Shown here: in pieces, positions 1 through 64,000 of the stretch
Layout of the letters: each line of letters opens with the position of its first letter
Position numbering within the stretch: the first letter of the stretch is position 1
Notes under the pieces: generated by a model
Seen by the model: the letters and a program-made list of their open reading frames with translations, nothing else
The model's database searches: none
What the model was told of the DNA's origin: nothing
Made by a program: the position numbers and the translations under genes
Assembly: GCF_030731595.1 (NCBI RefSeq)
Contig: NZ_JANQTS010000008.1
Span: 1 to 64,000, forward strand
Origin: Yoonia sp.
GTDB taxonomy: Bacteria; Pseudomonadota; Alphaproteobacteria; Rhodobacterales; Rhodobacteraceae
Direction of reading: 5' to 3'
DNA: 64,000 bases

Positions 1-40
1 CCAGAGGGAACATTCCACCAGCAGAAGCAGAGCAAGCGTA

Positions 41-90
41 GCACCCATGCTTAGCAAGCGTAGGATGGGTGCTTGCACCCATGCTTAGCC
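41..90. repeat. REP-like palindromic repeat, left flank of RAYT
   Basis: The stretch contains CGTAGGATGGGTG followed by a short loop and CACCCAT, so it can fold back on itself. The core CACCCATGCTTAG is present twice, and AGCAAGCGTAG is also duplicated just upstream. The core CGTAGGATGGGTG recurs in inverse orientation on the other side of the adjacent transposase. This is the usual arrangement of REP sequences mobilised by RAYT proteins. The repeat abuts the stop codon of the RAYT gene. Confidence 0.7.
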
Positions 91-582
91 CTGCCACTCC
101 TCCCCCGCCAAGCCATTTCTGATATCCCTGTGCAATGACGAATACGGCCAATCCACAGCCCTTGTGACCAGACCATGTTTGACCGGATTTCCCCAGCAAT
201 AGGCAAGATGTGCCGCATAATCGGCTTCATCGCGGATGCAATGTTCCCAGAAACGGCGTTGCCACAGCCCATGTTCGTTCTTTGAAGCCTGTGACGCATT
301 ACGGGGTTGCTTCAGCCCGACAGCGCGCGAGAATCGCGATTTGATCAGGCGCCACCGCGTTGAAAAGTCGGCATCGCCAGCAGGTAGTGTCCAGATGGCA
401 TGCAGGTGATCGGGTAGGATGACCATTGCGTCGATCTGCATCCAACGCTCTGCCCGTGTCACTGCCAAGGCTTGGCGCAATGCGCCGATATGGTCTGTCA
501 GATGCGATGCACTGCGGTCCGAAAGGTTCACGGTAAAGAAATAAGTGCCGCCCTGCCTGCGGTATCTGCGGTAACGGGTCAT
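85..582 (-). CDS. REP-associated tyrosine transposase (RAYT, IS200/Y1 superfamily)
   Basis: A 165-residue protein of the Y1 (HUH) transposase family that acts on REP palindromes rather than on a classical IS. The metal-binding histidine pair lies in DHLHAIW (about residue 58). The C-terminal part contains an RRFWEHCIRDEADY block, where the nucleophilic tyrosine and helix residues of RAYTs are expected, followed by the conserved NPVKHGLV segment. Length is typical for the family. The ATG at 582 starts a protein with the common N-terminus RYRRYRRQGGTYFFT. REP palindromes flank the gene on both sides. Single-copy domesticated RAYTs are normally immobile, so this is probably a resident REP-processing gene rather than an active IS. 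Confidence 0.85.
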   Translation of the reverse strand: MTRYRRYRRQGGTYFFTVNLSDRSASHLTDHIGALRQALAVTRAERWMQIDAMVILPDHLHAIWTLPAGDADFSTRWRLIKSRFSRAVGLKQPRNASQASKNEHGLWQRRFWEHCIRDEADYAAHLAYCWGNPVKHGLVTRAVDWPYSSLHRDIRNGLAGEEWQG

Positions 583-609
583 GAGACCTGTTTGGTGGGT
601 TTTGGTTAA

Positions 610-635
610 GGATGGGTGAAATCACCCATCCTACG
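610..635. repeat. REP palindrome, right flank of RAYT; carries the stop codon of the M20 peptidase
   Basis: Perfect 10-bp inverted repeat GGATGGGTGA/TCACCCATCC with a 2-nt loop, followed by TACG. It is the inverse of the CGTAGGATGGGTG unit left of the RAYT gene. The CTA at 631-633 is the complement of the TAG stop of the neighbouring peptidase gene, so the REP forms the 3' end of that gene and could act as an mRNA 3' stabiliser or terminator. Confidence 0.8.
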
Positions 636-1926
636 TCAGGATTTTCACCAACGCCCCTGCCATCACCTTGGCGCTGTCGATCATGTCTTCCACCCCGATA
701 TATTCGTCGGGTTTATGTGCCAGTTCCAATATCCCCGGTCCGTAGGCGATGCAGTTCTTCAGCTTGCCGATCCGGTCAATATGTTTCTGGTCGTAGGTAC
801 CGGGCGAGGCGACGAACTCGGCCGGTTTGCCGAGGACTTTCTCGATTTCGGCCGCGATGACCTGCACGACGGGCGCGTCCCGGTCTGTCATGCTGGGCAG
901 GACCACATTCATTTCACGCAGGTCATAGTCGAACCGGTCGCGGTTTGCCTTCAGACCGTCCAAAAGCGCGCGTACCTCGCCGCGCACGTCGTCGATGTTT
1001 TCTTCTGCCAGAAAGCGCCGGTCGATCACGATCCGGCAGCTGTCAGGCACGCAATGGGCGGGCAGGCCGGTATAGTCGTCGTCTTGTTCGGGCTGTCCGC
1101 CGTGGATGGAGTTGATGTTCATGGTCGAGGATCGCGCGCCCTCTGGAACCACGGGCATGTCGGTGTGCCGTGCAGCCATGGCAGGGTAGAGTGTCTCTTC
1201 GAATGCGTTCAGCACCGCCCCCATGTGCCGCACCGCGCAATCGCCCAAGAACGGCATGGAGCCGTGGGCGATTTCGCCAAAGGTTTCGATTTCCGCCCAC
1301 CAGCCGCCGCGATGACCAAGACAGACGCGGTCCTTGTTCAGCGGTTCGGGGATGATGACGTGCTGGACGCGGGCGGGGTCAAAGTACCCGTGTTCAGCCA
1401 GATAGGCGACGCCGCCATAGCCACCGGATTCTTCGTCTGCGGTGCCGGAAATCTCGATTGCGCCGGCAAAATCGGGATAGGTGGCCAGAAATGCCTCGGC
1501 GGCGATGATGGATGCCGCCAGCCCGCCTTTCATATCGCAGGCCCCGCGTCCGTAGATCTTGCCGTCGCTGAGTTCCCCGCCAAAGGGGTCTTTGGTCCAG
1601 CCGTGGCCCACCTCGACCACATCGGTGTGGCTGTTGAAATGCACGCAATCGCCGGGGCGCGTGCCTGATCTCCGTGCCACGATGTTCCATCGGGGGTATT
1701 TGTCGCTGTCGCCGGGGGTGCCATGGGCGCGGATCAATTCCGTCTCGAACCCCGACTTGCGCAGGCGTATGTCCAGATACTCGCAAATCTCGCGGTAGTT
1801 CAGCCCCGGCGGGTTCAGCGTCGGCATGCGGATCAGGTCTTGGGTCAACGCGATCAGGTCATCGCGCCGGTCTGTCACGGCCTGCATCAATTTCGAATTT
1901 TCAATCATGCGACGACTATCAGCCAT
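631..1926 (-). CDS. M20 family metallopeptidase (ArgE/DapE-type deacylase)
   Basis: Cytoplasmic Zn-dependent amidohydrolase of the ArgE/DapE/carboxypeptidase G2 family. Metal-ligand motifs are visible: FNSHTDVVEVG (His-x-Asp), GRGACDMKGG (bridging Asp) and GTADEESGG (catalytic Glu-Glu). The dimerisation domain and a C-terminal HKPDEY segment follow. The ORF track starts at 2079, but the first 51 codons look non-coding. ATG 1926 gives 431 residues and has AAGG about 7 nt upstream; ATG 1908 is an alternative. The gene is divergent from a hydantoinase/oxoprolinase-family gene, which suggests a linked amide or cyclic-amide degradation role. The substrate cannot be read from the sequence. The stop codon lies in a REP element. 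Confidence 0.85.
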   Translation of the reverse strand: MADSRRMIENSKLMQAVTDRRDDLIALTQDLIRMPTLNPPGLNYREICEYLDIRLRKSGFETELIRAHGTPGDSDKYPRWNIVARRSGTRPGDCVHFNSHTDVVEVGHGWTKDPFGGELSDGKIYGRGACDMKGGLAASIIAAEAFLATYPDFAGAIEISGTADEESGGYGGVAYLAEHGYFDPARVQHVIIPEPLNKDRVCLGHRGGWWAEIETFGEIAHGSMPFLGDCAVRHMGAVLNAFEETLYPAMAARHTDMPVVPEGARSSTMNINSIHGGQPEQDDDYTGLPAHCVPDSCRIVIDRRFLAEENIDDVRGEVRALLDGLKANRDRFDYDLREMNVVLPSMTDRDAPVVQVIAAEIEKVLGKPAEFVASPGTYDQKHIDRIGKLKNCIAYGPGILELAHKPDEYIGVEDMIDSAKVMAGALVKILT

Positions 1927-2083
1927 GGTTCGCCTTGCTGCAAGTGCGGTCGTCGCGCGGGGTGCGCACCCTAGCGATGCGACCTGTGCGACACAATTCA
2001 TCGTGCAACGGTCGTGAATGGGCGTTGCAATTTGGTCTGCAACGTCGCTTATCTGCTGGGCGAAAAACGATCGGAACAAGGCT

Positions 2084-4090
2084 ATGGCTTATCTCTTGGG
2101 TGTGGACACTGGTGGAACCTATACCGATGCGGTTGTTCTGGATGAGGTGACCGACTCTGTTGTGGCCGCAGCCAAGGCGCTGACCTCGCGTCCTGATCTG
2201 GCTGTTGGTGTCGGGGCAGCGATAGATGCGGCCATTGCAAAGGCTGCCGTGGACGTGGCCGATATTGCGATGGTGTCGCTGTCAACGACTTTGGCCACCA
2301 ATGCACTTGTCGAGGGGCAGGGCGGGCGGATTGCCCTGATCGCGATTGGCTTTGACGACGCCGAGCTTGGCCGCGCGGGCCTGTCTGATGCTTTGCGTGG
2401 CGATCCAGTGATCCGGCTCTCGGGTGGCCATAATCATGCAGGCGGTGAGGCAGCAGCGCTTGATCTGGAGCATTTGCGTGGTGCTTTGGCGGGCCTTGAT
2501 GCAGGCATCACGGGCTTTGCTGTCGCCGCAAGCTTTGCGACCCGCAACCCCGCCCACGAGGTTGCCGTGCGTGACCTGATCCGCGACCAGACCGGCAAGC
2601 CTGTCAGCTGTTCGCATGAATTATCCCAAGCGCTGGGCGGGCCAAAGCGGGCGCTGACGGCGGTCTTGAATGCCCGCTTGATCGGGATGATCGACCGTCT
2701 GATCACCGCCTGCGAGGATCACCTTGCAAAAGTGGGGATCGCCGCCCGTCTGATGGTCGTGCGCGGCGATGGTGCTTTGGTCTCTGCCGCGATTGCCCGC
2801 GAAAAACCCATTGAAACGATCCTGAGTGGCCCTGCCGCATCCATCGCCGGGGCCAGTTGGCTGACCGGGGAAACCGATGCTTTGGTCAGTGATATCGGCG
2901 GGACCACGACCGATGTCTGCCTGCTGCGCGGCGGTCGTCCCAAGATCGACCCGCAAGGTGCGCGTGTCGGCCCGTTCCGTACGATGGTCGAGGCTGTCGC
3001 GATGCGCACGACCGGCCTTGGCGGCGATAGCGAAGTGCATGTGGTTGAGGGGCTGCATGGCGGGCTTCGGCTTGGTCCGCGTCGTTTGATGCCGATCTCG
3101 CTTGCTGCGCATCACTATCCCGATTTGGTGCATGCTACGCTTGATCGCGGTCTGGCGCAGGATATCCCTGCCACCGACGGCGGACAGTTCGTCATTCCGT
3201 TGTGGGAAACTTTGCCCGACGGATTGGACGCCCGCGAACTGGTGATCGCGCAGCGCTTGGTCGATGGCCCGCTGCGACTGGGCCATGTGGTGCAGTCGCG
3301 CATGGAAAGTCCGGCCTTGGCGCGGCTGGTCGGGCGCGGCCTGGTGATCTTGGCGGGGGTGACCCCGTCGGATGCCGCCCATGCGTCGGGTTTAGCGGAT
3401 GCATGGGATCGGGAGGCCGCGGAGAAAGCGCTGACTCTCTTCGCGCGTCGTCGCACGGGTGGCGGTGTGCGTGTGGCCCTGGATGGGCCGACCCTCGCAC
3501 GCCAGATTATTGACCAGCTGACCGTACAGACAGTGGACTGTCTTTTGCAGGCTGCATTTGCCGAGGATGATCTGGACTGGGCCGATCCTGCCGCATTGGC
3601 AAAGCATCCGCTGACAATGGCAGGGCTGGATCAGCATCAGGGTGTCGTTGAGGTTCAGATGTCGCTGGGTGTGCCGGTGATCGGGCTGGGGGCTTCTGCA
3701 TCCACATATTATGGCGCTGTCGGTGAACGGTTGCGCACCCGCATGATCTTGCCGGAACATGCGGGCGTCGCGAATGCGATTGGCGCTGTTGTGGGCCAAG
3801 TGCAGATGCAGGCCACGGGTACTGTGACAAGTGCGGGCGAAGGCGCCTTTGCCGTGCATTTGCCGCAAGGCCCACAAACCTTTGCAGATCGCGACGCCGC
3901 GATGGCTGCCTTAGAGCAGGCGCTGCAGGCGCAGGCAGGCGCGCAGGCGCGGGCCTCTGGTGTCGAGGAGATCCGTTTTGTCGTGTCCCGCGATGTGACC
4001 GAAATTGATGTCGAGGGCAGGCCGATGTTTATAGAGGCGACGATCAGGGTCGAGGCCAGCGGCCGGCCCCGGATTGCGAGCGAGGCTTGA
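2084..4090 (+). CDS. hydantoinase/oxoprolinase family protein (HyuA-like)
   Basis: A 668-residue protein of the HyuA / 5-oxoprolinase ATPase-fold family, which uses ATP to open cyclic amides such as hydantoins or 5-oxoproline. The N-terminal nucleotide motif is LLGVDTGGTYTDAVV, and a second phosphate-binding motif SDIGGTTTDVCLL lies near residue 270. The ATG at 2084, with AAGG 6-7 nt upstream, is preferred over the ORF-track start at 2018 because the protein family begins directly with the DTGGTYTD block. No HyuB partner follows, so it belongs to the stand-alone HyuA-like group. It is divergent from an M20 deacylase, which could process the opened product. Substrate unknown. Confidence 0.85.
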   Translation: MAYLLGVDTGGTYTDAVVLDEVTDSVVAAAKALTSRPDLAVGVGAAIDAAIAKAAVDVADIAMVSLSTTLATNALVEGQGGRIALIAIGFDDAELGRAGLSDALRGDPVIRLSGGHNHAGGEAAALDLEHLRGALAGLDAGITGFAVAASFATRNPAHEVAVRDLIRDQTGKPVSCSHELSQALGGPKRALTAVLNARLIGMIDRLITACEDHLAKVGIAARLMVVRGDGALVSAAIAREKPIETILSGPAASIAGASWLTGETDALVSDIGGTTTDVCLLRGGRPKIDPQGARVGPFRTMVEAVAMRTTGLGGDSEVHVVEGLHGGLRLGPRRLMPISLAAHHYPDLVHATLDRGLAQDIPATDGGQFVIPLWETLPDGLDARELVIAQRLVDGPLRLGHVVQSRMESPALARLVGRGLVILAGVTPSDAAHASGLADAWDREAAEKALTLFARRRTGGGVRVALDGPTLARQIIDQLTVQTVDCLLQAAFAEDDLDWADPAALAKHPLTMAGLDQHQGVVEVQMSLGVPVIGLGASASTYYGAVGERLRTRMILPEHAGVANAIGAVVGQVQMQATGTVTSAGEGAFAVHLPQGPQTFADRDAAMAALEQALQAQAGAQARASGVEEIRFVVSRDVTEIDVEGRPMFIEATIRVEASGRPRIASEA

Positions 4091-4170
4091 AGCGTTCACA
4101 TTCCGCAATGTGACGGGTAAAGACAAAGCTGGAGAGCACAGTCGGGGAGGATTTTGCGTGGCAAAGCAAC

Positions 4171-4602
4171 ATGCATTTGTTTCGGGTGTGGCGCAATACG
4201 CCCCGCATGCGGTCTGAACTTATCACGCAAATTCTGCGGTTTGGCGCAGTGGGCGCTGTTGGTTTTGTGATCGACGGGGGCTTGTTGTGGTTTTTTCTGT
4301 CGTTTGACATATCCGCCTATCTGGCACGTGCTTTGTCTTTTCCGGCGGCTGTGGTTGTGACCTGGATGCTGAACAGGAATTGGACCTTTGCCGCCACAAA
4401 TCACGCCAGCAGAAAAGGCCAGTTCCGGCGGTATCTAGGGGTGCAGATTGCGGGAAATCTGACAAATTACGCCATCTATTCGCTGATTATCAGCCTTTTC
4501 GGGTCTGAGAGCTCGACCGTGTTCGTCGCTTTTGCGGTCGGTTCGTTCCTTGGGTCCTGCTTGAACTTTGGTGGTGCGCGGTTTCTGGCATTCCGCGGAT
4601 AG
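4171..4602 (+). CDS. GtrA family membrane protein
   Basis: A 143-residue protein with four predicted transmembrane helices, matching GtrA-like polyprenyl-phosphate-sugar flippases. The family signature is seen in RFGAVGAVGFVIDGGLLWFF (first helix) and in a segment similar to FPAAVVVTWMLNRNWTF, including the Asn-Arg-x-Trp-Thr-Phe element. ATG 4171 is used; ATG 4207 would shorten the N-terminus by 12 residues. It precedes a CDP-alcohol phosphatidyltransferase in the same direction with a gap of about 120 nt. Both act on membrane lipids, but no glycosyltransferase is adjacent, so the substrate is open. Confidence 0.8.
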   Translation: MHLFRVWRNTPRMRSELITQILRFGAVGAVGFVIDGGLLWFFLSFDISAYLARALSFPAAVVVTWMLNRNWTFAATNHASRKGQFRRYLGVQIAGNLTNYAIYSLIISLFGSESSTVFVAFAVGSFLGSCLNFGGARFLAFRG

Positions 4603-4723
4603 GTCCGCAGGTTTCTCGTTTTGCAATTGTGACAATGCCCGCCATTGCTCTCACATTATTGTCAGGCTGATTGCCTCAATCGGCCGCTTGCGCCACAAGT
4701 TGCCAACCCTTGGACCGATCCTC

Positions 4724-5332
4724 ATGCTTGACCGCCATGCCCGCAGATTGATTGACCCGCCGCTGAACCAGATCGGTGCAGTTCTGGCGGCACGTGGAAT
4801 TACGGCTGATGGCGTCACTTTGATCGGTGGGGCGCTGGGTCTTTTTGCGGCTGCGCTCATAGCACTCGGCGCACCTGGGTGGGCGCTGCTCCCATTGATC
4901 GCCAGCAGGGTTGCCGATGGACTGGACGGCGCAGTTGCCCGTGCGACGCGCAAGACGGATTTTGGCGGGTATCTGGATATCGCCGCTGATTTTCTGTTTT
5001 ATGGCGCAATCCCGATGGCCTTTGTGCTGCATGATCCTGCGACAAATGGCGCAGCGGGGGCGTTCCTGCTCGCTTCGTTTTATTTCAACGGGACCAGTTT
5101 TCTGGGCTACGCGATCCTTGCCGAAAAGCATGGCCACAAAACCGATGCGCAGGGGCAAAAGTCGCTTTACTACTCTAACGGGATCTTGGAGGGGACCGAA
5201 ACGATCGTGTTTTTCGGCCTTATTTGCCTGCTGCCCACTTATTTCTCCCTCTTGGCATGGGTCTTTGGCGCCCTTTGCTTTGCGACCGCAATACTGCGGA
5301 TTTACGCCGCCAAAAAAATGTTCACGATCTAA
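4724..5332 (+). CDS. ynjF: CDP-alcohol phosphatidyltransferase family protein (YnjF-like)
   Basis: About 202 residues, an integral membrane enzyme of the CDP-alcohol phosphatidyltransferase fold that swaps CMP for an alcohol on a CDP-lipid. The catalytic signature is present as DGLDGAVARATRKTDFGGYL plus the following D-x3-D. ATG 4724 is preferred over the ORF-track start at 4568 because the homologous region begins at MLDRHARRLIDPPLN. The gene is followed after 12 nt by ynjB-, ynjC- and ynjD-like genes. E. coli also has ynjF in the ynjABCDEF region, which supports the assignment. The biochemical substrate of YnjF is not known to me. Confidence 0.8.
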   Translation: MLDRHARRLIDPPLNQIGAVLAARGITADGVTLIGGALGLFAAALIALGAPGWALLPLIASRVADGLDGAVARATRKTDFGGYLDIAADFLFYGAIPMAFVLHDPATNGAAGAFLLASFYFNGTSFLGYAILAEKHGHKTDAQGQKSLYYSNGILEGTETIVFFGLICLLPTYFSLLAWVFGALCFATAILRIYAAKKMFTI

Positions 5333-5344
5333 AGGACTCACTTG

Positions 5345-6544
5345 ATGAAACATCTTGCCGTATTGGCTGCTTTACTGGCCCCTCTGCCTGCATTGGCCGA
5401 CGTTGACCCTGCAAACTGGGAGGCTGTGACAGCCGAGGCTCAGGGGCAGACGGTATACTGGAACGCATGGGGCGGGTCGACCACGACCAATGATTTCATT
5501 GCATGGGTCGGTCGTCGCGTGATGGAAGATTATGGCGTCACGCTGGAGCATGTGAAGCTGACCGATACCGCCGATGCGGTCACCCGTGTCTTGTCAGAAA
5601 AGCAGGCCGGCGAAGATGATGACGGCGCGATTGATATGATCTGGATAAACGGCGCGAATTTCGCGGCGATGAAAGAGGCGGATTTACTGTTTGGTCCTTA
5701 TGCCGAGCAATTGCCGAACTGGGCTTTGGTCGATGTCGAAGGCAAGACTGTGCAGACCGATTTTACCGTCCCCGTCGAAGGGTTTGAAAGCCCATGGGCG
5801 ATGGCGCAGGTTGTCTTTATTCACGACACCGCAGACCTGATGGAACCGCTGGGGTCGATGCAGGCTATTCTGGACTGGTCAGCGGCCAATCCCGGACGCT
5901 TTACTTATCCCCAACCGCCGGATTTTCTGGGTACGACTTTCCTCAAGCAGGCCTTGGTGGATTTGCTGGATGATCCATCGGTCCTGTCGGAACCAGCCAC
6001 AGACGCCAATTATGACGCTGTCACAGCCCCGCTTTGGGCGTTTCTGGACGAGTTGACCCCAACCCTTTGGCGACAGGGTCGCGCGTATCCGGCGACGGGA
6101 CCTGCGCAGTTGCAGTTGATCGCAGATGGCGAAGTTGATCTTGCGATTTCCTTTAGCCCGGGCGAGGCGACAGCGGCGATTGCGAACAATCAACTGCCGC
6201 CCACTGCCCGCACTTTTGTGTTGGACAAAGGCACCATCGGGAACGCGTCGTTCGTGGCCATTCCCTACAACTCCGGCTCTAAGGCAGGCGCGATGGTTGT
6301 CGCCAACTTCCTGATGTCGCCCGAGGCGCAGGCCCGTGCGCAGGACCCAGAGATTTTGGGCTATGGCACCGTGCTGAACATGGCCGCTTTGTCTGCAGAG
6401 GATCGTGCCTTGTTTGACGCGTTGGAACTGGGCATCGCGACCTTGTCGCCTGCGGAACTTGGCACTGTGCAGGCCGAGCCGCACCCAAGCTGGATGACGC
6501 GGATCGCTGATGACTGGATGCAGCGCTTTGGTGTTGCGCAGTAA
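5345..6544 (+). CDS. ynjB: ABC transporter substrate-binding protein (YnjB-like)
   Basis: About 399 residues with a signal peptide (MKHLAVLAALLAPLPALADV, cleavage expected after ALA), then a type-2 periplasmic binding fold. ATG 5345 is used; TTG 5342 is also in frame. Features of the YnjB family include YWNAWGGSTTTNDFIAW near the N-terminus and a C-terminal PSWMTRIADDWMQRF segment. It sits between ynjF- and ynjC-like genes with 12-nt and 3-nt spacers, so a single operon is likely. The transported ligand is unassigned. Similarity to thiamine and spermidine/iron binding proteins is only at fold level. Confidence 0.85.
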   Translation: MKHLAVLAALLAPLPALADVDPANWEAVTAEAQGQTVYWNAWGGSTTTNDFIAWVGRRVMEDYGVTLEHVKLTDTADAVTRVLSEKQAGEDDDGAIDMIWINGANFAAMKEADLLFGPYAEQLPNWALVDVEGKTVQTDFTVPVEGFESPWAMAQVVFIHDTADLMEPLGSMQAILDWSAANPGRFTYPQPPDFLGTTFLKQALVDLLDDPSVLSEPATDANYDAVTAPLWAFLDELTPTLWRQGRAYPATGPAQLQLIADGEVDLAISFSPGEATAAIANNQLPPTARTFVLDKGTIGNASFVAIPYNSGSKAGAMVVANFLMSPEAQARAQDPEILGYGTVLNMAALSAEDRALFDALELGIATLSPAELGTVQAEPHPSWMTRIADDWMQRFGVAQ

Positions 6545-6547
6545 CAC

Positions 6548-8254
6548 GTGACAGCCGCACGCAGACGCCGCCTTTTTCTGCCGGTCCTGCCGATCCTGAC
6601 GTTGCTTGCAATGTTGGGGCCGGTGGCGGCTGGGCTTTGGGGGACGGTGTTGCCTGCGTTCGGTCATTTGCCTGCGGCGGGGCTGACCGGCCCGTCGCTT
6701 GACCCGTTTCGCGATCTGATTGCATGGGCAGGTTTGCCGCGTGCGGTGTTTCTATCGCTCTCTACCGGCCTTCTGGCGACCGTGATCTCGCTCGCCATCG
6801 TAATCTTGGTCACCGCAGGTTGGTCTGGCACACGGCCTTTTCGCGCTCTCGAGCGGCTGTTGTCGCCGCTTCTGTCGGTGCCCCATGCGGCCGCTGCCTT
6901 TGGTCTGGCGTTTTTGATTGCCCCTTCGGGGTGGTTGTCTCGGTTGGCCTCGCCCGGCCTGACGGGATGGGACCGCCCCCCAGACCTGTTGATCGTGCAA
7001 GACACCTGGGGCCTTGCGATGACAGCGGGTTTGATCGTGAAGGAAGTGCCGTTCCTGCTCTTGATCACCTTAGCGGCCTTGGGACAGGCGGACGCGCAGC
7101 GCAGCGTAACCATATCGCAGGCGCTGGGCTATGGGCGGGTGACGGGGTGGCTCAAGACGGTCTTTCCAAGGGTTTATGCCCAGATCAGGCCGCCCGTCTA
7201 TGTTGTGCTGGCCTATTCCATGTCCGTCGTCGATGTGGCTGTCATCCTTGGGCCCAACACGCCGCCGCCCCTGTCGGTGCAGATTGTCAAGTGGATGTCG
7301 GATCCCGACCTTGCGATGCGGCTGGAGGCTGCTGCCGGGGCCTTGCTGCAACTTGCGCTGGTCATTGGCGCGCTGGTCGTTTGGCGTATCGGAGAAGCTG
7401 TTGTCGCAAGGCTGGGGCGTCGCTGGATCGCATCAGGCGCGCGCGGCAGATTTGATACCATTGTCGCGGGTGCGGCGCTTGTCGGTGGCTCTGCTTCCGC
7501 GCTGATCGTTCTTTTGGGGCTGGTTGTTCTGGCGCTGTGGTCTTTTGCGGGGTTCTGGGGCTTTCCAGAAGCTTTCCCTGACGCCTTTACCGCGCGCAAC
7601 TGGGTCCGCTTTGGCCCCGGTACACTTTCGGCCTTTGGCGAGACCGCCTTGATTGCGCTGACCGTGGGACTTGTGGCGATTGTCTTGACGATCGGCTGTC
7701 TGGAGGCCGAGTACCGCTATGGCCTGTCGTTCAGCCAGCGGGCTGTCTGGTTGCTTTATCTGCCACTACTGATCCCGCAAACGGCGTTCTTGCCGGGCTT
7801 GCAGACGCTGATGTTGAACCTCGGGGCCGATATCGGGCGATTGCCGGTGATGATGGCGCATCTGGTCTTTGTATTGCCTTACGTCTTTCTATCCTTGGCG
7901 GATCCGTTTCGCGCTTGGGACAGGCGCATGGGCACGGTTGCTGCCGCTTTGGGGGCCAGCGCCGATGGTGTGCTCTGGCGCGTACGCCTGCCCATGCTTT
8001 TGCGTCCGATCCTGACTGCCTTAGCCGTTGGTCTGGCGGTGTCTGTCGGGCAATATCTGCCGACGCTGCTGATTGGCGGCGGACGGATCGCGACACTGAC
8101 AACCGAGGCGGTCGCGCTTGCCTCTGGCGGGGACAGGCGCGCGATTGCGGTTTATGGTCTGATGCAGACAGGGGCGGCTTTGGTGCCATTCGCGCTGGCC
8201 TTGCTGATCCCGGCACTGGTCTGGCGCAACAGAAGGGGTTTGCAGCATGGATAA
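6548..8254 (+). CDS. ynjC: ABC transporter permease, fused two-domain (YnjC-like)
   Basis: A 568-residue permease made of two fused binding-protein-dependent transport domains. Each half has about six transmembrane helices and an EAA-type loop: ALGYGRVTGWLKTVFPRVYA near residue 195 and AALGASADGVLWRVRLPMLL near residue 470. This fused arrangement is typical of YnjC and of iron/thiamine transport permeases. The start is a GTG at 6548, 3 nt after ynjB. The 3' end overlaps the ynjD-like ATPase gene by 8 nt, which implies translational coupling. Confidence 0.88.
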   Translation: MTAARRRRLFLPVLPILTLLAMLGPVAAGLWGTVLPAFGHLPAAGLTGPSLDPFRDLIAWAGLPRAVFLSLSTGLLATVISLAIVILVTAGWSGTRPFRALERLLSPLLSVPHAAAAFGLAFLIAPSGWLSRLASPGLTGWDRPPDLLIVQDTWGLAMTAGLIVKEVPFLLLITLAALGQADAQRSVTISQALGYGRVTGWLKTVFPRVYAQIRPPVYVVLAYSMSVVDVAVILGPNTPPPLSVQIVKWMSDPDLAMRLEAAAGALLQLALVIGALVVWRIGEAVVARLGRRWIASGARGRFDTIVAGAALVGGSASALIVLLGLVVLALWSFAGFWGFPEAFPDAFTARNWVRFGPGTLSAFGETALIALTVGLVAIVLTIGCLEAEYRYGLSFSQRAVWLLYLPLLIPQTAFLPGLQTLMLNLGADIGRLPVMMAHLVFVLPYVFLSLADPFRAWDRRMGTVAAALGASADGVLWRVRLPMLLRPILTALAVGLAVSVGQYLPTLLIGGGRIATLTTEAVALASGGDRRAIAVYGLMQTGAALVPFALALLIPALVWRNRRGLQHG

Positions 8255-8882
8255 GGGTCTATCCCTGCGGAATGTGACGATTTCCAAGAGCGCCGCGCCG
8301 CTGTTATCGCTGACGCATGATATTGGTTCCGGTGAGGTGCTGACGGTCATGGGGCCATCAGGCGTCGGCAAGTCCACCTTGCTTGCCTATATCACAGGCA
8401 CGCTGTCTTGCGATTTCGCAGCGACTGGCGAAGTCTGGCTGGACGGGCACAACATCACACATGCGGCCCCGCATCAGCGGCGTGTGGGAATTTTGTTTCA
8501 GGATGATCTGCTGTTTCCGCATCTGTCGGTTGGGGCAAACTTGGCGTTTGGTTTGCGCCCCGGTGGGGGTGCCGCCGAGCGCAAGGCAAAGGTCGAGGAG
8601 GCGTTGGATGAGGTCGGCCTGAGCGGCTTCGCAGACCGAGACCCCGCAACGCTTTCCGGCGGGCAAAAGGCGCGGGTGGCGCTGATGCGGATGCTGCTGT
8701 CAGAGCCCTGCGCGCTGCTGCTGGACGAGCCCTTCTCGCGGCTGGATGCCGCCCTGCGCGCGCAAGTGCGCGACATGGTATTCGACCGCGCACGCGCAAG
8801 AGCGCTGCCGGTCTTGATGGTGACGCATGACGCAGAAGATGCGCAAGCAGCGGGCGGGGTGATCGTGACGCTGGGGGGGTGA
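8247..8882 (+). CDS. ynjD: ABC transporter ATP-binding protein (YnjD-like)
   Basis: A 211-residue ATPase subunit. Walker A is GPSGVGKST (residue ~33), the ABC signature is LSGGQKAR and Walker B is ALLLDEPFSRLD, followed by the H-loop VTHDAEDA. It is short for the family, which fits YnjD-type ATPases without a regulatory C-terminal domain. It overlaps the end of the fused permease gene and closes the ynjF-B-C-D-like cluster. It should power the transporter formed with YnjB and YnjC. Confidence 0.88.
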   Translation: MDKGLSLRNVTISKSAAPLLSLTHDIGSGEVLTVMGPSGVGKSTLLAYITGTLSCDFAATGEVWLDGHNITHAAPHQRRVGILFQDDLLFPHLSVGANLAFGLRPGGGAAERKAKVEEALDEVGLSGFADRDPATLSGGQKARVALMRMLLSEPCALLLDEPFSRLDAALRAQVRDMVFDRARARALPVLMVTHDAEDAQAAGGVIVTLGG

Positions 8883-8938
8883 ATCTTTGCTTTCCGGGAC
8901 TTTTTCTGCCGCGATTCTTTCTTTAGGGAATGGCTGCT

Positions 8939-8965
8939 TGCCCAAACCCGATGCTGGCTTGGGCA
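8939..8965. terminator. candidate bidirectional hairpin between convergent genes
   Basis: Inverted repeat TGCCCAA/TTGGGCA with a 13-nt loop lies in the 138-nt gap between the converging ynjD-like and PlsC-like genes. There is no clear T-run directly after the stem, so it may be only a weak or Rho-assisted terminator. Confidence 0.35.
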
Positions 8966-9020
8966 CGCTGGAGCATGCTCTTGGTTCGCTGCGAAAAGTC
9001 ATGGAATACCCAACAAGCGG

Positions 9021-9809
9021 CTATCTGAAATCCACCCGTCGGTCGGAAAGCAGAGCGTAGTTTTCAGAAACGACCCGTTGCAATTTGTCTGCTAGGTCCC
9101 GCGCGTCGGCTTCTTCGTAATCTTCTGTGGAAACGGGCTTGCAGAACCGAACGCTGATCTTGCCTGGACGTGCCCTGACAGTTCCAAGCTGCATGGCATG
9201 ATGCCCACCATGTATCGCCACGGGAATTATGGGTACCTTTGCCCTGATCGCAATGATGCTGCCGCCCACCTTGAAACGGCCGATCCCGTCCCGGCCCGAA
9301 AGCCTGCCTTCACCGCCCCAACCAACTCTTTTGCCAGCCTGCGCCGCGGCCACCATGCGGTCGACAAGAAGGTCGGTGGACCTTCGGTTACCCCGCGCGA
9401 CCAGCTCGATATCGATTTTTGCACAGGCTTTGCGGGCAAAGGGGATATGCCGATAGACATCGGCGCCGGCGAGCTGATCTACATGCGGCCAGATCGCCAC
9501 GAAATATGCCGCCAAGTCCGCGAACGATGTCTCGTTGTGAGAAAGGATGCACCCTGTGCCTGCAGCAGGAATATCTCCTTCGACAGCAACTTCAAACCGA
9601 CAGTCTTCAAGATACGTAGCGAACAAGCTTTCAAGCGGTGCGCGCGCCTGCCTGCCTACTTGTTCTCCGCGCGCTATCCTGCCCATTGCTGCAGGTGCGC
9701 CCAAAAGAAACCGCAGTGATGCTTTCCCACCACGCCAGTTTTCTTCAACCGATTTCAAGGCGTGCGTCATCTGACCTAAAACTTTGATTGCCGTGTTCCT
9801 ACCTGCCAC
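9021..9809 (-). CDS. PlsC-domain lysophospholipid acyltransferase-like protein with altered catalytic motif
   Basis: About 249-262 residues with the PlsC acyltransferase blocks in order: block I ILSHNETSFADL (residue ~88), an arginine-containing block II VARGNRRSTDLL, block III GGEGRLSGRDGIGRFKVGG (family EGTRS) and block IV VPIIPVAIHGG. The canonical NHxxxxD of block I reads N-E-T-S-F-A-D, so the catalytic His position holds Glu. The start is either GTG 9809 or ATG 9770 (MTHALKS, with AGG upstream). The gene lies downstream of crtD-crtC on the same strand, 125 nt after crtC. The family normally moves acyl chains to lysophosphatidate or lyso-lipids. With this motif the activity is uncertain. 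Confidence 0.72.
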   Translation of the reverse strand: MAGRNTAIKVLGQMTHALKSVEENWRGGKASLRFLLGAPAAMGRIARGEQVGRQARAPLESLFATYLEDCRFEVAVEGDIPAAGTGCILSHNETSFADLAAYFVAIWPHVDQLAGADVYRHIPFARKACAKIDIELVARGNRRSTDLLVDRMVAAAQAGKRVGWGGEGRLSGRDGIGRFKVGGSIIAIRAKVPIIPVAIHGGHHAMQLGTVRARPGKISVRFCKPVSTEDYEEADARDLADKLQRVVSENYALLSDRRVDFR

Positions 9810-9934
9810 ACTTTAAGAATTTAACTTGAAACATCTGGCACCGTGTAGCTTGTCCTGCAGATGCGTCGCAACTGGTACCACGGCGCCCTGAAGCGGGCAC
9901 TTTGCAATGACTTCATTGGCCTCAAAGCAGTCAT

Positions 9935-10945
9935 TCAGTCTAGCCAACCCGCCCGTCTTGGCACCCGCACCGCCAACATCGGCTTGATCAGCGGTGACCG
10001 GAATCTGTTGAGGTCCAGCGCCTCGTGCACGCCTGTCACGACTTCTCCGTCCAGTTGGGTTTGCACGGCGGACCTTGAATAAAACGGCGCGTCCAGCATG
10101 TTCAGCACCTGTTTGGGCATCACCCCGGGATCGGCGCGGGTTTCGCGCATGACCTGCCAGAGCGACCGTTTGAAACGGGTGCGGGGTGGCGCATCGACGA
10201 TTTGCGCGTTGCCTTCACTGTCAAAGGCGATCGCGGTGTCGAGTGTCGTCCCGTCCCGTCGAACTGCGTCGTAAATGCAGGTGGCCCCTGCTTTGGTCGG
10301 GTACCGCCCCCATGTCCAGAAGCTGAAGTCTTCCTCCAGCGACCTTGTCCCAAAGTTGCTGTCGAAATAGCCGTGGCCGGACCATTGCCAGCCTTTGGCC
10401 TCAAGTTCGACCTTGATGTCAGACGACGGCGCGAAGGGCCGCCAGATGTGTGCGCCGTCGGGGGTCAGCGGCAGTTCGACGTTGGTCATGGCATGCGGCG
10501 TGATCGTGATTTGCCCGCGTACGCGGCTGATGATGGGCGGGCCGCTGATCTCGTCAATGTCGATGATCAGGTCCTTGCCGGTCCAGTGCATGGACGAGGG
10601 ACCAACCTGTAAGGTGTCGGGCGTGGTCTTGAGTGCTGCGCGCCCCCGGTCTGTCATCGTAAAGCGCCCGCCGGGTCCATAGGTGGCGACGTTGATGCAG
10701 CAATGGTTGGCGGGGTCCTTGCGCCCCGACCATGCGTACCACGGCGAAAACACCGATCCGATAAACCCTATGACAGAGACCGCTTTGGTCCCACAGTCGC
10801 TGATCCCGTCAATGTACCACCAGGCGTAGCCGTTGGGCGGGACATCGAGATGGAAGCAAGGTCCGTCATGATCGCCGCGGCCGCGTGCTGACCGGAGAGG
10901 GTTGCCATCGGCACCCCCGCCCCCGGATGTGCCCCGCCCCCGCAA
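9935..10945 (-). CDS. crtC: carotenoid 1,2-hydratase / hydroxyneurosporene synthase (start uncertain)
   Basis: CrtC adds water to the 1,2 double bond of neurosporene or its derivatives in the spheroidene pathway. The conserved core begins at HLDVPPNGYAWWYIDGISD and continues through SVIGFIGSVFSPWYAWSG and WSGHGYFDSNFG. The core of about 305 residues matches the family. No ATG, GTG or TTG lies in frame just before it. The nearest in-frame start upstream is TTG 10945, inside conserved crtD sequence, and the ORF only opens at 11149. The expected start area overlaps the crtD 3' end in another frame by about 100 nt. A GTG near 10755 would delete conserved residues. Function is secure; the 5' end is not. 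Confidence 0.8.
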   Translation of the reverse strand: MRGRGTSGGGGADGNPLRSARGRGDHDGPCFHLDVPPNGYAWWYIDGISDCGTKAVSVIGFIGSVFSPWYAWSGRKDPANHCCINVATYGPGGRFTMTDRGRAALKTTPDTLQVGPSSMHWTGKDLIIDIDEISGPPIISRVRGQITITPHAMTNVELPLTPDGAHIWRPFAPSSDIKVELEAKGWQWSGHGYFDSNFGTRSLEEDFSFWTWGRYPTKAGATCIYDAVRRDGTTLDTAIAFDSEGNAQIVDAPPRTRFKRSLWQVMRETRADPGVMPKQVLNMLDAPFYSRSAVQTQLDGEVVTGVHEALDLNRFRSPLIKPMLAVRVPRRAGWLD

Positions 10946-12336
10946 AGGTAGAGGCCCGCGATCTTGGTCCGTGCCGTCGGGCGTTTGAAGGCCGCCATCA
11001 TGCCGTGCGGGCTCCGCCCGTAAAGGGAACCGCTGCTCGCTGGAAACAGCGCGTCGAACCCCTGCGGGGTGGTCAGCGCCTCTGGTCCCGGTGTCGGAGT
11101 GAACGAGAGGCCGAAGTCCCGGAAACGCGCGAAAATCTGTGTCTGACATGGTGGTTTTTCCTTCTCGGGGTCGCGTGGGACTGGCGGGCCGTTCATGATA
11201 ATCTCGAAACGCTGTATGGCGTCGGGGGTGACTGTGCCGTGATCCTGGGCGCAGAGATAAAGCGTGGCGTCTTTGGGCATCTCGCCGTTGGCGAGTGCTT
11301 TGAACTCGGCCTTTGGGTCATGTCCGAAGAACACAGTGTGATGTGCAAGATCGAGACCGGACGGGACCGCCGCAAAGGCGTGGACATAAGCGGACAGGCT
11401 GCGCGGTTCGACTTGCGCTGGCGTTAAGGCGGCTTTTGCAGGCTCTCCGAGCAGGCCCGTGACAAGGGCACGGGGGTCTCCGTTAAACAGCACAATATCG
11501 GCCGGGAAATGGGCATGATCGGTTTGCACCCCATTAATCCGGCCGTCTTGTTTCGTGATCCGCCTGGCCACAGCGTGATAGTGGAAATCCGCCCCGCGTG
11601 CCTTTGCAAGTCTTGTGATGGCTTGTGCCAGTTGATGCATTCCGCCCGTGACAGACCAGACGCCCTGCGCCTCTGCTTGCCAGATCAGAGAGAGAATCGC
11701 AGGCGATGCATAGGGCGAACCGCCGACATAGGTGGCGTAGCGCCCGAACAGCTGCGCCAGTCGCGGATCACTGAACGAAGCTTTGAGCAGCCCCGCAAGT
11801 GATTTGTGCGGTGCCATATCCCCGATCAGACGCGGTTGCTTGAGGACTGTCTTGGTGACGGCAAACTGGTCGGGTTCCGGCGTTTGCATCATAGGGGCAT
11901 CGAATGCGTCGAACAGCCGTTTTGCCCTTGCCGAGAAGGCCGCGAATTCTTGGCCTGCTTTCGTGCCGAAGGTCGCAACAATGTTTGCCCGGGATTGGTC
12001 GTGGTCCGCGCTCAGGTCAAGGCATGCCCCGTCGTCCCAATAGTGTCGCGCCAGTGTTTGCAGGGGCTTGAGTGTGAGATGGGAACTCAGGTCTTCTCCG
12101 ACATCCGCGAAAAGCGAGGCGAAGACTGGCCGCATTGTCAAAACCGTTGGTCCCGCATCGACCGGCCCTGCCGCAGAGGGCACTGTGCGCATTTTACCGC
12201 CGGGTCCGCCGTGCGCTTCAAGCACTGTCACGTCACAGCCATGGTGGCTGAGGCGCAATGCTGCTGCCAGCCCCCCAATGCCCGCGCCGATAATGACGAT
12301 TTTAGGCGTTTGCGACCGCATCTGAATCCGAGTCAT
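10768..12336 (-). CDS. crtD: 1-hydroxycarotenoid 3,4-desaturase (methoxyneurosporene dehydrogenase)
   Basis: A 522-residue FAD-dependent carotenoid desaturase of the CrtI/CrtD family, which introduces the 3,4 double bond in hydroxylated acyclic carotenoids. The N-terminal dinucleotide motif is KIVIIGAGIGGLAAALRLSHHG with the downstream GGPGGKMRT. The C-terminal FAD signature GLYLCGGGAHPGAGVPMATLSGQHAA is present. About 32 residues follow that motif (from TDLASISM to the end) in a frame that overlaps crtC; they have low-complexity composition and may be out-of-frame extension. The start is ATG 12336 (ATG 12321 possible). A TGT-N12-ACA box begins 2 nt upstream, so crtD is expected to be PpsR-controlled together with divergent crtE. 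Confidence 0.9.
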   Translation of the reverse strand: MTRIQMRSQTPKIVIIGAGIGGLAAALRLSHHGCDVTVLEAHGGPGGKMRTVPSAAGPVDAGPTVLTMRPVFASLFADVGEDLSSHLTLKPLQTLARHYWDDGACLDLSADHDQSRANIVATFGTKAGQEFAAFSARAKRLFDAFDAPMMQTPEPDQFAVTKTVLKQPRLIGDMAPHKSLAGLLKASFSDPRLAQLFGRYATYVGGSPYASPAILSLIWQAEAQGVWSVTGGMHQLAQAITRLAKARGADFHYHAVARRITKQDGRINGVQTDHAHFPADIVLFNGDPRALVTGLLGEPAKAALTPAQVEPRSLSAYVHAFAAVPSGLDLAHHTVFFGHDPKAEFKALANGEMPKDATLYLCAQDHGTVTPDAIQRFEIIMNGPPVPRDPEKEKPPCQTQIFARFRDFGLSFTPTPGPEALTTPQGFDALFPASSGSLYGRSPHGMMAAFKRPTARTKIAGLYLCGGGAHPGAGVPMATLSGQHAAAAIMTDLASISMSRPTATPGGTLTGSATVGPKRSLS

Positions 12337-12337
12337 C

Positions 12338-12355
12338 TGTTACGTTTGATTTACA
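12338..12355. promoter_or_regulatory. PpsR/CrtJ operator box 1, crtD-crtE intergenic region
   Basis: The sequence TGTTACGTTTGATTTACA fits the TGT-N12-ACA palindrome bound by PpsR/CrtJ repressors. It lies directly upstream of the crtD start and is separated by 8 bp from a second box. In Rhodobacter, two boxes at this spacing are bound cooperatively to repress pigment genes aerobically. Confidence 0.8.
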
Positions 12356-12363
12356 TTGACATA

Positions 12364-12381
12364 TGTAAACTAAAATTGACA
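12364..12381. promoter_or_regulatory. PpsR/CrtJ operator box 2, crtD-crtE intergenic region
   Basis: The sequence TGTAAACTAAAATTGACA is a second TGT-N12-ACA match, 8 bp after box 1 and 24 bp before the crtE start codon. Its TTGACA end could also serve as a -35 element. The pair sits in the only intergenic space between the divergent crtD and crtE genes and probably controls both. Confidence 0.82.
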
Positions 12382-12405
12382 CTATAGAATACAAAGGAGA
12401 CGCGC

Positions 12406-13287
12406 ATGAAAATTTCCGAGCGTATTGACGCAACAATGGCGCAGGCCATTGCGCATGGTCAGGGTGGTGTCGCCCCTGCCAAACTGGCAGCGGCGCTGGA
12501 ATATGCTGTAACCCCGGGTGGCGCGCGCATCAGGCCGACGATCCTGACGTCGGTAGCCATGGCCTGCGGTGATGATCGTCCCACATTGACGAATGCGGCG
12601 GCCGTTGCACTAGAGTTGATCCATTGTGCCAGCCTTGTGCATGATGACCTGCCTTGCTTTGATGATGCCGATATGCGCCGGGGCAAGCCTGCTTTGCACA
12701 AGGCGTTTTCGCAGCCCTTGGCCGTGCTTGCAGGTGACAGTCTGATCATCATGGGATTTCAGGTTCTGGCCCGTGCCGCCGCTGATGTGCCGGAGCGGGC
12801 GTTGCGCTTGATCGACATTCTGGGCACCCGCACCGGAATGCCTTTTGGCATTTGTGCGGGGCAAGGCTGGGAAAGCGAAGATACGATTGACCTTTCGGCC
12901 TATCATCAGGCCAAGACTGGCGCGCTGTTTATTGCGGCCACTCAAATGGGTGCTGTTGCCGCGGGCCAAGAGGCTGAACCTTGGGAAGAGCTGGGCGCGC
13001 GCATCGGCGAAGCGTTTCAGGTGGCCGATGATCTGCGTGATGCGCTGTGCGATGAAAAGACCCTTGGCAAGCCTGCCGGTCAGGACGATCTGCATGGGCG
13101 GCCCAACGCCGTTGCCTCTTATGGTGTCCAAGGTGCCATCCAGCGCTTTGATGATATTCTTGGTGGTGCGATTTCGTCGATCCCGGCCTGCCCGGGCGAA
13201 GCTGCACTTGCCCAAATGGTCAAGGCTTACGCTGATAAGCTTGTCCCTGCGGGCGCGCGCACCAGGCCAACCGTTCCCGGCGAATAA
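12406..13287 (+). CDS. crtE: geranylgeranyl diphosphate synthase
   Basis: A 293-residue trans-prenyltransferase that makes C20 geranylgeranyl diphosphate for carotenoids and for the bacteriochlorophyll tail. The first aspartate-rich motif is HDDLPCFDDADMRRG and the second is ADDLRDALCDE. The ATG at 12406 has a clear AAAGGAG Shine-Dalgarno 8 nt upstream. Its promoter region carries two PpsR-type boxes shared with crtD. The stop codon is immediately followed by the crtF ATG, so the two genes form one operon. Confidence 0.93.
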   Translation: MKISERIDATMAQAIAHGQGGVAPAKLAAALEYAVTPGGARIRPTILTSVAMACGDDRPTLTNAAAVALELIHCASLVHDDLPCFDDADMRRGKPALHKAFSQPLAVLAGDSLIIMGFQVLARAAADVPERALRLIDILGTRTGMPFGICAGQGWESEDTIDLSAYHQAKTGALFIAATQMGAVAAGQEAEPWEELGARIGEAFQVADDLRDALCDEKTLGKPAGQDDLHGRPNAVASYGVQGAIQRFDDILGGAISSIPACPGEAALAQMVKAYADKLVPAGARTRPTVPGE

Positions 13288-14436
13288 ATGACCGACCTCG
13301 ACCTTATGATAGATGGGCCTGCGCTCCCGCGTGGGGCTGCAAAGCGCGCCGGACGGTTGACGCGCCTTCTGGCATCGCGCGGGTTTCAGACTTGGGCAGC
13401 CCGCTTTCCCCTGACGCGGCGGATTGTGCGCGCGGAGGGCGAGGCGATGTTCGATCTGGTCGCGGGCTTTTGCCACAGCCAGATTCTGCAAGCTTTTGTC
13501 CGGCTGAATATGCCGCAGATCCTGTTGGAGCAGGAAATGACGGCAGAGGCTCTTGCCATGAAGGTTGACGTTCCGCCGGACCGGATGCCGGTGCTTTTGG
13601 CGGCCGCGACCGCCATCGGGCTGATCAAGCGTCGTCGTTCCGGGCGCTATGCATTGACGACCCGTGGGGCTGCCTTGGCGGGCGTGCCGGGGCTAGCGGG
13701 AATGATCGACCACCACGATGTGCTCTATCTTGATTTGGCCGATCCCGTGGCCTTCTTTCGGGGAGAAGTTGAAACCGAACTGGCGGAATTCTGGCCCTAT
13801 GTTTTTGGCGCAGGCGGCGCGACTGATCCGGCAACGACGGCGACATATTCCCAGTTGATGGCCGATAGTCAGGCGCTTGTCGCCGAGGATACGCTTGCTG
13901 CGGTCAGCTTGAAGGATGTGCAGGCGATCACAGATATCGGCGGTGGGACCGGGGCTTTCCTGACGGCTGTTGGTGCGGCCTATCCAGATATACAGATGAC
14001 CCTTTTTGATCTGCCCGCAGTGGCACCGGCCGCGCGCGAGAGATTCGCTGCCGCTGGACTATCAGAGCGCGCCGACATCGTGCCCGGTTCCTTCCGAGAT
14101 GATCCGTTACCCGAAGGTGCCGATATGATCTCTTTGGTGCGAGTGCTTTACGATCATGCCGATGCAACGGTGGCCGAACTGCTCAAAGCGGTTCATGCCG
14201 CATTGCCCGATGGCGGTCGTATCCTGATTTCCGAGCCAATGACGGGTGGCGCAGCGCCGCAGCGTGCTGGAGACGCCTATTTCGCCCTCTATTGCATGGC
14301 GATGCGGACGGGGCGCGCGCGCTCTGCGGCCCAGATCGCGGAACTTTTACGGAATGCAGGCTTTGAAGACATCAAGACGCTCAGGTCGCGCCGACCGTTC
14401 ATTACCTCTGTCGTTACGGGTGTAAGGAAAAGTTGA
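13288..14436 (+). CDS. crtF: demethylspheroidene / hydroxyneurosporene O-methyltransferase
   Basis: A 382-residue SAM-dependent O-methyltransferase that methylates the 1-hydroxy group of acyclic carotenoids in the spheroidene route. It has an N-terminal dimerisation/winged-helix region and the SAM motif ITDIGGGTGAFLTAVGAAYPD at about residue 213, with a family EPMTGG segment late in the protein. It begins exactly where crtE ends and runs toward bchC, the classical crtEF-bchCXYZ-puf superoperon order. The last codons overlap the first of two PpsR-type boxes that precede bchC. Confidence 0.92.
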   Translation: MTDLDLMIDGPALPRGAAKRAGRLTRLLASRGFQTWAARFPLTRRIVRAEGEAMFDLVAGFCHSQILQAFVRLNMPQILLEQEMTAEALAMKVDVPPDRMPVLLAAATAIGLIKRRRSGRYALTTRGAALAGVPGLAGMIDHHDVLYLDLADPVAFFRGEVETELAEFWPYVFGAGGATDPATTATYSQLMADSQALVAEDTLAAVSLKDVQAITDIGGGTGAFLTAVGAAYPDIQMTLFDLPAVAPAARERFAAAGLSERADIVPGSFRDDPLPEGADMISLVRVLYDHADATVAELLKAVHAALPDGGRILISEPMTGGAAPQRAGDAYFALYCMAMRTGRARSAAQIAELLRNAGFEDIKTLRSRRPFITSVVTGVRKS

Positions 14437-14438
14437 CA
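14421..14438. promoter_or_regulatory. PpsR/CrtJ operator box 1 upstream of bchC
   Basis: TGTAAGGAAAAGTTGACA matches TGT-N12-ACA. It lies over the last codons and stop of crtF and includes TTGACA, a plausible -35 for the bchC promoter. It is separated by 7 bp from the next box. Confidence 0.75.
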
Positions 14439-14445
14439 CCGTAAG

Positions 14446-14463
14446 TGTCTAATTTAATTGACA
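14446..14463. promoter_or_regulatory. PpsR/CrtJ operator box 2 upstream of bchC
   Basis: TGTCTAATTTAATTGACA matches TGT-N12-ACA. It is located about 84 nt before the bchC start and 7 bp downstream of box 1. The same paired arrangement is known at the bchC promoter of Rhodobacter. Confidence 0.8.
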
Positions 14464-14546
14464 CCACGCGATGGCAGGCTAAACTAGATTTTACAAGGTT
14501 GTTGCCGGTTGAATCGCTCAACTATCGCCACAACAGGGAGAAAACG

Positions 14547-15485
14547 TTGGAAACACAGGCCGTTATCCTTACAGCACCAGGCGCGTTGTCGCTTGATACG
14601 GTGGGAATCGTGGCGCCCGCCGCGGACGATCTTGTTGTTGAAATCAAGTATTCCGGCATCTCGACTGGAACAGAAAAGTTGTTCTGGACAGGTGAAATGC
14701 CTCCGTTCCCCGGAATGGGCTATCCGTTGATCCCCGGGTATGAGGCTGCGGGTGAGGTTGTTGAGGCCGGTCCCGACAGTGGTTTCCGTGTTGGCGAGCA
14801 TGTCTTTGTTCCGGGTGCCAACTGCTATGAAGGTGCCTTTGGCCTCTTTGGTGCAGCAGCCCAGCGTGTCGTGACCAAAGCGTCACGGGTCACACGGATC
14901 GACCGTGGTCTGGGCGCAGGGGGTGCATTGCTGGCACTTGCCGCTACGGCGCGTCATGCCATGGCAGGTCCGAACAAAGCTGTGCCTGATCTTATCATCG
15001 GTCACGGTGTTCTGGGTCGTTTGCTGGCCCGTTTGACCATCGCCTCTGGTGCGCCTGCGCCGACGGTCTGGGAAGTGAACCCTATCCGTATGGCGGGCGC
15101 TTCGGGTTATGAGGTTCTGACACCTGAAACCGACCCGCGCCGCGATTATAAGTCGGTTTATGACGCATCGGGCCGCGGTGATTTGCTGAATGACTGGATC
15201 GGTCGCATCGCCAAAGGTGGCGAGATCGTCTTGGCCGGCTTTTACACAGCACCGCTCCAATTCGCTTTCCCGCCTGCTTTCATGAAAGAGGCGCGTTTCC
15301 GCATCAGCTCAGAATGGGCTGCGGACGACATGATCGCCACGAAAGCTTTGGCCGAAGACGGCACGCTCGAACTGGCCGATCTGATTACACACGAACAACC
15401 GGCAGCGGCGGCTCCAACAGCCTATCAGACCGCCTTTACTGATCCTGCTTGCCTGAAAATGATTTTGAACTGGGGAACCGCATGA
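14547..15485 (+). CDS. bchC: 3-hydroxyethyl bacteriochlorophyllide a dehydrogenase
   Basis: About 312 residues, a medium-chain dehydrogenase-like enzyme that oxidises the C3 hydroxyethyl group to acetyl on the way to bacteriochlorophyllide a. The start is taken as TTG 14547 because homology begins at [19 protein letters not shown] and AGGGAG lies 6 nt upstream. The ORF-track start at 14445 would fall within a PpsR box. Family features include [15 protein letters not shown] and [13 protein letters not shown], with the nucleotide-binding part around [16 protein letters not shown]. The stop overlaps the bchX start (ATGA). Confidence 0.92.
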
Positions 15486-16486
15486 AAGATGAAATTCCAA
15501 ACCTGAAGGATTTCGACCAGCGCTTGCGGGACGAAGCCAATGAAGAACCCACGCTTGAGGTTCCACAAGGCCCACCCACATCCAAGACCCAGATCATCGC
15601 GATCTATGGCAAAGGCGGTATCGGCAAATCCTTCACGCTCGCAAACCTCAGCCACATGATGGCGGAAATGGGCAAGCGCGTGCTGTTGATCGGCTGCGAC
15701 CCTAAATCCGACACAACAAGCCTGCTGTTTGGCGGCAAGGCCTGCCCGACAATCATCGAGACATCTGCCAAGAAGAAACTGGCGGGCGAAGAAGTGGCAA
15801 TCGGCGACGTCTGCTTTAAGCGCGGCGGTGTTTTCGCAATGGAGCTTGGCGGCCCAGAAGTCGGTCGCGGCTGCGGTGGCCGTGGGATCATTCACGGATT
15901 TGAATTGCTCGAGAAATTGGGATTTCACGACTGGGACTTTGACTATGTTCTTTTGGATTTCCTTGGTGATGTAGTCTGCGGCGGCTTTGGCCTGCCCATT
16001 GCGCGCGACATGGCGCAGAAAGTTATCCTGGTTGCCTCTAATGATCTCCAATCGCTTTATGTTGCTAACAATGTCTGCTCCGCAGTCGAATACTTCCGCA
16101 AGCTTGGTGGTAATGTTGGGGTGGCGGGCCTTGTCATCAACAAGGATGACGGAACAGGTGAAGCCAAGGCCTTTGCCGAAGCGGTCAGTATTCCGGTTCT
16201 CGCCGCCATCCCCCAAGACGACGACCTGAGAAAGAAAAGTGCCAATTACCAGATCGTTGGCACACATCAGAGCCAATGGGGTCCGATGTTTGAATCTCTG
16301 GCTGACGCAGTTGGTATTGCACCACCTGTGCGTCCCAACCCGCTTGATCAAGATGGCTTGCTTGGCCTGTTCGACGCCAAAGACACCGGCGGCGACTATC
16401 AGTTGGTTCCAGCCACCGACGTCGACATGCGCGGCAAGAATGCCCAGCCAAAAGAGAGCCTGGAGGTCATTTATGATGACGCCTGA
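15482..16486 (+). CDS. bchX: chlorophyllide a reductase iron protein subunit
   Basis: A 334-residue NifH-like ATPase that delivers electrons to BchYZ to reduce ring B of chlorophyllide a. The P-loop [13 protein letters not shown] and cysteine ligands for the intersubunit 4Fe-4S cluster (GRGCGGRGI and [10 protein letters not shown]) are visible. ATG 15482 overlaps the bchC stop by 4 nt, so the ORF-track start at 15449 is rejected. Its 3' end overlaps by 14 nt a small unannotated gene that has its own strong Shine-Dalgarno. Confidence 0.95.
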
Positions 16487-16619
16487 TCCCCGAAAAGAAG
16501 TCTTGGACGAAGTCCGCCAGATGCTTGCAGGTGCCACACCCGAGCAAATGAGAAAACTGTTGCGTGACATCATGCAATCCGCCCCCGCCGTCAAAGAGAG
16601 CGCCAAATATGACGCATGA
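16473..16619 (+). CDS. small helical protein encoded between bchX and bchY (unrecognised)
   Basis: A 48-codon ORF not listed as an independent gene in the track, where it appears only as the tail of a longer ORF. GGAGG at 16462-16466 lies 6 nt before ATG 16473 and 9 nt before ATG 16476, an ideal ribosome binding site. The gene overlaps the end of bchX by 14 nt and the start of bchY by 11 nt, implying translational coupling at both ends. The peptide is charged and likely to be alpha-helical (RKEVLDEVRQML, EQMRKLLRDIM), with no cysteines, signal or membrane segment. I do not recognise a family. Its position suggests an accessory or assembly factor for chlorophyllide reductase, which is inference. 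Confidence 0.68.
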   Translation: MMTPDPRKEVLDEVRQMLAGATPEQMRKLLRDIMQSAPAVKESAKYDA

Positions 16620-18213
16620 TTCCGACACCCAAGGCTATGAAGTCGGCTATGATGAGGCTGGCAACGTCCAGATCATCGAGGGTGTAGCGCGTGAAGAAGT
16701 GTCACCGCAGCTTGATGCTGGAAAGCAGGCAACGGCCCTTGAGGGCGGTTGCACGGCAAATGCAGGAACGATGGAGGCTGCCGCGCGTGCCGCGGGCAAA
16801 TCCGACATTCTTGACCAATATGCCGAGGACTATCCGAAAGGACCCCATGATCAACCGCAGAGCATGTGCCCTGCGTTCGGGTCTTTACGCGTAGGCCTAC
16901 GGATGAAGCGTGTGGCCACGGTACTATCCGGTTCGGCTTGTTGTGTATACGGCCTCACGTTTGTTTCTCACTTTTATGGCGCACGCCGTTCGGTTGGCTA
17001 TGTGCCGTTCAATTCAGAGACATTGGTAACGGGTAAACTGTTCGAGGACATTCGCGAGAGCGTCCACGATATGGCTGATCCAGACCGCTATGACGCGATT
17101 GTGGTGACGAACCTGTGCGTGCCAACCGCGTCGGGCGTGCCGCTGCGGTTGCTGCCCAAAGAAATTAACGGCGTTCGCATCGTTGGTATCGATGTTCCCG
17201 GTTTCGGTATCCCGACACACGCCGAAGCCAAGGATGTTTTGGCCGGTGCGATGCTGAATTACGCCCGTGAAGAGATCAAGGCAGGTCCCGTTGCCCGCCC
17301 TGTGGGCGGCAAGTCAGACCGTCCAACCGTTGCCTTGCTGGGTGAAATGTTCCCCGCTGATCCGATGATGATCGGCGCGATGCTTGGGCCGATGGGTCTG
17401 GCCGCTGGTCCGGTGGTTCCCACTCGGGAGTGGCGCGAACTTTATGCTGCACTCGACTGTGGTGTCGTGGCGGCGATCCATCCGTTCTACACGGCCTCTG
17501 TCCGCGAATTTCAGGCGGCGGGCCGCACGGTCGTTGGTTCTGCCCCTGTCGGCTATAATGGAACAGCCGCGTGGCTGATGAATATCGGCGAGGCGTACAA
17601 CGTACCAAAGGCGCAGATTGCTGCCGCGCAAAACGCTTTCTTGCCAGTGATAAGCGAGGCTCTGAAGGGGGCGCGGATCAACGGGACTGTAACCCTGTCG
17701 GGTTACGAGGGTTCTGAACTTCTGGTTGCCCGTCTGTTGATCGAAAGTGGCGCGGATGTGCCTTATGTCGGCACAGCTTGCCCCAAAACGCCTTGGTCCA
17801 AGGATGATGCGGAGTGGCTGGCATCGCGTGGCGTGAAAGTTGTCTATCGCGCCTCGCTCGAGGATGATCTGGCTGCTGTTGATGCGATCAAGCCTGATTT
17901 GGCGATTGGCACGACACCCGTTGTTCAGCATGCCAAAGAACGCGGTATCCCGTCTCTCTATTACACTAATCTGATTTCTGCGCGGCCACTCATGGGGCCG
18001 GCGGGTGCTGGCTCGCTGGCCCAAGTCGTGAACGCTGCCATTGCAGGCAAAGAGAAGATGGACAAGATGCGCGCCTTCTTCGAGGGCGTGGGCCATGAAG
18101 ACACTGCTGGCGTCTGGGAAGGCATGCCGAACTTGCGCCCCGATTTCCGTGCCGCCCATCAGAAGAAGCTCGATAAAATGGCACGTGCCGCCAAAGCAGA
18201 GGAGATGATCTGA
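16609..18213 (+). CDS. bchY: chlorophyllide a reductase subunit Y
   Basis: A 534-residue NifD-like subunit of the BchYZ catalytic component. Cluster-ligand cysteines occur in [26 protein letters not shown] and [14 protein letters not shown] 16609 is used because it lies at the junction with the small preceding ORF; the ORF-track start at 16564 lies inside that ORF. The first ~45 residues are an acidic extension before the conserved GGCTANAGT segment. The stop overlaps the bchZ start (TGATG). Confidence 0.94.
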
Positions 18214-19673
18214 TGCTTGTCACTGATCATGATCGCGCAGGCGGCTATTGGGGTGCAATCTATGCATTCTGTGCCGTCAAAGGCCTGCAAGTCGTCATTG
18301 ACGGCCCGGTTGGTTGCGAAAACCTCCCCGTCACCTCTGTGCTGCACTACACTGACGGCTTGCCACCACATGAATTGCCGATTGTTGTCACCGGACTGGG
18401 TGAAACCGAGATGGGCGAAGGCACCGAAACCGCGATGAAGCGGGCTTGGGAAACGCTTGATCCTGCTTTGCCTGCCGTTGTCGTAACTGGCTCGATCGCA
18501 GAAATGATCGGTGGCGGTGTGACCCCGCAAGGCACGAACATCCAACGCTTTCTGCCCCGCACCATTGATGAAGATCAGTGGGAATGTGCGGACCGCGCGA
18601 TGACTTGGATCTTTACCGAATTTGGCATGACCAAAGGTCGGATGCCCCCAGAGAAGAAGCGCGAAGAGGGGGCAGCCCCCCGCGTGAATATCCTTGGGCC
18701 GATGTATGGCGCGTTCAACATGCCCTCCGATCTGGCCGAAATACGGCGGCTGGTCGAAGGCATTGGTGCCGAGGTCAACATGGTCATGCCGCTTGGTGCC
18801 CATGTCGCCGAGATGCGCAATCTGGTGAATGCCGATGTCAACGTCACGATGTATCGCGAGTTTGGTCGTGGTCTGTGTGAAGTGCTGGGCAAGCCTTATC
18901 TACAAGCCCCCTTTGGCATTGATTCAACAACGAAATTCCTGCGCAAACTGGGCGAATTGACGGGGCTGGACCCTGAACCATTCATCGAGCGCGAAAAGCA
19001 TTCGACCATCAAGCCGGTTTGGGATTTGTGGCGCTCTGTGACGCAGGATTTCTTTGCGACCGCTGAATTCGCCATTGTCGCGAACGAAACTTACGCCCGT
19101 GGCGTGCGGCATTTCCTTGAGGGCGATCTGGGTTTCCCCTGCGCCTTTGCGGTGGCGCGGACGCGCGGCAAGAAGACCAACAACGACGAAGTGCGCGCGA
19201 TGCTGCATAGCAAGCGCCCGCTGATCGTGATGGGGTCTATCAACGAGAAAATGTATCTGGCCGAGATGAAAGCCGGACATGGACCCTCCCCAGTGTTCAT
19301 TCCCGCAAGCTTCCCCGGTGCTGCGATCCGCCGTGCAACCGGCACGCCGTTCATGGGCTACGCCGGTGCGACGTATATCTTGCAAGAGGTCTGTAACGGC
19401 CTGTTCGATGCACTGTTCCACATCCTGCCTTTGGCCACGGAGATGGACAAAACCGATGCCACGCTGACACCCTTGCGCCGCGATTTCCCTTGGGACGCGG
19501 ATGCACAGGCCAAGCTGGACGAGATCGTGGCTACACACCCGATCCTGACACGAATTTCCGCAGCCAAATCGCTGCGGGATGCTGCCGAACGGGCAGCACT
19601 TGACGCCGGCAACGACAGGGTCGTGCTGGAGACCGTCGCAGCACTGCAACCATCCTCTGGAGGACGCACATGA
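18213..19673 (+). CDS. bchZ: chlorophyllide a reductase subunit Z
   Basis: A 486-residue NifK-like partner of BchY. The N-terminus [21 protein letters not shown] and the [19 protein letters not shown] block carry the family's cysteine and substrate-pocket residues. A C-terminal PCP_red-like helical domain is present around [14 protein letters not shown]. An AGGAG lies upstream of ATG 18213, which overlaps the bchY stop. The 3' end overlaps pufQ by 4 nt (ATGA), continuing the superoperon into puf. In Rhodobacter the puf promoter lies inside bchZ. Confidence 0.95.
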
Positions 19674-19894
19674 CTGACTTTACAACAGACGCCCCCGTTT
19701 CACGGGCACGGACTGCGCCACCGAAAAGAGAGTACTATGCCTACTTCACGCTGATCTTTCTGGCCACTTTGCCGCTTTGCATCCTGACTTGGGTGTTGAG
19801 TGCTGCACGCCGGATGGAGCTGCCTGAAAAAGGGCCTATCGCAAAGGCCTGGACCCAGGCCCGCATCATTACGCCACAGATCTTCAGCGCATGA
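19670..19894 (+). CDS. pufQ: PufQ, cytochrome subunit-like factor for bacteriochlorophyll/LH1 assembly
   Basis: A 74-residue protein with one central transmembrane helix ([17 protein letters not shown]), preceded by KREYYAYF. Position between bchZ and pufB, length and topology all match PufQ, a membrane protein linked to bacteriochlorophyll biosynthesis and complex formation in Rhodobacter. The start ATG overlaps the bchZ stop, and GGAGG lies just upstream. About 150 nt of structured, gene-free sequence separates it from pufB. Confidence 0.88.
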
Positions 19895-19937
19895 AGCTGA
19901 TGGCAAGACATTTGTCCGGAAACGGGCATCCGATGTT

Positions 19938-19960
19938 CGTCATTCCCCCCCGGGATGACG
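19938..19960 (+). promoter_or_regulatory. pufQ-pufB intercistronic hairpin
   Basis: CGTCATTCC and GGGATGACG form a 9-bp stem with one G-T pair and a 5-nt C-rich loop, in the 147-nt space between pufQ and pufB. In Rhodobacter the pufQ segment is separated from the stable pufBA mRNA by RNA processing, and a hairpin here would protect the 5' end of pufBA. A GC-rich stretch (CCGGCCGCGGGG) follows. Confidence 0.5.
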
Positions 19961-20041
19961 GATTGGGGCAGAGGAAGAGCTTCTGTCGTAACCCGGCCGC
20001 GGGGGGTGCGCGGCGTCAGTATTTTATTTTGGAGACAAAAC

Positions 20042-20197
20042 ATGGCTGACAAATCTGACCTTTCTTTCACAGGTCTCACTGACGAGCAGGCCCAGGAGCT
20101 GCACGCAGTTTACATGAGCGGTTTCACGATCTTCACGATCGTTGCAGTCGTTGCTCACGTACTGACGTACATCAAGCTTCCTTGGTTCAGCTGGTAG
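20042..20197 (+). CDS. pufB: light-harvesting LH1 beta subunit
   Basis: A 51-residue single-helix antenna polypeptide. The bacteriochlorophyll-ligating histidine lies in [13 protein letters not shown] and the N-terminus [20 protein letters not shown] is the conserved LH1-beta surface. The start is ATG 20042 with GGAG about 9 nt upstream; the ORF-track start at 19955 is untenable. It is followed by pufA after 12 nt. Confidence 0.95.
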
Positions 20198-20209
20198 GAG
20201 AATTAACAC

Positions 20210-20365
20210 ATGGCACAGTTCTACAAGATCTGGCTGGTATTCGACCCACGCCGCGTTTTCGTGGCACAGGGCGTATTCCTGTTCTTGCTGGCAGCAATGA
20301 TTCACCTCGTTCTGCTGAGCAATGAAAGCACAAACTGGTTCCAGCTCGCCTTTGGCGGAATGTAA
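20210..20365 (+). CDS. pufA: light-harvesting LH1 alpha subunit
   Basis: A 51-residue polypeptide missing from the ORF track because of its length. It starts [20 protein letters not shown] and the pigment-binding histidine lies in [10 protein letters not shown], with a C-terminal NWFQLAFGG segment. TAGGAG lies 9 nt before ATG 20210. A strong hairpin directly follows the stop codon region, as in other puf operons. PufA and PufB form the LH1 ring around the PufLM reaction centre. Confidence 0.96.
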
Positions 20366-20387
20366 TCAGCTTTGCTGACTAAATCAC

Positions 20388-20419
20388 GCTACGGGCGGGC
20401 CTGCTGATCCGCCCGTAGC
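20388..20419 (+). promoter_or_regulatory. pufA-pufL intercistronic stem-loop (mRNA stabiliser)
   Basis: GCTACGGGCGG and CCGCCCGTAGC form a perfect 11-bp stem with a 10-nt loop, 22 nt after the pufA stop. There is no T-run, so it is an RNA stability element rather than a terminator. In Rhodobacter this hairpin blocks 3' exonucleases and makes pufBA mRNA more abundant than pufLM, which sets the LH1 to reaction-centre ratio. Confidence 0.85.
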
Positions 20420-20492
20420 AAACACCGACATTGACGATGACAGGGCGCACCGAATGCGGATGCAGGGCCTGTCAATGAATGGAGATTGGAAG

Positions 20493-21323
20493 ATGGCACA
20501 GCTCAGCTTCGAGAGAAAATACCGGGTCCGTGGCGGGACATTGGTAGGCGGTGATCTGTTCGACTTTTGGGTGGGGCCATTTTACGTTGGCTTCTTCGGA
20601 GTCACGACGTTCTTTTTCGCCGTCCTAGGGACGATTTTAATTTTTTATGGGGCCAGCCAAGGCCCCACGTGGAACCCATGGTTGATTTCGATTAACCCTC
20701 CGCCACTTGAATATGGCTTGGGTTTCGCACCGCTGATGGATGGCGGCCTTTGGCAGATCATCACGATCTGTGCGATTGGCGCATTTGTTAGTTGGATGAT
20801 GCGTGAGGTGGAGATCTGCCGCAAACTGGGCATCGGGTATCACGTTCCCTTTGCCTTCAGCATCGCAATTCTGGCTTATGTAACGCTTGTCGTTATTCGC
20901 CCCGTCTTGCTTGGTGCTTGGGGACATGCGTTCCCATACGGTATCTTCAGCCACCTCGATTGGGTGAATAACGTGGGCTATTCCTACGGCAACTTTCACT
21001 ACAACCCTGCGCATATGATCGCGATCAGCTTCTTCTGGATCACAGCAGTGGCACTTGCGTTGCACGGTTCGCTGGTTCTGTCAGCGGTCAATCCTGGCAA
21101 AGGCAAGCCGATCACGTCGCCTGACCACGAAGACACCTATTTCCGTGATCTGATCGGCTATTCGATCGGGCCATTGGGTATTCACCGCCTGGGCCTGTTC
21201 CTTGCGCTGAGTGCAGGTTTCTGGAGCGCGGTCTGTATCGTGATTTCCGGCACTGTCTGGTTCGAAGAATGGATCGTCTGGTGGGATTGGTACTATGAAC
21301 TGCCTTGGTGGGTAAACCTGTAG
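20493..21323 (+). CDS. pufL: photosynthetic reaction centre L subunit
   Basis: A 276-residue five-helix membrane protein binding the bacteriochlorophyll special pair, bacteriopheophytin and QA/QB side cofactors. It starts [20 protein letters not shown] at ATG 20493, with GGAG 8 nt upstream, rather than at the ORF-track start 20454. The segments [11 protein letters not shown] and [12 protein letters not shown] contain the special-pair and non-haem-iron histidines. It is followed by pufM after 13 nt. Confidence 0.96.
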
Positions 21324-21336
21324 GAGGGTATGAAAA

Positions 21337-22263
21337 ATGGCTGAATATCAAAATATCTTCACACAAGTTCAGGTCCAAGGACCGGCCGAGATGGGCGTTG
21401 CTGCTGATGCAGACACCATGCGCGAGCGGACCACCGGAACCCGGTTCTCGACCCTTGCTGGTCTGTTCGGCAACGCTCAGATTGGTCCGGTCCATCTTGG
21501 GTCCTATGGCATGGTTGCCGTCATCGGTTTTGCCACATGGTTCTTTATCATCGGCATGAACTTCTGGGCGCAAGTAGACTATAGCCCAGGCGTGTTCATG
21601 CGGGATCTGTTCTGGCTGGCACTTGAGCCTCCAGGTCCAGAGTACGGGCTTGGGTTTGCACCTCTCAATGAAGGTGGATGGTGGCTTATTGCCAGCTTCT
21701 TCTTCCTGATCGGGTGCTGTGCCTGGTGGATGCGGACTTATACCCGCGCCAAGGCTCTGGGCATGGGGCTGCATGTGGCTTGGGCTTTTGCTGCCCTGCT
21801 GTGGCTGATCTTCGTTCTGGGTCTGATCCGGCCTGTCCTGATGGGATCGTGGTCAGAGGCTGTACCTTACGGCATCTTCCCGCACCTCGACTGGACCAAC
21901 CTGTTTTCGATCACCTACGGTAACCTGTTCTACAATCCGTTCCACGCGCTGAGCATTGCGTTCCTTTATGGTTCCGCCCTGCTGTTCGCGATGCACGGTG
22001 CAACGATCCTGGCTGTAAGCCGCTTTGGCGGTGAGCGCGAGATCGAGCAGATTGTGGACCGCGGCACCGCGACCGAACGTGCAGCATTGTTCTGGCGCTG
22101 GACCATGGGCTTTAACGCCACCATGGAAGGTATCCACCGCTGGGCGTGGTGGTTCGCAGTTCTGACCCCGCTGACAGGCGGTATCGGAATCCTGCTGACC
22201 GGTACGGTTGTTGACAACTGGTTTGTCTGGGCACAAATCCATGGCTATGCGCCAGTAAACTAA
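21337..22263 (+). CDS. pufM: photosynthetic reaction centre M subunit
   Basis: A 308-residue partner of PufL. It contains [35 protein letters not shown], with special-pair and iron-binding histidines, and [21 protein letters not shown], with the non-haem iron glutamate. AGGAGGG lies upstream of ATG 21337. The gene is followed by pufX and not by a pufC cytochrome gene, so the reaction centre probably uses a soluble or membrane-anchored electron donor. Confidence 0.97.
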
Positions 22264-22271
22264 GGAGAGAG

Positions 22272-22517
22272 ATGATGAGTGAACGCGAAAACATCCTCGA
22301 AATGAGCGAAAAGACACGGTTGTCTGCCGACATCACTTACCTGATGCTCAAAGGTGCAGGCTATGCAGCGATCTTTGTTCTGGCTGTGTGGTTCGTTATT
22401 GCGGCGATTGCCGGTATCGGACGTGCCTTGCCGGACGAAAGCCGCCAAACGCCTGATCCGATCAACCGCTCGTCGTCTCTGACGATCGAAGTGGTCGAAG
22501 ATACGGCAACCGTCTAG
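22272..22517 (+). CDS. pufX: PufX, LH1 ring-gating protein
   Basis: An 81-residue single-span protein. The diagnostic segment YLMLKGAGYAAIFVLAV followed by GRALPDESRQTPDPIN resembles Rhodobacter PufX (MKGAGW...GRMLP...APAPN). PufX opens the LH1 ring so that quinone can exchange and often promotes core dimers. AAGGAGAG precedes tandem ATGs at 22272 and 22275. The gene is last in pufQBALMX and is followed by two hairpins. Confidence 0.9.
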   Translation: MMSERENILEMSEKTRLSADITYLMLKGAGYAAIFVLAVWFVIAAIAGIGRALPDESRQTPDPINRSSSLTIEVVEDTATV

Positions 22518-22526
22518 CCAAATTGG

Positions 22527-22560
22527 AACAGGCGGCGCGCGACGCACCGCCTGTTTCTTC
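22527..22560 (+). terminator. terminator 1 after pufX
   Basis: AACAGGCGG and CCGCCTGTT form a 9-bp stem with an 11-nt GC-rich loop followed by TTCTTC, starting 10 nt after the pufX stop. It is a likely puf operon terminator or 3' stabiliser. Confidence 0.75.
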
Positions 22561-22638
22561 GCTGTCGGACTACCCTCCCTGGCTGGTCCGTCATTGGGGT
22601 CTTGACCCCAGTTCCCTTCCTGTTGGCTACAGGAGACT

Positions 22639-22677
22639 AGCGTCGCAAGCGGGTTCTCCCCCTTGCGGCGCTTTTTT
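22639..22677 (+). terminator. terminator 2, rho-independent, upstream of dxs
   Basis: AGCGTCGCAAG pairs with CTTGCGGCGCT (one G-T pair), with a 12-nt loop and a six-T run. It ends only 20 nt before the dxs ATG, so any dxs transcript arriving from puf would have to read through it. Confidence 0.8.
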
Positions 22678-22697
22678 ATTAACACAAAGGTGCTGTC

Positions 22698-24620
22698 ATG
22701 ACTATCCGCCCTGAAACACCCTTTCTCGATAATATTTCTGGTCCGGCTGACATCCGGCGCATGAACGATACGGCGATTGCCAATCTGGCCGACGACGTGC
22801 GTGCCGAGGTGATCTCGGCGGTGTCGGAAACGGGCGGGCATCTGGGATCTTCGCTGGGTGTGGTCGAGTTGACAGTCGCCATTCACGCCGTCTTTGACAC
22901 TCCGCGTGACAAACTGATCTTTGACGTCGGGCATCAGTGCTACCCCCACAAAGTCATCACTGGACGGCGCGACCGCATCCGGACGCTTCGCCAAGAGGGC
23001 GGTCTGTCAGGCTTTACCAAACGTGCCGAGAGCGAGTTTGATCCTTTTGGTGCGGCCCATTCAAGCACTTCGATTTCCGCGGCCCTTGGCTTTGCGGTCG
23101 GTCGCGATATGGGGATGCCCACAGGCGATGCGATTGCCGTGATCGGTGACGGTTCGATCAGTGCGGGCATGGCTTATGAGGCGATGAACAACGCAGGCGC
23201 CGAAGGGCGCCGCCTGTTTGTGATTCTCAACGACAACGAGATGTCGATTGCGCCCCCTGTTGGCGCAATGTCCAAATATCTCTCCGGTCTTTATGCCTCG
23301 CCCATGGGCGAGCTGCACAAGATGGCCGAAGGGTTCGAGGCCGCCTTGCCTGGTCCTTTGCGCGATCATGCCCGCCGCGCCCGCCATCTGGTGACGGGGA
23401 TGCAGACCGGTGGAACCGGAACCTTGTTCGAAGAACTTGGCTTTTCCTATGTCGGCCCGATTGATGGGCATGATATGTCGCAACTGCTGCCCGTGCTGCG
23501 GGCCGCACGCACCCGCGCGACTGGTCCTGTGCTGATCCATGTCTGCACAAGGAAAGGCAAAGGCTATGCCCCCGCCGAAACCAGCGCAGACCGTGGGCAT
23601 GGCGTGTCGAAATTTGATGTGGTCAGCGGTGCGCAGGCCAAATCGCGCCCGAATGCGCCAAGCTATACCAAAATCTTTGGGACCGCGCTGACGGTCGAGG
23701 CCCAGCACGATCCAAGCATTGTTGCCGTCACTGCTGCGATGCCATCGGGTACCGGCGTTGATATCATGGGTGCGCGCTTCAAGAACCGCGTGTTTGATGT
23801 GGGCATTGCCGAACAACACGGTGTGACCTTTGCCGCCGGCATGGCCGCCAGCGGGCTCAAGCCCTTTTGTGCGATCTATTCGACCTTCCTGCAACGTGGC
23901 TATGACCAAGTGGTCCATGATGTGGCCCTGCAAAACCTGCCGGTCCGCTTTGCGATTGACCGTGCGGGCCTTGTCGGTGCCGATGGCCCTACCCACGCAG
24001 GCGCATTCGATATCGGCTTTATGGCCGCCCTGCCTAATATGGTGGTGATGGCCGCAGGGGACGAACTGGAACTGATGCATATGGTCCGCACTGCTGCGGC
24101 TTATAACGAGGGCCCGATTGCTTTCCGCTATCCACGCGGCGAAGGGGTCGGGCTGGAACTGCCCGAGCGCGGCGAGATCATCGAGATCGGCAAAGGCCGG
24201 ATCGTGCAAGAGGGGTCCGACATCGCAATCCTGTCCTTTGGTGCGCATCTGGCGGAATGCCAGAAAGCGGCCGAGAAGCTGGCGGCACAGGGCGTTTCAA
24301 CCACCATCGCCGACGCGCGTTTCGCCAAACCGCTGGACCGCGCGCTGATCCGGCAGCTGCTGCGCAACCACAAAGCATTGATCACCGTGGAGCAAGGCGC
24401 AAAAGGCGGCTTTGGCGCGATGGTCCTGCATGATCTGGCCAATGACGGGTTGCTGGACGGGCGCTGCCAGGTGCGGACGATGACCCTACCGGACCGGTAC
24501 ATTGATCATGCAGCGCCGGATGCGATGTATGCGGACGCGGGTCTGACGGCAGTAGATATCGCCGCGACCGCGATGCAGGCGGCGGGGATTGAGGTCAAGC
24601 GGGTCGAGGTGGGCGTTTAG
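22698..24620 (+). CDS. dxs: 1-deoxy-D-xylulose-5-phosphate synthase
   Basis: A 640-residue thiamine-diphosphate enzyme that condenses pyruvate and glyceraldehyde 3-phosphate, the first step of the MEP isoprenoid pathway. The ThDP motif is [19 protein letters not shown], and the transketolase-type central domain starts near [12 protein letters not shown]. The C-terminal domain carries [17 protein letters not shown] 22698 has AAAGG upstream. It sits downstream of pufX, as in R. capsulatus, and provides precursors for carotenoids, quinones and the bacteriochlorophyll tail. Confidence 0.95.
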
Positions 24621-24649
24621 CCGCGCACCCGTTGGGCGATTTGGAGAGT

Positions 24650-24663
24650 CGGGGCTGGCCCCG
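24650..24663. terminator. short GC hairpin between convergent dxs and RNA methyltransferase genes
   Basis: CGGGGC-TG-GCCCCG occupies the 45-nt gap between two convergent stop codons. There is no T-run in either direction, so terminator activity is uncertain. Confidence 0.3.
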
Positions 24664-24665
24664 GC

Positions 24666-25778
24666 TTACAGTGGGTCTGTTTGAAATAGCCACACTTTCA
24701 GCCCGCCGTGCGGGATGGGTGCGCCTTTCGGTTTGAACGGCAGGCCTGTTGCTTTGGCCAGACCTGTTTCGCTCGTCACGATCCCGACCCGCCAACCTAT
24801 AAACCTGTCCCGAAGCGTTTCGCCTAGGCTGGCATAGAGACCATAGAGAAGTTTCGGGTTACCTATCCGTCCTCCATAGGGCGGGTTGCAGATGATCAGA
24901 CCCGGCGGGCCTTCGGGGCGTTGGATGTCGCTGGCAGAGAGGTTTTCGAACGTGATCAGGTCGCTGACATCCGCCCGCTCAGCGTTGGCGCGGCTCATGC
25001 GGATGGCGCCTGCATCGCGGTCGCTGCCATAGAAATGGGGGATGTCGGCGCGGTGGACAGGGAACTGTTTGCGCATCGCCTCCCACTTGACCGCATCAAA
25101 GGTCGCGAGTTGTTCGAAGGCAAAGCTACGACTGCGCCCGGGGTTCAGCCCCAGCGCAATCTCGGCGGCTTCGATCAGGAAGGTGCCCGATCCGCACATC
25201 GGGTCCAGTACCGGTTCATGCCCGGTATAGCCGCATTCGCGCAGCATCAGGGCGGCGAGCGTTTCGCGCATGGGCGCTTTGCCGACAGCCTCTTTATGAC
25301 CACGCTTGTGCAGGCTTTCGCCCGAGGTATCGAGGCTGATCGTCACCCGGTTGTCGTCGATCCGGACCTTGATCACGATTTGCGCGTCGGGGCTGATGGT
25401 CATGCCGTGGCTGTCTTTCAGCGCGGTTTCGATCCGTTGGGTCGCGGCGCCTGCGTGATAGATGTGGGATTTCTTGGAGGTGCTGACCTCGACCCGCACA
25501 GGCACATCGGCCCGCAGGATATCGCCCCACGGAAACTTGCGAGACCGTTTGTCCAGTTGCGCCAGATGGAAGGCCATGAAGCTGCCAACACGGGCCAGTA
25601 CGCGGGTCGCCCCGCGCATCACAAGATTGGCGCGCCAGACATCTTCCCACGTGCCTTGAAAGGTGACGCCGCCTTGGGTCACGGCGGCTCCGGCAAATCC
25701 TTTCTCCAGCGCCTCTGCATACAGGGCGGCTTCGAGTCCGGGTGTTGCGGTGAGGAAGATCTCAAAGGTCTCGGTCAT
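24666..25778 (-). CDS. THUMP-domain class I SAM-dependent RNA methyltransferase (RlmL/YpsC-type)
   Basis: About 370 residues. The N-terminus MTETFEIFLTATPGLEAALYAE and the region to residue ~160 form a ferredoxin-like plus THUMP RNA-binding module. The methyltransferase follows with VLDPMCGSGTFLIEAAEIA (SAM motif I) and LIICNPPYGGRIG (motif IV NPPY, base-methylating). The ATG at 25778 is preferred over the ORF-track start at 25847. By family it probably makes an m2G-type modification in 23S rRNA; the exact base is not readable. It converges with dxs, with a 45-nt gap. Confidence 0.85.
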   Translation of the reverse strand: MTETFEIFLTATPGLEAALYAEALEKGFAGAAVTQGGVTFQGTWEDVWRANLVMRGATRVLARVGSFMAFHLAQLDKRSRKFPWGDILRADVPVRVEVSTSKKSHIYHAGAATQRIETALKDSHGMTISPDAQIVIKVRIDDNRVTISLDTSGESLHKRGHKEAVGKAPMRETLAALMLRECGYTGHEPVLDPMCGSGTFLIEAAEIALGLNPGRSRSFAFEQLATFDAVKWEAMRKQFPVHRADIPHFYGSDRDAGAIRMSRANAERADVSDLITFENLSASDIQRPEGPPGLIICNPPYGGRIGNPKLLYGLYASLGETLRDRFIGWRVGIVTSETGLAKATGLPFKPKGAPIPHGGLKVWLFQTDPL

Positions 25779-25830
25779 GCGATCTGCATAGGGGTGTTTA
25801 TGGGCCAGATGCAAACGGCAATCGCAAGCA

Positions 25831-27240
25831 TCAAAAGTTCGATTCAATCCCCATCAGAAACTGCACCGTCGAAGACGTGTTTTCCTCGGCACTTGATTCT
25901 GTACGTCGCGCCGAAAGTGTCACGCTGGGCGAGAACCCGAAGTAGGTAAATTCAACGAAGGTTGCGTTGACTTCCGCACCCACAAAGCGGTCGCGACGCC
26001 CGTCCAGTGTTGTCGTAAACTCGGGGTAGTCGCGGTAACCCACCTGCATCGAGGTCGAAAGCCGTGTGCCAGCGATAGGCTCTGCAAGGCCATAGCCAAA
26101 GCCAATCTGGTATTCATCAAAAGAGCCCTCCGGTCCGGCCTCGCGCTGTCGGTATAGAAAACTCAGCTGGAAAAGATCATTATTCGCCAGACCGCGATTG
26201 TAGCTGCCAGTCCAATCGTATGTTTTTGAATCCAGCAAGAACGGTGTCAAAGATTGCTGATCGCGGAACGAGACCCCTAGATTGATTGATGTATCAGGAT
26301 CAATCGGGAACGTCTGCTGCAGATCCAGATCCTGATAATCCACCAGTCTTTCACCACCTTCCCAAAAGGTCCCGAAACTGATGCCAGCACTGACGGGGCC
26401 AAAGGGGCTGATGTTGTTTTGTCTGCGCCTGAGGCCGATCTCGGCGACAAGGGTCGCGAAATCCCGACCTTCAACATCCCTGACGGCTGTGATTGGCGAC
26501 GACTCAAGCAGGTCTTTGGACTCTGACGAGAGCAGATAGGTTTCCCCTGACAGCCGCCCGGTCAAAGAAGTGATTTGGGACGCGTCTTGAGACAGGCGGT
26601 AGTCAAGGTCTGCGCCGATTGCAAAGGCGATGCCGGACAAAGCGCGCCGGTCTTCGGGTAGTTCAAAGGTCAATCCAATGCTCTCCAGACGCAAGATACC
26701 GTCATTTGAGCCGTTATTGATGTTGTCGGTGGGCGCCACGAAAGCGGTAAACTCTACCGAAAGCGGATTGGCACGCACGGTGTTGATATAGGCAAGCACA
26801 ATTGACTGCGCGTCCTGTTCGGTTTGAGCGTGGTTCGCAGCCCGGCGCAGCCAGAATTCCGATCTGACGTATTGGGCGTTCTGAAAGCGTGCACTGGCGA
26901 TGAGCCGTGCGGCTTGAAACCGTGCCTCCTCTGTGGCCGCGATGTCATAGGCGCGCTGCCCAGTGGCAGCAGCTTCTTCCAAGTTTCCAAGTTCCATCTG
27001 CGCCAGACCCAAGAGGTACAGCCCAACAAAACTGTCTGGGCTGGTTGCGAGGATTTCGCCCGCAATGACCACAGTTTGCGCAGGATCCCCTGCAACAAGT
27101 GCTGATTCCGCCCGCTCTTGCAGGTCCGGCAGAGCCGATGCGGGCGTTGTCCAGATACTTGCGCATAGCAAGACAGCCCGTTTGAGATTCGTCTTCTTCA
27201 CCACCACGACACTTTCTACGTCAGCCGCCAGCATGAACAT
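25831..27240 (-). CDS. Slam-like TPR plus outer-membrane beta-barrel protein
   Basis: About 469 residues. A signal-like segment (KRAVLLCASIWTTPASA) is followed by alpha-helical repeats with TPR character (AGEILATSPDSFVGLYLLGL, then AQMELGNLEEAAATGQRAY). From about residue 180 it has beta-rich sequence with alternating hydrophobics ending in a terminal Phe (MGIESNF), typical of an outer-membrane barrel. This order matches the DUF560/Slam family that moves lipoproteins to the cell surface. The start is uncertain: ATG 27240, ATG 27234 or GTG 27207. It is divergent from two lipoprotein genes with CAP-type sequence, which are candidate cargos. The Slam assignment rests on architecture and is not proven. 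Confidence 0.62.
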   Translation of the reverse strand: MFMLAADVESVVVVKKTNLKRAVLLCASIWTTPASALPDLQERAESALVAGDPAQTVVIAGEILATSPDSFVGLYLLGLAQMELGNLEEAAATGQRAYDIAATEEARFQAARLIASARFQNAQYVRSEFWLRRAANHAQTEQDAQSIVLAYINTVRANPLSVEFTAFVAPTDNINNGSNDGILRLESIGLTFELPEDRRALSGIAFAIGADLDYRLSQDASQITSLTGRLSGETYLLSSESKDLLESSPITAVRDVEGRDFATLVAEIGLRRRQNNISPFGPVSAGISFGTFWEGGERLVDYQDLDLQQTFPIDPDTSINLGVSFRDQQSLTPFLLDSKTYDWTGSYNRGLANNDLFQLSFLYRQREAGPEGSFDEYQIGFGYGLAEPIAGTRLSTSMQVGYRDYPEFTTTLDGRRDRFVGAEVNATFVEFTYFGFSPSVTLSARRTESSAEENTSSTVQFLMGIESNF

Positions 27241-27398
27241 TCTTTCTATCTTCAACAAGCGCAGGGCGCTTCTGCGCAAGCATTTGCAAAGACTGCATAA
27301 ATTATAAGCGGAATGCTGCCGTCTGTTGCCGCAACGTGTGATTTTAATTTTGTCATAACGCGGTTGGCCTTAGCAATGTCGTCGGGGCAAGGAGAATC

Positions 27399-27929
27399 AT
27401 GATGAAGAAGTATGTGACTGTTTGTGCATTGATGGCGCTGCCCGCGTGTTTTGGCGTGGGCAACGGGGTCGATCTGACACCAACCCGTCCGGTGGAAGAC
27501 GTGACCAGTCAAGCGCAAGCGTCGTTGGATGGCCTGCGCGCTGCAAATCTCGCTTCGCTCCAATTCGATTCAAGGGTCGGTCTTATCGTGCAGAATCACG
27601 CCAACGACATGTTCAACCGAAACTATCTGAGCATTTTTGAGGCCGGCTCTGACGTTGGAGGTGGTGTGGAGCGCGATCTCGGCGATGATCTCAATGATGC
27701 AGGACTGCCATGGGATGAGATTGTCCAGATGGTTGCTCAGGGTGATTTAGCGGTCAGCGAAGTTATGACAGGGTTTGCAACCACCGGCAGCGCAGCGGGA
27801 AGTCAGGGCAGCAATCAGGTTGATTTGGCAAATGCCTTGGCCAGTGAAGACTATGAGCTCTTCGGGCTTGGAAAAGCGGGAACAGGAGCTGATGTGCGTT
27901 GGGCACTCTTGCTGGTAGATCCGCAGTAG
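27399..27929 (+). CDS. lipoprotein with degenerate CAP (SCP/PR-1) domain
   Basis: A 176-residue predicted lipoprotein: MKKYVTVCALMALPAC gives a signal peptide and lipobox LPAC. AAGGAG lies just upstream of tandem ATGs at 27399 and 27402. The rest resembles the CAP lipoprotein encoded next to it: SRVGLIVQNHANDMFNRNYL parallels its SRLGVAAQRHADDMLAGNFF, and the C-terminus FGLGKAGTGADVRWALLLV parallels FALAKAGTGSQQYWVLVLA. The second histidine and the Glu-Asn motif of CAP proteins are missing, so the pocket is probably not functional as in YkwD-type proteins. It lies divergent from the Slam-like gene. Confidence 0.68.
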   Translation: MMKKYVTVCALMALPACFGVGNGVDLTPTRPVEDVTSQAQASLDGLRAANLASLQFDSRVGLIVQNHANDMFNRNYLSIFEAGSDVGGGVERDLGDDLNDAGLPWDEIVQMVAQGDLAVSEVMTGFATTGSAAGSQGSNQVDLANALASEDYELFGLGKAGTGADVRWALLLVDPQ

Positions 27930-28127
27930 AAAAGCGGAGTGGTCTACAGGGTCTCTTTGCGGCCTGCCTGGGGATGTCCTGCTGAAACAACCAAAGCGTT
28001 CCTTTATTTGCAGGCAGATCGCCGGACTGGGTCGTTAAGTGGGAACTCTGGTCTGCATGTCATTGAGTGAGTAGTCTTTTTGTTTCTTCAAACACCGTCC
28101 GCAACAGTTGACTGAAAGGTTTAGGCA

Positions 28128-28643
28128 ATGAAAAGAGCAGTCTGCATCCTTGCGATATCCATACTCGCGGCCTGCGGTAGTGCCGGTACCGGTACCGGTA
28201 CCGATGATAGCATCGACACCAGTGCGAGCGCCACCGCACGATCGCTTGTCGCGATCAGCAATGCCCCTGACCGTTCCTTTGCCAGCATGTTGAACAGTGT
28301 CCGGTCTGTAAATGGCGCGGCACCTGTGACCTACGATTCCAGACTAGGTGTCGCCGCCCAAAGGCATGCCGATGATATGTTGGCAGGGAATTTCTTTAGC
28401 CACACCGGTAGCGATGGATCAACAGTAGGGACGCGCGTGACGGCTGCAGGCTATAACTGGCAGCGCGTAGGCGAAAACATCGGGCGGGGTCAGGACGACG
28501 AGGAAGATATCTTGCGCGCTTGGGTGAATTCTTCGGGCCATCAAGCCAACAATGTTGACCCGCGTTTTGAAGACTTCGCGCTCGCAAAAGCCGGGACTGG
28601 ATCGCAGCAATATTGGGTCCTGGTCCTTGCCAGAGAATTCTAG
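28128..28643 (+). CDS. CAP-domain (SCP/YkwD-like) lipoprotein
   Basis: A 171-residue lipoprotein. The signal and lipobox are in MKRAVCILAISILAAC, followed by a Gly-Thr linker encoded by a GGTACC hexamer repeat. A complete CAP domain follows: RHADDMLAGNFFSHTGSDGS (two pocket histidines), GENIGRGQDDEEDILRAWVNSSGH (Glu-Asn and second His-containing element) and YWVLVLAREF at the C-terminus. Bacterial CAP proteins are secreted or surface proteins of mostly unknown function. About 200 nt separates it from the upstream degenerate paralogue. Its proximity to a Slam-like gene suggests surface display, which is inference. Confidence 0.85.
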   Translation: MKRAVCILAISILAACGSAGTGTGTDDSIDTSASATARSLVAISNAPDRSFASMLNSVRSVNGAAPVTYDSRLGVAAQRHADDMLAGNFFSHTGSDGSTVGTRVTAAGYNWQRVGENIGRGQDDEEDILRAWVNSSGHQANNVDPRFEDFALAKAGTGSQQYWVLVLAREF

Positions 28644-28648
28644 AGAGC

Positions 28649-28674
28649 ATTGCGATCCAGAGGGCAATCGCAAT
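28649..28674 (+). terminator. hairpin after CAP lipoprotein gene
   Basis: ATTGCGAT/ATCGCAAT perfect 8-bp stem with a 10-nt loop begins 6 nt after the stop codon. It is followed by TCCCC rather than a T-run, so it may be a 3' stabiliser. Confidence 0.4.
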
Positions 28675-28743
28675 TCCCCGCCCTTGCCTTGGGAGCCGAC
28701 CCCATTTGTGACCCGGTCTATCGCAAAACAAAGCAAGAGAGCT

Positions 28744-29529
28744 TTAGCGCGGCACATCCCTGACCATCGTCCGTGAAGGTGCGGCCTCTGGTTTTGGGTT
28801 GGGCTTTGCAATGCCTTCCAACGCTTTGAAAGGTTTGCGTACGGCCTCGGTCAGGCCTGGCCTTGTGGGGGCTGCCATCTGCTTGCTGACTTCGACGATC
28901 AACACACCACCTGCCGCGACAACAGGCATCTTGCGCCCGACCGTTTCCAGAAAACCTGCCGATTTACGCCAGACCTTCCTGGCCGACGGCGGTTGGTAGA
29001 GCGTGGACATCGTCCGCTCGGTCACGAATTGATGGCGGCGCAACTGTGCCTCGAGTTGGCCAAGCGAATAAGGCCGGCCGTAGCCAAAGGGCGTCGCATC
29101 CGACCGTGACCAAAGCCCTGCGCGGTTGGGCACGATGAACACTGCCCGCCCGCCCGGGCCCAGCACGCGCCATGCCTCGTCCAACAAGACCGAGGGCTGT
29201 TCTGTGGTTTCCAGCCCGTGAAGCATGACGAGCCGGTCCACCTTGCCGGTTTCAATCGGCCAAAGCGTGTCTTCACACAGGACGCTGACGTTCTTTCCAT
29301 CCGCAGGCCAAGGCATGACCCCTTGTGGTCCGGGCATCAGCCCGATCACCCGCCGCGCGTCTTTCAGGAAAGGCCGCAGCAACGGCAGGGCAAAGCCGAA
29401 CCCCACCACCATATGTCCTTTGGTATCGGGCCACATCGCGACCAGTTCATCCCGGATCACCTTTTGCGCCGCGCGCCCCAGCGCGCTGCGATAGTAGAAA
29501 TTTCGGAGATCAAGAACGTCCAGATGCAT
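28744..29529 (-). CDS. class I SAM-dependent methyltransferase (substrate unknown)
   Basis: About 261 residues. The SAM-binding region is degenerate at motif I ([16 protein letters not shown]), with a methyltransferase type-11-like segment [34 protein letters not shown] 29529 ([15 protein letters not shown]) is preferred; the ORF-track start at 29553 lies over a Shine-Dalgarno-like AAGGAG. The N-terminal [16 protein letters not shown] block is typical of a methyltransferase next to gloB in Rhodobacterales. It is divergent from gloB with a 63-nt gap. The methyl acceptor cannot be inferred. Confidence 0.75.
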
Positions 29530-29592
29530 TGCGGTTTGCGGCTCCTTGGGCAAAGCTGTGGGGTAAGCATAACAAGAGAAGGCAGGTATTCC

Positions 29593-30366
29593 ATGACAAA
29601 GACATCACCCGTTGAATTAGTCGTGGTTCCCTGCAGGACGGATAACTATGCTTTTCTGGTTCATAACCATGAAACCGGGCAGACTGCCTTAGTCGATGCC
29701 CCAGAGGTTGCCCCAATACAGGCGGCACTGGCCGCGCGCGGCTGGCAGCTAAGCGATATTCTGATCACCCACCACCACGACGACCATATCGCTGGCGTGG
29801 ATGCCTTGCGTGGCTCTGCCCGTGTGATCGGTGCTGCCGCTGACGCGCATCGTCTGCCCGCGCTTGATCTGGCCGTTGCAGAGGGCGATATGGTCACCGT
29901 CTGCGGGCAGATGACGCAAATCCTTGATGTGTCCGGCCATACGGTTGGCCACATCGCATTTCATATGCCTGATGCAGCTTTGGTGTTTACCGCCGATAGC
30001 CTCATGGCGCTGGGCTGCGGGCGTCTGTTTGAAGGCACGCCTGCGCAGATGTGGGACAGCATGCAAAAGCTGCGCGCCTTGCCTGACGAAACATTGATTT
30101 GTTCGGGCCACGAATACACCGCCGCGAACGCGCGTTTCGCGGCCTCCCTTGACCCGGACAATCCTGATCTTATGTCTCGTATTGAGGGGATCACAGCGGC
30201 ACGTGCAGCAGGGCAGTTTACGGTCCCTTCGATCTTGTCCGTTGAAAAGCGCACAAACCCGTTTTTGCGCGCAGATGATCCGGAACTTAAGGCCGTTTTG
30301 GGCATGGCTGACATATCCGACGTGGATGTTTTTGCTGAAGTACGCTCCCGGAAAGACAAGTTTTGA
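29593..30366 (+). CDS. gloB: hydroxyacylglutathione hydrolase (glyoxalase II)
   Basis: A 257-residue metallo-beta-lactamase-fold enzyme that hydrolyses S-lactoylglutathione in methylglyoxal detoxification. The metal motif [10 protein letters not shown] is present, followed by [10 protein letters not shown] and [19 protein letters not shown], with the glutathione-binding C-terminal helices. ATG 29593 is chosen because homology starts at [19 protein letters not shown]. The ORF-track start at 29218 runs antisense through the methyltransferase gene. Confidence 0.93.
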
Positions 30367-30546
30367 CCACGTTGTTGTGAAACGCTGGTGAAAAGCAGGT
30401 CAAAAGACAGGCATCACGCAGAATGTGAAGCCAAAATCGAAGAAAGTCCTTGAAGGTTGGCAAATAAAACCAAACCTTAAGGATAAGAGGCCACGGTAGA
30501 TGTGTGCGACGCAGGCATCGACCCCCGATATGAAGGAGCACAGCAG

Positions 30547-32871
30547 GTGCCATCATTTTCGACCACACTAGAGCAGTCCATTCACGGCGCGCTTGCGCTG
30601 GCCAATGAACGTAGACATGAACTTGCCACGCTGGAGCATTTGCTGCTGGCGTTGATCGACGAACCCGACGCCGCACGCGTCATGCGCGCCTGCTCTGTGA
30701 ACTTGGATGATCTGCGCAAGGATCTCGAAGACTTCATTCAAGAAGAGCTATCTTCGCTGATCACAGACGTCGAAGGGTCTGAAGCTGTGCCAACAGCCGC
30801 TTTTCAGCGCGTCATTCAGCGTGCTGCCATCCACGTGCAGTCGTCTGGTCGCAGTGAAGTGACCGGTGCGAATGTGCTTGTCGCGATCTTCGCGGAACGC
30901 GAAAGCAATGCAGCCTATTTCCTGCAAGAGCAGGACATGACCCGTTATGACGCTGTGAACTTTATCGCCCACGGCGTGGCGAAAGATCCGGCCTTTGGCG
31001 AACAGCGCTCTGTCAAAGGCGCTGCCGAAGAGACTGAAACGATTGCCCCGAACGATGGCGAAGACAAAGAAAGTGCATTGGCGAAATATTGTGTCGATCT
31101 GAATGCCAAAGCCACCAAAGGCGATGTTGATCCCTTGATCGGCCGCGCTCACGAGGTCGAGCGTTGTATTCAAGTCCTCTGCCGTCGCCGCAAGAACAAC
31201 CCGCTCTTGGTGGGTGATCCGGGCGTTGGCAAAACCGCGATTGCCGAAGGTCTTGCCTTCAAGATCGTGAATGGTGAAACGCCAGAGGTCTTGTCAAAGG
31301 CGACAATCTATTCGCTGGATATGGGCGCCTTGCTGGCTGGTACACGGTATCGCGGCGATTTCGAAGAGCGGCTGAAAGCTGTGATGACCGAGATGGAAAA
31401 TCACAAAGACGCAGTGCTGTTCATCGACGAGATTCATACCGTTATCGGGGCCGGTGCCACCTCTGGTGGGGCCATGGATGCATCCAACCTGCTTAAGCCT
31501 GCGTTGCAGGGCGGCAAGCTGCGCTGCATGGGATCGACGACCTATAAGGAATTCCGCCAGCACTTTGAAAAGGACCGCGCCCTTGCCCGCCGGTTCCAGA
31601 AGATTGACGTAAACGAGCCATCGGTCCCGGATGCGATCAAGATCCTGCAGGGCCTCAAGCCCTATTTCGAAGAGCATCACCACATCAAGTATACGGCCGA
31701 AGCCATCAAGTCGGCGGTCGAGCTGTCTGCGCGCTATATCAACGACCGTAAATTGCCTGACAAGGCGATTGACGTGATCGACGAGGCGGGCGCTGCCCAG
31801 CATCTGGTGGCCGAATCCAAGCGCCGCAAGACAATCGGCGCAAAAGAGATCGAAGATGTCGTGGCAAAAATAGCCCGCATCCCTCCCAAGAACGTGTCCA
31901 AGGACGATGCAGAGGTGCTCAAGGATCTTGAGAAGTCGCTCAAGCGCGTTGTATTTGGTCAGGATAAAGCGATCGAGGCGCTATCCTCCGCGATCAAACT
32001 GGCGCGTGCCGGTTTGCGTGAACCCGAAAAGCCGATTGGCAACTATCTGTTTGCAGGGCCAACAGGCGTGGGCAAAACGGAAGTTGCAAAGCAACTTGCT
32101 GACACGCTGGGTGTCGAACTGATGCGCTTTGACATGTCAGAGTACATGGAAAAGCACGCGGTTTCACGCCTGATTGGTGCGCCTCCTGGTTATGTCGGCT
32201 TTGATCAGGGCGGCATGTTGACAGACGGCGTGGATCAGAACCCGCATTGCGTTCTGCTGCTTGACGAGATGGAGAAGGCGCACCCTGACGTCTATAACAT
32301 CCTGCTGCAGGTCATGGATCACGGCAAACTGACCGACCATAATGGCCGGACCACGGATTTCCGCAATGTGATCATCATCATGACCTCGAACGCCGGTGCG
32401 GCAGAGATGTCAAAGAATGCTTTGGGCTTTGGCCGCGAGGCACGGACAGGCGAAGATACGGCGGCAATTGAACGGATCTTTACGCCGGAATTCCGCAACC
32501 GTCTGGATGCGATCATCAGCTTTGGCGCATTGCCAAAGCAGGTCATCATGCAGGTGGTTGAAAAGTTCGTGCTCCAGCTCGAGGCGCAGTTGATTGATCG
32601 TAATGTCCACATCGAACTGACCAGTGCAGCAGCCGAATGGTTGGCCGACAAAGGCTATGATGAAAAGATGGGTGCGCGTCCCTTGGGTCGTGTCATCCAG
32701 GAACACATCAAAAAGCCGCTGGCCGAGGAATTGCTGTTTGGCAAGCTGGTCAAAGGCGGGATTGTCAAGGTTGGCGTGAAGAAGGGCGAATTGGAGCTTA
32801 CCTTCGAGGCGCCCGCCCAAGGGCGGATCGCGAACAGCGGAAACAAACCGCCCTTGCTAACCGCAGACTAA
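30547..32871 (+). CDS. clpA: ATP-dependent Clp protease ATP-binding subunit ClpA
   Basis: A 774-residue double-AAA+ unfoldase that feeds substrates to ClpP. The N-domain repeat ([27 protein letters not shown]) comes first. AAA-1 has Walker [14 protein letters not shown] and AAA-2 has [13 protein letters not shown], with no ClpB-type middle coiled coil. The start is GTG 30547 with AAGGAG about 9 nt upstream; the ORF-track start at 30502 is less likely. No clpS adaptor gene is found in the 180-nt upstream gap. A bidirectional-looking terminator lies between clpA and convergent urtE. Confidence 0.95.
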
Positions 32872-32892
32872 AGCCCATCTCGCGCAATTACG

Positions 32893-32928
32893 AAAAGGCC
32901 GTCATCCTGACAGGTGGCGGCCTTTTTT
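32893..32928. terminator. terminator between convergent clpA and urtE
   Basis: AAAAGGCCG pairs with CGGCCTTTT around a 16-nt loop and is followed by TTTTTTCTTTG on the plus strand, with an A-run on the other side. It can act as a rho-independent terminator for clpA and, in reverse, for the urt operon. Confidence 0.75.
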
Positions 32929-32973
32929 CTTTGTGTGACAGGGTAGTTTGTAGCGCGTCCAGATTGAGCGCCT

Positions 32974-33669
32974 TTAAAGCGCCAGATCCTGCATCAGCAT
33001 CTCTTTGCTGTAGCTCTCTTTGGGTGCGCTGCGCTTTACTCTGCCTTGCTCCATCACTGTAAACGTATCAGCAATCCGATAGGCAAAGTCGGCGTTCTGC
33101 TCGACCAGAACAATCGCCATTTCCCCCTGATCGCGCAGTAGTTCCAGTGCGTCACCGATCTGCTGGATCACGTTGGGCTGGATCCCTTCGGTGGGTTCGT
33201 CAAGCAAAAGCACCTTGGGCCGTGTGATCAGTGCGCGCGCAATAGCCAACTGCTGTTGCTGCCCGCCAGAGAGGTCGCCACCGCGCCGCGTCTGCATTTC
33301 GCGCAGCACTGGGAACAAGGCAAAAACGAAATCGGGGATTTCGTGGTCAGACTTCGGCAGGCAGGCAAACCCGGTTTCAAGATTCTCGCGCACCGTCATC
33401 ATCGGGAAGACTTCGCGCCCTTGTGGGACATAGGCGATCCCTGCGCGCGCAGCGTGATAAGCCGAAGCAAGCTGGACAGCGCTGCCGTTGACCGATGCGG
33501 TTCCCGCGGCAATTGGATGACGGCCAGAGATCGCCTTTAACAAGCTGGTCTTGCCCACCCCGTTATTGCCCATCACAGCTGTGATCTTGCCCACCTCGGC
33601 CCCAAGCGAGATGTCAAAGAGGATCTGGCTTTGCCCATATTTCAGATCGACATTGCGCACATCAAGCAT
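32974..33669 (-). CDS. urtE: urea ABC transporter ATP-binding subunit UrtE
   Basis: A 231-residue branched-chain-type ABC ATPase (LivF-like). Walker A is GNNGVGKTSLL, the signature is LSGGQQQQLAIAR and Walker B is VLLLDEPTEGIQPNVI, the last part being characteristic of UrtE. ATG 33669 is used because homology starts at MLDVRNVDLKYGQSQ. It overlaps the end of urtD by 8 nt and is the last gene of urtABCDE. Confidence 0.93.
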   Translation of the reverse strand: MLDVRNVDLKYGQSQILFDISLGAEVGKITAVMGNNGVGKTSLLKAISGRHPIAAGTASVNGSAVQLASAYHAARAGIAYVPQGREVFPMMTVRENLETGFACLPKSDHEIPDFVFALFPVLREMQTRRGGDLSGGQQQQLAIARALITRPKVLLLDEPTEGIQPNVIQQIGDALELLRDQGEMAIVLVEQNADFAYRIADTFTVMEQGRVKRSAPKESYSKEMLMQDLAL

Positions 33670-34411
33670 GGGCGCGCCCCAGATAGACATCAATCACCGT
33701 TTGATTCGAGGTCACATGGTCAAGGCTACCCTCGGCCAGTACTGCACCTTCGTGTAGCACGGTGACTTTGCAATCCAACCGCCGCACAAATTCCATATCA
33801 TGTTCGACAACAACGACCGCGCGGGTTTTCGCGGCTTCCTTGAGGATATCTGTCGTCTTTTCACGCTCTTCCGGTGTCATCCCCGCTGCGGGTTCATCCA
33901 CCAGCATCAGCCGCGGTTCCTGCGCCAAGAGCATACCGATTTCCAGCCATTGCTTTTGCCCGTGGCTCAGCTCTCCCGCGACACGGGTCAGGCTATCTGT
34001 CAGGCCGATCTGTTCGGCGACGGCCTCGATCCTTTCGGCATTGGTCTTGGTTTTCTTGTGCATCAGCACCGCAAAGGGCCCACGCGGGGTTTTCAGCGCC
34101 ATCGCGAGGTTTTGGCGCACGGTCTGCGCCTCGAACACCGTTGGCTTTTGGAATTTCCGCCCAATCCCTTCGCGCGCAATCTGGCTTTCGGACATGCCAA
34201 GCAGCGAGATGTTCTTGTCGCCCCAGATAACGCGGCCCTCGTCCGGTTTGGTCTTGCCGGTCACGATGTCCATGAAAGTCGTCTTGCCCGCTCCATTGGG
34301 GCCGATGATGGCCCGCAATTCGGTTTTGGCGAAATTGATCGATAGGTTGTTGATGGCGCGGAACCCGTCAAAGGTGACTGTCACGCCAGAGACTTCAAGC
34401 AGCATACTCAT
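33662..34411 (-). CDS. urtD: urea ABC transporter ATP-binding subunit UrtD
   Basis: A 249-residue LivG-like ATPase. Walker A is GPNGAGKTTFMD, the signature is LSHGQKQWLEIGM and Walker B is LMLVDEPAAGMTPEE, where LSHGQKQWLEI is typical of UrtD. Its ATG overlaps the urtC stop (ATGA), and its end overlaps urtE, so translation is coupled. Confidence 0.93.
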   Translation of the reverse strand: MSMLLEVSGVTVTFDGFRAINNLSINFAKTELRAIIGPNGAGKTTFMDIVTGKTKPDEGRVIWGDKNISLLGMSESQIAREGIGRKFQKPTVFEAQTVRQNLAMALKTPRGPFAVLMHKKTKTNAERIEAVAEQIGLTDSLTRVAGELSHGQKQWLEIGMLLAQEPRLMLVDEPAAGMTPEEREKTTDILKEAAKTRAVVVVEHDMEFVRRLDCKVTVLHEGAVLAEGSLDHVTSNQTVIDVYLGRAHA

Positions 34412-35574
34412 TGTTGTTTCCTGACCAGCAGATCAAACAGCCCGCCGATCCCTTTGGGAAAGAAGAGCGTGACCGCAACAAAGGAAAACCCCAGCAGGAC
34501 GAGCCACCAGTCTGTCCATTGGATAACGTAGAAACCAAGGTTGATGTTCGGCGCACCGCCCCCCGTGAACCAGCTGGACAGAAGCGAGACGAAAGCCGCC
34601 CCGATGGCTGCGCCGTAAAGCCGCCCGCGCCCGCCGATGGCGACCCAGACCGCCAGATAGATCGACGCGATCGGAGCGATTTCACCGGGGTTGATAATGC
34701 CTGCCTGCGGATAGTAGAGGGCGCCCGCAATCCCCGCGACGACCGCGGTCGTTGTGAAAATGAACAGTTTGTAGCTTTCCACATGATAGCCCAGAAACCG
34801 CACCCGCGCTTCGTTATCGCGAATGCCTTTGACGACGCTGCCCATTTTGCCCGACACGATCCAGGCAAAGAAAATATATCCTGCCGCCAACGCGATGGCC
34901 GAGGCGATAAAGAAGACAATCGAGATCACCGCCTGCGATGTATCCTCATAGCCGGGGATGTTCTGAAGCCCCGAAAGACCATTGTTGCCGCGCAGCCCGC
35001 TGTCGTTCTGGAAGAGATAAAGCGCCAATGCGAGCGTCATCGCCTGCGTCAGGATCGACAAGTAGACCCCTGTTACACGGCTTCGGAAAGCCAGCCAGCC
35101 AAAGACCAGCGCCAGCAAGCCGGGTACCAGGATCACCATCAGCAGTTGCAGGAAAAGACTGTCGGCAAAGCCCCAGATCAGCGGAAACTCCGAACTGCCG
35201 ACAACCCCGAAAATCTGGTTTCCGATGGCATCCGATATCTCTTGCGGTGTGGGCGGGAGCGGCTGCCCTGCCAAGCTTTCGATCACGATACCTTCGGTGC
35301 GGGCATACATCAGCCACATGCCCACGGCATATCCGCCGATCCCGAAAAATGCGAAATGCCCCAGCGACAGGATCCCGCAATAGCCCCAGACAACATCCAT
35401 CGCGATGGCTACCAGACACAGGCAGAGCGTCTTGCCCAGCGTCTTGACGAAAGAGGTTGAGATAAGACCGATACCCGTGACTTCGGAGAGGATGGTGACC
35501 ACGACCGTAAAGATCGCCAGCGCCAGAATGAACCAGAGCACCGAAGGGTTTTGAGAGATAAAAGTTTTGCGCAT
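34408..35574 (-). CDS. urtC: urea ABC transporter permease subunit UrtC
   Basis: A 388-residue LivM-like membrane permease with about nine to ten helices. Conserved segments include GYCGILSLGHFAFFGIGGYAVGMWL and IRDNEARVRFLGYHVESYKLFIF, with TDWWLVLLGFSFVAVTLFFPKGIGGL at the C-terminus, matching UrtC. It starts 3 nt after urtB and overlaps urtD. Confidence 0.93.
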   Translation of the reverse strand: MRKTFISQNPSVLWFILALAIFTVVVTILSEVTGIGLISTSFVKTLGKTLCLCLVAIAMDVVWGYCGILSLGHFAFFGIGGYAVGMWLMYARTEGIVIESLAGQPLPPTPQEISDAIGNQIFGVVGSSEFPLIWGFADSLFLQLLMVILVPGLLALVFGWLAFRSRVTGVYLSILTQAMTLALALYLFQNDSGLRGNNGLSGLQNIPGYEDTSQAVISIVFFIASAIALAAGYIFFAWIVSGKMGSVVKGIRDNEARVRFLGYHVESYKLFIFTTTAVVAGIAGALYYPQAGIINPGEIAPIASIYLAVWVAIGGRGRLYGAAIGAAFVSLLSSWFTGGGAPNINLGFYVIQWTDWWLVLLGFSFVAVTLFFPKGIGGLFDLLVRKQQ

Positions 35575-35577
35575 CGC

Positions 35578-37521
35578 TTAGTCCGCCGCCGCCCGACCCT
35601 TGAGGGCGACGATGCCCTTGGGCCGGAATTGGATGAACAGAATGATGAAAAGGATCATATAGGTCTGCGCGGCAAGTGTATTTGACGGGTTCAACCACTC
35701 GATCCCTTTTTGCAGGAAACCGATCAGCGAGGCACCGGCCAGCGTACCCCAGACGTTGCCCACACCGCCCACAACCACGGTCATGAAGCTTTGCACGATG
35801 TAATCGGCCCCCATTTCCGAGGTGACCTTGGCATAAAGGCCAATGGCGACCCCTGCGATCCCCGCGATCCCGGACCCAAGACCAAAGGTGAGCATGTTGA
35901 TCCGGTCGGGGTTGATCCCCATCGAGGCCGCCATGCCGGGGTTTTGGGTCACGGCACGCACCTCCAGCCCCAGACGGGTGCGCTTGAGCACAAAGAGGAT
36001 GAGTGCCAGAAACAACAGCGCGAGCACGAAAATCGCAATGCGGATATAGCTGATCGCGATGACATCGTTGAACACCAGCGCCCCGTCCAACCACTCTGGC
36101 GATGTCAGCGGGCGGGCTTGGGTGCCAAAGATATTCTTGGCCAACTGCTGTAGCGCAATCGAGATGCCGAAAGTCGCCAGCAAGGTTTCCAGTGGGCGGT
36201 GATAGAGGTGGCGAATGACAAGTCGCTCCATCGTGACCCCTGCGCCAAAGGTGATCGCAAAGGCCAACGGCAGGGCGATGATGATCGACAGCGTGTAATC
36301 GGGCACAAACTGCTGCACGACAAAGCCGGTATAGGCCCCCATCATGATAAATTCGCCATGGGCCATATTGATCACGCCCATCACGCCAAAGGTAATGGCA
36401 AGTCCGATGGCAGCCAGAAAATAGATCGACGCGAGCGAAAGCGCGTCCAGCCCCAGATCAACGGTCTGGCTGAGGGCGACTTTGGTCTCGATCGCATCCA
36501 GTGCAAAGCGTGCCGCATCGGTGATGACCGGATCAGGTTCGGCATATTGCAGATAGAAAGTATGGGCAGCGACGGCTTCTGCCTGTTGTTCCGCTGTCAC
36601 CCTTGGAGCCACGGTACCGGCAGCCGCCAGCGTGTCATAGGCTGTTGCGCGTGCCGCGTCGGTATCAAGGCTTGCAACAGGCAGACCGCCAACCATGCCG
36701 CCGTCGATATTGGCGACCAGTGCATCGCGGATAGCGTTGTTCGGGATGAGCGCGGGGGCCAGTTCCGCCGCGACAAGACGGGTGTAAGCGTCAGTCGCGC
36801 TCAGGTCTGTGCCGACGACCAGCACTTGGGCGATATTTGCGCCCTCAGGGACGCTGACGGCAACGCCGGGAGATGTTGCAAGGATCGTATTCAGGACCGC
36901 GCGCACATCAACCGAAAGATCACCGGAGAGCGCTTCAATCGCTGCGATGCGCGCCTCTTGCGTCTCGGCGAACAGCGCGCCAAGCATACCGGCCAGGCGG
37001 GTCTTGACCTCTTTCAGATCGGGGTCAGGTTCCGCCGCGATAGAGGCCGCGAGGGGGGCAAGCTGGCTGGCGTCCATACTGCGTGCAATCGCATCAACGG
37101 CTGCCTGGCGTCTTGAGATGTCAGGGTCAGACAGTTGGAACTGAACCAAAGCATCGCCAATCGCGCGGCGGACACCACCATTGGGGCGGGATTCAGTCAG
37201 CTCCGCGCTAACGGATGTGCCGACGACTTCGGCTGTATCCAAATCTGTCAACGTGATTGTGCCGCCCGCTTCGGCTGCGCGAAAGAACAGGCCATCCGTA
37301 CTGCGTTGCACGATTTCGCGGTCGCGCCATGCTTCAAGAAACGGCAAAGCCTGGGGCAACCCGCTGGCAATCAGATCGTCCAGAACAACGCTGACGCTTT
37401 GACGGCCGGGGTTGAGAACCTCTTCGTTGTGGGTTTGCAGGATGTCCTGCAAAGACTGTGCCACTGCCACGGCAGGGATGGTCAGCCACAGGGTAAGGGC
37501 CAATGAAAGCAGTCGGAACAT
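35578..37521 (-). CDS. urtB: urea ABC transporter permease subunit UrtB
   Basis: A 647-residue LivH-like permease. A signal peptide (LLSLALTLWLTIPAVAVAQS) is followed by a long periplasmic alpha-helical region of about 330 residues that is common in proteobacterial UrtB. The permease domain follows with GVINMAHGEFIMMGAYTGFVV and FGLGSGIAGIAGVAIGLYA. It lies 66 nt after urtA and 3 nt before urtC. The extension is family-typical and not a fusion artefact. Confidence 0.93.
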   Translation of the reverse strand: MFRLLSLALTLWLTIPAVAVAQSLQDILQTHNEEVLNPGRQSVSVVLDDLIASGLPQALPFLEAWRDREIVQRSTDGLFFRAAEAGGTITLTDLDTAEVVGTSVSAELTESRPNGGVRRAIGDALVQFQLSDPDISRRQAAVDAIARSMDASQLAPLAASIAAEPDPDLKEVKTRLAGMLGALFAETQEARIAAIEALSGDLSVDVRAVLNTILATSPGVAVSVPEGANIAQVLVVGTDLSATDAYTRLVAAELAPALIPNNAIRDALVANIDGGMVGGLPVASLDTDAARATAYDTLAAAGTVAPRVTAEQQAEAVAAHTFYLQYAEPDPVITDAARFALDAIETKVALSQTVDLGLDALSLASIYFLAAIGLAITFGVMGVINMAHGEFIMMGAYTGFVVQQFVPDYTLSIIIALPLAFAITFGAGVTMERLVIRHLYHRPLETLLATFGISIALQQLAKNIFGTQARPLTSPEWLDGALVFNDVIAISYIRIAIFVLALLFLALILFVLKRTRLGLEVRAVTQNPGMAASMGINPDRINMLTFGLGSGIAGIAGVAIGLYAKVTSEMGADYIVQSFMTVVVGGVGNVWGTLAGASLIGFLQKGIEWLNPSNTLAAQTYMILFIILFIQFRPKGIVALKGRAAAD

Positions 37522-37587
37522 GTAAAGGGGGCCAATCTGTCAGACAGAGGAATGGCACGGGACAGAAAGCCCCGTGCCGTCAGTGTC

Positions 37588-38868
37588 TTAGTAGTTCGAT
37601 GTCAGCTGAACACAGGTCTGCGTTTCGGTGTTATACATACCGCAACCCAGCGTTTCCCAGTCAGACATCAAAACAGCCGATTCAGGCAGATAGTCTGTCC
37701 ATGCGTCGCCCGGGACTTCTGCTGTCTGGCTGACGATGTCAAACTGGCCATCTGCTGTGATTTCGCCAATCAACACTGGCTTGGCCAAGTGGTGGTTCGG
37801 CAGCATGACCGCTGTCCCGCCTGTCAGGTTCGGGAATTCCTGCCCGTACATGGCTGCGCGCACAGCATCGACATCAGTTGTGCCTGCTTCGGTGACTGCG
37901 TTCACCCACATGTTGAAGCCGATATAGTGGGCTTCCATTGGGTCGTTGGTCACACGATCTTCGCCCATTTTGGCTTTCCAAGCGGCGACCCATGCGTCGT
38001 TCAACTCGGATTCGGCAGACTGGAAGTAGTTCCAAGCGGCCAAGTGACCGACAAGGTCGGAAGTGTCGAGGCCGGAAAGCTCTTCTTCACCCACCGAGAA
38101 GGCGATGACAGGCAGATCGTCGGCGGATACGCCAGCGGCCGCAAGTTCCTTGTAGAAGCCGATGTTTGCATCGCCGTTGATGGTCGAGATCACACCAACC
38201 TGCTTGCCGTCGGCGCCAAGGGCGACAACGTCAGCAACAATTGTGGCCCAGTCGGAATGACCGAATGGGGTGTAGTTCACAAAGATATCTTCAGGCGCGA
38301 TGCCCTTGGAGATCAGATAGGCCTCGAGGATGTTGTTGGTTGTCCGTGGATAGACATAGTCGGTGCCAAGCAGGGCGAACTTTTCGACGCCAAGCTCTTC
38401 AAGGAAGTAGTCCGTTGCAGGAATGGCCTGCTGGTTTGGCGCAGCACCGGTGTAGAATACGTTTCTGGAGCTTTCTTCGCCTTCGTACTGCACAGGGTAG
38501 AACATCAGGCCGTTGAGTTCTTCCAGAACAGGCAGCGCGGATTTACGGCTGACCGATGTCCAGCTGCCAAAGATCACGTCAACTTCGCTGACGGTCAGCA
38601 GTTCGCGGGCCTTTTCGGCAAAGAGCGGCCAGTCGGAAGCAGGGTCAACGACAACTGCCTCGATCTGGCAGCCCAAAAGACCGCCTGCGGCGTTCTGGTT
38701 TTCGATCAGCAGCTCGACTGTGTCCTTCAAGGTTGTTTCGGAAATCGCCATGGTGCCGGACAAAGAGTGCAGCACGCCAACCTTGATCGGGTCGGCACAT
38801 TGGGCGGCAGCCATGCCAGTGGTGCCCAAGAGGGCAGTCAATGCAAGAGCAGAGGTTTTCATTTTCAT
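37588..38868 (-). CDS. urtA: urea ABC transporter substrate-binding protein UrtA
   Basis: A 426-residue periplasmic binding protein. A signal peptide (SALALTALLGTTGMAAAQ) is followed by DPIKVGVLHSLSGTMAISETTLKD, the hallmark UrtA N-terminus, and later FYPVQYEGEESSRNVFYTGAAPNQQAIPA. It is first in urtABCDE, which imports urea at low concentration, usually under nitrogen control. Urease genes do not follow in this window, so they must lie elsewhere or be absent. Confidence 0.95.
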   Translation of the reverse strand: MKMKTSALALTALLGTTGMAAAQCADPIKVGVLHSLSGTMAISETTLKDTVELLIENQNAAGGLLGCQIEAVVVDPASDWPLFAEKARELLTVSEVDVIFGSWTSVSRKSALPVLEELNGLMFYPVQYEGEESSRNVFYTGAAPNQQAIPATDYFLEELGVEKFALLGTDYVYPRTTNNILEAYLISKGIAPEDIFVNYTPFGHSDWATIVADVVALGADGKQVGVISTINGDANIGFYKELAAAGVSADDLPVIAFSVGEEELSGLDTSDLVGHLAAWNYFQSAESELNDAWVAAWKAKMGEDRVTNDPMEAHYIGFNMWVNAVTEAGTTDVDAVRAAMYGQEFPNLTGGTAVMLPNHHLAKPVLIGEITADGQFDIVSQTAEVPGDAWTDYLPESAVLMSDWETLGCGMYNTETQTCVQLTSNY

Positions 38869-39276
38869 AAGTCTTTGGTCCCCGTTGTCGCTGCGGGCGG
38901 TTTGGGGGACGTTTGTGCCCCTTTAAAACCGTGAGCCAACTCTCTAAGCAGGGCCCGCAACAGTGATGTTGTAGTCGCGTGGAGGGTGCAATCTTGCAGG
39001 ATGGCCCTTCGCGCGGCGTTTATGCCGAAGTGCGGCAAACACAGTTGGCTTCACTGGACGAAGATGTGCCAGACCAGACCGCCTTTGGACTGGGGTGCGG
39101 CCTGAAGCGCTCAATTCAACGCCATTGATTTGGGCAGATGCCTAAAGTATTGCCGCTTCGTGAACGCCTGGCAAAGGGGCGTGGCGCATCTTGTCATAAA
39201 GGCATGGAAGAATGGAATCGCCTCAGGATGTGCGTTCCGCATTGCCTTGGGGCTGGTCACAGCTAGTTTACGTCGC
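38869..39276. other. 408-nt gap upstream of urtA and DUF2805 (divergent promoters expected)
   Basis: No assignable gene. A 50-codon plus-strand ORF (GTG 38979 to TGA 39128) has a plausible but unrecognised product and no clear ribosome binding site. The divergent promoters of urtA and the DUF2805 gene must lie here. I see a short inverted repeat GCCG-AAGTG-CGGC near 39020 but no recognised NtrC or sigma-54 motif. Confidence 0.4.
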
Positions 39277-39492
39277 ATGACCAAGACCCCTGCACTCTCG
39301 CCCGAATATGTGAGTGACATCGTTCAGATGGCATTGTCGGATCATGTGAGCTTTCACGACATCCGCCGTGAATACGGGATGGCGGAAAAAGACGTGAAAG
39401 CGTTAATGCGTCAGACGCTGAAAACCGGCAGCTACCGTGCTTGGCGCAAGCGGGTCCGCGATTTTGGGGATCGCCGCGAAAACTATAAGTAA
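39277..39492 (+). CDS. DUF2805 / TIGR03643-family small protein
   Basis: A 71-residue basic protein beginning TKTPALSPEYVSDIVQMALSDHVSF and containing FHDIRREYGMAEKDVKALMRQTL and YRAWRKRVRDFGDRRENYK. The combination of a helix-turn-helix-like middle and a W-R-K-R-V-x-x-R tail matches the TIGR03643 family of unknown function. ATG 39277 is used; the ORF-track start at 39130 adds non-homologous sequence. It is followed after 52 nt by an ABC1-kinase gene, a frequent partner in marine bacteria. Confidence 0.78.
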   Translation: MTKTPALSPEYVSDIVQMALSDHVSFHDIRREYGMAEKDVKALMRQTLKTGSYRAWRKRVRDFGDRRENYK

Positions 39493-39544
39493 ACGCGCCT
39501 GATAAAAAGCTGGCCCTGCGGCTTGGCGCGTCTATCTGTAGTCG

Positions 39545-40888
39545 ATGAACCAGAAACACAAAGACGCCCGCGCACTTGCAGTGCCCGCCAGCCGGTTTTC
39601 CCGGTTTAGCGGGCTTGGCACGATGACGGCAGGGGTTGCCGGTAACATGGCGATCAACGGTCTTGCGCAGTTGGCGCAAGGCCAAAAGCCTGCAATGCGC
39701 GATTTGCTGGTGACACCGCGCAATATCGCGCGGATCACGGAAAAGCTTGCCCAGATGCGCGGTGCCGCAATGAAGATCGGGCAGTTGGTGTCGATGGATA
39801 CGGGCGAGTTTCTGCCCCCCGAGATGGCACAGATCATGGCCCGCTTGCGCGACGATGCGCATTTCATGCCGCCTGCCCAGCTTAAGCAGGTGTTAAATGC
39901 CAACTGGCCCGAGAACTGGTTGCGCTCTTTTCAGAAATTTGATGTGCGGCCCATTGCGGCGGCCTCCATCGGGCAAGTGCACCGCGCGCAACTGAAAGAC
40001 GGCACTGATCTTGCCATCAAAGTGCAGTATCCCGGGGTGGCCAAGAGCATCGACAGTGATGTTGCCAATGTGGGCGTGCTGATGCGGATGTCCGGCTTGC
40101 TGCCCAAAGGGTTTGAATTGGCCCCCTATCTGGAGGAAGCGCGCAAGCAATTGCATCAGGAAACCGACTATGCACTGGAGGGCGAGAGCCTTGCGCGATT
40201 TGGCGCGCTTTTGGCGGGTCAGTCTGATTTTGTCGTTCCAACCTATCAACCGGAATGGAGCACGGGCCAGATTCTGACGATGTCTTTTGTCGAAGGTGTC
40301 CCGATCGAAGCGGTAAACAACCAATCGCAAGCCGAGCGGCACCGGATTGCGGACGCGCTGATTGGCCTGACCCTGAAAGAGTTGTTCGACTATGGTTTGA
40401 TGCAGACAGACCCGAATTTTGCCAACTACCGCTATGATCCAAATACGGGAAAGATCATCTTGCTTGATTTCGGCGCAACCCGCGCCCTTGATCCGGTCAT
40501 CGTGGACCAATACCGCCGCTTGCTTGCCGCCGGCTTGGCGGATGACCAGCAAACACTGGCAAAGATCGCGATCGAGATGGGATTTGTCGGGGCAGATACA
40601 GCGCCGCGCCATCGTGACGCGATCATGCACATGATGGAGATGGCCTTTGATGCCTTGCGGCAGAACGGACCGTTTGACTTTACCGATAAGACCCTGCCGC
40701 GTGCGATGCAGGCCGCGGGCATTGCCTTGGCCGAAGACGGTTTTGTGCCGCCACCTTTACCGATTGACGTGCTGCTTCTGCAGCGCAAGTTTGGCGGGAT
40801 ATTTTTGCTGGCGAGCCTATTGGGCGCGCAGGTCGACCTGTCGGGGTATCTTGGGAAATATACAAATGCGGCGGCTATCCCAGCCTAA
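39545..40888 (+). CDS. ABC1/ADCK-family atypical kinase
   Basis: A 447-residue member of the AarF/ABC1/UbiB atypical kinase family. The lineage-specific KxGQ motif is in GAAMKIGQLVSMD, the Ala-rich loop is in RPIAAASIGQVHRAQL, the ATP lysine is in DLAIKVQYPG and the metal-binding DFG is in IILLDFGATRAL. It is distinct from the UbiB proper at 53.4 kb. Family members regulate quinone or lipid metabolism. It is paired with the DUF2805 gene just upstream. Confidence 0.85.
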   Translation: MNQKHKDARALAVPASRFSRFSGLGTMTAGVAGNMAINGLAQLAQGQKPAMRDLLVTPRNIARITEKLAQMRGAAMKIGQLVSMDTGEFLPPEMAQIMARLRDDAHFMPPAQLKQVLNANWPENWLRSFQKFDVRPIAAASIGQVHRAQLKDGTDLAIKVQYPGVAKSIDSDVANVGVLMRMSGLLPKGFELAPYLEEARKQLHQETDYALEGESLARFGALLAGQSDFVVPTYQPEWSTGQILTMSFVEGVPIEAVNNQSQAERHRIADALIGLTLKELFDYGLMQTDPNFANYRYDPNTGKIILLDFGATRALDPVIVDQYRRLLAAGLADDQQTLAKIAIEMGFVGADTAPRHRDAIMHMMEMAFDALRQNGPFDFTDKTLPRAMQAAGIALAEDGFVPPPLPIDVLLLQRKFGGIFLLASLLGAQVDLSGYLGKYTNAAAIPA

Positions 40889-40958
40889 GCCTATCTGCAT
40901 ATGACACCCTTGGCGCGCCCGTTTTCAACAGGGTGTCGCAAAGCACATGTCGCGCTTG

Positions 40959-42560
40959 CTACCTTTCGGTCAGCTTCAATTCGATCCGGCGGTTCTGGGC
41001 GCGGGCCTCTGGTGTATCTGCCGGATTGAGGGGCTGGAATTCGCCAAATCCGTTTGCAGCCAGCCTTTGCGGATCAATACCGAGGTCATTCGACATGAAG
41101 CGCACAACCGAAAGTGCCCGCGCTTGGCTTAGCTCCCAGTTGTCAGCGAAACGTCCGCCGGAATTGACAGGGATATTGTCGGTATGTCCGTCAACTCGGA
41201 TCACCCAATCGATGCCGTCAGGGATATCATCTGCGATACTGCGCAAGATATCCGCGATGTTTGCGATCTCGTCTTCGCCTGCGGGTGACAGGGTGGCACT
41301 CCCCGGCTGAAACAGGACCTCGGAGTTAAAGATGAACCGGTCGCCTTCGATGCGAATCCGGTCCTGACCTTCGAGGATCTGGCGCAGTTCACCAAAGAAG
41401 GTGGATTTGAACCGAGACAGGTCCTCTGCCTCTGCTGCAAGGCGTTCGGCCTCTTCTTCCAGTCGGGCGGTTTCGGCCTCGAGGCGCTGCCGTTCAGCTT
41501 CTTCCAGCAAGCGCCGCTGGCGTTCTTCCGCCACAACGCGGGCAAGGGCCGTGTTCAACTGCGCGCCGAGCGTTTCGATTTGCACCTGCGCTTCACGGTC
41601 TGCTTCTTCGGCAAGATTCAGCAGGGACTGGAGATTGCCGACCTGCATACGCAGGGCCGCAATCTGCTCGTTCAACAATGCTACTTGCCTTTGGCTTTCG
41701 GCCGAAAGTGCTTGTTCTGCGGCCAACTGTTCATTGGCGACTGCAAGCAGGGCCGCTTGCCGTTCGGCCTCGGTTTCGATGTTGCCTTGCGCGGCACGTG
41801 CAGCCGCCAGAAGCGTCAGCGTATCCTCTGCCTCTTGGCGCTGCCGTTCCAGATTGAGGGTCATTGCGGTCAGTTCAGTATCTGCGTTCGCCAAACGCTC
41901 GCGCAAGGCTTCAGCGGCGGCGGCGCTGGTCAACTGGTCCGCCTCCAGCGCTGTAATCTGCGCTGCGTTCGCGTCATTCTCGATCTCGAGATCAGCGATA
42001 AGCGCTTCCAAGGCCTCACGGCGCGCTGCCGCGAGCCGTGCCGCTTCGGCACCTGCATCAATTTCGGTTCGGGCTTGGGCGAGTGCGAGGTTCAGCGCCT
42101 CTTGCTGGGTCAAAAGCCGTTCCTGTTCGGCTTCCAAACCCGCGATGCTGGCGCGGGCTTCGCTGCGTTCGGTCAATAACCCTGCGACCTGCGCCTCGAA
42201 TTGCGTAATCTCGCTTTGGGCCCTTGCAAGCGCCTGATCCTGCGCTTCGCGCTCAGCAATCAGTGCGGCGATCCGCCCTGCTTGCAGTTCAGCCTGCGCA
42301 TTTGCATCTTCAAGGTCGGTCGTGAGCGCGGCAGTCCGATCCCTTTCAAGACCGAGTGTCGTTGTGAGGGCGGCTAACTGACCGCTCAGCGCGTCCAGTT
42401 CTGTTTCCTGTCCGGTGATTTGTTCGCGCAGGACAAACTGGATCACCATAAAGATCGTCAGGACAAACATCAGAACCAGCAAGAGGCCTGTCATCGCATC
42501 CACGAAGCCGGGCCAGATCGCGTTTTGGAACCTGTTCGATGATCTGCGGCTCAGCGCCAT
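40959..42560 (-). CDS. MotB/OmpA-like protein with long coiled coil
   Basis: A 533-residue protein. One N-terminal membrane helix (residues ~18-45) carries WPGFVDAMTGLLLVLMFVL, where the Asp sits at the position of the ion-binding Asp of MotB/TolR-type stators. Residues ~50-400 are a long coiled coil rich in Ala, Glu, Gln and Arg. The C-terminal OmpA peptidoglycan-binding domain includes VDGHTDNIPVNSGGRFADNWELSQARA. The preceding gene encodes the ExbB/MotA-type partner, 3 nt away. Together they should form an ion-driven envelope motor; the coupled process is unknown. Confidence 0.82.
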   Translation of the reverse strand: MALSRRSSNRFQNAIWPGFVDAMTGLLLVLMFVLTIFMVIQFVLREQITGQETELDALSGQLAALTTTLGLERDRTAALTTDLEDANAQAELQAGRIAALIAEREAQDQALARAQSEITQFEAQVAGLLTERSEARASIAGLEAEQERLLTQQEALNLALAQARTEIDAGAEAARLAAARREALEALIADLEIENDANAAQITALEADQLTSAAAAEALRERLANADTELTAMTLNLERQRQEAEDTLTLLAAARAAQGNIETEAERQAALLAVANEQLAAEQALSAESQRQVALLNEQIAALRMQVGNLQSLLNLAEEADREAQVQIETLGAQLNTALARVVAEERQRRLLEEAERQRLEAETARLEEEAERLAAEAEDLSRFKSTFFGELRQILEGQDRIRIEGDRFIFNSEVLFQPGSATLSPAGEDEIANIADILRSIADDIPDGIDWVIRVDGHTDNIPVNSGGRFADNWELSQARALSVVRFMSNDLGIDPQRLAANGFGEFQPLNPADTPEARAQNRRIELKLTER

Positions 42561-42563
42561 GGA

Positions 42564-43712
42564 TCAGCCTCTATCCTTGATCGCGCTCGTCAGGTTTGCG
42601 ATGTCGCCGCGCAGGTCGCCAATGCTTTCCTGCCGGCCCGCAGACATCTCTTCGAGGATACGCAGCAGTTGCACATCAATCGACCGCAGCCGCATCCGGC
42701 TTTCGGCATCGATCCCTTCCATGCCGCTGTCATCCAGCTTCTTGATCAAGGCTTCTTGGCCGATTGCCACGCGTTCAAGCATTGCGGTGCTGGCATTCGC
42801 GGTATTTGACTGGGTCATTTTTTCGATCGCGGTTGCGAGCGCGCCGAACCGGCGGTCGTTGTCTTCGCGGTCGGCGTCGGTCTGGCCCATCATCATCTGG
42901 ATCGTATCCATCAATTCGCCAAGCTGGTCGACGAAGGCACCCATGACACCCATATCAGCGCCGCTGCCCTCTTCACCGTCGATACCGACCCGAGTGATCG
43001 TTGACATCCATTCTTCCAGCTCCCGGTAAAAACGGTTTTGGCCATGCCCGGCAAAGAGCTCCAGCAGGCCGACGATCAGCGATCCAGCTAGCCCCAGCAA
43101 AGAGCTTGAAAAGGCCGTTCCCATGCCGCCAAGCTGGGCCTCAAGGCCGGATTGCAGGCGCGCAAAGATATCTGCACCGGATTCGCCTTCGGCTGGATTG
43201 AGTGAGCGGATCGTCTCGACGAGTGCGGGTACTGTGGTTGCAAGGCCATAGAACGTCCCCAACAGACCAAGAAAAATGAGCACGTTGCCGATGTACCGTG
43301 TGATCTCGCGGTCTTCGTCGATCCGTTGCGCCACCGAATCAAGAATTGATCTGCCGGACGAAGATGAGATCTGCGTGCGTGCGCCGCGCGAGCGGAGCAA
43401 TGTCGCCAAAGGTGCCAGCAATGATGGTGCAGTACTGTAGGAATGCCCGCCTGAGTCTTTCGCGAACCGCTCGATCCAGCGCACCGAGTTCATCAGCAAG
43501 AAGACTTGATTGAAGCAGGACAGCACCCCCAGAACGAAGACGCCCAGGATGACCCCGTTCAAATATGGGTTCGATTGGTAGATCGCGGTGATCTGCTCCA
43601 GCCCGAGGTAAAACCCAGCACCAACCAAACCGATCACGATCAACATGAACAGAAGTTGGCGGATAGGCTGTGAAAACTGTGGCGGTGCCTTGGGTTCCCG
43701 TTTGTCCGACAC
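42564..43712 (-). CDS. MotA/TolQ/ExbB-type proton channel protein
   Basis: A 382-residue membrane protein with two N-terminal helices (LLFMLIVIGLVGAGFYLGL and LNGVILGVFVLGVLSCF) and the MotA/ExbB core at residues ~140-220 (YIGNVLIFLGLLGTFYGLATTVPALVETI and LGGMGTAFSSSLLGLAGSLIVGLLEL). A cytoplasmic helical tail follows. It is the pump partner of the downstream OmpA-like protein. The pair resembles ZorAB of Zorya defence systems in architecture, but no ZorC, ZorD or ZorE is nearby, so a general envelope role is more likely. Confidence 0.82.
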   Translation of the reverse strand: MSDKREPKAPPQFSQPIRQLLFMLIVIGLVGAGFYLGLEQITAIYQSNPYLNGVILGVFVLGVLSCFNQVFLLMNSVRWIERFAKDSGGHSYSTAPSLLAPLATLLRSRGARTQISSSSGRSILDSVAQRIDEDREITRYIGNVLIFLGLLGTFYGLATTVPALVETIRSLNPAEGESGADIFARLQSGLEAQLGGMGTAFSSSLLGLAGSLIVGLLELFAGHGQNRFYRELEEWMSTITRVGIDGEEGSGADMGVMGAFVDQLGELMDTIQMMMGQTDADREDNDRRFGALATAIEKMTQSNTANASTAMLERVAIGQEALIKKLDDSGMEGIDAESRMRLRSIDVQLLRILEEMSAGRQESIGDLRGDIANLTSAIKDRG

Positions 43713-43801
43713 GGATGGGAGTCCTCATATTGTGTGACTATTATGCTCGCATAGCATCATATAGCTGCGCTGCCGCAAACCCAAATAAAATCAGCCTCGG
43801 C

Positions 43802-44332
43802 TTATGTTGCAGTCAAGGCACGCACGCGCTGCACAAGCCAATCCATATCCGCGTCATGGATGCCCAATTGCGTCAGGTGATCGGCGGTATTGAACAGGTA
43901 CTCGGTATTTGGTCCTCGCCCGCCGACGGCAAAAGCGATGATCTGCGCCTGCTTTTCGAGGTCAAACTGGCAATATTGCACGTGGTCGCGGTTGATAATG
44001 TAGGCCAGCGCGGGAATCGTTTCCCCCTCATCGCTGATGAGGTTGACCGTATCTTCGTAGTAGGCCGAAGAGATCAGCTCGCGTTCGCGCAGCATGGTAA
44101 GAACTGCGTCCTCTTCGTCTTCGGCGACTTCAAAAGCAACACCGGTACATTGCCCGCCCTTTTGTGCATCAAGTGCCAGCACCAAGCCCGGATCTTCTTC
44201 CGAGCCACGATGATGAATCGAGAGCATGCAAAAGCTGCGATGGTAATCGTGCAGGCGCGCTCTGACCGTCTGTTTTGGTGTGAATCCGGGGTTCCACAAG
44301 AGTGACCCATATCCAAAAACCCAAAACGCCAT
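43802..44332 (-). CDS. chaC: gamma-glutamylcyclotransferase (ChaC-like)
   Basis: A 176-residue protein. The N-terminus MAFWVFGYGSLLWNPGF is the ChaC substrate-binding loop, followed by DYHRSFCMLSIHHRGSEEDPGLVLALD. ChaC enzymes release 5-oxoproline from glutathione. The start at ATG 44332 is used; the ORF-track start at 44458 runs into idi. It follows idi after 59 nt on the same strand, at the end of the bchG-orf428-bchP-idi cluster, so it may be cotranscribed with pigment genes. Confidence 0.85.
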   Translation of the reverse strand: MAFWVFGYGSLLWNPGFTPKQTVRARLHDYHRSFCMLSIHHRGSEEDPGLVLALDAQKGGQCTGVAFEVAEDEEDAVLTMLRERELISSAYYEDTVNLISDEGETIPALAYIINRDHVQYCQFDLEKQAQIIAFAVGGRGPNTEYLFNTADHLTQLGIHDADMDWLVQRVRALTAT

Positions 44333-44391
44333 GCTGTTGTCCCCTTTTGCCAAGTGTCCATAAACACTGGAATCGACAAAACGAAAAGGGG

Positions 44392-44925
44392 TCAGCCGGC
44401 GCTTATCAGATCTCCAAAGATCGTCGCGGTATGGTCTTGCAGATAAATCCGGAGCCAAGGTGTGTACTGCATCGGGTGCCGCGCCACCTCTGCTGTCAGA
44501 TCATAAAAATCGACCCAGCGGGTGTTCATGACCTCGTCAGGATTTGGCGCGATCCGAAGGCCATTGGGTGCATCTGCCACAAAGACTTCGACAACCTCAT
44601 GTTCGATCAGGCCACCACCCACATCCGCACGATATTCGATCTGGTCGCGATGCGTCGGATAGACACCGGAAATGCCCAGCTCTTCTTCCAAGCGCCGCAC
44701 TGCGCAATCTGTAGCGTCTTCGTCCCATTCGGGGTGCGTACAGCAGGTGTTCGCCCAAAGGCCCGGTGTGTGATACTTGCCCATCGCGCGTTGTTGGATC
44801 AGCACGCGACCGCGGTTTATCACAAAGACACTGACGGCTTTGTGCTTCAGGCCGCGCTGATGCGCTTCCAGCTTTTCAACAGGTTTGAGGATGCCGTTTT
44901 CCCAGGCCGGGATCATGATCGTCAT
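44392..44925 (-). CDS. idi: isopentenyl-diphosphate delta-isomerase (type I)
   Basis: A 177-residue Nudix-fold isomerase that interconverts isopentenyl and dimethylallyl diphosphate. The active-site cysteine is in LWANTCCTHPEWDEDA and the metal-binding Nudix segment is RRLEEELGISGVYP. The active-site glutamate region follows near VEVFVADAP. The ATG overlaps the bchP stop (ATGA). The gene order bchP-idi is the same as in the Rhodobacter photosynthesis cluster and supplies the isoprenoid tail and carotenoid pathways. Confidence 0.94.
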   Translation of the reverse strand: MTIMIPAWENGILKPVEKLEAHQRGLKHKAVSVFVINRGRVLIQQRAMGKYHTPGLWANTCCTHPEWDEDATDCAVRRLEEELGISGVYPTHRDQIEYRADVGGGLIEHEVVEVFVADAPNGLRIAPNPDEVMNTRWVDFYDLTAEVARHPMQYTPWLRIYLQDHTATIFGDLISAG

Positions 44926-46103
44926 GTCCGAAGGGGAGACACCAACCGTGTCAAATGTGCAAGGTTTTTCACCCCAATCTTCAGGTGCGCCATCGGGCGG
45001 GCCGCGACCAGCTTTTTGTTCATGTAGGCCTCGAAGGTCAGTTTCTGGACATCCACATCGTGACAGAGCGACACAAACCGTTCGCGCCGTTCGTCACTGC
45101 GGTAATAGGCATTTTGCATGGCGCCGAGAACCCTGAATACCTGTTTGTGTTCTCGCATGAAGAGTTTGCGCGCCAATTGCAAATCCTTGATCCGGCCTGT
45201 CTTGAGCTTTGCAGCCACAGCGGTTGCCGCGACACGCCCACCGATCATGGCATAATAGATGCCTTCGCCTGATGATGGTGCCACAACACCCGCGGCATCG
45301 CCAGCCAGCACAACGTCGCGCCCGTTGTCCCAGCGTTCCAGCGGTTGCAGCGGGATGGGTGCGCCTTCGCGCCTGATTGTTTTGCAATCGGTCAGTCCTG
45401 CGCTGGCCCGCAGATCGGCGGTTGCCTGTTTCACGTCCACCGATTTGACAAGTGATCCCATGCCGATACTGGCCTGACCGCCGTGCGGGAAAATCCAGCC
45501 GTAGAAATCGGGGGAAATGCGACCGTCATAGATCACGTCGCATCGCGCGGGATCGTAAGATTCCGTGCGTTCGGGCGCTTCGATAATTTCATGATAGGCG
45601 ATCACATAGGGGATTTTGTCACCCCCCGGCACACATTGGCGCGCTACGTTTGATCGCGCGCCGTCTGCCCCGATCACCATCTTGGTGTCCAGTTTCAGTT
45701 CATTGCCGCTGATTTTGTCGCGGTAAAGGACGTGGGTCCCTTCGGCATCGCGGGTGATCTTGGTGAACGTCCCTGTATAACGGTGCGCCCCGGCCTTGAC
45801 GGCCCGATCCCGCAAGAAGGGATCAAAAGATTCACGGTCAACCATGCCGACAAAGCCGTTCTCAATCGGGATATCCACATGCCGTCCAGAGGGCGAGATC
45901 ATCCGCGCCGTCGTGACTTTCGCAACGATCTGTTCGTCAGGGATAAAGAAATCTTCGATCAGCCTTGGCGGGATCGCGCCGCCGCAGGGCTTGATCCGCC
46001 CGTCGCGGTCAATGAAAGCGACCTTATGGCCGGATCTTGCAAGGTCTTCTGCGGCTGTGGCCCCGGATGGGCCTGCGCCGACGACGACGACATCATATTG
46101 CAT
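44922..46103 (-). CDS. bchP: geranylgeranyl bacteriochlorophyll reductase
   Basis: A 393-residue flavoprotein that reduces the geranylgeranyl tail of bacteriochlorophyll to phytyl. The N-terminal FAD motif is DVVVVGAGPSGATAAEDLARSG, followed by IKPCGGAIPPRLIEDF, and the second FAD motif is DVVLAGDAAGVVAPSSGEGIYYAM. It lies 3 nt after orf428 and overlaps idi by 4 nt, so it is translationally coupled inside the bchG cluster. Confidence 0.95.
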   Translation of the reverse strand: MQYDVVVVGAGPSGATAAEDLARSGHKVAFIDRDGRIKPCGGAIPPRLIEDFFIPDEQIVAKVTTARMISPSGRHVDIPIENGFVGMVDRESFDPFLRDRAVKAGAHRYTGTFTKITRDAEGTHVLYRDKISGNELKLDTKMVIGADGARSNVARQCVPGGDKIPYVIAYHEIIEAPERTESYDPARCDVIYDGRISPDFYGWIFPHGGQASIGMGSLVKSVDVKQATADLRASAGLTDCKTIRREGAPIPLQPLERWDNGRDVVLAGDAAGVVAPSSGEGIYYAMIGGRVAATAVAAKLKTGRIKDLQLARKLFMREHKQVFRVLGAMQNAYYRSDERRERFVSLCHDVDVQKLTFEAYMNKKLVAARPMAHLKIGVKNLAHLTRLVSPLRT

Positions 46104-46106
46104 GTG

Positions 46107-47387
46107 TTACTCTCCCGGTACGAGTGTGGCGGACGGCATTTTGCGATCCATGATTTTGGCGGCCATGGCTGTGGCAGCGATGAAAAGAGCGGCTTCGCCG
46201 ATAAAGACTGTGCCGAAGGCTTGGGTGTCGGTCAGGCTGACGCGCAACAGATCGACCATGCCCGCGCCGATCAAACCGCCAAACCCAGCGGCGATGGCTT
46301 GGGCTGCACCCCAAAGGCCCATACGTGTGCCTTCGCGGCGCTCTTTCCCTTGGGCGGCGAGCGCCATCATGGAACCGATGGCTGCGACCGCGAACATGCC
46401 GTTGAAGAAACCCAGCAGGACGACTGCGGGTACGAGCGGTGCGCCTGGTCCCATCGGACCAAGGAAAGTGATCAGCGCCAAAGCAGCCGCCGAACCCATG
46501 CAGCCCGCCATGACCCAATTGCGCAAGGCTCCGATTTTAAGGCCGGTCGCCATGATCCCAACGGTCAGCATGCCGACAAAAACGCCGCCATTCTGCGCGC
46601 CGGACAGTGATGTGGACTGTCCGGGGGTAAAGCCAAAGACCAGCCCCGCGTAGGGTTCAAGGATAAGTTCCTGCATGAAATAGGCGGTCATCGAAAGGAA
46701 CACGAAAAGAGTAAAGTTGCGCGCTTTGCGCTCTTGCCAAACCTCGCGCAGACCTTCGCGGAAAGGTGTCGGATCGGGTTCGCGCACAGCGATCAGGTTG
46801 CGCTCGACCCGCCAAACGGCAAGGCAGGTCACTGCAACCGCGATCGTCACGACGATGCCGACGATCTCGATCAAAAGCTGGGGGGAATATGGATCAATCA
46901 ACTGACCGACGATGCCCGCAGTCATTGCAATCCCGAAGATCATCATCAGCCAAGTGATCGTCGCAGCAGCAGCGCGTCTATGTGGTGCCGTCGTCGTGGC
47001 CAGTAGCGCCAGCAGCGATGTGCCGGATGCCCCAACGCCAAGCCCGATCATTGTGTAGGCAATGATCGAAATTGTCAGACCAAGTGCAAAAGACTGTGGG
47101 AAGGCCAGCAATGCGCAGGTTGCGGTAAAGGCGCCAAGCCCAAGTACCACCATGCCGCCAATGATCCAGCGCGTCCGGTGTCCGCCCGCGTCTGAATAGA
47201 AACCCCAGTGCGGCCGCGTCAGCTGAATACTATAATGCAGTCCGACCAATAGGCCGGGAAGCAGGGCAGGCAGTGACAGTTCGACCACCATCAGCCGGTT
47301 CAGGGTTGATGTTGTCAGAACGACAATCGCCCCCAGCGCCATCTGCACAAAGCCAAGTCGAACGATCTGGAACCATGAAAGTGTCAT
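46107..47387 (-). CDS. PucC/LhaA-family (BCD) MFS protein, orf428 type
   Basis: A 426-residue, 12-helix major-facilitator protein of the BCD/PucC family. The N-terminus WFQIVRLGFVQMALGAIVVLTTSTLNRLMVVEL and LPALLPGLLVGLHYSIQLTRPHWGFYSDAGGHRTRW are diagnostic. Its position between bchG and bchP identifies it as the orf428 (bch2) type rather than PucC, which sits with pucBA, or LhaA next to puhA. Members are thought to handle bacteriochlorophyll delivery to antenna proteins. Confidence 0.9.
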   Translation of the reverse strand: MTLSWFQIVRLGFVQMALGAIVVLTTSTLNRLMVVELSLPALLPGLLVGLHYSIQLTRPHWGFYSDAGGHRTRWIIGGMVVLGLGAFTATCALLAFPQSFALGLTISIIAYTMIGLGVGASGTSLLALLATTTAPHRRAAAATITWLMMIFGIAMTAGIVGQLIDPYSPQLLIEIVGIVVTIAVAVTCLAVWRVERNLIAVREPDPTPFREGLREVWQERKARNFTLFVFLSMTAYFMQELILEPYAGLVFGFTPGQSTSLSGAQNGGVFVGMLTVGIMATGLKIGALRNWVMAGCMGSAAALALITFLGPMGPGAPLVPAVVLLGFFNGMFAVAAIGSMMALAAQGKERREGTRMGLWGAAQAIAAGFGGLIGAGMVDLLRVSLTDTQAFGTVFIGEAALFIAATAMAAKIMDRKMPSATLVPGE

Positions 47388-47388
47388 G

Positions 47389-48303
47389 TCACCCTCCGAT
47401 ACTGCGTAATGCGACGGCGGCGATCATCATCCCGCTGATATAACACAGGATTCCGACGCCCTGATACCATGGTGTCTTGCCTTCGGGGTCACGCAACAGA
47501 ACCCGCATCGCTGCGACCTGCACAGCCAGCAAGACAGTCACGCCCAGCGCATGAAACGGCTTGTCCCAAAAGAACAGCAATCCAATCACAACGACCTGCG
47601 GAATGGCCATGACCCAGCAGGCAACCCGCGCGGCCCGATCTGCCCCAAGCACAACTGGCAAGGACCGCAGCCCCATTTGCCGGTCGCCTTCGATAGCCTT
47701 GAAGTCATTCAACGTCATGATGCCATGCGCGCCCAGCCCGTAAAGGACCGCGATCAGGATGTTTTGCGCCGTGGGTGCGCCTGCTGCAACGACGGCAGCG
47801 CCGGTGATCCAGGGCAATGTCTCGTAAGCAAGCCCGCAAAGCCCTGGCCCCCAGATACCGGATTTTTTTGCCCGGAACGGTTCAGCCGAATAGGCCCAGG
47901 CGGCGGCAACGGCCAGAATCGTCGCCCCAAAGCCCCAAGGCCCCAGTTGATAACCGACCGCCAAGCCCAAGACTGTCATCGCAAGGGCAATATAGAGGCC
48001 CCAGCGCCCCGGAATGCGCCCTGATGGAATCGGCCTGTCAGGTTCGTTGATCGCGTCGACGTGTCTGTCGCACCAGTCATTGGCCGCCTGCGACATCCCG
48101 CAGACAATCGGCCCCGCAAGCACCACCCCAAGGATGACAAAAAACCATTGGCCAGAAGGGCTTACGCCAGAAGAGACAACACCGCACAGATAGGCCCACA
48201 TGGGTGGAAACCACGTGACCGGTTTGATCAAACGCAGCATAGCGCGCGGCTCTGGCCAGCGCCGCATGTCTGCTTGGGCATGTAAGTTATCTGTTACACT
48301 CAT
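47389..48303 (-). CDS. bchG: bacteriochlorophyll synthase (geranylgeranyl transferase)
   Basis: A 304-residue UbiA-family prenyltransferase that attaches geranylgeranyl diphosphate to bacteriochlorophyllide a. The first aspartate motif is AANDWCDRHVDAINEPDRPIPSGRI, and a second motif region is IMTLNDFKAIEGDRQMG. It has about nine transmembrane helices. It is the first gene of the bchG-orf428-bchP-idi operon. Its upstream region carries two TGT-N12-ACA boxes, the first starting 2 nt in front of the ATG. Confidence 0.95.
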   Translation of the reverse strand: MSVTDNLHAQADMRRWPEPRAMLRLIKPVTWFPPMWAYLCGVVSSGVSPSGQWFFVILGVVLAGPIVCGMSQAANDWCDRHVDAINEPDRPIPSGRIPGRWGLYIALAMTVLGLAVGYQLGPWGFGATILAVAAAWAYSAEPFRAKKSGIWGPGLCGLAYETLPWITGAAVVAAGAPTAQNILIAVLYGLGAHGIMTLNDFKAIEGDRQMGLRSLPVVLGADRAARVACWVMAIPQVVVIGLLFFWDKPFHALGVTVLLAVQVAAMRVLLRDPEGKTPWYQGVGILCYISGMMIAAVALRSIGG

Positions 48304-48305
48304 AG

Positions 48306-48323
48306 TGTCAGTTTAAGATGACA
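48306..48323. promoter_or_regulatory. PpsR/CrtJ operator box 1 upstream of bchG
   Basis: TGTCAGTTTAAGATGACA fits TGT-N12-ACA and begins 2 nt upstream of the bchG start codon, where repressor binding would block transcription or early elongation. A second box lies 17 bp farther upstream of bchG. Confidence 0.78.
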
Positions 48324-48340
48324 CATTGCCTTTGGGCAAG

Positions 48341-48358
48341 TGTAAACGTGTGTTGACA
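48341..48358. promoter_or_regulatory. PpsR/CrtJ operator box 2 upstream of bchG
   Basis: TGTAAACGTGTGTTGACA fits TGT-N12-ACA. Its half-site TGTAAAC is shared with the crtE box. Separation from box 1 is 17 bp, larger than at crtE (8 bp) and bchC (7 bp). Confidence 0.8.
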
Positions 48359-48508
48359 CTGCGCCATCTTGTCACCTGTTAATGGATGACTGTGGATCAG
48401 CAGATTTCCCTTGGTTTCATTCGCCGTTCGCCAATCTACATTTCCACTATTGCCACGGTTTGTCGGATCATGCAGAGCTATTCCAAAGCGCTTTGGGAAG
48501 GGGTAGTC

Positions 48509-49291
48509 ATGCCAATACGTGCGGTTGTATGGGGCGAAAACGTCCATGAACAGACCAACAAAGTCGTAGCCGATCTATACCCCGAGGGGATGCATGCTGC
48601 GATTGCAGAGGCGCTTTGCGCCGATGGAATTGATGCGACAACAGCAACCTTGCAAGAGCCTGAACATGGCCTGCCCGAAGCCCGCCTTGCCCAGACGGAT
48701 GTGCTTTTGTGGTGGGGCCATGCCGCACATGGCGACGTCGCGGACGAGGTGGTAGAGCGCGTCGCGGATCATGTGAATGCGGGCATGGGCCTGATCCTGC
48801 TGCACTCGGCCCATTTTGCCAAGATATTCAAACGTCTGATGGGCACTCCCTGCAACCTGACGTGGCGCGAGGCGGGCGAGCGTGAACGCCTGTGGGTCAC
48901 GTCCCGCAATCATCCCATCGCCGCTGGCCTGCCCGACCATTTCGAACTGGAAAACGAAGAGATGTACGGCGAACCCTTCGGTGTGCCGGAACCCTTGGAA
49001 ACCGTTTTCATCAGTTGGTTTCAAGGGGGCGAAGTGTTCCGCTCTGGCCTGACCTACAAGCGCGGCGCGGGCAATGTGTTCTATTTTCGTCCGGGACACG
49101 AAACTTATCCGACCTACCACGATCCCAACGTCCAGACCGTTCTGCGCAACGCCGTGCGCTGGGCCTATAACCCCGCCCCGCGTGTGGTTGGCGTGAACGA
49201 TGCACCCAATGTGCCGGTCGAGCAGGCGCTTGAGCCAATCCAGCAACGTGGTGCGCGTCTGCATGCCGATGGCGAGGAGGGCTATCGTTGA
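48509..49291 (+). CDS. ThuA domain-containing protein
   Basis: A 260-residue protein of the ThuA family (glutamine-amidotransferase-like fold) associated with trehalose or other disaccharide use. The N-terminus [49 protein letters not shown] and [19 protein letters not shown] are family-typical. ATG 48509 has GGAAGGGG upstream; the ORF-track start at 48386 lies near the bchG operators. The gene overlaps the next oxidoreductase gene by 4 nt, the usual ThuA/ThuB-like pairing. Confidence 0.85.
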
Positions 49292-50337
49292 TCCGCGTTC
49301 TGATCGTCGGAACCGGCGGCATGGCCAATAGCCACGCTGAAGCCTATGCCCAGATGGACGGTGTCACGCTGGTGGGGGGTGTGGACCCGAACCCGGACAA
49401 TCTTGCAGCTTTCAAGGCAGCCTTTGGTGTGACCCATACTTTTACCAGCGTTGCCGATGCGCTGGCCTGGGGAGAATTTGACGCCGCGTCGAACGTCACC
49501 CCCGATTCTGTCCACTTTCGCACGACAATGCCGCTGCTCGCCGCTGGCAAACATGTGCTGTGTGAAAAACCGCTCGCCCAGAACGAGGCCGAAGCCAGTC
49601 AGATGGCCCAGGCCGCACATGCGGCGGGCGTCGTGAATATGGTCAATCTGACCTACCGGAATGTCCCTGCCCTCATGCAAGCCGCACAGATGGTCGCGGA
49701 TGGTGTGATCGGCGAAGTACGCCATTTTGAAGCCTCCTATCTGCAAAGCTGGCTCACCCAAGCTGCATGGGGTGACTGGAGGACAGAGGATCAATGGCTA
49801 TGGCGTTTGTCCTCTGCGCATGGGTCCACGGGTGTGCTGGGGGATGTGGGTGTACATATCGTCGATTTTGCCAGCTTTGCCGCAGGATCAGAGCCTGACC
49901 GCGTGTCGTGCCGTCTCAAGACCTTCGACAAGGCAAAGGATAACCGCATCGGAGACTATACGCTCGATGCCAACGACAGCATGGCGATGCATCTGTCGCT
50001 ACGCAACGGGGCGATCGGCGTCATTCACGCCAGCCGCTTTGCCACGGGTCATGTCAACGATTTGCGCTTGCGTCTTTTCGGGACCGAAGGCGGTTTGGAC
50101 GTCCGCTTTGAGAATGCAAAAAGCCACCTGTCTGTTTGCGCCGGGCCCAACAAACAAAGTGCTACTTGGGTTGATGTTGTACCAAAACCGGTTATCCCCA
50201 ACTATCACCGCTTTGTCGCAGCCATTCGCGCGGGCCGGCAAGTTGCGCCCGACTTTGCCCGCGGTGCCGCGCTGCAGCGCGTCTTGGATCTTGCGATTGT
50301 TTCGGATCAACAAAGCGCGCTTGATCAGGTGATCTAG
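49288..50337 (+). CDS. Gfo/Idh/MocA family NAD(P)-dependent oxidoreductase (ThuB-like)
   Basis: A 349-residue sugar dehydrogenase. The Rossmann motif is [19 protein letters not shown], followed by the catalytic [11 protein letters not shown] (Glu-Lys-Pro). The mid-domain [19 protein letters not shown] contains the conserved Gly-Asp-x-Gly-x-His motif. It begins at TTG 49288, overlapping the ThuA-gene stop (TTGA). With ThuA it probably oxidises a disaccharide or polyol; the specific sugar is unknown. No transporter genes flank it. Confidence 0.85.
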
Positions 50338-50734
50338 CGCAGGAACTCAGATACTATTTTCATCGAATTGTCTCGTTAAGCCTACTTTCACGTCTTCGTA
50401 TTTATCACCGCCCATGGGTGAAGACACGAGGTAGTAGGATGAGCACGGGAACAAACGCACCAACAATCATCAAACGCAAAAAGATCATCGCGGGCGGCGG
50501 GCATCATGGTGGCGCATGGAAAGTGGCTATTCGTTTTGGTCCTTTGGATGTGGTGCTTTGCACCGGGTTGGTTCGGGAATTCGCAGATCTTCTGCGAGTT
50601 GAAGCGTCTTTCTGACGGAACTGGCCGATCCTTGATGTCACGGCCCGCCGTTTTGGCGTTACCCTCGTCTAAACCAATGCAGGTTGAACAATTCCTTAAT
50701 TCCCTCATCGCAAATACAAAGCATTTGAGCGAAA
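50338..50734. other. intergenic region carrying a motB remnant and a hairpin
   Basis: This 397-nt region between the MocA-type gene and flgN holds a motB 5' fragment (separate entry) and a perfect 7-bp hairpin TCGCAGA-TCT-TCTGCGA at 50581-50597, extendable to about 10 bp with a G-T pair. No other gene is evident. The antisense ORF 50388-50708 has no recognisable product. Confidence 0.5.
50439..50615 (+). pseudogene. motB: motB 5' remnant (flagellar stator)
   Basis: The first 30 codons encode a typical Rhodobacterales MotB N-terminus, including IIKRKKIIAGGGHHGGAWKV, which normally leads into YADFVTAMMAFFLLMW. After codon 30 (GCT at 50526-50528) the reading frame encodes unrelated sequence and stops at 50615. 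In another frame the bases after the break read FVLVLWMWC, vaguely like the MotB transmembrane helix, suggesting that a short deletion removed the segment with the essential Asp and shifted the frame. No OmpA domain follows. Adjacent flagellar genes support the origin. Confidence 0.6.
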
Positions 50735-51076
50735 TCAGGCCTTCTTTTCCAAACCACCACGACGGTTTGCCACGTTTTCAATGCGCCCGGATTGATCGTA
50801 AACACTCAACCCATCGCGCACTTCTTGGAGTGCCGTCACACGCGCCCTTGCTGCTTGCAAGCCGTTGATTGCAGCGCGCAACAGTGCCTGGTTGGTCTCA
50901 ACCTTCGTCTTGATCTCGGCCAGCGTTCCAGCCTGACCCGAAGAAATCGACAACGCTTCCAGCAATCGCTTCTTGGTGATTTCGATCGGCCCTAGAGCAT
51001 CATAGTCGGCATCGAGGATCGCCGCTTTCTCGGCGTCCAAAGTCCGGTGCAAAGAGTCGATCACTTCAGCCTGCAT
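50735..51076 (-). CDS. FlgN-like flagellar chaperone
   Basis: A 113-residue helical protein (VIDSLHRTLDAEKAAILDADYDAL, KKRLLEALSI, then a coiled region with RAAINGLQAARARVTAL) matching the FlgN-type export chaperone used for hook-filament junction proteins. Its ATG overlaps the end of the flgJ/cheL gene by 11 nt, indicating translational coupling. FlgN proteins are poorly conserved in sequence, so the call rests on helical pattern, size and neighbours. Confidence 0.65.
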   Translation of the reverse strand: MQAEVIDSLHRTLDAEKAAILDADYDALGPIEITKKRLLEALSISSGQAGTLAEIKTKVETNQALLRAAINGLQAARARVTALQEVRDGLSVYDQSGRIENVANRRGGLEKKA

Positions 51077-51362
51077 GCAACCTGACCTTCATCGCTTCAA
51101 AAAGCGCCTCGGCCAGCCCGATACCACCAGTTTTCGCCATTTCTTCGGCCTGAGCCTCGCGCAGGAAAGACGCAAACTGGTCCTCCCCGTGACCGCCACC
51201 AAAGGAATCACGTGGCGCGCCAAGCCCCGCAGATTTGAGCATCTCTGCCAGAAAAGTCGCCTCCAGTTTCTGTGCTGCGGCGCGCAATTCACTGTCGGCA
51301 TTTATATAGTCAGGGAGTTGCGCCACAGGCCGCGGCGCAGGCAAGACCGGGATAATGTTCAT
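51066..51362 (-). CDS. flgJ: flagellar rod-binding protein (FlgJ N-terminal domain / CheL)
   Basis: A 98-residue protein with the rod-binding domain only: LRAAAQKLEATFLAEMLKSAGLG followed by GEDQFASFLREAQAEEMAKTGGIGLAEALF. Alphaproteobacterial versions (CheL) lack the muramidase domain of enteric FlgJ. It is divergent from fliK with about 100 nt between starts and overlaps the downstream FlgN-like gene. Confidence 0.85.
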   Translation of the reverse strand: MNIIPVLPAPRPVAQLPDYINADSELRAAAQKLEATFLAEMLKSAGLGAPRDSFGGGHGEDQFASFLREAQAEEMAKTGGIGLAEALFEAMKVRLHAG

Positions 51363-51466
51363 CGGGTTCTCCGTCGTGATTTTTTTGCAGATTGACCGAT
51401 AGTCCTAAACATTCAGTAAGTTTTTCGGGTCAGAAGAAGAGGAACGCAGATGATATCGGAGCACCG

Positions 51467-52729
51467 ATGATACCCTCGATTCTGACAGATACCGGTGGCG
51501 GGACCAGCGCCAGAAATTCAAAACCTACCCAAGAGGCTGAGGCGGAAACCACGCAGACTTTTGGTGACGTCTTTGGATCGGCTGAAACGGAAGAGGCTGA
51601 AGCCGTCCAGCCCCTTCTTGGTACGGCTGATGACAGCCCGGAATTGGCTTTTGCAATGGCAGAAGAACCGCGTGCGGTAAAACCCCCGATCAGCCCAAAT
51701 GTGTCGGCCGCAGATGGGCCGCCTCTGCTGCTGCAAGACAAACAGGTCCCGGTTGTTGCTGGCCAAGATATTGAACCGGACCAACCTGCGGCTAATCGAA
51801 CAGTGTTGCCGACCGATCCAGATGTCCCGGCAGGTCCAATGGAAAAGATGAGCGCGCCGCGGTCGTCTGTCGCGCAATCCGTTGTCGAAGGGCGGTTGCC
51901 GGTCGCCCCTTCTGCAGCGCAAACGTCCGAAGTGGATGTGCGCAAATCAGCACCAGATACAGCAGGCAAGGTTGAACCCGCCAAAGCTGCCATAACCATT
52001 GCGCAGCCTGCACCGGCTCAAACCGGTTTGGCGCCTGTAGCAATGGTTGAGGCCCAAGGCGCAACACCCGTGGCTGACAAGCGCGCAAAGGCGCAGCCCG
52101 CCGAGGACGTGAAAATCGAAGGCAGACAGGCAAAGGCGAGTACTGCTTTCGTGCCGCTTTTGGGAGTAGGACACAGCACCCAGCCACTCACGGCTACTGC
52201 GGTAGCGTCCTTTATGCAGGGGGGCCAAGCTGAGATTGTGACAAAATCCCTGGATGCAGAGGTGTCGATTGGTCTGGGCGGGATTGAACGCGGTCTTTCA
52301 AGCACGCAATCGGTGACTGGAACCCCTGCAACGGCGACCACAGAAACAGCGCGGCATGTCGCACAACAGATTGCTGTCTCTGTCATGAACACCCCCGGCA
52401 AAGCGACCGAGATTGCGCTGAACCCCGAAGAGCTTGGGCGCGTCCGCCTCAGTCTGACGGCAGCAGATGGTGTGATTACCCTCGCCGTACTCGCAGAAAG
52501 GCCCGAGACGCAGGATCTGTTGCGCCGTCACATGGACGTGCTTGCGCAAGAATTCCGGGCCTTGGGCTATGGCACGATCTCATTCTCGTTCGGCCATGAA
52601 GGCCAGTCCGGAGACCGGGCAGATCAAGACTTCCATCGCGAAGAAAAGATTGCCGAACCACATGAAGCAAACACGCCCGTCTTTCGCCCGCACCCGGGGC
52701 CGGTGTCCGGGTTGGATTTACGTATCTGA
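51467..52729 (+). CDS. fliK: flagellar hook-length control protein FliK
   Basis: About 420 residues. The N-terminal three quarters is Ala/Pro/Glu-rich and low in complexity, typical of the FliK ruler region. The C-terminal export-switch domain contains NPEELGRVRLSLTAADGVITLAVLAERPETQDLLRRHMDVL, the conserved Flg_hook core. ATG 51467 has GGAG 5 nt upstream and is preferred over the ORF-track start at 51392. flgD follows after 10 nt, so both act in hook assembly. Confidence 0.85.
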   Translation: MIPSILTDTGGGTSARNSKPTQEAEAETTQTFGDVFGSAETEEAEAVQPLLGTADDSPELAFAMAEEPRAVKPPISPNVSAADGPPLLLQDKQVPVVAGQDIEPDQPAANRTVLPTDPDVPAGPMEKMSAPRSSVAQSVVEGRLPVAPSAAQTSEVDVRKSAPDTAGKVEPAKAAITIAQPAPAQTGLAPVAMVEAQGATPVADKRAKAQPAEDVKIEGRQAKASTAFVPLLGVGHSTQPLTATAVASFMQGGQAEIVTKSLDAEVSIGLGGIERGLSSTQSVTGTPATATTETARHVAQQIAVSVMNTPGKATEIALNPEELGRVRLSLTAADGVITLAVLAERPETQDLLRRHMDVLAQEFRALGYGTISFSFGHEGQSGDRADQDFHREEKIAEPHEANTPVFRPHPGPVSGLDLRI

Positions 52730-52739
52730 GGAACTGAAA

Positions 52740-53411
52740 ATGGATATTTTGCAAACAATGACGCCGACCGTAACGGCGCCCCCACCCGCCAATGACGTCA
52801 ATGCTGACACAGCGCAGGTCAACTCGGATTTCGAGATGTTCTTGAAAATGCTAACGGCACAGATGCGGTATCAGGACCCTTTGAACCCTGTTGATTCTAC
52901 CGATTATGCAACGCAATTGGCCACTTTTTCGGGGGTCGAGCAGGCGGTTTTGACAAATGATTTGCTCAAGTCACTTGGCGCACAAATGAGCGTGAACGGG
53001 TTGACCGATATGGCGGCCTGGGTCGGCAAAGAGGCGCGGGTCGCAGCACCGGCGTATTTCGACGGCGAACCCATCACACTGTTCCCAAAAAACACTGTTC
53101 TGGCGGATTCAGCTGAAATCATTGTCCGCGATGCCACGGGCAGCGAAGTCCAGCGCATCGTGATTCCGCCAACCGCAGAGTCTGCCGTTTGGGCAGGTGT
53201 CGGGGCTGAAGGGGCACCTATGCCTGCGGGGCTTTATAGTTTTGAGTTGATTAGTAAATCCAATCAGCAGGTTATCGCGCAGACGCCTGTCGAGGTTTAC
53301 AGCAAAGTGACCGAAGTCCGGCTGGAAGGTGCGCAAACGCTATTGATCTTGCAAGGCGGGGCATCCGTCCCCAGTGGGGAGGTGACAGCAATTCGAGGTG
53401 CCGCAACCTAA
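52740..53411 (+). CDS. flgD: flagellar hook assembly scaffolding protein FlgD
   Basis: A 223-residue hook cap. The N-terminus DFEMFLKMLTAQMRYQDPLNPVDSTDYATQLATFSGVEQ is the diagnostic FlgD region, followed by a small FlgD Ig-like/Tudor segment (IIVRDATGSEVQRIVIP, YSFELISKSNQQV). ATG 52740 is used because homology starts shortly after; the ORF-track start at 52542 lies inside fliK. The stop overlaps the convergent ubiB stop by 4 nt, leaving no space for a terminator. Confidence 0.92.
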   Translation: MDILQTMTPTVTAPPPANDVNADTAQVNSDFEMFLKMLTAQMRYQDPLNPVDSTDYATQLATFSGVEQAVLTNDLLKSLGAQMSVNGLTDMAAWVGKEARVAAPAYFDGEPITLFPKNTVLADSAEIIVRDATGSEVQRIVIPPTAESAVWAGVGAEGAPMPAGLYSFELISKSNQQVIAQTPVEVYSKVTEVRLEGAQTLLILQGGASVPSGEVTAIRGAAT

Positions 53412-54937
53412 AACAGGCTGTTGATCCAGACGGCGCCACCAACAAGTACACCACCTAGAGCCATCCAAGACAGTCGTGCAATCCGCCGCTGCGGCTTGGG
53501 TGGCGGTGCAGGATTGTTCTGCCGGATCAGCGCCTCTTCTGCGATCCGCGGCAATTGTGGACCAAACCGCGCGAGGATGCGGGCGGTTTTCGCCAGATCG
53601 CGCAAGAGCGCTTTTGGCCCGATGCTTTGCTTGATGTAGTCTTCCACAACGGGCTTGGCGACCTCCCAGATGTTCATGCGTGGATCAAGCGAGCGGGCCA
53701 CCCCTTCCACCACAACCATAGTGCGCTGCAACAAGATCAGCTCGGTGCGGGTTTCCATGCCAAAGCGTTCCGTCACCTCGAAAAGATAGCTCAGAAGCCG
53801 CGCCATCGAAATCCGGCTCGCATCCATCCCGAAAATCGGCTCGCCGACCGCGCGCAAGGCGCGGGCAAATTCATCAACGTCCTGATCGGCAGGCACATAG
53901 CCCGCCTCGAAATGCACCTCGGCGACCCGCTGATAATCCTTGCGGATAAAACCAAAGAGGATCTCGGCATAGACGCGGCGGGTATATTCGTCGATCCGGC
54001 CCATGATCCCGAAGTCAAAGGCAATGATATCACCATTGGCCGCGACCTTCAGATTGCCTTGGTGCATGTCACCATGAAAATAGCCATCGCGGAGCGCATG
54101 GTTGAGAAACAGCTGCAAAACCCGTGTCGCCAGCGCCTTACGATCATGACCCGCCGCATCCAGCGCATCATTCACGCCGATATTTGTGCCCTCGGCCCAA
54201 TCAAGGGTCATGACGCGCCGACCGGACAGATGCCAGCGCACCTTTGGCACCTGAAAGCCGGTATCGGTCTCTGTGTTTGCGGCAAACTCGGCCGCAGCAG
54301 AGCTTTCGAGCCGCAAGTCCAACTCGCCCATCACAACGCCTTCGAAGTGGGTGATCACGTCCATCGGCCGCAGGCGCCGCGAAGAGGGTGACAGAAACTC
54401 GATCGCGCGAGCCGCAAAGTAAAAGGCGTCAATGTCCTTGCGAAAGGCTTTTTCGATCCCGGGGCGCAGGATCTTGACCGCGACCGCATCGCCATTCTCG
54501 GCCAGATGCGCCTTGTGCACCTGCGCAAGCGAGGCGGCAGCGACCGGTTCGGAGAAGGACGTAAACAGTTGATCGAACGATTGTCCCAGCTCTTTCTGGA
54601 TCGCTTCTTTTGCTTCACGCATCGAAAACGGCGGCAATTTGTCCTGCAAAACGCGCAACTGTACCGCCAGTTCATCGCCCACCACATCAGGGCGCGTCGA
54701 AAGAATTTGCCCGAACTTGATGTAGGCAGGGCCCAGTGCCGTCAAAGCGCGGACCGCAGGTGGCGTGCTCACATCGCCTTTGTATCCCAGCCATTGAAAG
54801 GGCCAGACCAATGTGCGGAACGTGATCCGCAGCAATGGGCCTGCGTCGAATGCGTCCAGCACGACCTTCATCGCGCCTGTACGTTCAAAAGTGGCACCTG
54901 TGCGGATCAGGCGAATAATGTTGTGAGGGCCGCGCAC
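53408..54937 (-). CDS. ubiB: ubiquinone biosynthesis protein UbiB (atypical kinase)
   Basis: A 509-residue ADCK/UbiB-family protein. It carries the KxGQ motif (YIKFGQILSTRPD), the Ala-rich loop (EPVAAASLAQVHKAHL), the ATP lysine (AVAVKILRPG), catalytic HGDMHQGN and metal-binding DFG (IIAFDFGIMGRI). One C-terminal membrane helix (LSWMALGGVLVGGAVWINSLF) ends the protein. The GTG at 54937 lies 1 nt after the ubiE stop; the ORF-track start at 54973 is rejected. It supports ubiquinone synthesis with UbiE. Confidence 0.93.
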   Translation of the reverse strand: MRGPHNIIRLIRTGATFERTGAMKVVLDAFDAGPLLRITFRTLVWPFQWLGYKGDVSTPPAVRALTALGPAYIKFGQILSTRPDVVGDELAVQLRVLQDKLPPFSMREAKEAIQKELGQSFDQLFTSFSEPVAAASLAQVHKAHLAENGDAVAVKILRPGIEKAFRKDIDAFYFAARAIEFLSPSSRRLRPMDVITHFEGVVMGELDLRLESSAAAEFAANTETDTGFQVPKVRWHLSGRRVMTLDWAEGTNIGVNDALDAAGHDRKALATRVLQLFLNHALRDGYFHGDMHQGNLKVAANGDIIAFDFGIMGRIDEYTRRVYAEILFGFIRKDYQRVAEVHFEAGYVPADQDVDEFARALRAVGEPIFGMDASRISMARLLSYLFEVTERFGMETRTELILLQRTMVVVEGVARSLDPRMNIWEVAKPVVEDYIKQSIGPKALLRDLAKTARILARFGPQLPRIAEEALIRQNNPAPPPKPQRRIARLSWMALGGVLVGGAVWINSLF

Positions 54938-54938
54938 C

Positions 54939-55691
54939 TTAGAGTTTCCACCCCGAATGCAATGCTGCCACACCCATCGTCAGGTTGCGGTACTTTGCAT
55001 TGCCAAAGCCTGCATCGCGTACCATGCCCAAAAACGTGTCCTGATCAGGAAACTTGCGGATGGATTCGACCAGATACTGATAGCTGTCACGATCCCCCGC
55101 AATCAATTGCCCCATGCGCGGAATCACGTTGAAGGAATAGGCGTCATAGGCGGCCTGCATCATCGGGTTCGGCAATTGGCTGAATTCCAGAACCATCAAA
55201 CGCCCACCAGGTTTCAGAACGCGGTAAGCTTCGTTCAAAGCCTCTTGCGGGCGGGTCACGTTCCGGATGCCAAAGCTGATCGTGTAGACGTCAAAGGTAT
55301 TGGCCTCGAACGGCAGCGCCATCGCGTCGCCCACAACCCAATCAAGACTGTCTGACATCTGTGCAGCTTCGGCCCGTTTCCGTCCTTCGACCAGCATCGA
55401 TTCGGTAATATCAAGAACTGTCGCATGGCCCCGACCGGCCCGCTTGAGGAACCGAAAGGAAATGTCGCCGGTCCCACCTGCCACATCCAACAACCGCTGG
55501 CCGGGGCGCGGGGCCAGCCAGTCCATCATCGCATCCTTCCAGATCCGGTGAATACCGACTGACATCACGTCATTCATGATATCGTATTTGCTCGCGACCG
55601 AAGAAAACACGCCTTGGACGCGGCCGGCCTTTTCGTCCTCACGGACGGTTTCGAACCCGAAGTGGGTGGTGGTGTCGGACTTGTCGGTCAT
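54939..55691 (-). CDS. ubiE: ubiquinone/menaquinone methyltransferase UbiE
   Basis: A 250-residue SAM-dependent C-methyltransferase for the quinone ring. It has [36 protein letters not shown], the SAM motif [16 protein letters not shown] and the signature [30 protein letters not shown] 55691 is used; the ORF-track start at 55760 is not supported. It forms an operon with ubiB and is divergent from the membrane-protein/mutM genes. Confidence 0.95.
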
Positions 55692-55779
55692 GCCATGCTT
55701 TCGCCTGAATACTTTCCCAGAAGGAGTTATACCGATCTGAACCAAGTGACAAACCGTCATTCTGCCACGGAGGCGCTAC

Positions 55780-56436
55780 ATGGAGACGCTCCCTTTCGAA
55801 CCAATCACACAGTCTGATATTTATCGGATCATTGTATGGGCTCTTGCGCCAACATTCGTGGCTTTTGTAATTCTGGTCGTTCTGAGATTTCGCCGCACCG
55901 TGCGTGGGCAAGTTAATCCGTCTGACCTGGTAAAGACGACAGCCACAGGCAATCTGTCAGGGGGCATCGCCCCTGAATTAAGCCTGCTTGCAGGCGCGGG
56001 TGCCGGAGGTCCGGCTCATGAAACATTGGGTGAAAAGTTCTTGCGCCCGACGTGGGGCTTGCGGCTGATCACGCTGGGTATCCCTGCTCTGGCGATTTAT
56101 TTCCTGGCGCAAACAAGGACGACGGGCGACTTGGCATTCCCGGCTGTAGATCTTGCCATGAATGGCGGCATTTTGGCTGTGATGGTGCATGTCCTCGTTT
56201 ACACCAACACCTATGAGTTACGTTATGACAGAGACCGTTTTGCCCATCGCAATTGGTTTTACCAGCGGCGGGAATTTCATTGGTCAGAAATTCGTTCTAT
56301 TAGGGATGACAACGCATACTTCTATGAGATCCGTATGAAGAGGCGGGCCAAGGCCTATGTCCCCAAACACTTGGTGGGGATTGAAGGGTTTGTGGAAACC
56401 GTGCAAACCAGCATCGCCCGCAACGAAAGCCAATAA
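55780..56436 (+). CDS. conserved membrane protein of unknown function
   Basis: A 218-residue protein with three likely transmembrane segments (about residues 18-36, [17 protein letters not shown] near 105 and [16 protein letters not shown] near 130). The C-terminal half is cytoplasmic and basic, with an alternating strand pattern ([37 protein letters not shown]) that may form a PH-like module. The gap to ubiE is about 88 nt on the opposite strand. Its stop overlaps the mutM start by 1 nt (TAATG). I do not recognise a named family. Confidence 0.7.
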
Positions 56437-57287
56437 TGCCCGAACTGCCCGAAGTTGAAACTGTCAAATCAGGCATTGCCCCAGTCATGCAAGGCCATGT
56501 CATCGCGCGCGCGGATGTAAACCGCCCCGATCTGCGCTGGCCCTTCCCGGAACGCATGGCAGAAAGGCTGACCGGCAAGCGTGTGCTGGGGCTGCGGCGG
56601 CGGTCCAAATATATTCTTGTTGATCTTGATAGTGCTGAAACCCTCTTGATCCATCTGGGCATGTCGGGCCGCATGCTCATCTCTGGGCAAATGATCGGAG
56701 AATTCCACCACCCCCATCCGGCTCCTGCCAAACATGATCACGTCGTCTTTCACATGGAGGGTGGCGCACGGATTACCTTTAATGATGCCCGCCGCTTTGG
56801 CGCGATGGACCTGATGGAAACCGCAACACAGGATGATCACTGGCTGATCCGCGATCTGGGGCCGGAACCTTTGGGCAATGCCTTCAACGAAAGCTATCTG
56901 GTGGAACGGCTCAAAGGGCGCAACACGCCGATCAAATCGGCCTTGCTGGATCAGCGGATCGTGTCTGGTCTTGGCAATATATATGTCTGCGAGGTCCTGT
57001 TCCGTGCAGGCATCAACCCCAAGCGCAAGGCCGGGCAGATCAGCGCGAAACGTGTGGCGACTCTTGTTCCTCTGATCCGGGATGTTTTGTCCGAGGCGAT
57101 TGCGGCGGGCGGGTCATCCTTGCGCGACTACCGGCAGTCCGACGGTGAACTTGGGTACTTTCAGCATGTTTTTCAGGTCTATGACCGTGAGGGCGCGCCA
57201 TGCGTAACCACAGGATGTGACAGGACAATCAACCGAATCGTGCAATCGGGCCGCTCATCTTTCTTTTGTCCGCAATGCCAAAGATAA
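56436..57287 (+). CDS. mutM: formamidopyrimidine-DNA glycosylase
   Basis: A 283-residue base-excision repair enzyme removing 8-oxoguanine. The catalytic N-terminal PELPEVETV is present immediately after Met, followed by the H2TH helix region [18 protein letters not shown] and a C-terminal zinc finger ([10 protein letters not shown]...FFCPQCQ). It is coupled to the upstream membrane protein. Location next to ubiE-ubiB is common in alphaproteobacteria. Confidence 0.95.
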
Positions 57288-57350
57288 CTTGATCCGCCCG
57301 CCCGCTTTGCTAAGCACTAGGTTCTGACCAGCGGCAACAGGGACAGCAGC

Positions 57351-58127
57351 ATGGCATTTGATAAGATCATTGTGGACATCAACGACTATGTCGCAACCAT
57401 CACGTTGAACCGGCCGGATGCGATGAATGCGCTCAATAGCGCGTTGCTTGGCGAACTCTGCACTGCATTGGAAGAGGCAGATGCGAGCGACAAGGTGCGC
57501 TGCATCATTATCACCGGTTCGGAAAAGGCTTTTGCGGCCGGTGCAGATATCAGCGAGATGGCCGACAAGTCCTTTGTCGAGATGTACACCCAGCGCTTTT
57601 TCGAGAATGAAACCGACCGCTTCAACCGCATCCGCAAGCCGATCATCGCGGCTGTGGCGGGTTATGCGCTGGGCGGTGGCTGTGAACTGGCGATGATGTG
57701 CGACTTTATCATAGCCGCCGATAACGCAAAATTCGGCCAGCCTGAAATTAACCTTGGCGTGATTGCAGGGATTGGCGGCACCCAGCGCTTGACCCGGTTT
57801 GTGGGTAAATCCAAGGCGATGGATATGCATCTGACAGGCCGGTTTATGGATGCCGCCGAGGCCGAAAGAAGCGGGCTGGTCAGCCGCGTGGTGCCCGTGA
57901 GCAAGCTTATGGCCGAAGCCAAGGCTGCCGCCGAGAAGATCACTGAAAAATCGCAGATCGCAGCCATGGCCGCAAAAGATGCGGTGAACCGTGCCTTCGA
58001 GACGACATTGGCCGAAGGGCTGAACTACGAGCGGCGCGTGTTTCAGTCACTCTTTGCCACTGAAGACCAGAACGAAGGCATGGCAGCGTTCATGGAAAAG
58101 CGCGAGGCGCAGTTCCGCGACCGCTAG
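57351..58127 (+). CDS. enoyl-CoA hydratase
   Basis: A 258-residue crotonase-fold enzyme of fatty-acid oxidation or a related acyl-CoA pathway. The oxyanion-hole segments [16 protein letters not shown] and [19 protein letters not shown] are intact, and the two catalytic glutamates lie in GGGCELAM and [10 protein letters not shown]. This is typical of a true hydratase (FadB1x/PaaF-like). ATG 57351 has a weak ribosome binding site. It lies 63 nt after mutM, and no other beta-oxidation genes are nearby. Confidence 0.9.
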
Positions 58128-58220
58128 GTTTTTGGGGCTTCCCTTAAGGGCTAAACTGTCCTATCAGCCCGGTCATACATGCGCGTGAGGCCCGCTTTGG
58201 CCAGAATCACCGGTTCTTTA

Positions 58221-58273
58221 ACCCGGGGTTGGGCTCTTGGCGCTATCATATTCATTGTGACCCAACCGAGGGT
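58221..58273 (+). promoter_or_regulatory. structured 5' leader of rpsT (candidate autoregulatory element)
   Basis: ACCC-GG-GGTTGGG pairs with CCCAACC-GA-GGGT, giving a 7-bp plus 4-bp stem interrupted by a 2x2 internal loop and closed by a 27-nt loop. It ends 21 nt before the rpsT start codon. Ribosomal protein S20 autoregulates its synthesis in E. coli; a comparable RNA target here is inference. Confidence 0.4.
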
Positions 58274-58294
58274 CCCATTTACGGGAACGAACAC

Positions 58295-58558
58295 ATGGCA
58301 AACTCACCACAGGCGAAAAAACGCGCCCGCCAAAACACAGCACGTTTTGCAATCAACAAAATGCGCCGCTCGCGGATCCGCACATACTTGCGTGCAGTCG
58401 AAGAAGCGATTGCATCGGGCGATCAGTCCGCGGCAGCTGCTGCGCTTAAGGCAGCACAGCCAGAGTTGATGCGCGGCGTCACCAAAGGCGTGCTTCACAA
58501 GAACACCGCATCTCGCAAGATGTCGCGTCTGGCTGCGCGGGTCAAAGCAGTTAGCTGA
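58295..58558 (+). CDS. rpsT: 30S ribosomal protein S20
   Basis: An 87-residue helical rRNA-binding protein. [33 protein letters not shown] and [19 protein letters not shown] are diagnostic of S20. ATG 58295 is used, since the ORF-track start at 58229 adds leader sequence. A rho-independent terminator follows, and dnaA lies about 580 nt downstream, the conserved alphaproteobacterial order. Confidence 0.97.
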
Positions 58559-58591
58559 TTCTGCGAAAATCGCGAGAGTTTAAGAAGTTCA

Positions 58592-58621
58592 AGCGCGTCC
58601 TTTTCGGGGCGCGCTTTTTTT
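58592..58621 (+). terminator. rho-independent terminator after rpsT
   Basis: AGCGCGTCC pairs with GGGCGCGCT (one G-T pair and a short TTTTC loop) and is followed by seven T residues. It is 33 nt downstream of the rpsT stop. Confidence 0.85.
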
Positions 58622-59135
58622 ATGCTGTGTTGTCGTGGCGCGCAGAAGTTGTGACATTTCAAAGGGCCGATAGATTCTTTTTGCGCAATATCTGAGTCAA
58701 GTGCGATGTTGTGTTGAAGAGGCCCCAAACCCCTTGCTAGCTTAGCGATGCGATTCACATCGTTCCGGGGGGACATGAGGGGGTTTGCATTTGATCTGGT
58801 CGTTTGGCGCGCTTTCGGGCGGTCGTGAGTTGCCTGCATCACCTGTCGAACTTCATGCAATTATGGCATGGTCATTCGTAGCACACAGCTAGGAAACCAA
58901 GCCAAATTGTATCTGCACGACTGCCAAGGGCTGCTCTTTGGCATCACAGCTGTTTATGTCCCCTATGCTGCCGCATGGCACGGGCTTGCATCAATTTTGA
59001 AGCAGGCCCTGTGTCAAGCTTTTGGTTTTGGTACAAGGCGATTTACCCAGAAGGGACATTCTGGGTGCTCTAGTCTTATGCCCGGTGCGGGGTGATGCGC
59101 GTGAGTGGGGCAAGCGTATTGGGCAAGGGAAAAGA
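58622..59135. other. 514-nt gap between rpsT and dnaA
   Basis: No convincing gene. The only ORF of note (58868-59095) has no recognisable product or ribosome binding site. The region should hold the dnaA promoter. I do not find TTATCCACA-type DnaA boxes or an AT-rich unwinding stretch, so nothing marks it as oriC. A small dyad CGATG-CACATCG lies near 58747. Confidence 0.45.
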
Positions 59136-60473
59136 ATGACGAACGATATCTGGGCAAAGGTGTTGAAGACGTTGCAGGGGGCGTTGGGAACAAATAATTT
59201 TTCAAACTGGATCGAGCCTTTGGAATTTGCGCAACTTGCTGGCGGTGTCGCAACCTTTCACGTTCCGACAAATTTCATCGGCAACTATGTGTCCCAGAAT
59301 TTTGGCGAAGAGATCATTTATCACCTCAACAAAGAGGGCGAAAGTGTCAGCCGGCTCCAGTTTCGTGTCCCGACAAATGCCCAGGTGGCTACAAAACCCA
59401 AGGCCGCGATCAAGCCGACAGGCTCCGAGGATATCTCGGGCTCTCCGCTTGACGCGCGATTTACCTTTGACACCTTTGTTGTCGGCAAACCCAACGAGCT
59501 CGCCCATGCCGCAGCCCGCCGCGTCGCCGAAGGTGGCCCTGTCACTTTCAACCCGCTGTTCCTTTACGGGGGCGTTGGTCTGGGCAAGACACACTTGATG
59601 CATGCGATCGCGCACGAGTTGAAAGAACGCTCGCCCGAATTGAATGTGCTTTATCTTTCTGCCGAACAGTTCATGTACCGCTTCATCACGGCCCTGCGCG
59701 AACGCAAGATGATGGATTTCAAACAACTCTTCCGGTCGGTCGATGTCTTGATGGTCGATGACGTGCAGTTCATCGGTGGCAAAGACAGCACACAGGAAGA
59801 GTTCTTTCACACCTTCAATGCGCTTGTTGACGGGCGCAAACAGATCATCATCTCTGCGGATCGTGCGCCGGGCGAAATCAAGGATCTCGAAGAGCGGATC
59901 AAATCCCGCCTTCAATGCGGGCTGGTCGTGGACTTACATCCGACTGACTACGAACTCCGGCTTGGCATCCTGCAATCCAAGGTCGAGGTCTATTCAGCCC
60001 AGTATCCAGACCTGCAAATCTCGCAGGGTGTACTGGAGTTTCTGGCGCACCGCATCTCGACCAATGTCCGCGTTCTTGAAGGGGCGCTGACCCGTCTGTT
60101 TGCCTTTGCATCCTTGGTGGGCCGCGAAATCACGCTGGAACTGACCCAAGATTGCCTTTCTGATGTGCTGAAAGCTTCGGATCGCAAAGTGACGGTGGAA
60201 GAAATCCAGCGTAAAGTGTCCGAGCACTATAATATCCGCCTGTCCGACATGATCGGGCCAAAGAGGGTGCGCAACTATGCCCGCCCCCGCCAGATTGCGA
60301 TGTATCTGGCCAAACAGATGACCAGCCGGTCCCTGCCCGAAATCGGGCGCCGCTTTGGTGGCCGCGATCACACCACAGTCATGCATGGCGTCAAGCGCAT
60401 TGAAGAGCTCAAAGCGCTCGATAGTCAGATTGCCGATGATCTGGAATTGCTGCGCCGCGCCTTGCAGGAATAG
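59136..60473 (+). CDS. dnaA: chromosomal replication initiator protein DnaA
   Basis: A 445-residue AAA+ initiator. Domain I begins NDIWAKVLKTLQGALGTNNFSNWIEPLEF. The AAA+ Walker A is GGVGLGKTHLMHAI and Walker B is VDVLMVDDVQFI. The C-terminal DNA-binding signature is LPEIGRRFGGRDHTTVMHGVKRIE. ATG 59136 follows AAGGGAAAAGA; the ORF-track start at 59022 is rejected. It is followed by dnaN and recF in the usual order. Confidence 0.97.
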   Translation: MTNDIWAKVLKTLQGALGTNNFSNWIEPLEFAQLAGGVATFHVPTNFIGNYVSQNFGEEIIYHLNKEGESVSRLQFRVPTNAQVATKPKAAIKPTGSEDISGSPLDARFTFDTFVVGKPNELAHAAARRVAEGGPVTFNPLFLYGGVGLGKTHLMHAIAHELKERSPELNVLYLSAEQFMYRFITALRERKMMDFKQLFRSVDVLMVDDVQFIGGKDSTQEEFFHTFNALVDGRKQIIISADRAPGEIKDLEERIKSRLQCGLVVDLHPTDYELRLGILQSKVEVYSAQYPDLQISQGVLEFLAHRISTNVRVLEGALTRLFAFASLVGREITLELTQDCLSDVLKASDRKVTVEEIQRKVSEHYNIRLSDMIGPKRVRNYARPRQIAMYLAKQMTSRSLPEIGRRFGGRDHTTVMHGVKRIEELKALDSQIADDLELLRRALQE

Positions 60474-60598
60474 GCCCCCGGCGCTTGACGCGGGCAGGCC
60501 CATCGTCAACAGTCCAACAAAATGGTTGAGCCGGGCGTGGAATGAAGTACATTCCGCGTCCCGGCATCGTCCGGCACAAGTCATGCGGAGAGTGGGAC

Positions 60599-61717
60599 AT
60601 GAAATTCAGTATTGAACGCGCGGCACTTCTTAAGGCAGTCGCGCAGGCTCAATCCGTCGTCGAACGGCGCAACACAATCCCGATCTTGGCCAACGTGCTG
60701 ATCGAAGCCGAAGGCGATACCGTCCAGTTCCGCGCCACCGATCTGGACATCGAAGTGGTTGACCGCGCCCCCGCCAAAGTCGAACGCGCAGGGGCGACAA
60801 CGGTCGCCGCCGTGACCCTCAACGAGATCGTGCGCAAACTGCCCGACGGTGCTTTGGTGACGCTGAGCGAAGATGGCGCATCAGGGCGGCTGAGCATCGA
60901 GGCGGGGCGCTCGAACTTCTCTTTGGCGACACTGCCCAAAGAGGACTTTCCCGTGATGGCCTCTTCGGAATACGCCGCCAATTTCTCGGCTCCGGCCCCT
61001 GTGCTGCGCCGGCTGTTCGATAAGTCCAAATTCGCGATTTCGACCGAAGAAACCCGCTATTATCTCAACGGCGTCTATTTCCACATTGCCGAAAGTGATG
61101 GCGGTAAAGTCCTGCGCTGCGTGGCGACAGACGGTCACCGTCTCGCGCGCATCGACGCGGATATGCCCAGTGGTGCGGCTGACATGGCGGGCGTGATTGT
61201 CCCGCGCAAGACGGTCGGCGAATTGCGCAAACTGCTGGATGACGACGACATGCAAATCGCTGTGTCCGTGTCTGAAACCAAGATCCGCTTTGCGACCCCT
61301 GATATCATGCTGACCTCAAAGGTCATTGACGGTACTTTCCCCGATTACACCCGCGTCATTCCGCAAGGTAACACCCGCAAGCTTGAGGTGGACGCCAGCG
61401 AATTCGCACGCGCCGTGGACCGTGTGGCCACCGTATCGTCAGAACGGTCCCGCGCAGTGAAACTGTCCTTGGACGAGGATCGTCTGATCCTATCGGTCAA
61501 CGCTCCCGACAGTGGTGCCGCCGAAGAAGAACTGGCCGTGGCCTATAGCGACGAGCGGCTGGAAATCGGGTTCAACGCAAAATACCTGCTGGAAATCGCC
61601 AGTCAGGTGGATCGCGAGAATGCGGTCTTCATGTTCAATTCGTCCGGTGATCCGACGCTCATGCGCGAAGGCAACGATATGTCGGCCGTCTATGTCGTCA
61701 TGCCGATGCGCGTGTGA
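60599..61717 (+). CDS. dnaN: DNA polymerase III subunit beta (sliding clamp)
   Basis: A 372-residue clamp. It begins MKFSIERAALLKAVAQAQSVVERRNTIPILANVLIEA, has FYLNGVYFH-like segments (YYLNGVYFHIAESDGGKVLRCVATDGHRLAR) and ends with FNSSGDPTLMREGNDMSAVYVVMPMRV, the conserved C-terminal binding pocket. ATG 60599 is used instead of the ORF-track start 60542. It lies 125 nt after dnaA and 61 nt before recF. Confidence 0.97.
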   Translation: MKFSIERAALLKAVAQAQSVVERRNTIPILANVLIEAEGDTVQFRATDLDIEVVDRAPAKVERAGATTVAAVTLNEIVRKLPDGALVTLSEDGASGRLSIEAGRSNFSLATLPKEDFPVMASSEYAANFSAPAPVLRRLFDKSKFAISTEETRYYLNGVYFHIAESDGGKVLRCVATDGHRLARIDADMPSGAADMAGVIVPRKTVGELRKLLDDDDMQIAVSVSETKIRFATPDIMLTSKVIDGTFPDYTRVIPQGNTRKLEVDASEFARAVDRVATVSSERSRAVKLSLDEDRLILSVNAPDSGAAEEELAVAYSDERLEIGFNAKYLLEIASQVDRENAVFMFNSSGDPTLMREGNDMSAVYVVMPMRV

Positions 61718-61778
61718 CGGGGCCAAAAATTTTCCAAACTTTTGGGTGCAGGATTTTTGAGAATCCTGTGTACTGCCC

Positions 61779-62879
61779 ATGACAAAGCTCGTCCTTTCCG
61801 AACTGACCCTGTCGCATTTCCGGTCACACAAACGCGCTGTGGTGCCGCTTGATCCCCGCCCTATGGCCATCTTTGGCCCCAATGGTGCGGGCAAGACCAA
61901 CCTGCTCGAGGCGGTATCGCTTCTTTCCCCCGGTCGCGGTCTGCGCCGCGCCGGAGCCGATGATCTGGCGCGCAGGCCAGAGGCGCTGGGCTGGAAGGTC
62001 ACTGCCCATCTGCAATCCTTGCACCAGACCCACGAATTGGAGACATGGGCCGAAGCGGGCAGTGCGCGTCAGTTGCGCATTGATGGCAAGACAGCACCGC
62101 AGGTCGCCTTGGGCCGTGTCGCCCGTATCCTGTGGCTGGTCCCGTCGATGGACAGGCTCTGGATCGAAGGGGCCGATGGCCGCCGCCGGTTTCTGGACCG
62201 TGCCACGCTCAGCTTTGAACCGACCCATGCCGAGGCCGTGCTGACCTATGAAAAGGCCATGCGCGAACGCAACAGGTTGCTCAAAGACATGGTGCGCGAT
62301 GCCCATTGGTACACAGCGATCGAGGCGCAGATGGCCGAGGCCGGCGCCGCCATACAGCGCAACCGCGCCACGGCCATCGCCGAACTGACCGCAGCACAAG
62401 AGGCCGCAGCAACCGCTTTTCCTACGGCGACGCTGGCGCTGACGGCGTCAGAACCAATCCCTGATGATCTGCAAACGGCACTGGCTGACAATCGTAGCCG
62501 CGATATGGCAGCCGGACGCACACTGCTGGGGCCGCATCGTGCCGATCTGGATGCGATTTATGCCGACAAGGGCGTGCCTGCCAAGGACTGCTCGACAGGT
62601 GAGCAAAAGGCATTGCTGATCAGCCTGATCCTTGCCAATGGCCGCGCGCTCGCCCGCGACTTTGGCGCGCCGCCGATCCTGCTGCTCGACGAGGTTGCGG
62701 CTCATCTTGACGCCACCCGCCGTGCTGCGCTTTATGACGAAATCTGTAGCCTTGGCGCGCAGGCCTTCATGACCGGCACCGGCGCAGAGCTTTTTGCCGA
62801 ATTGGGGGCTCGCGCACAATATGCCGAAGTGACTGATGCCGACGGGCAATCCATCGTGACCCAAAAGGATAAACCATGA
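61779..62879 (+). CDS. recF: DNA replication and repair protein RecF
   Basis: A 366-residue SMC-like ATPase that helps load RecA at gaps. The N-terminal Walker A is FGPNGAGKTNLLEAVSLLSPGRGLR, a family motif DGRRRFLDRATLSFEP follows, and the signature and Walker B are in STGEQKALLISLILANG and ILLLDEVAAHLD. It follows dnaN, with a small CAGGATT/AATCCTG hairpin in the gap. The stop overlaps the VOC gene (ATGA). Confidence 0.95.
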   Translation: MTKLVLSELTLSHFRSHKRAVVPLDPRPMAIFGPNGAGKTNLLEAVSLLSPGRGLRRAGADDLARRPEALGWKVTAHLQSLHQTHELETWAEAGSARQLRIDGKTAPQVALGRVARILWLVPSMDRLWIEGADGRRRFLDRATLSFEPTHAEAVLTYEKAMRERNRLLKDMVRDAHWYTAIEAQMAEAGAAIQRNRATAIAELTAAQEAAATAFPTATLALTASEPIPDDLQTALADNRSRDMAAGRTLLGPHRADLDAIYADKGVPAKDCSTGEQKALLISLILANGRALARDFGAPPILLLDEVAAHLDATRRAALYDEICSLGAQAFMTGTGAELFAELGARAQYAEVTDADGQSIVTQKDKP

Positions 62880-63304
62880 CCCCACAGCGCGTGACCCTGA
62901 TTACCCTTGGCGTGGCCGACCTTGCGCGCTCCAAGGCGTTCTATGGTGCGATGGGCTGGGTGCCCACGGCAGACGAAGGGCAGATCGTGTTCTACCAGAT
63001 CAACGGCATGGTCCTGAGCTTCTTTGGATTGGGCCCTTTGGCCAAGGACCAAGGGCGCCCGGATGCGCAACTCGGTACGGGGGCGATGACGCTGGCCCAG
63101 AATTTCGCAACCGATGCCGAGGTTGATGCAGCCTATGCCGCAGCGTTGAAAGCGGGTGCGACCCCGCTCAAGGCCCCGGAAAAGGTGTTCTGGGGCGGTT
63201 ACTCTGGCTACTACGCAGACCCTGACGGGCACGTCTGGGAGGTGGCAAACAACCCCTTCTGGCCGCTGAATGAAGACGGCAGCCTCACATTGCCCACATC
63301 ATGA
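62876..63304 (+). CDS. VOC-family (glyoxalase/bleomycin-resistance fold) protein
   Basis: A 142-residue small VOC protein with the two beta-alpha-beta-beta-beta repeats. The N-terminal repeat is RVTLITLGVADLARSKAFYGAMGW and the second contains YYADPDGHVWEVANNPFW, where His and Glu metal ligands are expected. Substrate unknown. The start overlaps recF (ATGA) and the end overlaps the next gene by 4 nt, so recF-VOC-LysE may be one transcript. Confidence 0.85.
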   Translation: MTPQRVTLITLGVADLARSKAFYGAMGWVPTADEGQIVFYQINGMVLSFFGLGPLAKDQGRPDAQLGTGAMTLAQNFATDAEVDAAYAAALKAGATPLKAPEKVFWGGYSGYYADPDGHVWEVANNPFWPLNEDGSLTLPTS

Positions 63305-63921
63305 CCATCACACCCTATGACCTGCTGCTTTATGCAGGCGCGCTCTTGATCCTGTTCATGACCCCGGGTCCCGTTTGGGTGGCCTTGCTCGCTCGGTCGC
63401 TGTCGGGCGGATTTCAGGCGGCTTGGCCGCTGGCCATAGGTGTCGCTATCGGCGATATCTTCTGGCCACTGGTGGCGGTGCTGGGCGTCACGTGGCTGGT
63501 ATCGGAATTCGCTGGATTCATGGATGTCCTGAAATGGGTGGCGGTGATCGTCTTTATCGTCATGGGCATCGCACTGATCCGGAACGCAGGGCACGCGCTC
63601 AGCGCCAATAGCCGCCTGACGCGTCCCGGCAAATGGGCGGGGTTCGTGGCAGGCGTGGCCGTGATCCTTGGCAACCCCAAAGCGGTCCTGTTCTACATGG
63701 GCGTTCTGCCCGGTTTCTTTGACCTCACCCAAGTGACGCGGTGGGATATTGTCGCGATTTGCACGCTGAGTTTCATTGTCCCGTTGGTCGGCAACCTTGT
63801 TCTCGCAGCTTCGGTTGACAGGGTGCGCGGGTTGCTGAAATCCCCCGCTTCGGTGCGGCGCATGAACACGATTGCGGGCTGGCTTTTGGTCGGTGTGGGC
63901 GTCGTGATCGCCTTTACCTAG
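63301..63921 (+). CDS. LysE/RhtB-family translocator
   Basis: A 206-residue membrane exporter with about six helices. The family N-terminus is LLLYAGALLILFMTPGPVWVALLARSLSGG, and the central GFVAGVAVILGNPKAVLFYMGVLPGFFD carries the conserved Gly-Asn-Pro-Lys motif. Members export amino acids such as lysine, threonine or homoserine lactones. The start overlaps the VOC gene. After it, the window ends with 79 nt holding no recognised feature. Confidence 0.9.
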   Translation: MTITPYDLLLYAGALLILFMTPGPVWVALLARSLSGGFQAAWPLAIGVAIGDIFWPLVAVLGVTWLVSEFAGFMDVLKWVAVIVFIVMGIALIRNAGHALSANSRLTRPGKWAGFVAGVAVILGNPKAVLFYMGVLPGFFDLTQVTRWDIVAICTLSFIVPLVGNLVLAASVDRVRGLLKSPASVRRMNTIAGWLLVGVGVVIAFT

Positions 63922-64000
63922 CCCGCTACCCGCTTTCGGCTGAAAACCACAAAATCTTGTGCCAATTGCGTGACATTGCGTGCCAAAAAGCATATATTTG

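Follow-up and report, generated by a model that had tools for sequence, protein, structure and literature searches.

A Yoonia sp. contig (NZ_JANQTS010000008.1 of assembly GCF_030731595.1), of which a stretch of 64,000 nt was analyzed (the window), encodes an outer-membrane protein of the Slam (type XI secretion, T11SS) family. We consider it likely that this exporter has switched its cargo to CAP lipoproteins, which lack the TbpB-type targeting barrel, with their export being putative. Two elements of this reading are well supported. The barrel protein is a true, divergent member of the Slam/T11SS family (SlipAM, DUF560) and sister to the described roseobacter T11SS, and, judged from gene comparisons, the adjacent partners of its clade form a new and conserved class for a Slam. 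Accounts of how Slams recognise cargo have so far centred on a single domain, an 8-stranded barrel at the C-terminus. If the reading is true, CAP-domain lipoproteins are a T11SS cargo class for which no description was found in the literature; searches for T11SS together with CAP returned nothing.

The Slam gene (25831–27279, minus strand) lies head-to-head with two lipobox genes on the plus strand, lipoprotein 1 (27399–27929) and lipoprotein 2 (28128–28643). The first-pass annotation had described exactly this arrangement, a TPR-plus-barrel protein ending in Phe and divergent from two lipobox genes, and the open reading frames at the same coordinates, the lipoboxes (ALPAC in lipoprotein 1, LAAC in lipoprotein 2), the protein's C-terminus (...GIESNF) and the AF2 model all agree with it. 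The first codons of the listed barrel frame are probably untranslated, as the sequence points to GTG at 27207 as the probable true start, from which a normal signal peptide follows (VVKKTNLKRAVLLCASIWTTPASA). With this start, the divergent intergenic region between the Slam gene and lipoprotein 1 (27208–27398, read from the sequence) would span about 190 bp. Two methyltransferase genes, both on the minus strand, bound the cassette and form the edges of what is an empty site in other genomes: an RlmL-like RNA methyltransferase (24666–25847; Pfam UPF0020, RlmL_1st) and a SAM methyltransferase (28744–29553; Pfam Methyltransf_11). The end of a photosynthesis operon is found directly upstream of the Slam/CAP cassette. 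Its stretch at 21337–22517 encodes a reaction-centre protein that is probably PufM (Photo_RC, 1.3e-100) and, after it, PufX (8.8e-31); a dxs-like gene follows at 22698–24620.

The family of the barrel protein emerges from profiles across its relatives. The window protein itself scores 21.8 bits against the Pfam SlipAM profile (DUF560), slightly short of the curated cut-off of 22, which counts against the assignment. SlipAM matches 15 of the 25 window-clade members (best E 6.1e-6) and, above the cut-off, 24 of the 29 members of the sister clade (best E 1.9e-10), with which the window clade aligns over its full length (E 2.6e-99). It is the sole recurring barrel profile, and the earlier label "Slam-like" is upheld on these grounds. 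A porin or CsgG-like protein, named in the first-pass annotation as the identity that would overturn this label, is not what the family profiles indicate; they point to Slam/SlipAM instead. An AF2 model, for which the window protein and 64 relatives served as input, has a mean pLDDT of 88.9 and is unreliable before residue 47. It places TPR helices at residues 49–170 (26770–27135), where Pfam TPR profiles (TPR_19, TPR_16) match as well, followed by a barrel domain (25834–26763) of 14 long strands between residues 173 and 480, mostly above 90 in pLDDT and ending in the C-terminal Phe. The published Slam layout is likewise a TPR domain plus 14 strands (PMC5449769, PMC7857515).

TPR-plus-barrel proteins also occur among polymer exporters of the BcsC/PelB kind, and the top matches of the barrel model in a Foldseek search against the PDB were BcsC (5.5e-11) and PelBC (2.8e-8), which share this layout, along with porins. 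As these rather than a Slam were returned, fold comparison alone cannot name the barrel family. The TM-scores are low (0.28–0.41), no solved Slam is among the matches listed for comparison, and the barrel protein's sequence, compared with those of solved structures, gave only TPR-type and chance matches. Since the family profiles favour SlipAM and polysaccharide synthesis genes were not recognised beside the barrel gene, we regard a polymer exporter instead of a Slam as very improbable.

The two neighbouring lipoproteins differ in how clearly they belong to the CAP family. Lipoprotein 2, with a lipobox, a Gly/Thr-rich tether and a CAP domain (28287–28622), matches Pfam CAP (PF00188) at E 3.8e-18 and 66.9 bits (cut-off 21.1), and both it and its class keep the conserved His/Glu motifs SH, GEN and GH. 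In alignment, these motifs are missing from lipoprotein 1 and its class, and a Pfam search with lipoprotein 1 itself gave no match. It is, however, homologous to lipoprotein 2 (phmmer, 4e-10), bridging relatives match Pfam CAP (6.7e-9 and 2.9e-5), and the best fold matches of its AF2 model (pLDDT 86.4) are SCP/CAP structures. Lipoprotein 1 is thus most probably a CAP paralogue stripped of the conserved motifs, a pseudo-CAP. The first-pass view of both neighbours as CAP/SCP-type therefore stands in full for lipoprotein 2, while for lipoprotein 1 it holds only in the sense of a degenerate CAP, a degeneration that the annotation had missed. All CAP-type partners examined carry a lipobox, and the adjacent lipoproteins consist of single CAP domains, with no TbpB/fHbp-type 8-stranded barrel in any of them. 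Counterparts of lipoprotein 2 beside the Slam in relatives are 49–65% identical to it. More distant CAP genes, 42–45% identical to lipoprotein 2, stand in tandem in a genome without a window-type Slam (G178:C1:787326-788447).

A Slam homologue was found in about half of the 397 family genomes sampled. To the genus sample (Yoonia/Loktanella) belong 57 genomes, 28 of which carry the Slam and 29 do not. A CAP or pseudo-CAP lipoprotein adjoins the Slam in all 28 carriers, and a CAP-type lipoprotein stands beside it in 24 of the 24 named window-clade loci, a constancy that argues against chance pairing. Genes of the CAP2 class (at least 150 bits) occur in 27 of the 28 carriers and in none of the 29 non-carriers (Fisher 2e-15, uncorrected for descent). 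In one carrier (G191) the CAP2-class gene lies about 77 kb away while the pseudo-CAP still adjoins the Slam; another (G155) has the pseudo-CAP only. The order of the genes varies: the CAP genes are either divergent from the Slam or convergent on its other side (L079–L081, L087), and at one locus (L084, 3164–5967) CAP-type lipoprotein genes flank the Slam on both sides, which is likely an intermediate between the two orders. The pair also recurs in unrelated surroundings, such as a locus with hisB as neighbour (L083) and one in Cognatishimia (L090), giving at least three genomic contexts in all. Conservation of the gene pair, proposed as a check in the first-pass annotation, which also named a lack of co-occurrence as refuting its idea, thus extends to all relatives examined and across rearrangements.

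The same site in genomes without the Slam indicates how the genes travel. The flanking methyltransferase genes are −7 to 70 bp apart in 14 non-carriers, compared to at least 1997 bp in carriers, and because of these near-abutting flanks we regard the Slam and CAP genes as gained or lost as a unit. Such presence and absence as a unit at one site needs no direct interaction between the products, and the pair could be linked only by shared regulation or cassette inheritance, with the barrel not acting on the CAP proteins. We judge this improbable, as adjacency outlasts changes in gene order, a two-sided duplication and at least three genomic contexts, and the class of the partner follows the Slam clade. 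Divergence is correlated as well: the Slam and the CAP protein evolve faster than the flanks, with mean distances of 0.57 and 0.44 against 0.24 and 0.17, and their distances remain associated after controlling for those of the flanking genes (partial r 0.53, with shared descent uncorrected). Taken over arrangements, empty sites and correlated divergence, the Slam–CAP link looks functional.

The sister clade provides the counterpart. Its locus is composed of thyX, a lipoprotein, the Slam, gloA and DUF1194, and the adjacent lipoproteins match FHBP_C (1.1e-6) and TbpB_B_D (6.2e-7), to which the targeting barrel of known Slam cargo belongs. A TbpB-like neighbour is present in 55 of 56 sister loci, the exception starting close to a contig end, and a CAP neighbour in none of the 56, whereas none of the 24 named window-clade loci has a TbpB-like neighbour of the Slam. 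The partner classes split on one branch of a maximum-likelihood tree (support 100/99; 0 of 500 shuffles). The switch thus happened only once in evolution, which counts against the reading. CAP pairing throughout the clade suggests that the exporter has taken up a different sort of cargo, and the proposal in the first-pass annotation that the CAP lipoproteins represent a different cargo class fits these sequence data well.

The chief reservation about this reading is that a classical cargo may be encoded elsewhere in the genome. An unlinked TbpB_B_D lipoprotein is present (C94, L216 1468–2289, minus strand; E 2.1e-7), its gene adjoining that of an RTX/Peptidase_M10 protein (2289–3362), and so is a second, canonical-type Slam without an adjacent lipoprotein (C110, L002 380–1939, plus strand). 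Neither this second Slam nor the unlinked TbpB-type lipoprotein featured in the first-pass annotation. The C94 lipoprotein is a possible cargo of either Slam of this genome. Its relatives are enriched in carriers (16 of 28 versus 3 of 29 non-carriers, in a single-sequence search), so a classical cargo may exist, or persist, for the window Slam. This would leave the CAP lipoproteins as periplasmic accessories, for instance peptidoglycan-binding ones like DalA at the divisome. An unlinked cargo is plausible since many canonical Slams of the genus are likewise orphans with no lipoprotein alongside, and a periplasmic CAP is possible because DalA, a distantly CAP-related outer-membrane lipoprotein, binds peptidoglycan (PMC10470522). 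Nevertheless, the single-sequence search detected no relative of the C94 lipoprotein in 12 of the 28 carriers, while a CAP-type partner is adjacent in 28 of 28, which makes this explanation less likely. Moreover, the canonical Slam C110 could serve the C94 lipoprotein, and DalA itself is a separate gene in this genome (C128). Overall, we consider it unlikely that the window Slam exports the C94 lipoprotein with the CAP proteins confined to the periplasm. A tendency of carriers to give up the TbpB-like partner of their canonical Slam was also considered and dropped for lack of a clear rule, as 5 of 20 carriers still have that partner, compared with 9 of 18 non-carriers.

Returning to a Slam with CAP cargo, Slams are known to translocate lipoproteins in unfolded form through the outer membrane, aided by periplasmic Skp (PMC9090332). 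From this established biology, we infer that the CAP lipoproteins enter the Slam path, and with it their export, their surface location and the existence of a recognition signal. CAP and pseudo-CAP would both be made as lipoproteins, with the Lol route delivering them to the outer membrane. There, the Slam, with its TPR domain in the periplasm and its 14-stranded barrel in the outer membrane, would pass the adjacent lipoproteins on to the surface of the cell, and a Gly/Ser/Thr-rich tether, together with the lipid, would hold the single CAP domain in place. The linker is rich in Gly, the 10 residues behind the Cys averaging 4.3 Gly in the CAP partners and 1.8 in DalA. The T11SS cargo described to date in the literature consulted is characterised by the C-terminal 8-stranded barrel (PMC12282271), usual in adjacent cargo but a trait of the cargo and not of the exporter, and its absence from the CAP proteins counts against the switch. 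As these proteins comprise a lipobox, a tether and a CAP domain only, the Slam would have to read something other than a TbpB/fHbp-type barrel, the candidate signals being the CAP fold or the tether. We lean slightly towards this fuller version, in which the exporter recognises and moves the CAP lipoproteins through some signal distinct from the TbpB-type barrel and motif-bearing and motif-less CAPs are displayed together on the surface; both parts are putative.

Such a signal would bear on a question already raised in the field. In a 2025 survey of marine T11SS, cluster 3 exporters rarely had the barrel nearby, and its authors raised the possibility of further targeting domains (PMC12282271). 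The window clade and its sister clade represent a natural experiment, and because the partner class separates these near relatives so sharply, exchanging the partners of a CAP-paired Slam and a TbpB-paired one would be informative on what the exporter reads.

Several known systems resemble parts of the locus. BB0689, an outer-surface protein of Borrelia with a CAP fold (PDB 4d53), is the second-best fold match of lipoprotein 1, though just 12% identical to it; a Slam homologue was not found in Borrelia (PMC7857515). The divisome-associated lipoprotein DalA (PMC10470522, NF052539) is profile-related to lipoprotein 2 (E 1.1e-20). Identity of the two was rejected, as lipoprotein 2 scores 74.1 bits against a cut-off of 200 and the genome encodes its actual DalA elsewhere, as the C128 protein (244.6 bits). 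Slam1 and Slam2 of Neisseria (PMC5449769, PMC9090332) share with the window protein an N-terminal TPR domain, a 14-stranded SlipAM/DUF560 barrel and adjacent lipoprotein genes, the latter being common but not strictly required (about 52% of Slams; PMC5449769). In contrast to these Neisseria systems, the adjacent lipoproteins of the window are a CAP and a pseudo-CAP with no TbpB-type barrel, and export is only putative. The marine cluster 3 T11SS described by Grossman and colleagues (PMC12282271) occur in the same bacterial families as the window (Rhodobacteraceae/Roseobacteraceae); the terms "CAP domain", "SCP" and "cysteine-rich secretory" are absent from the main text of that survey. The sister clade shares the cluster 3 locus of thyX, lipoprotein, Slam, gloA and DUF1194, whereas the window clade falls outside it, having no gloA, thyX or DUF1194 neighbours and pairing its Slam with CAP partners.
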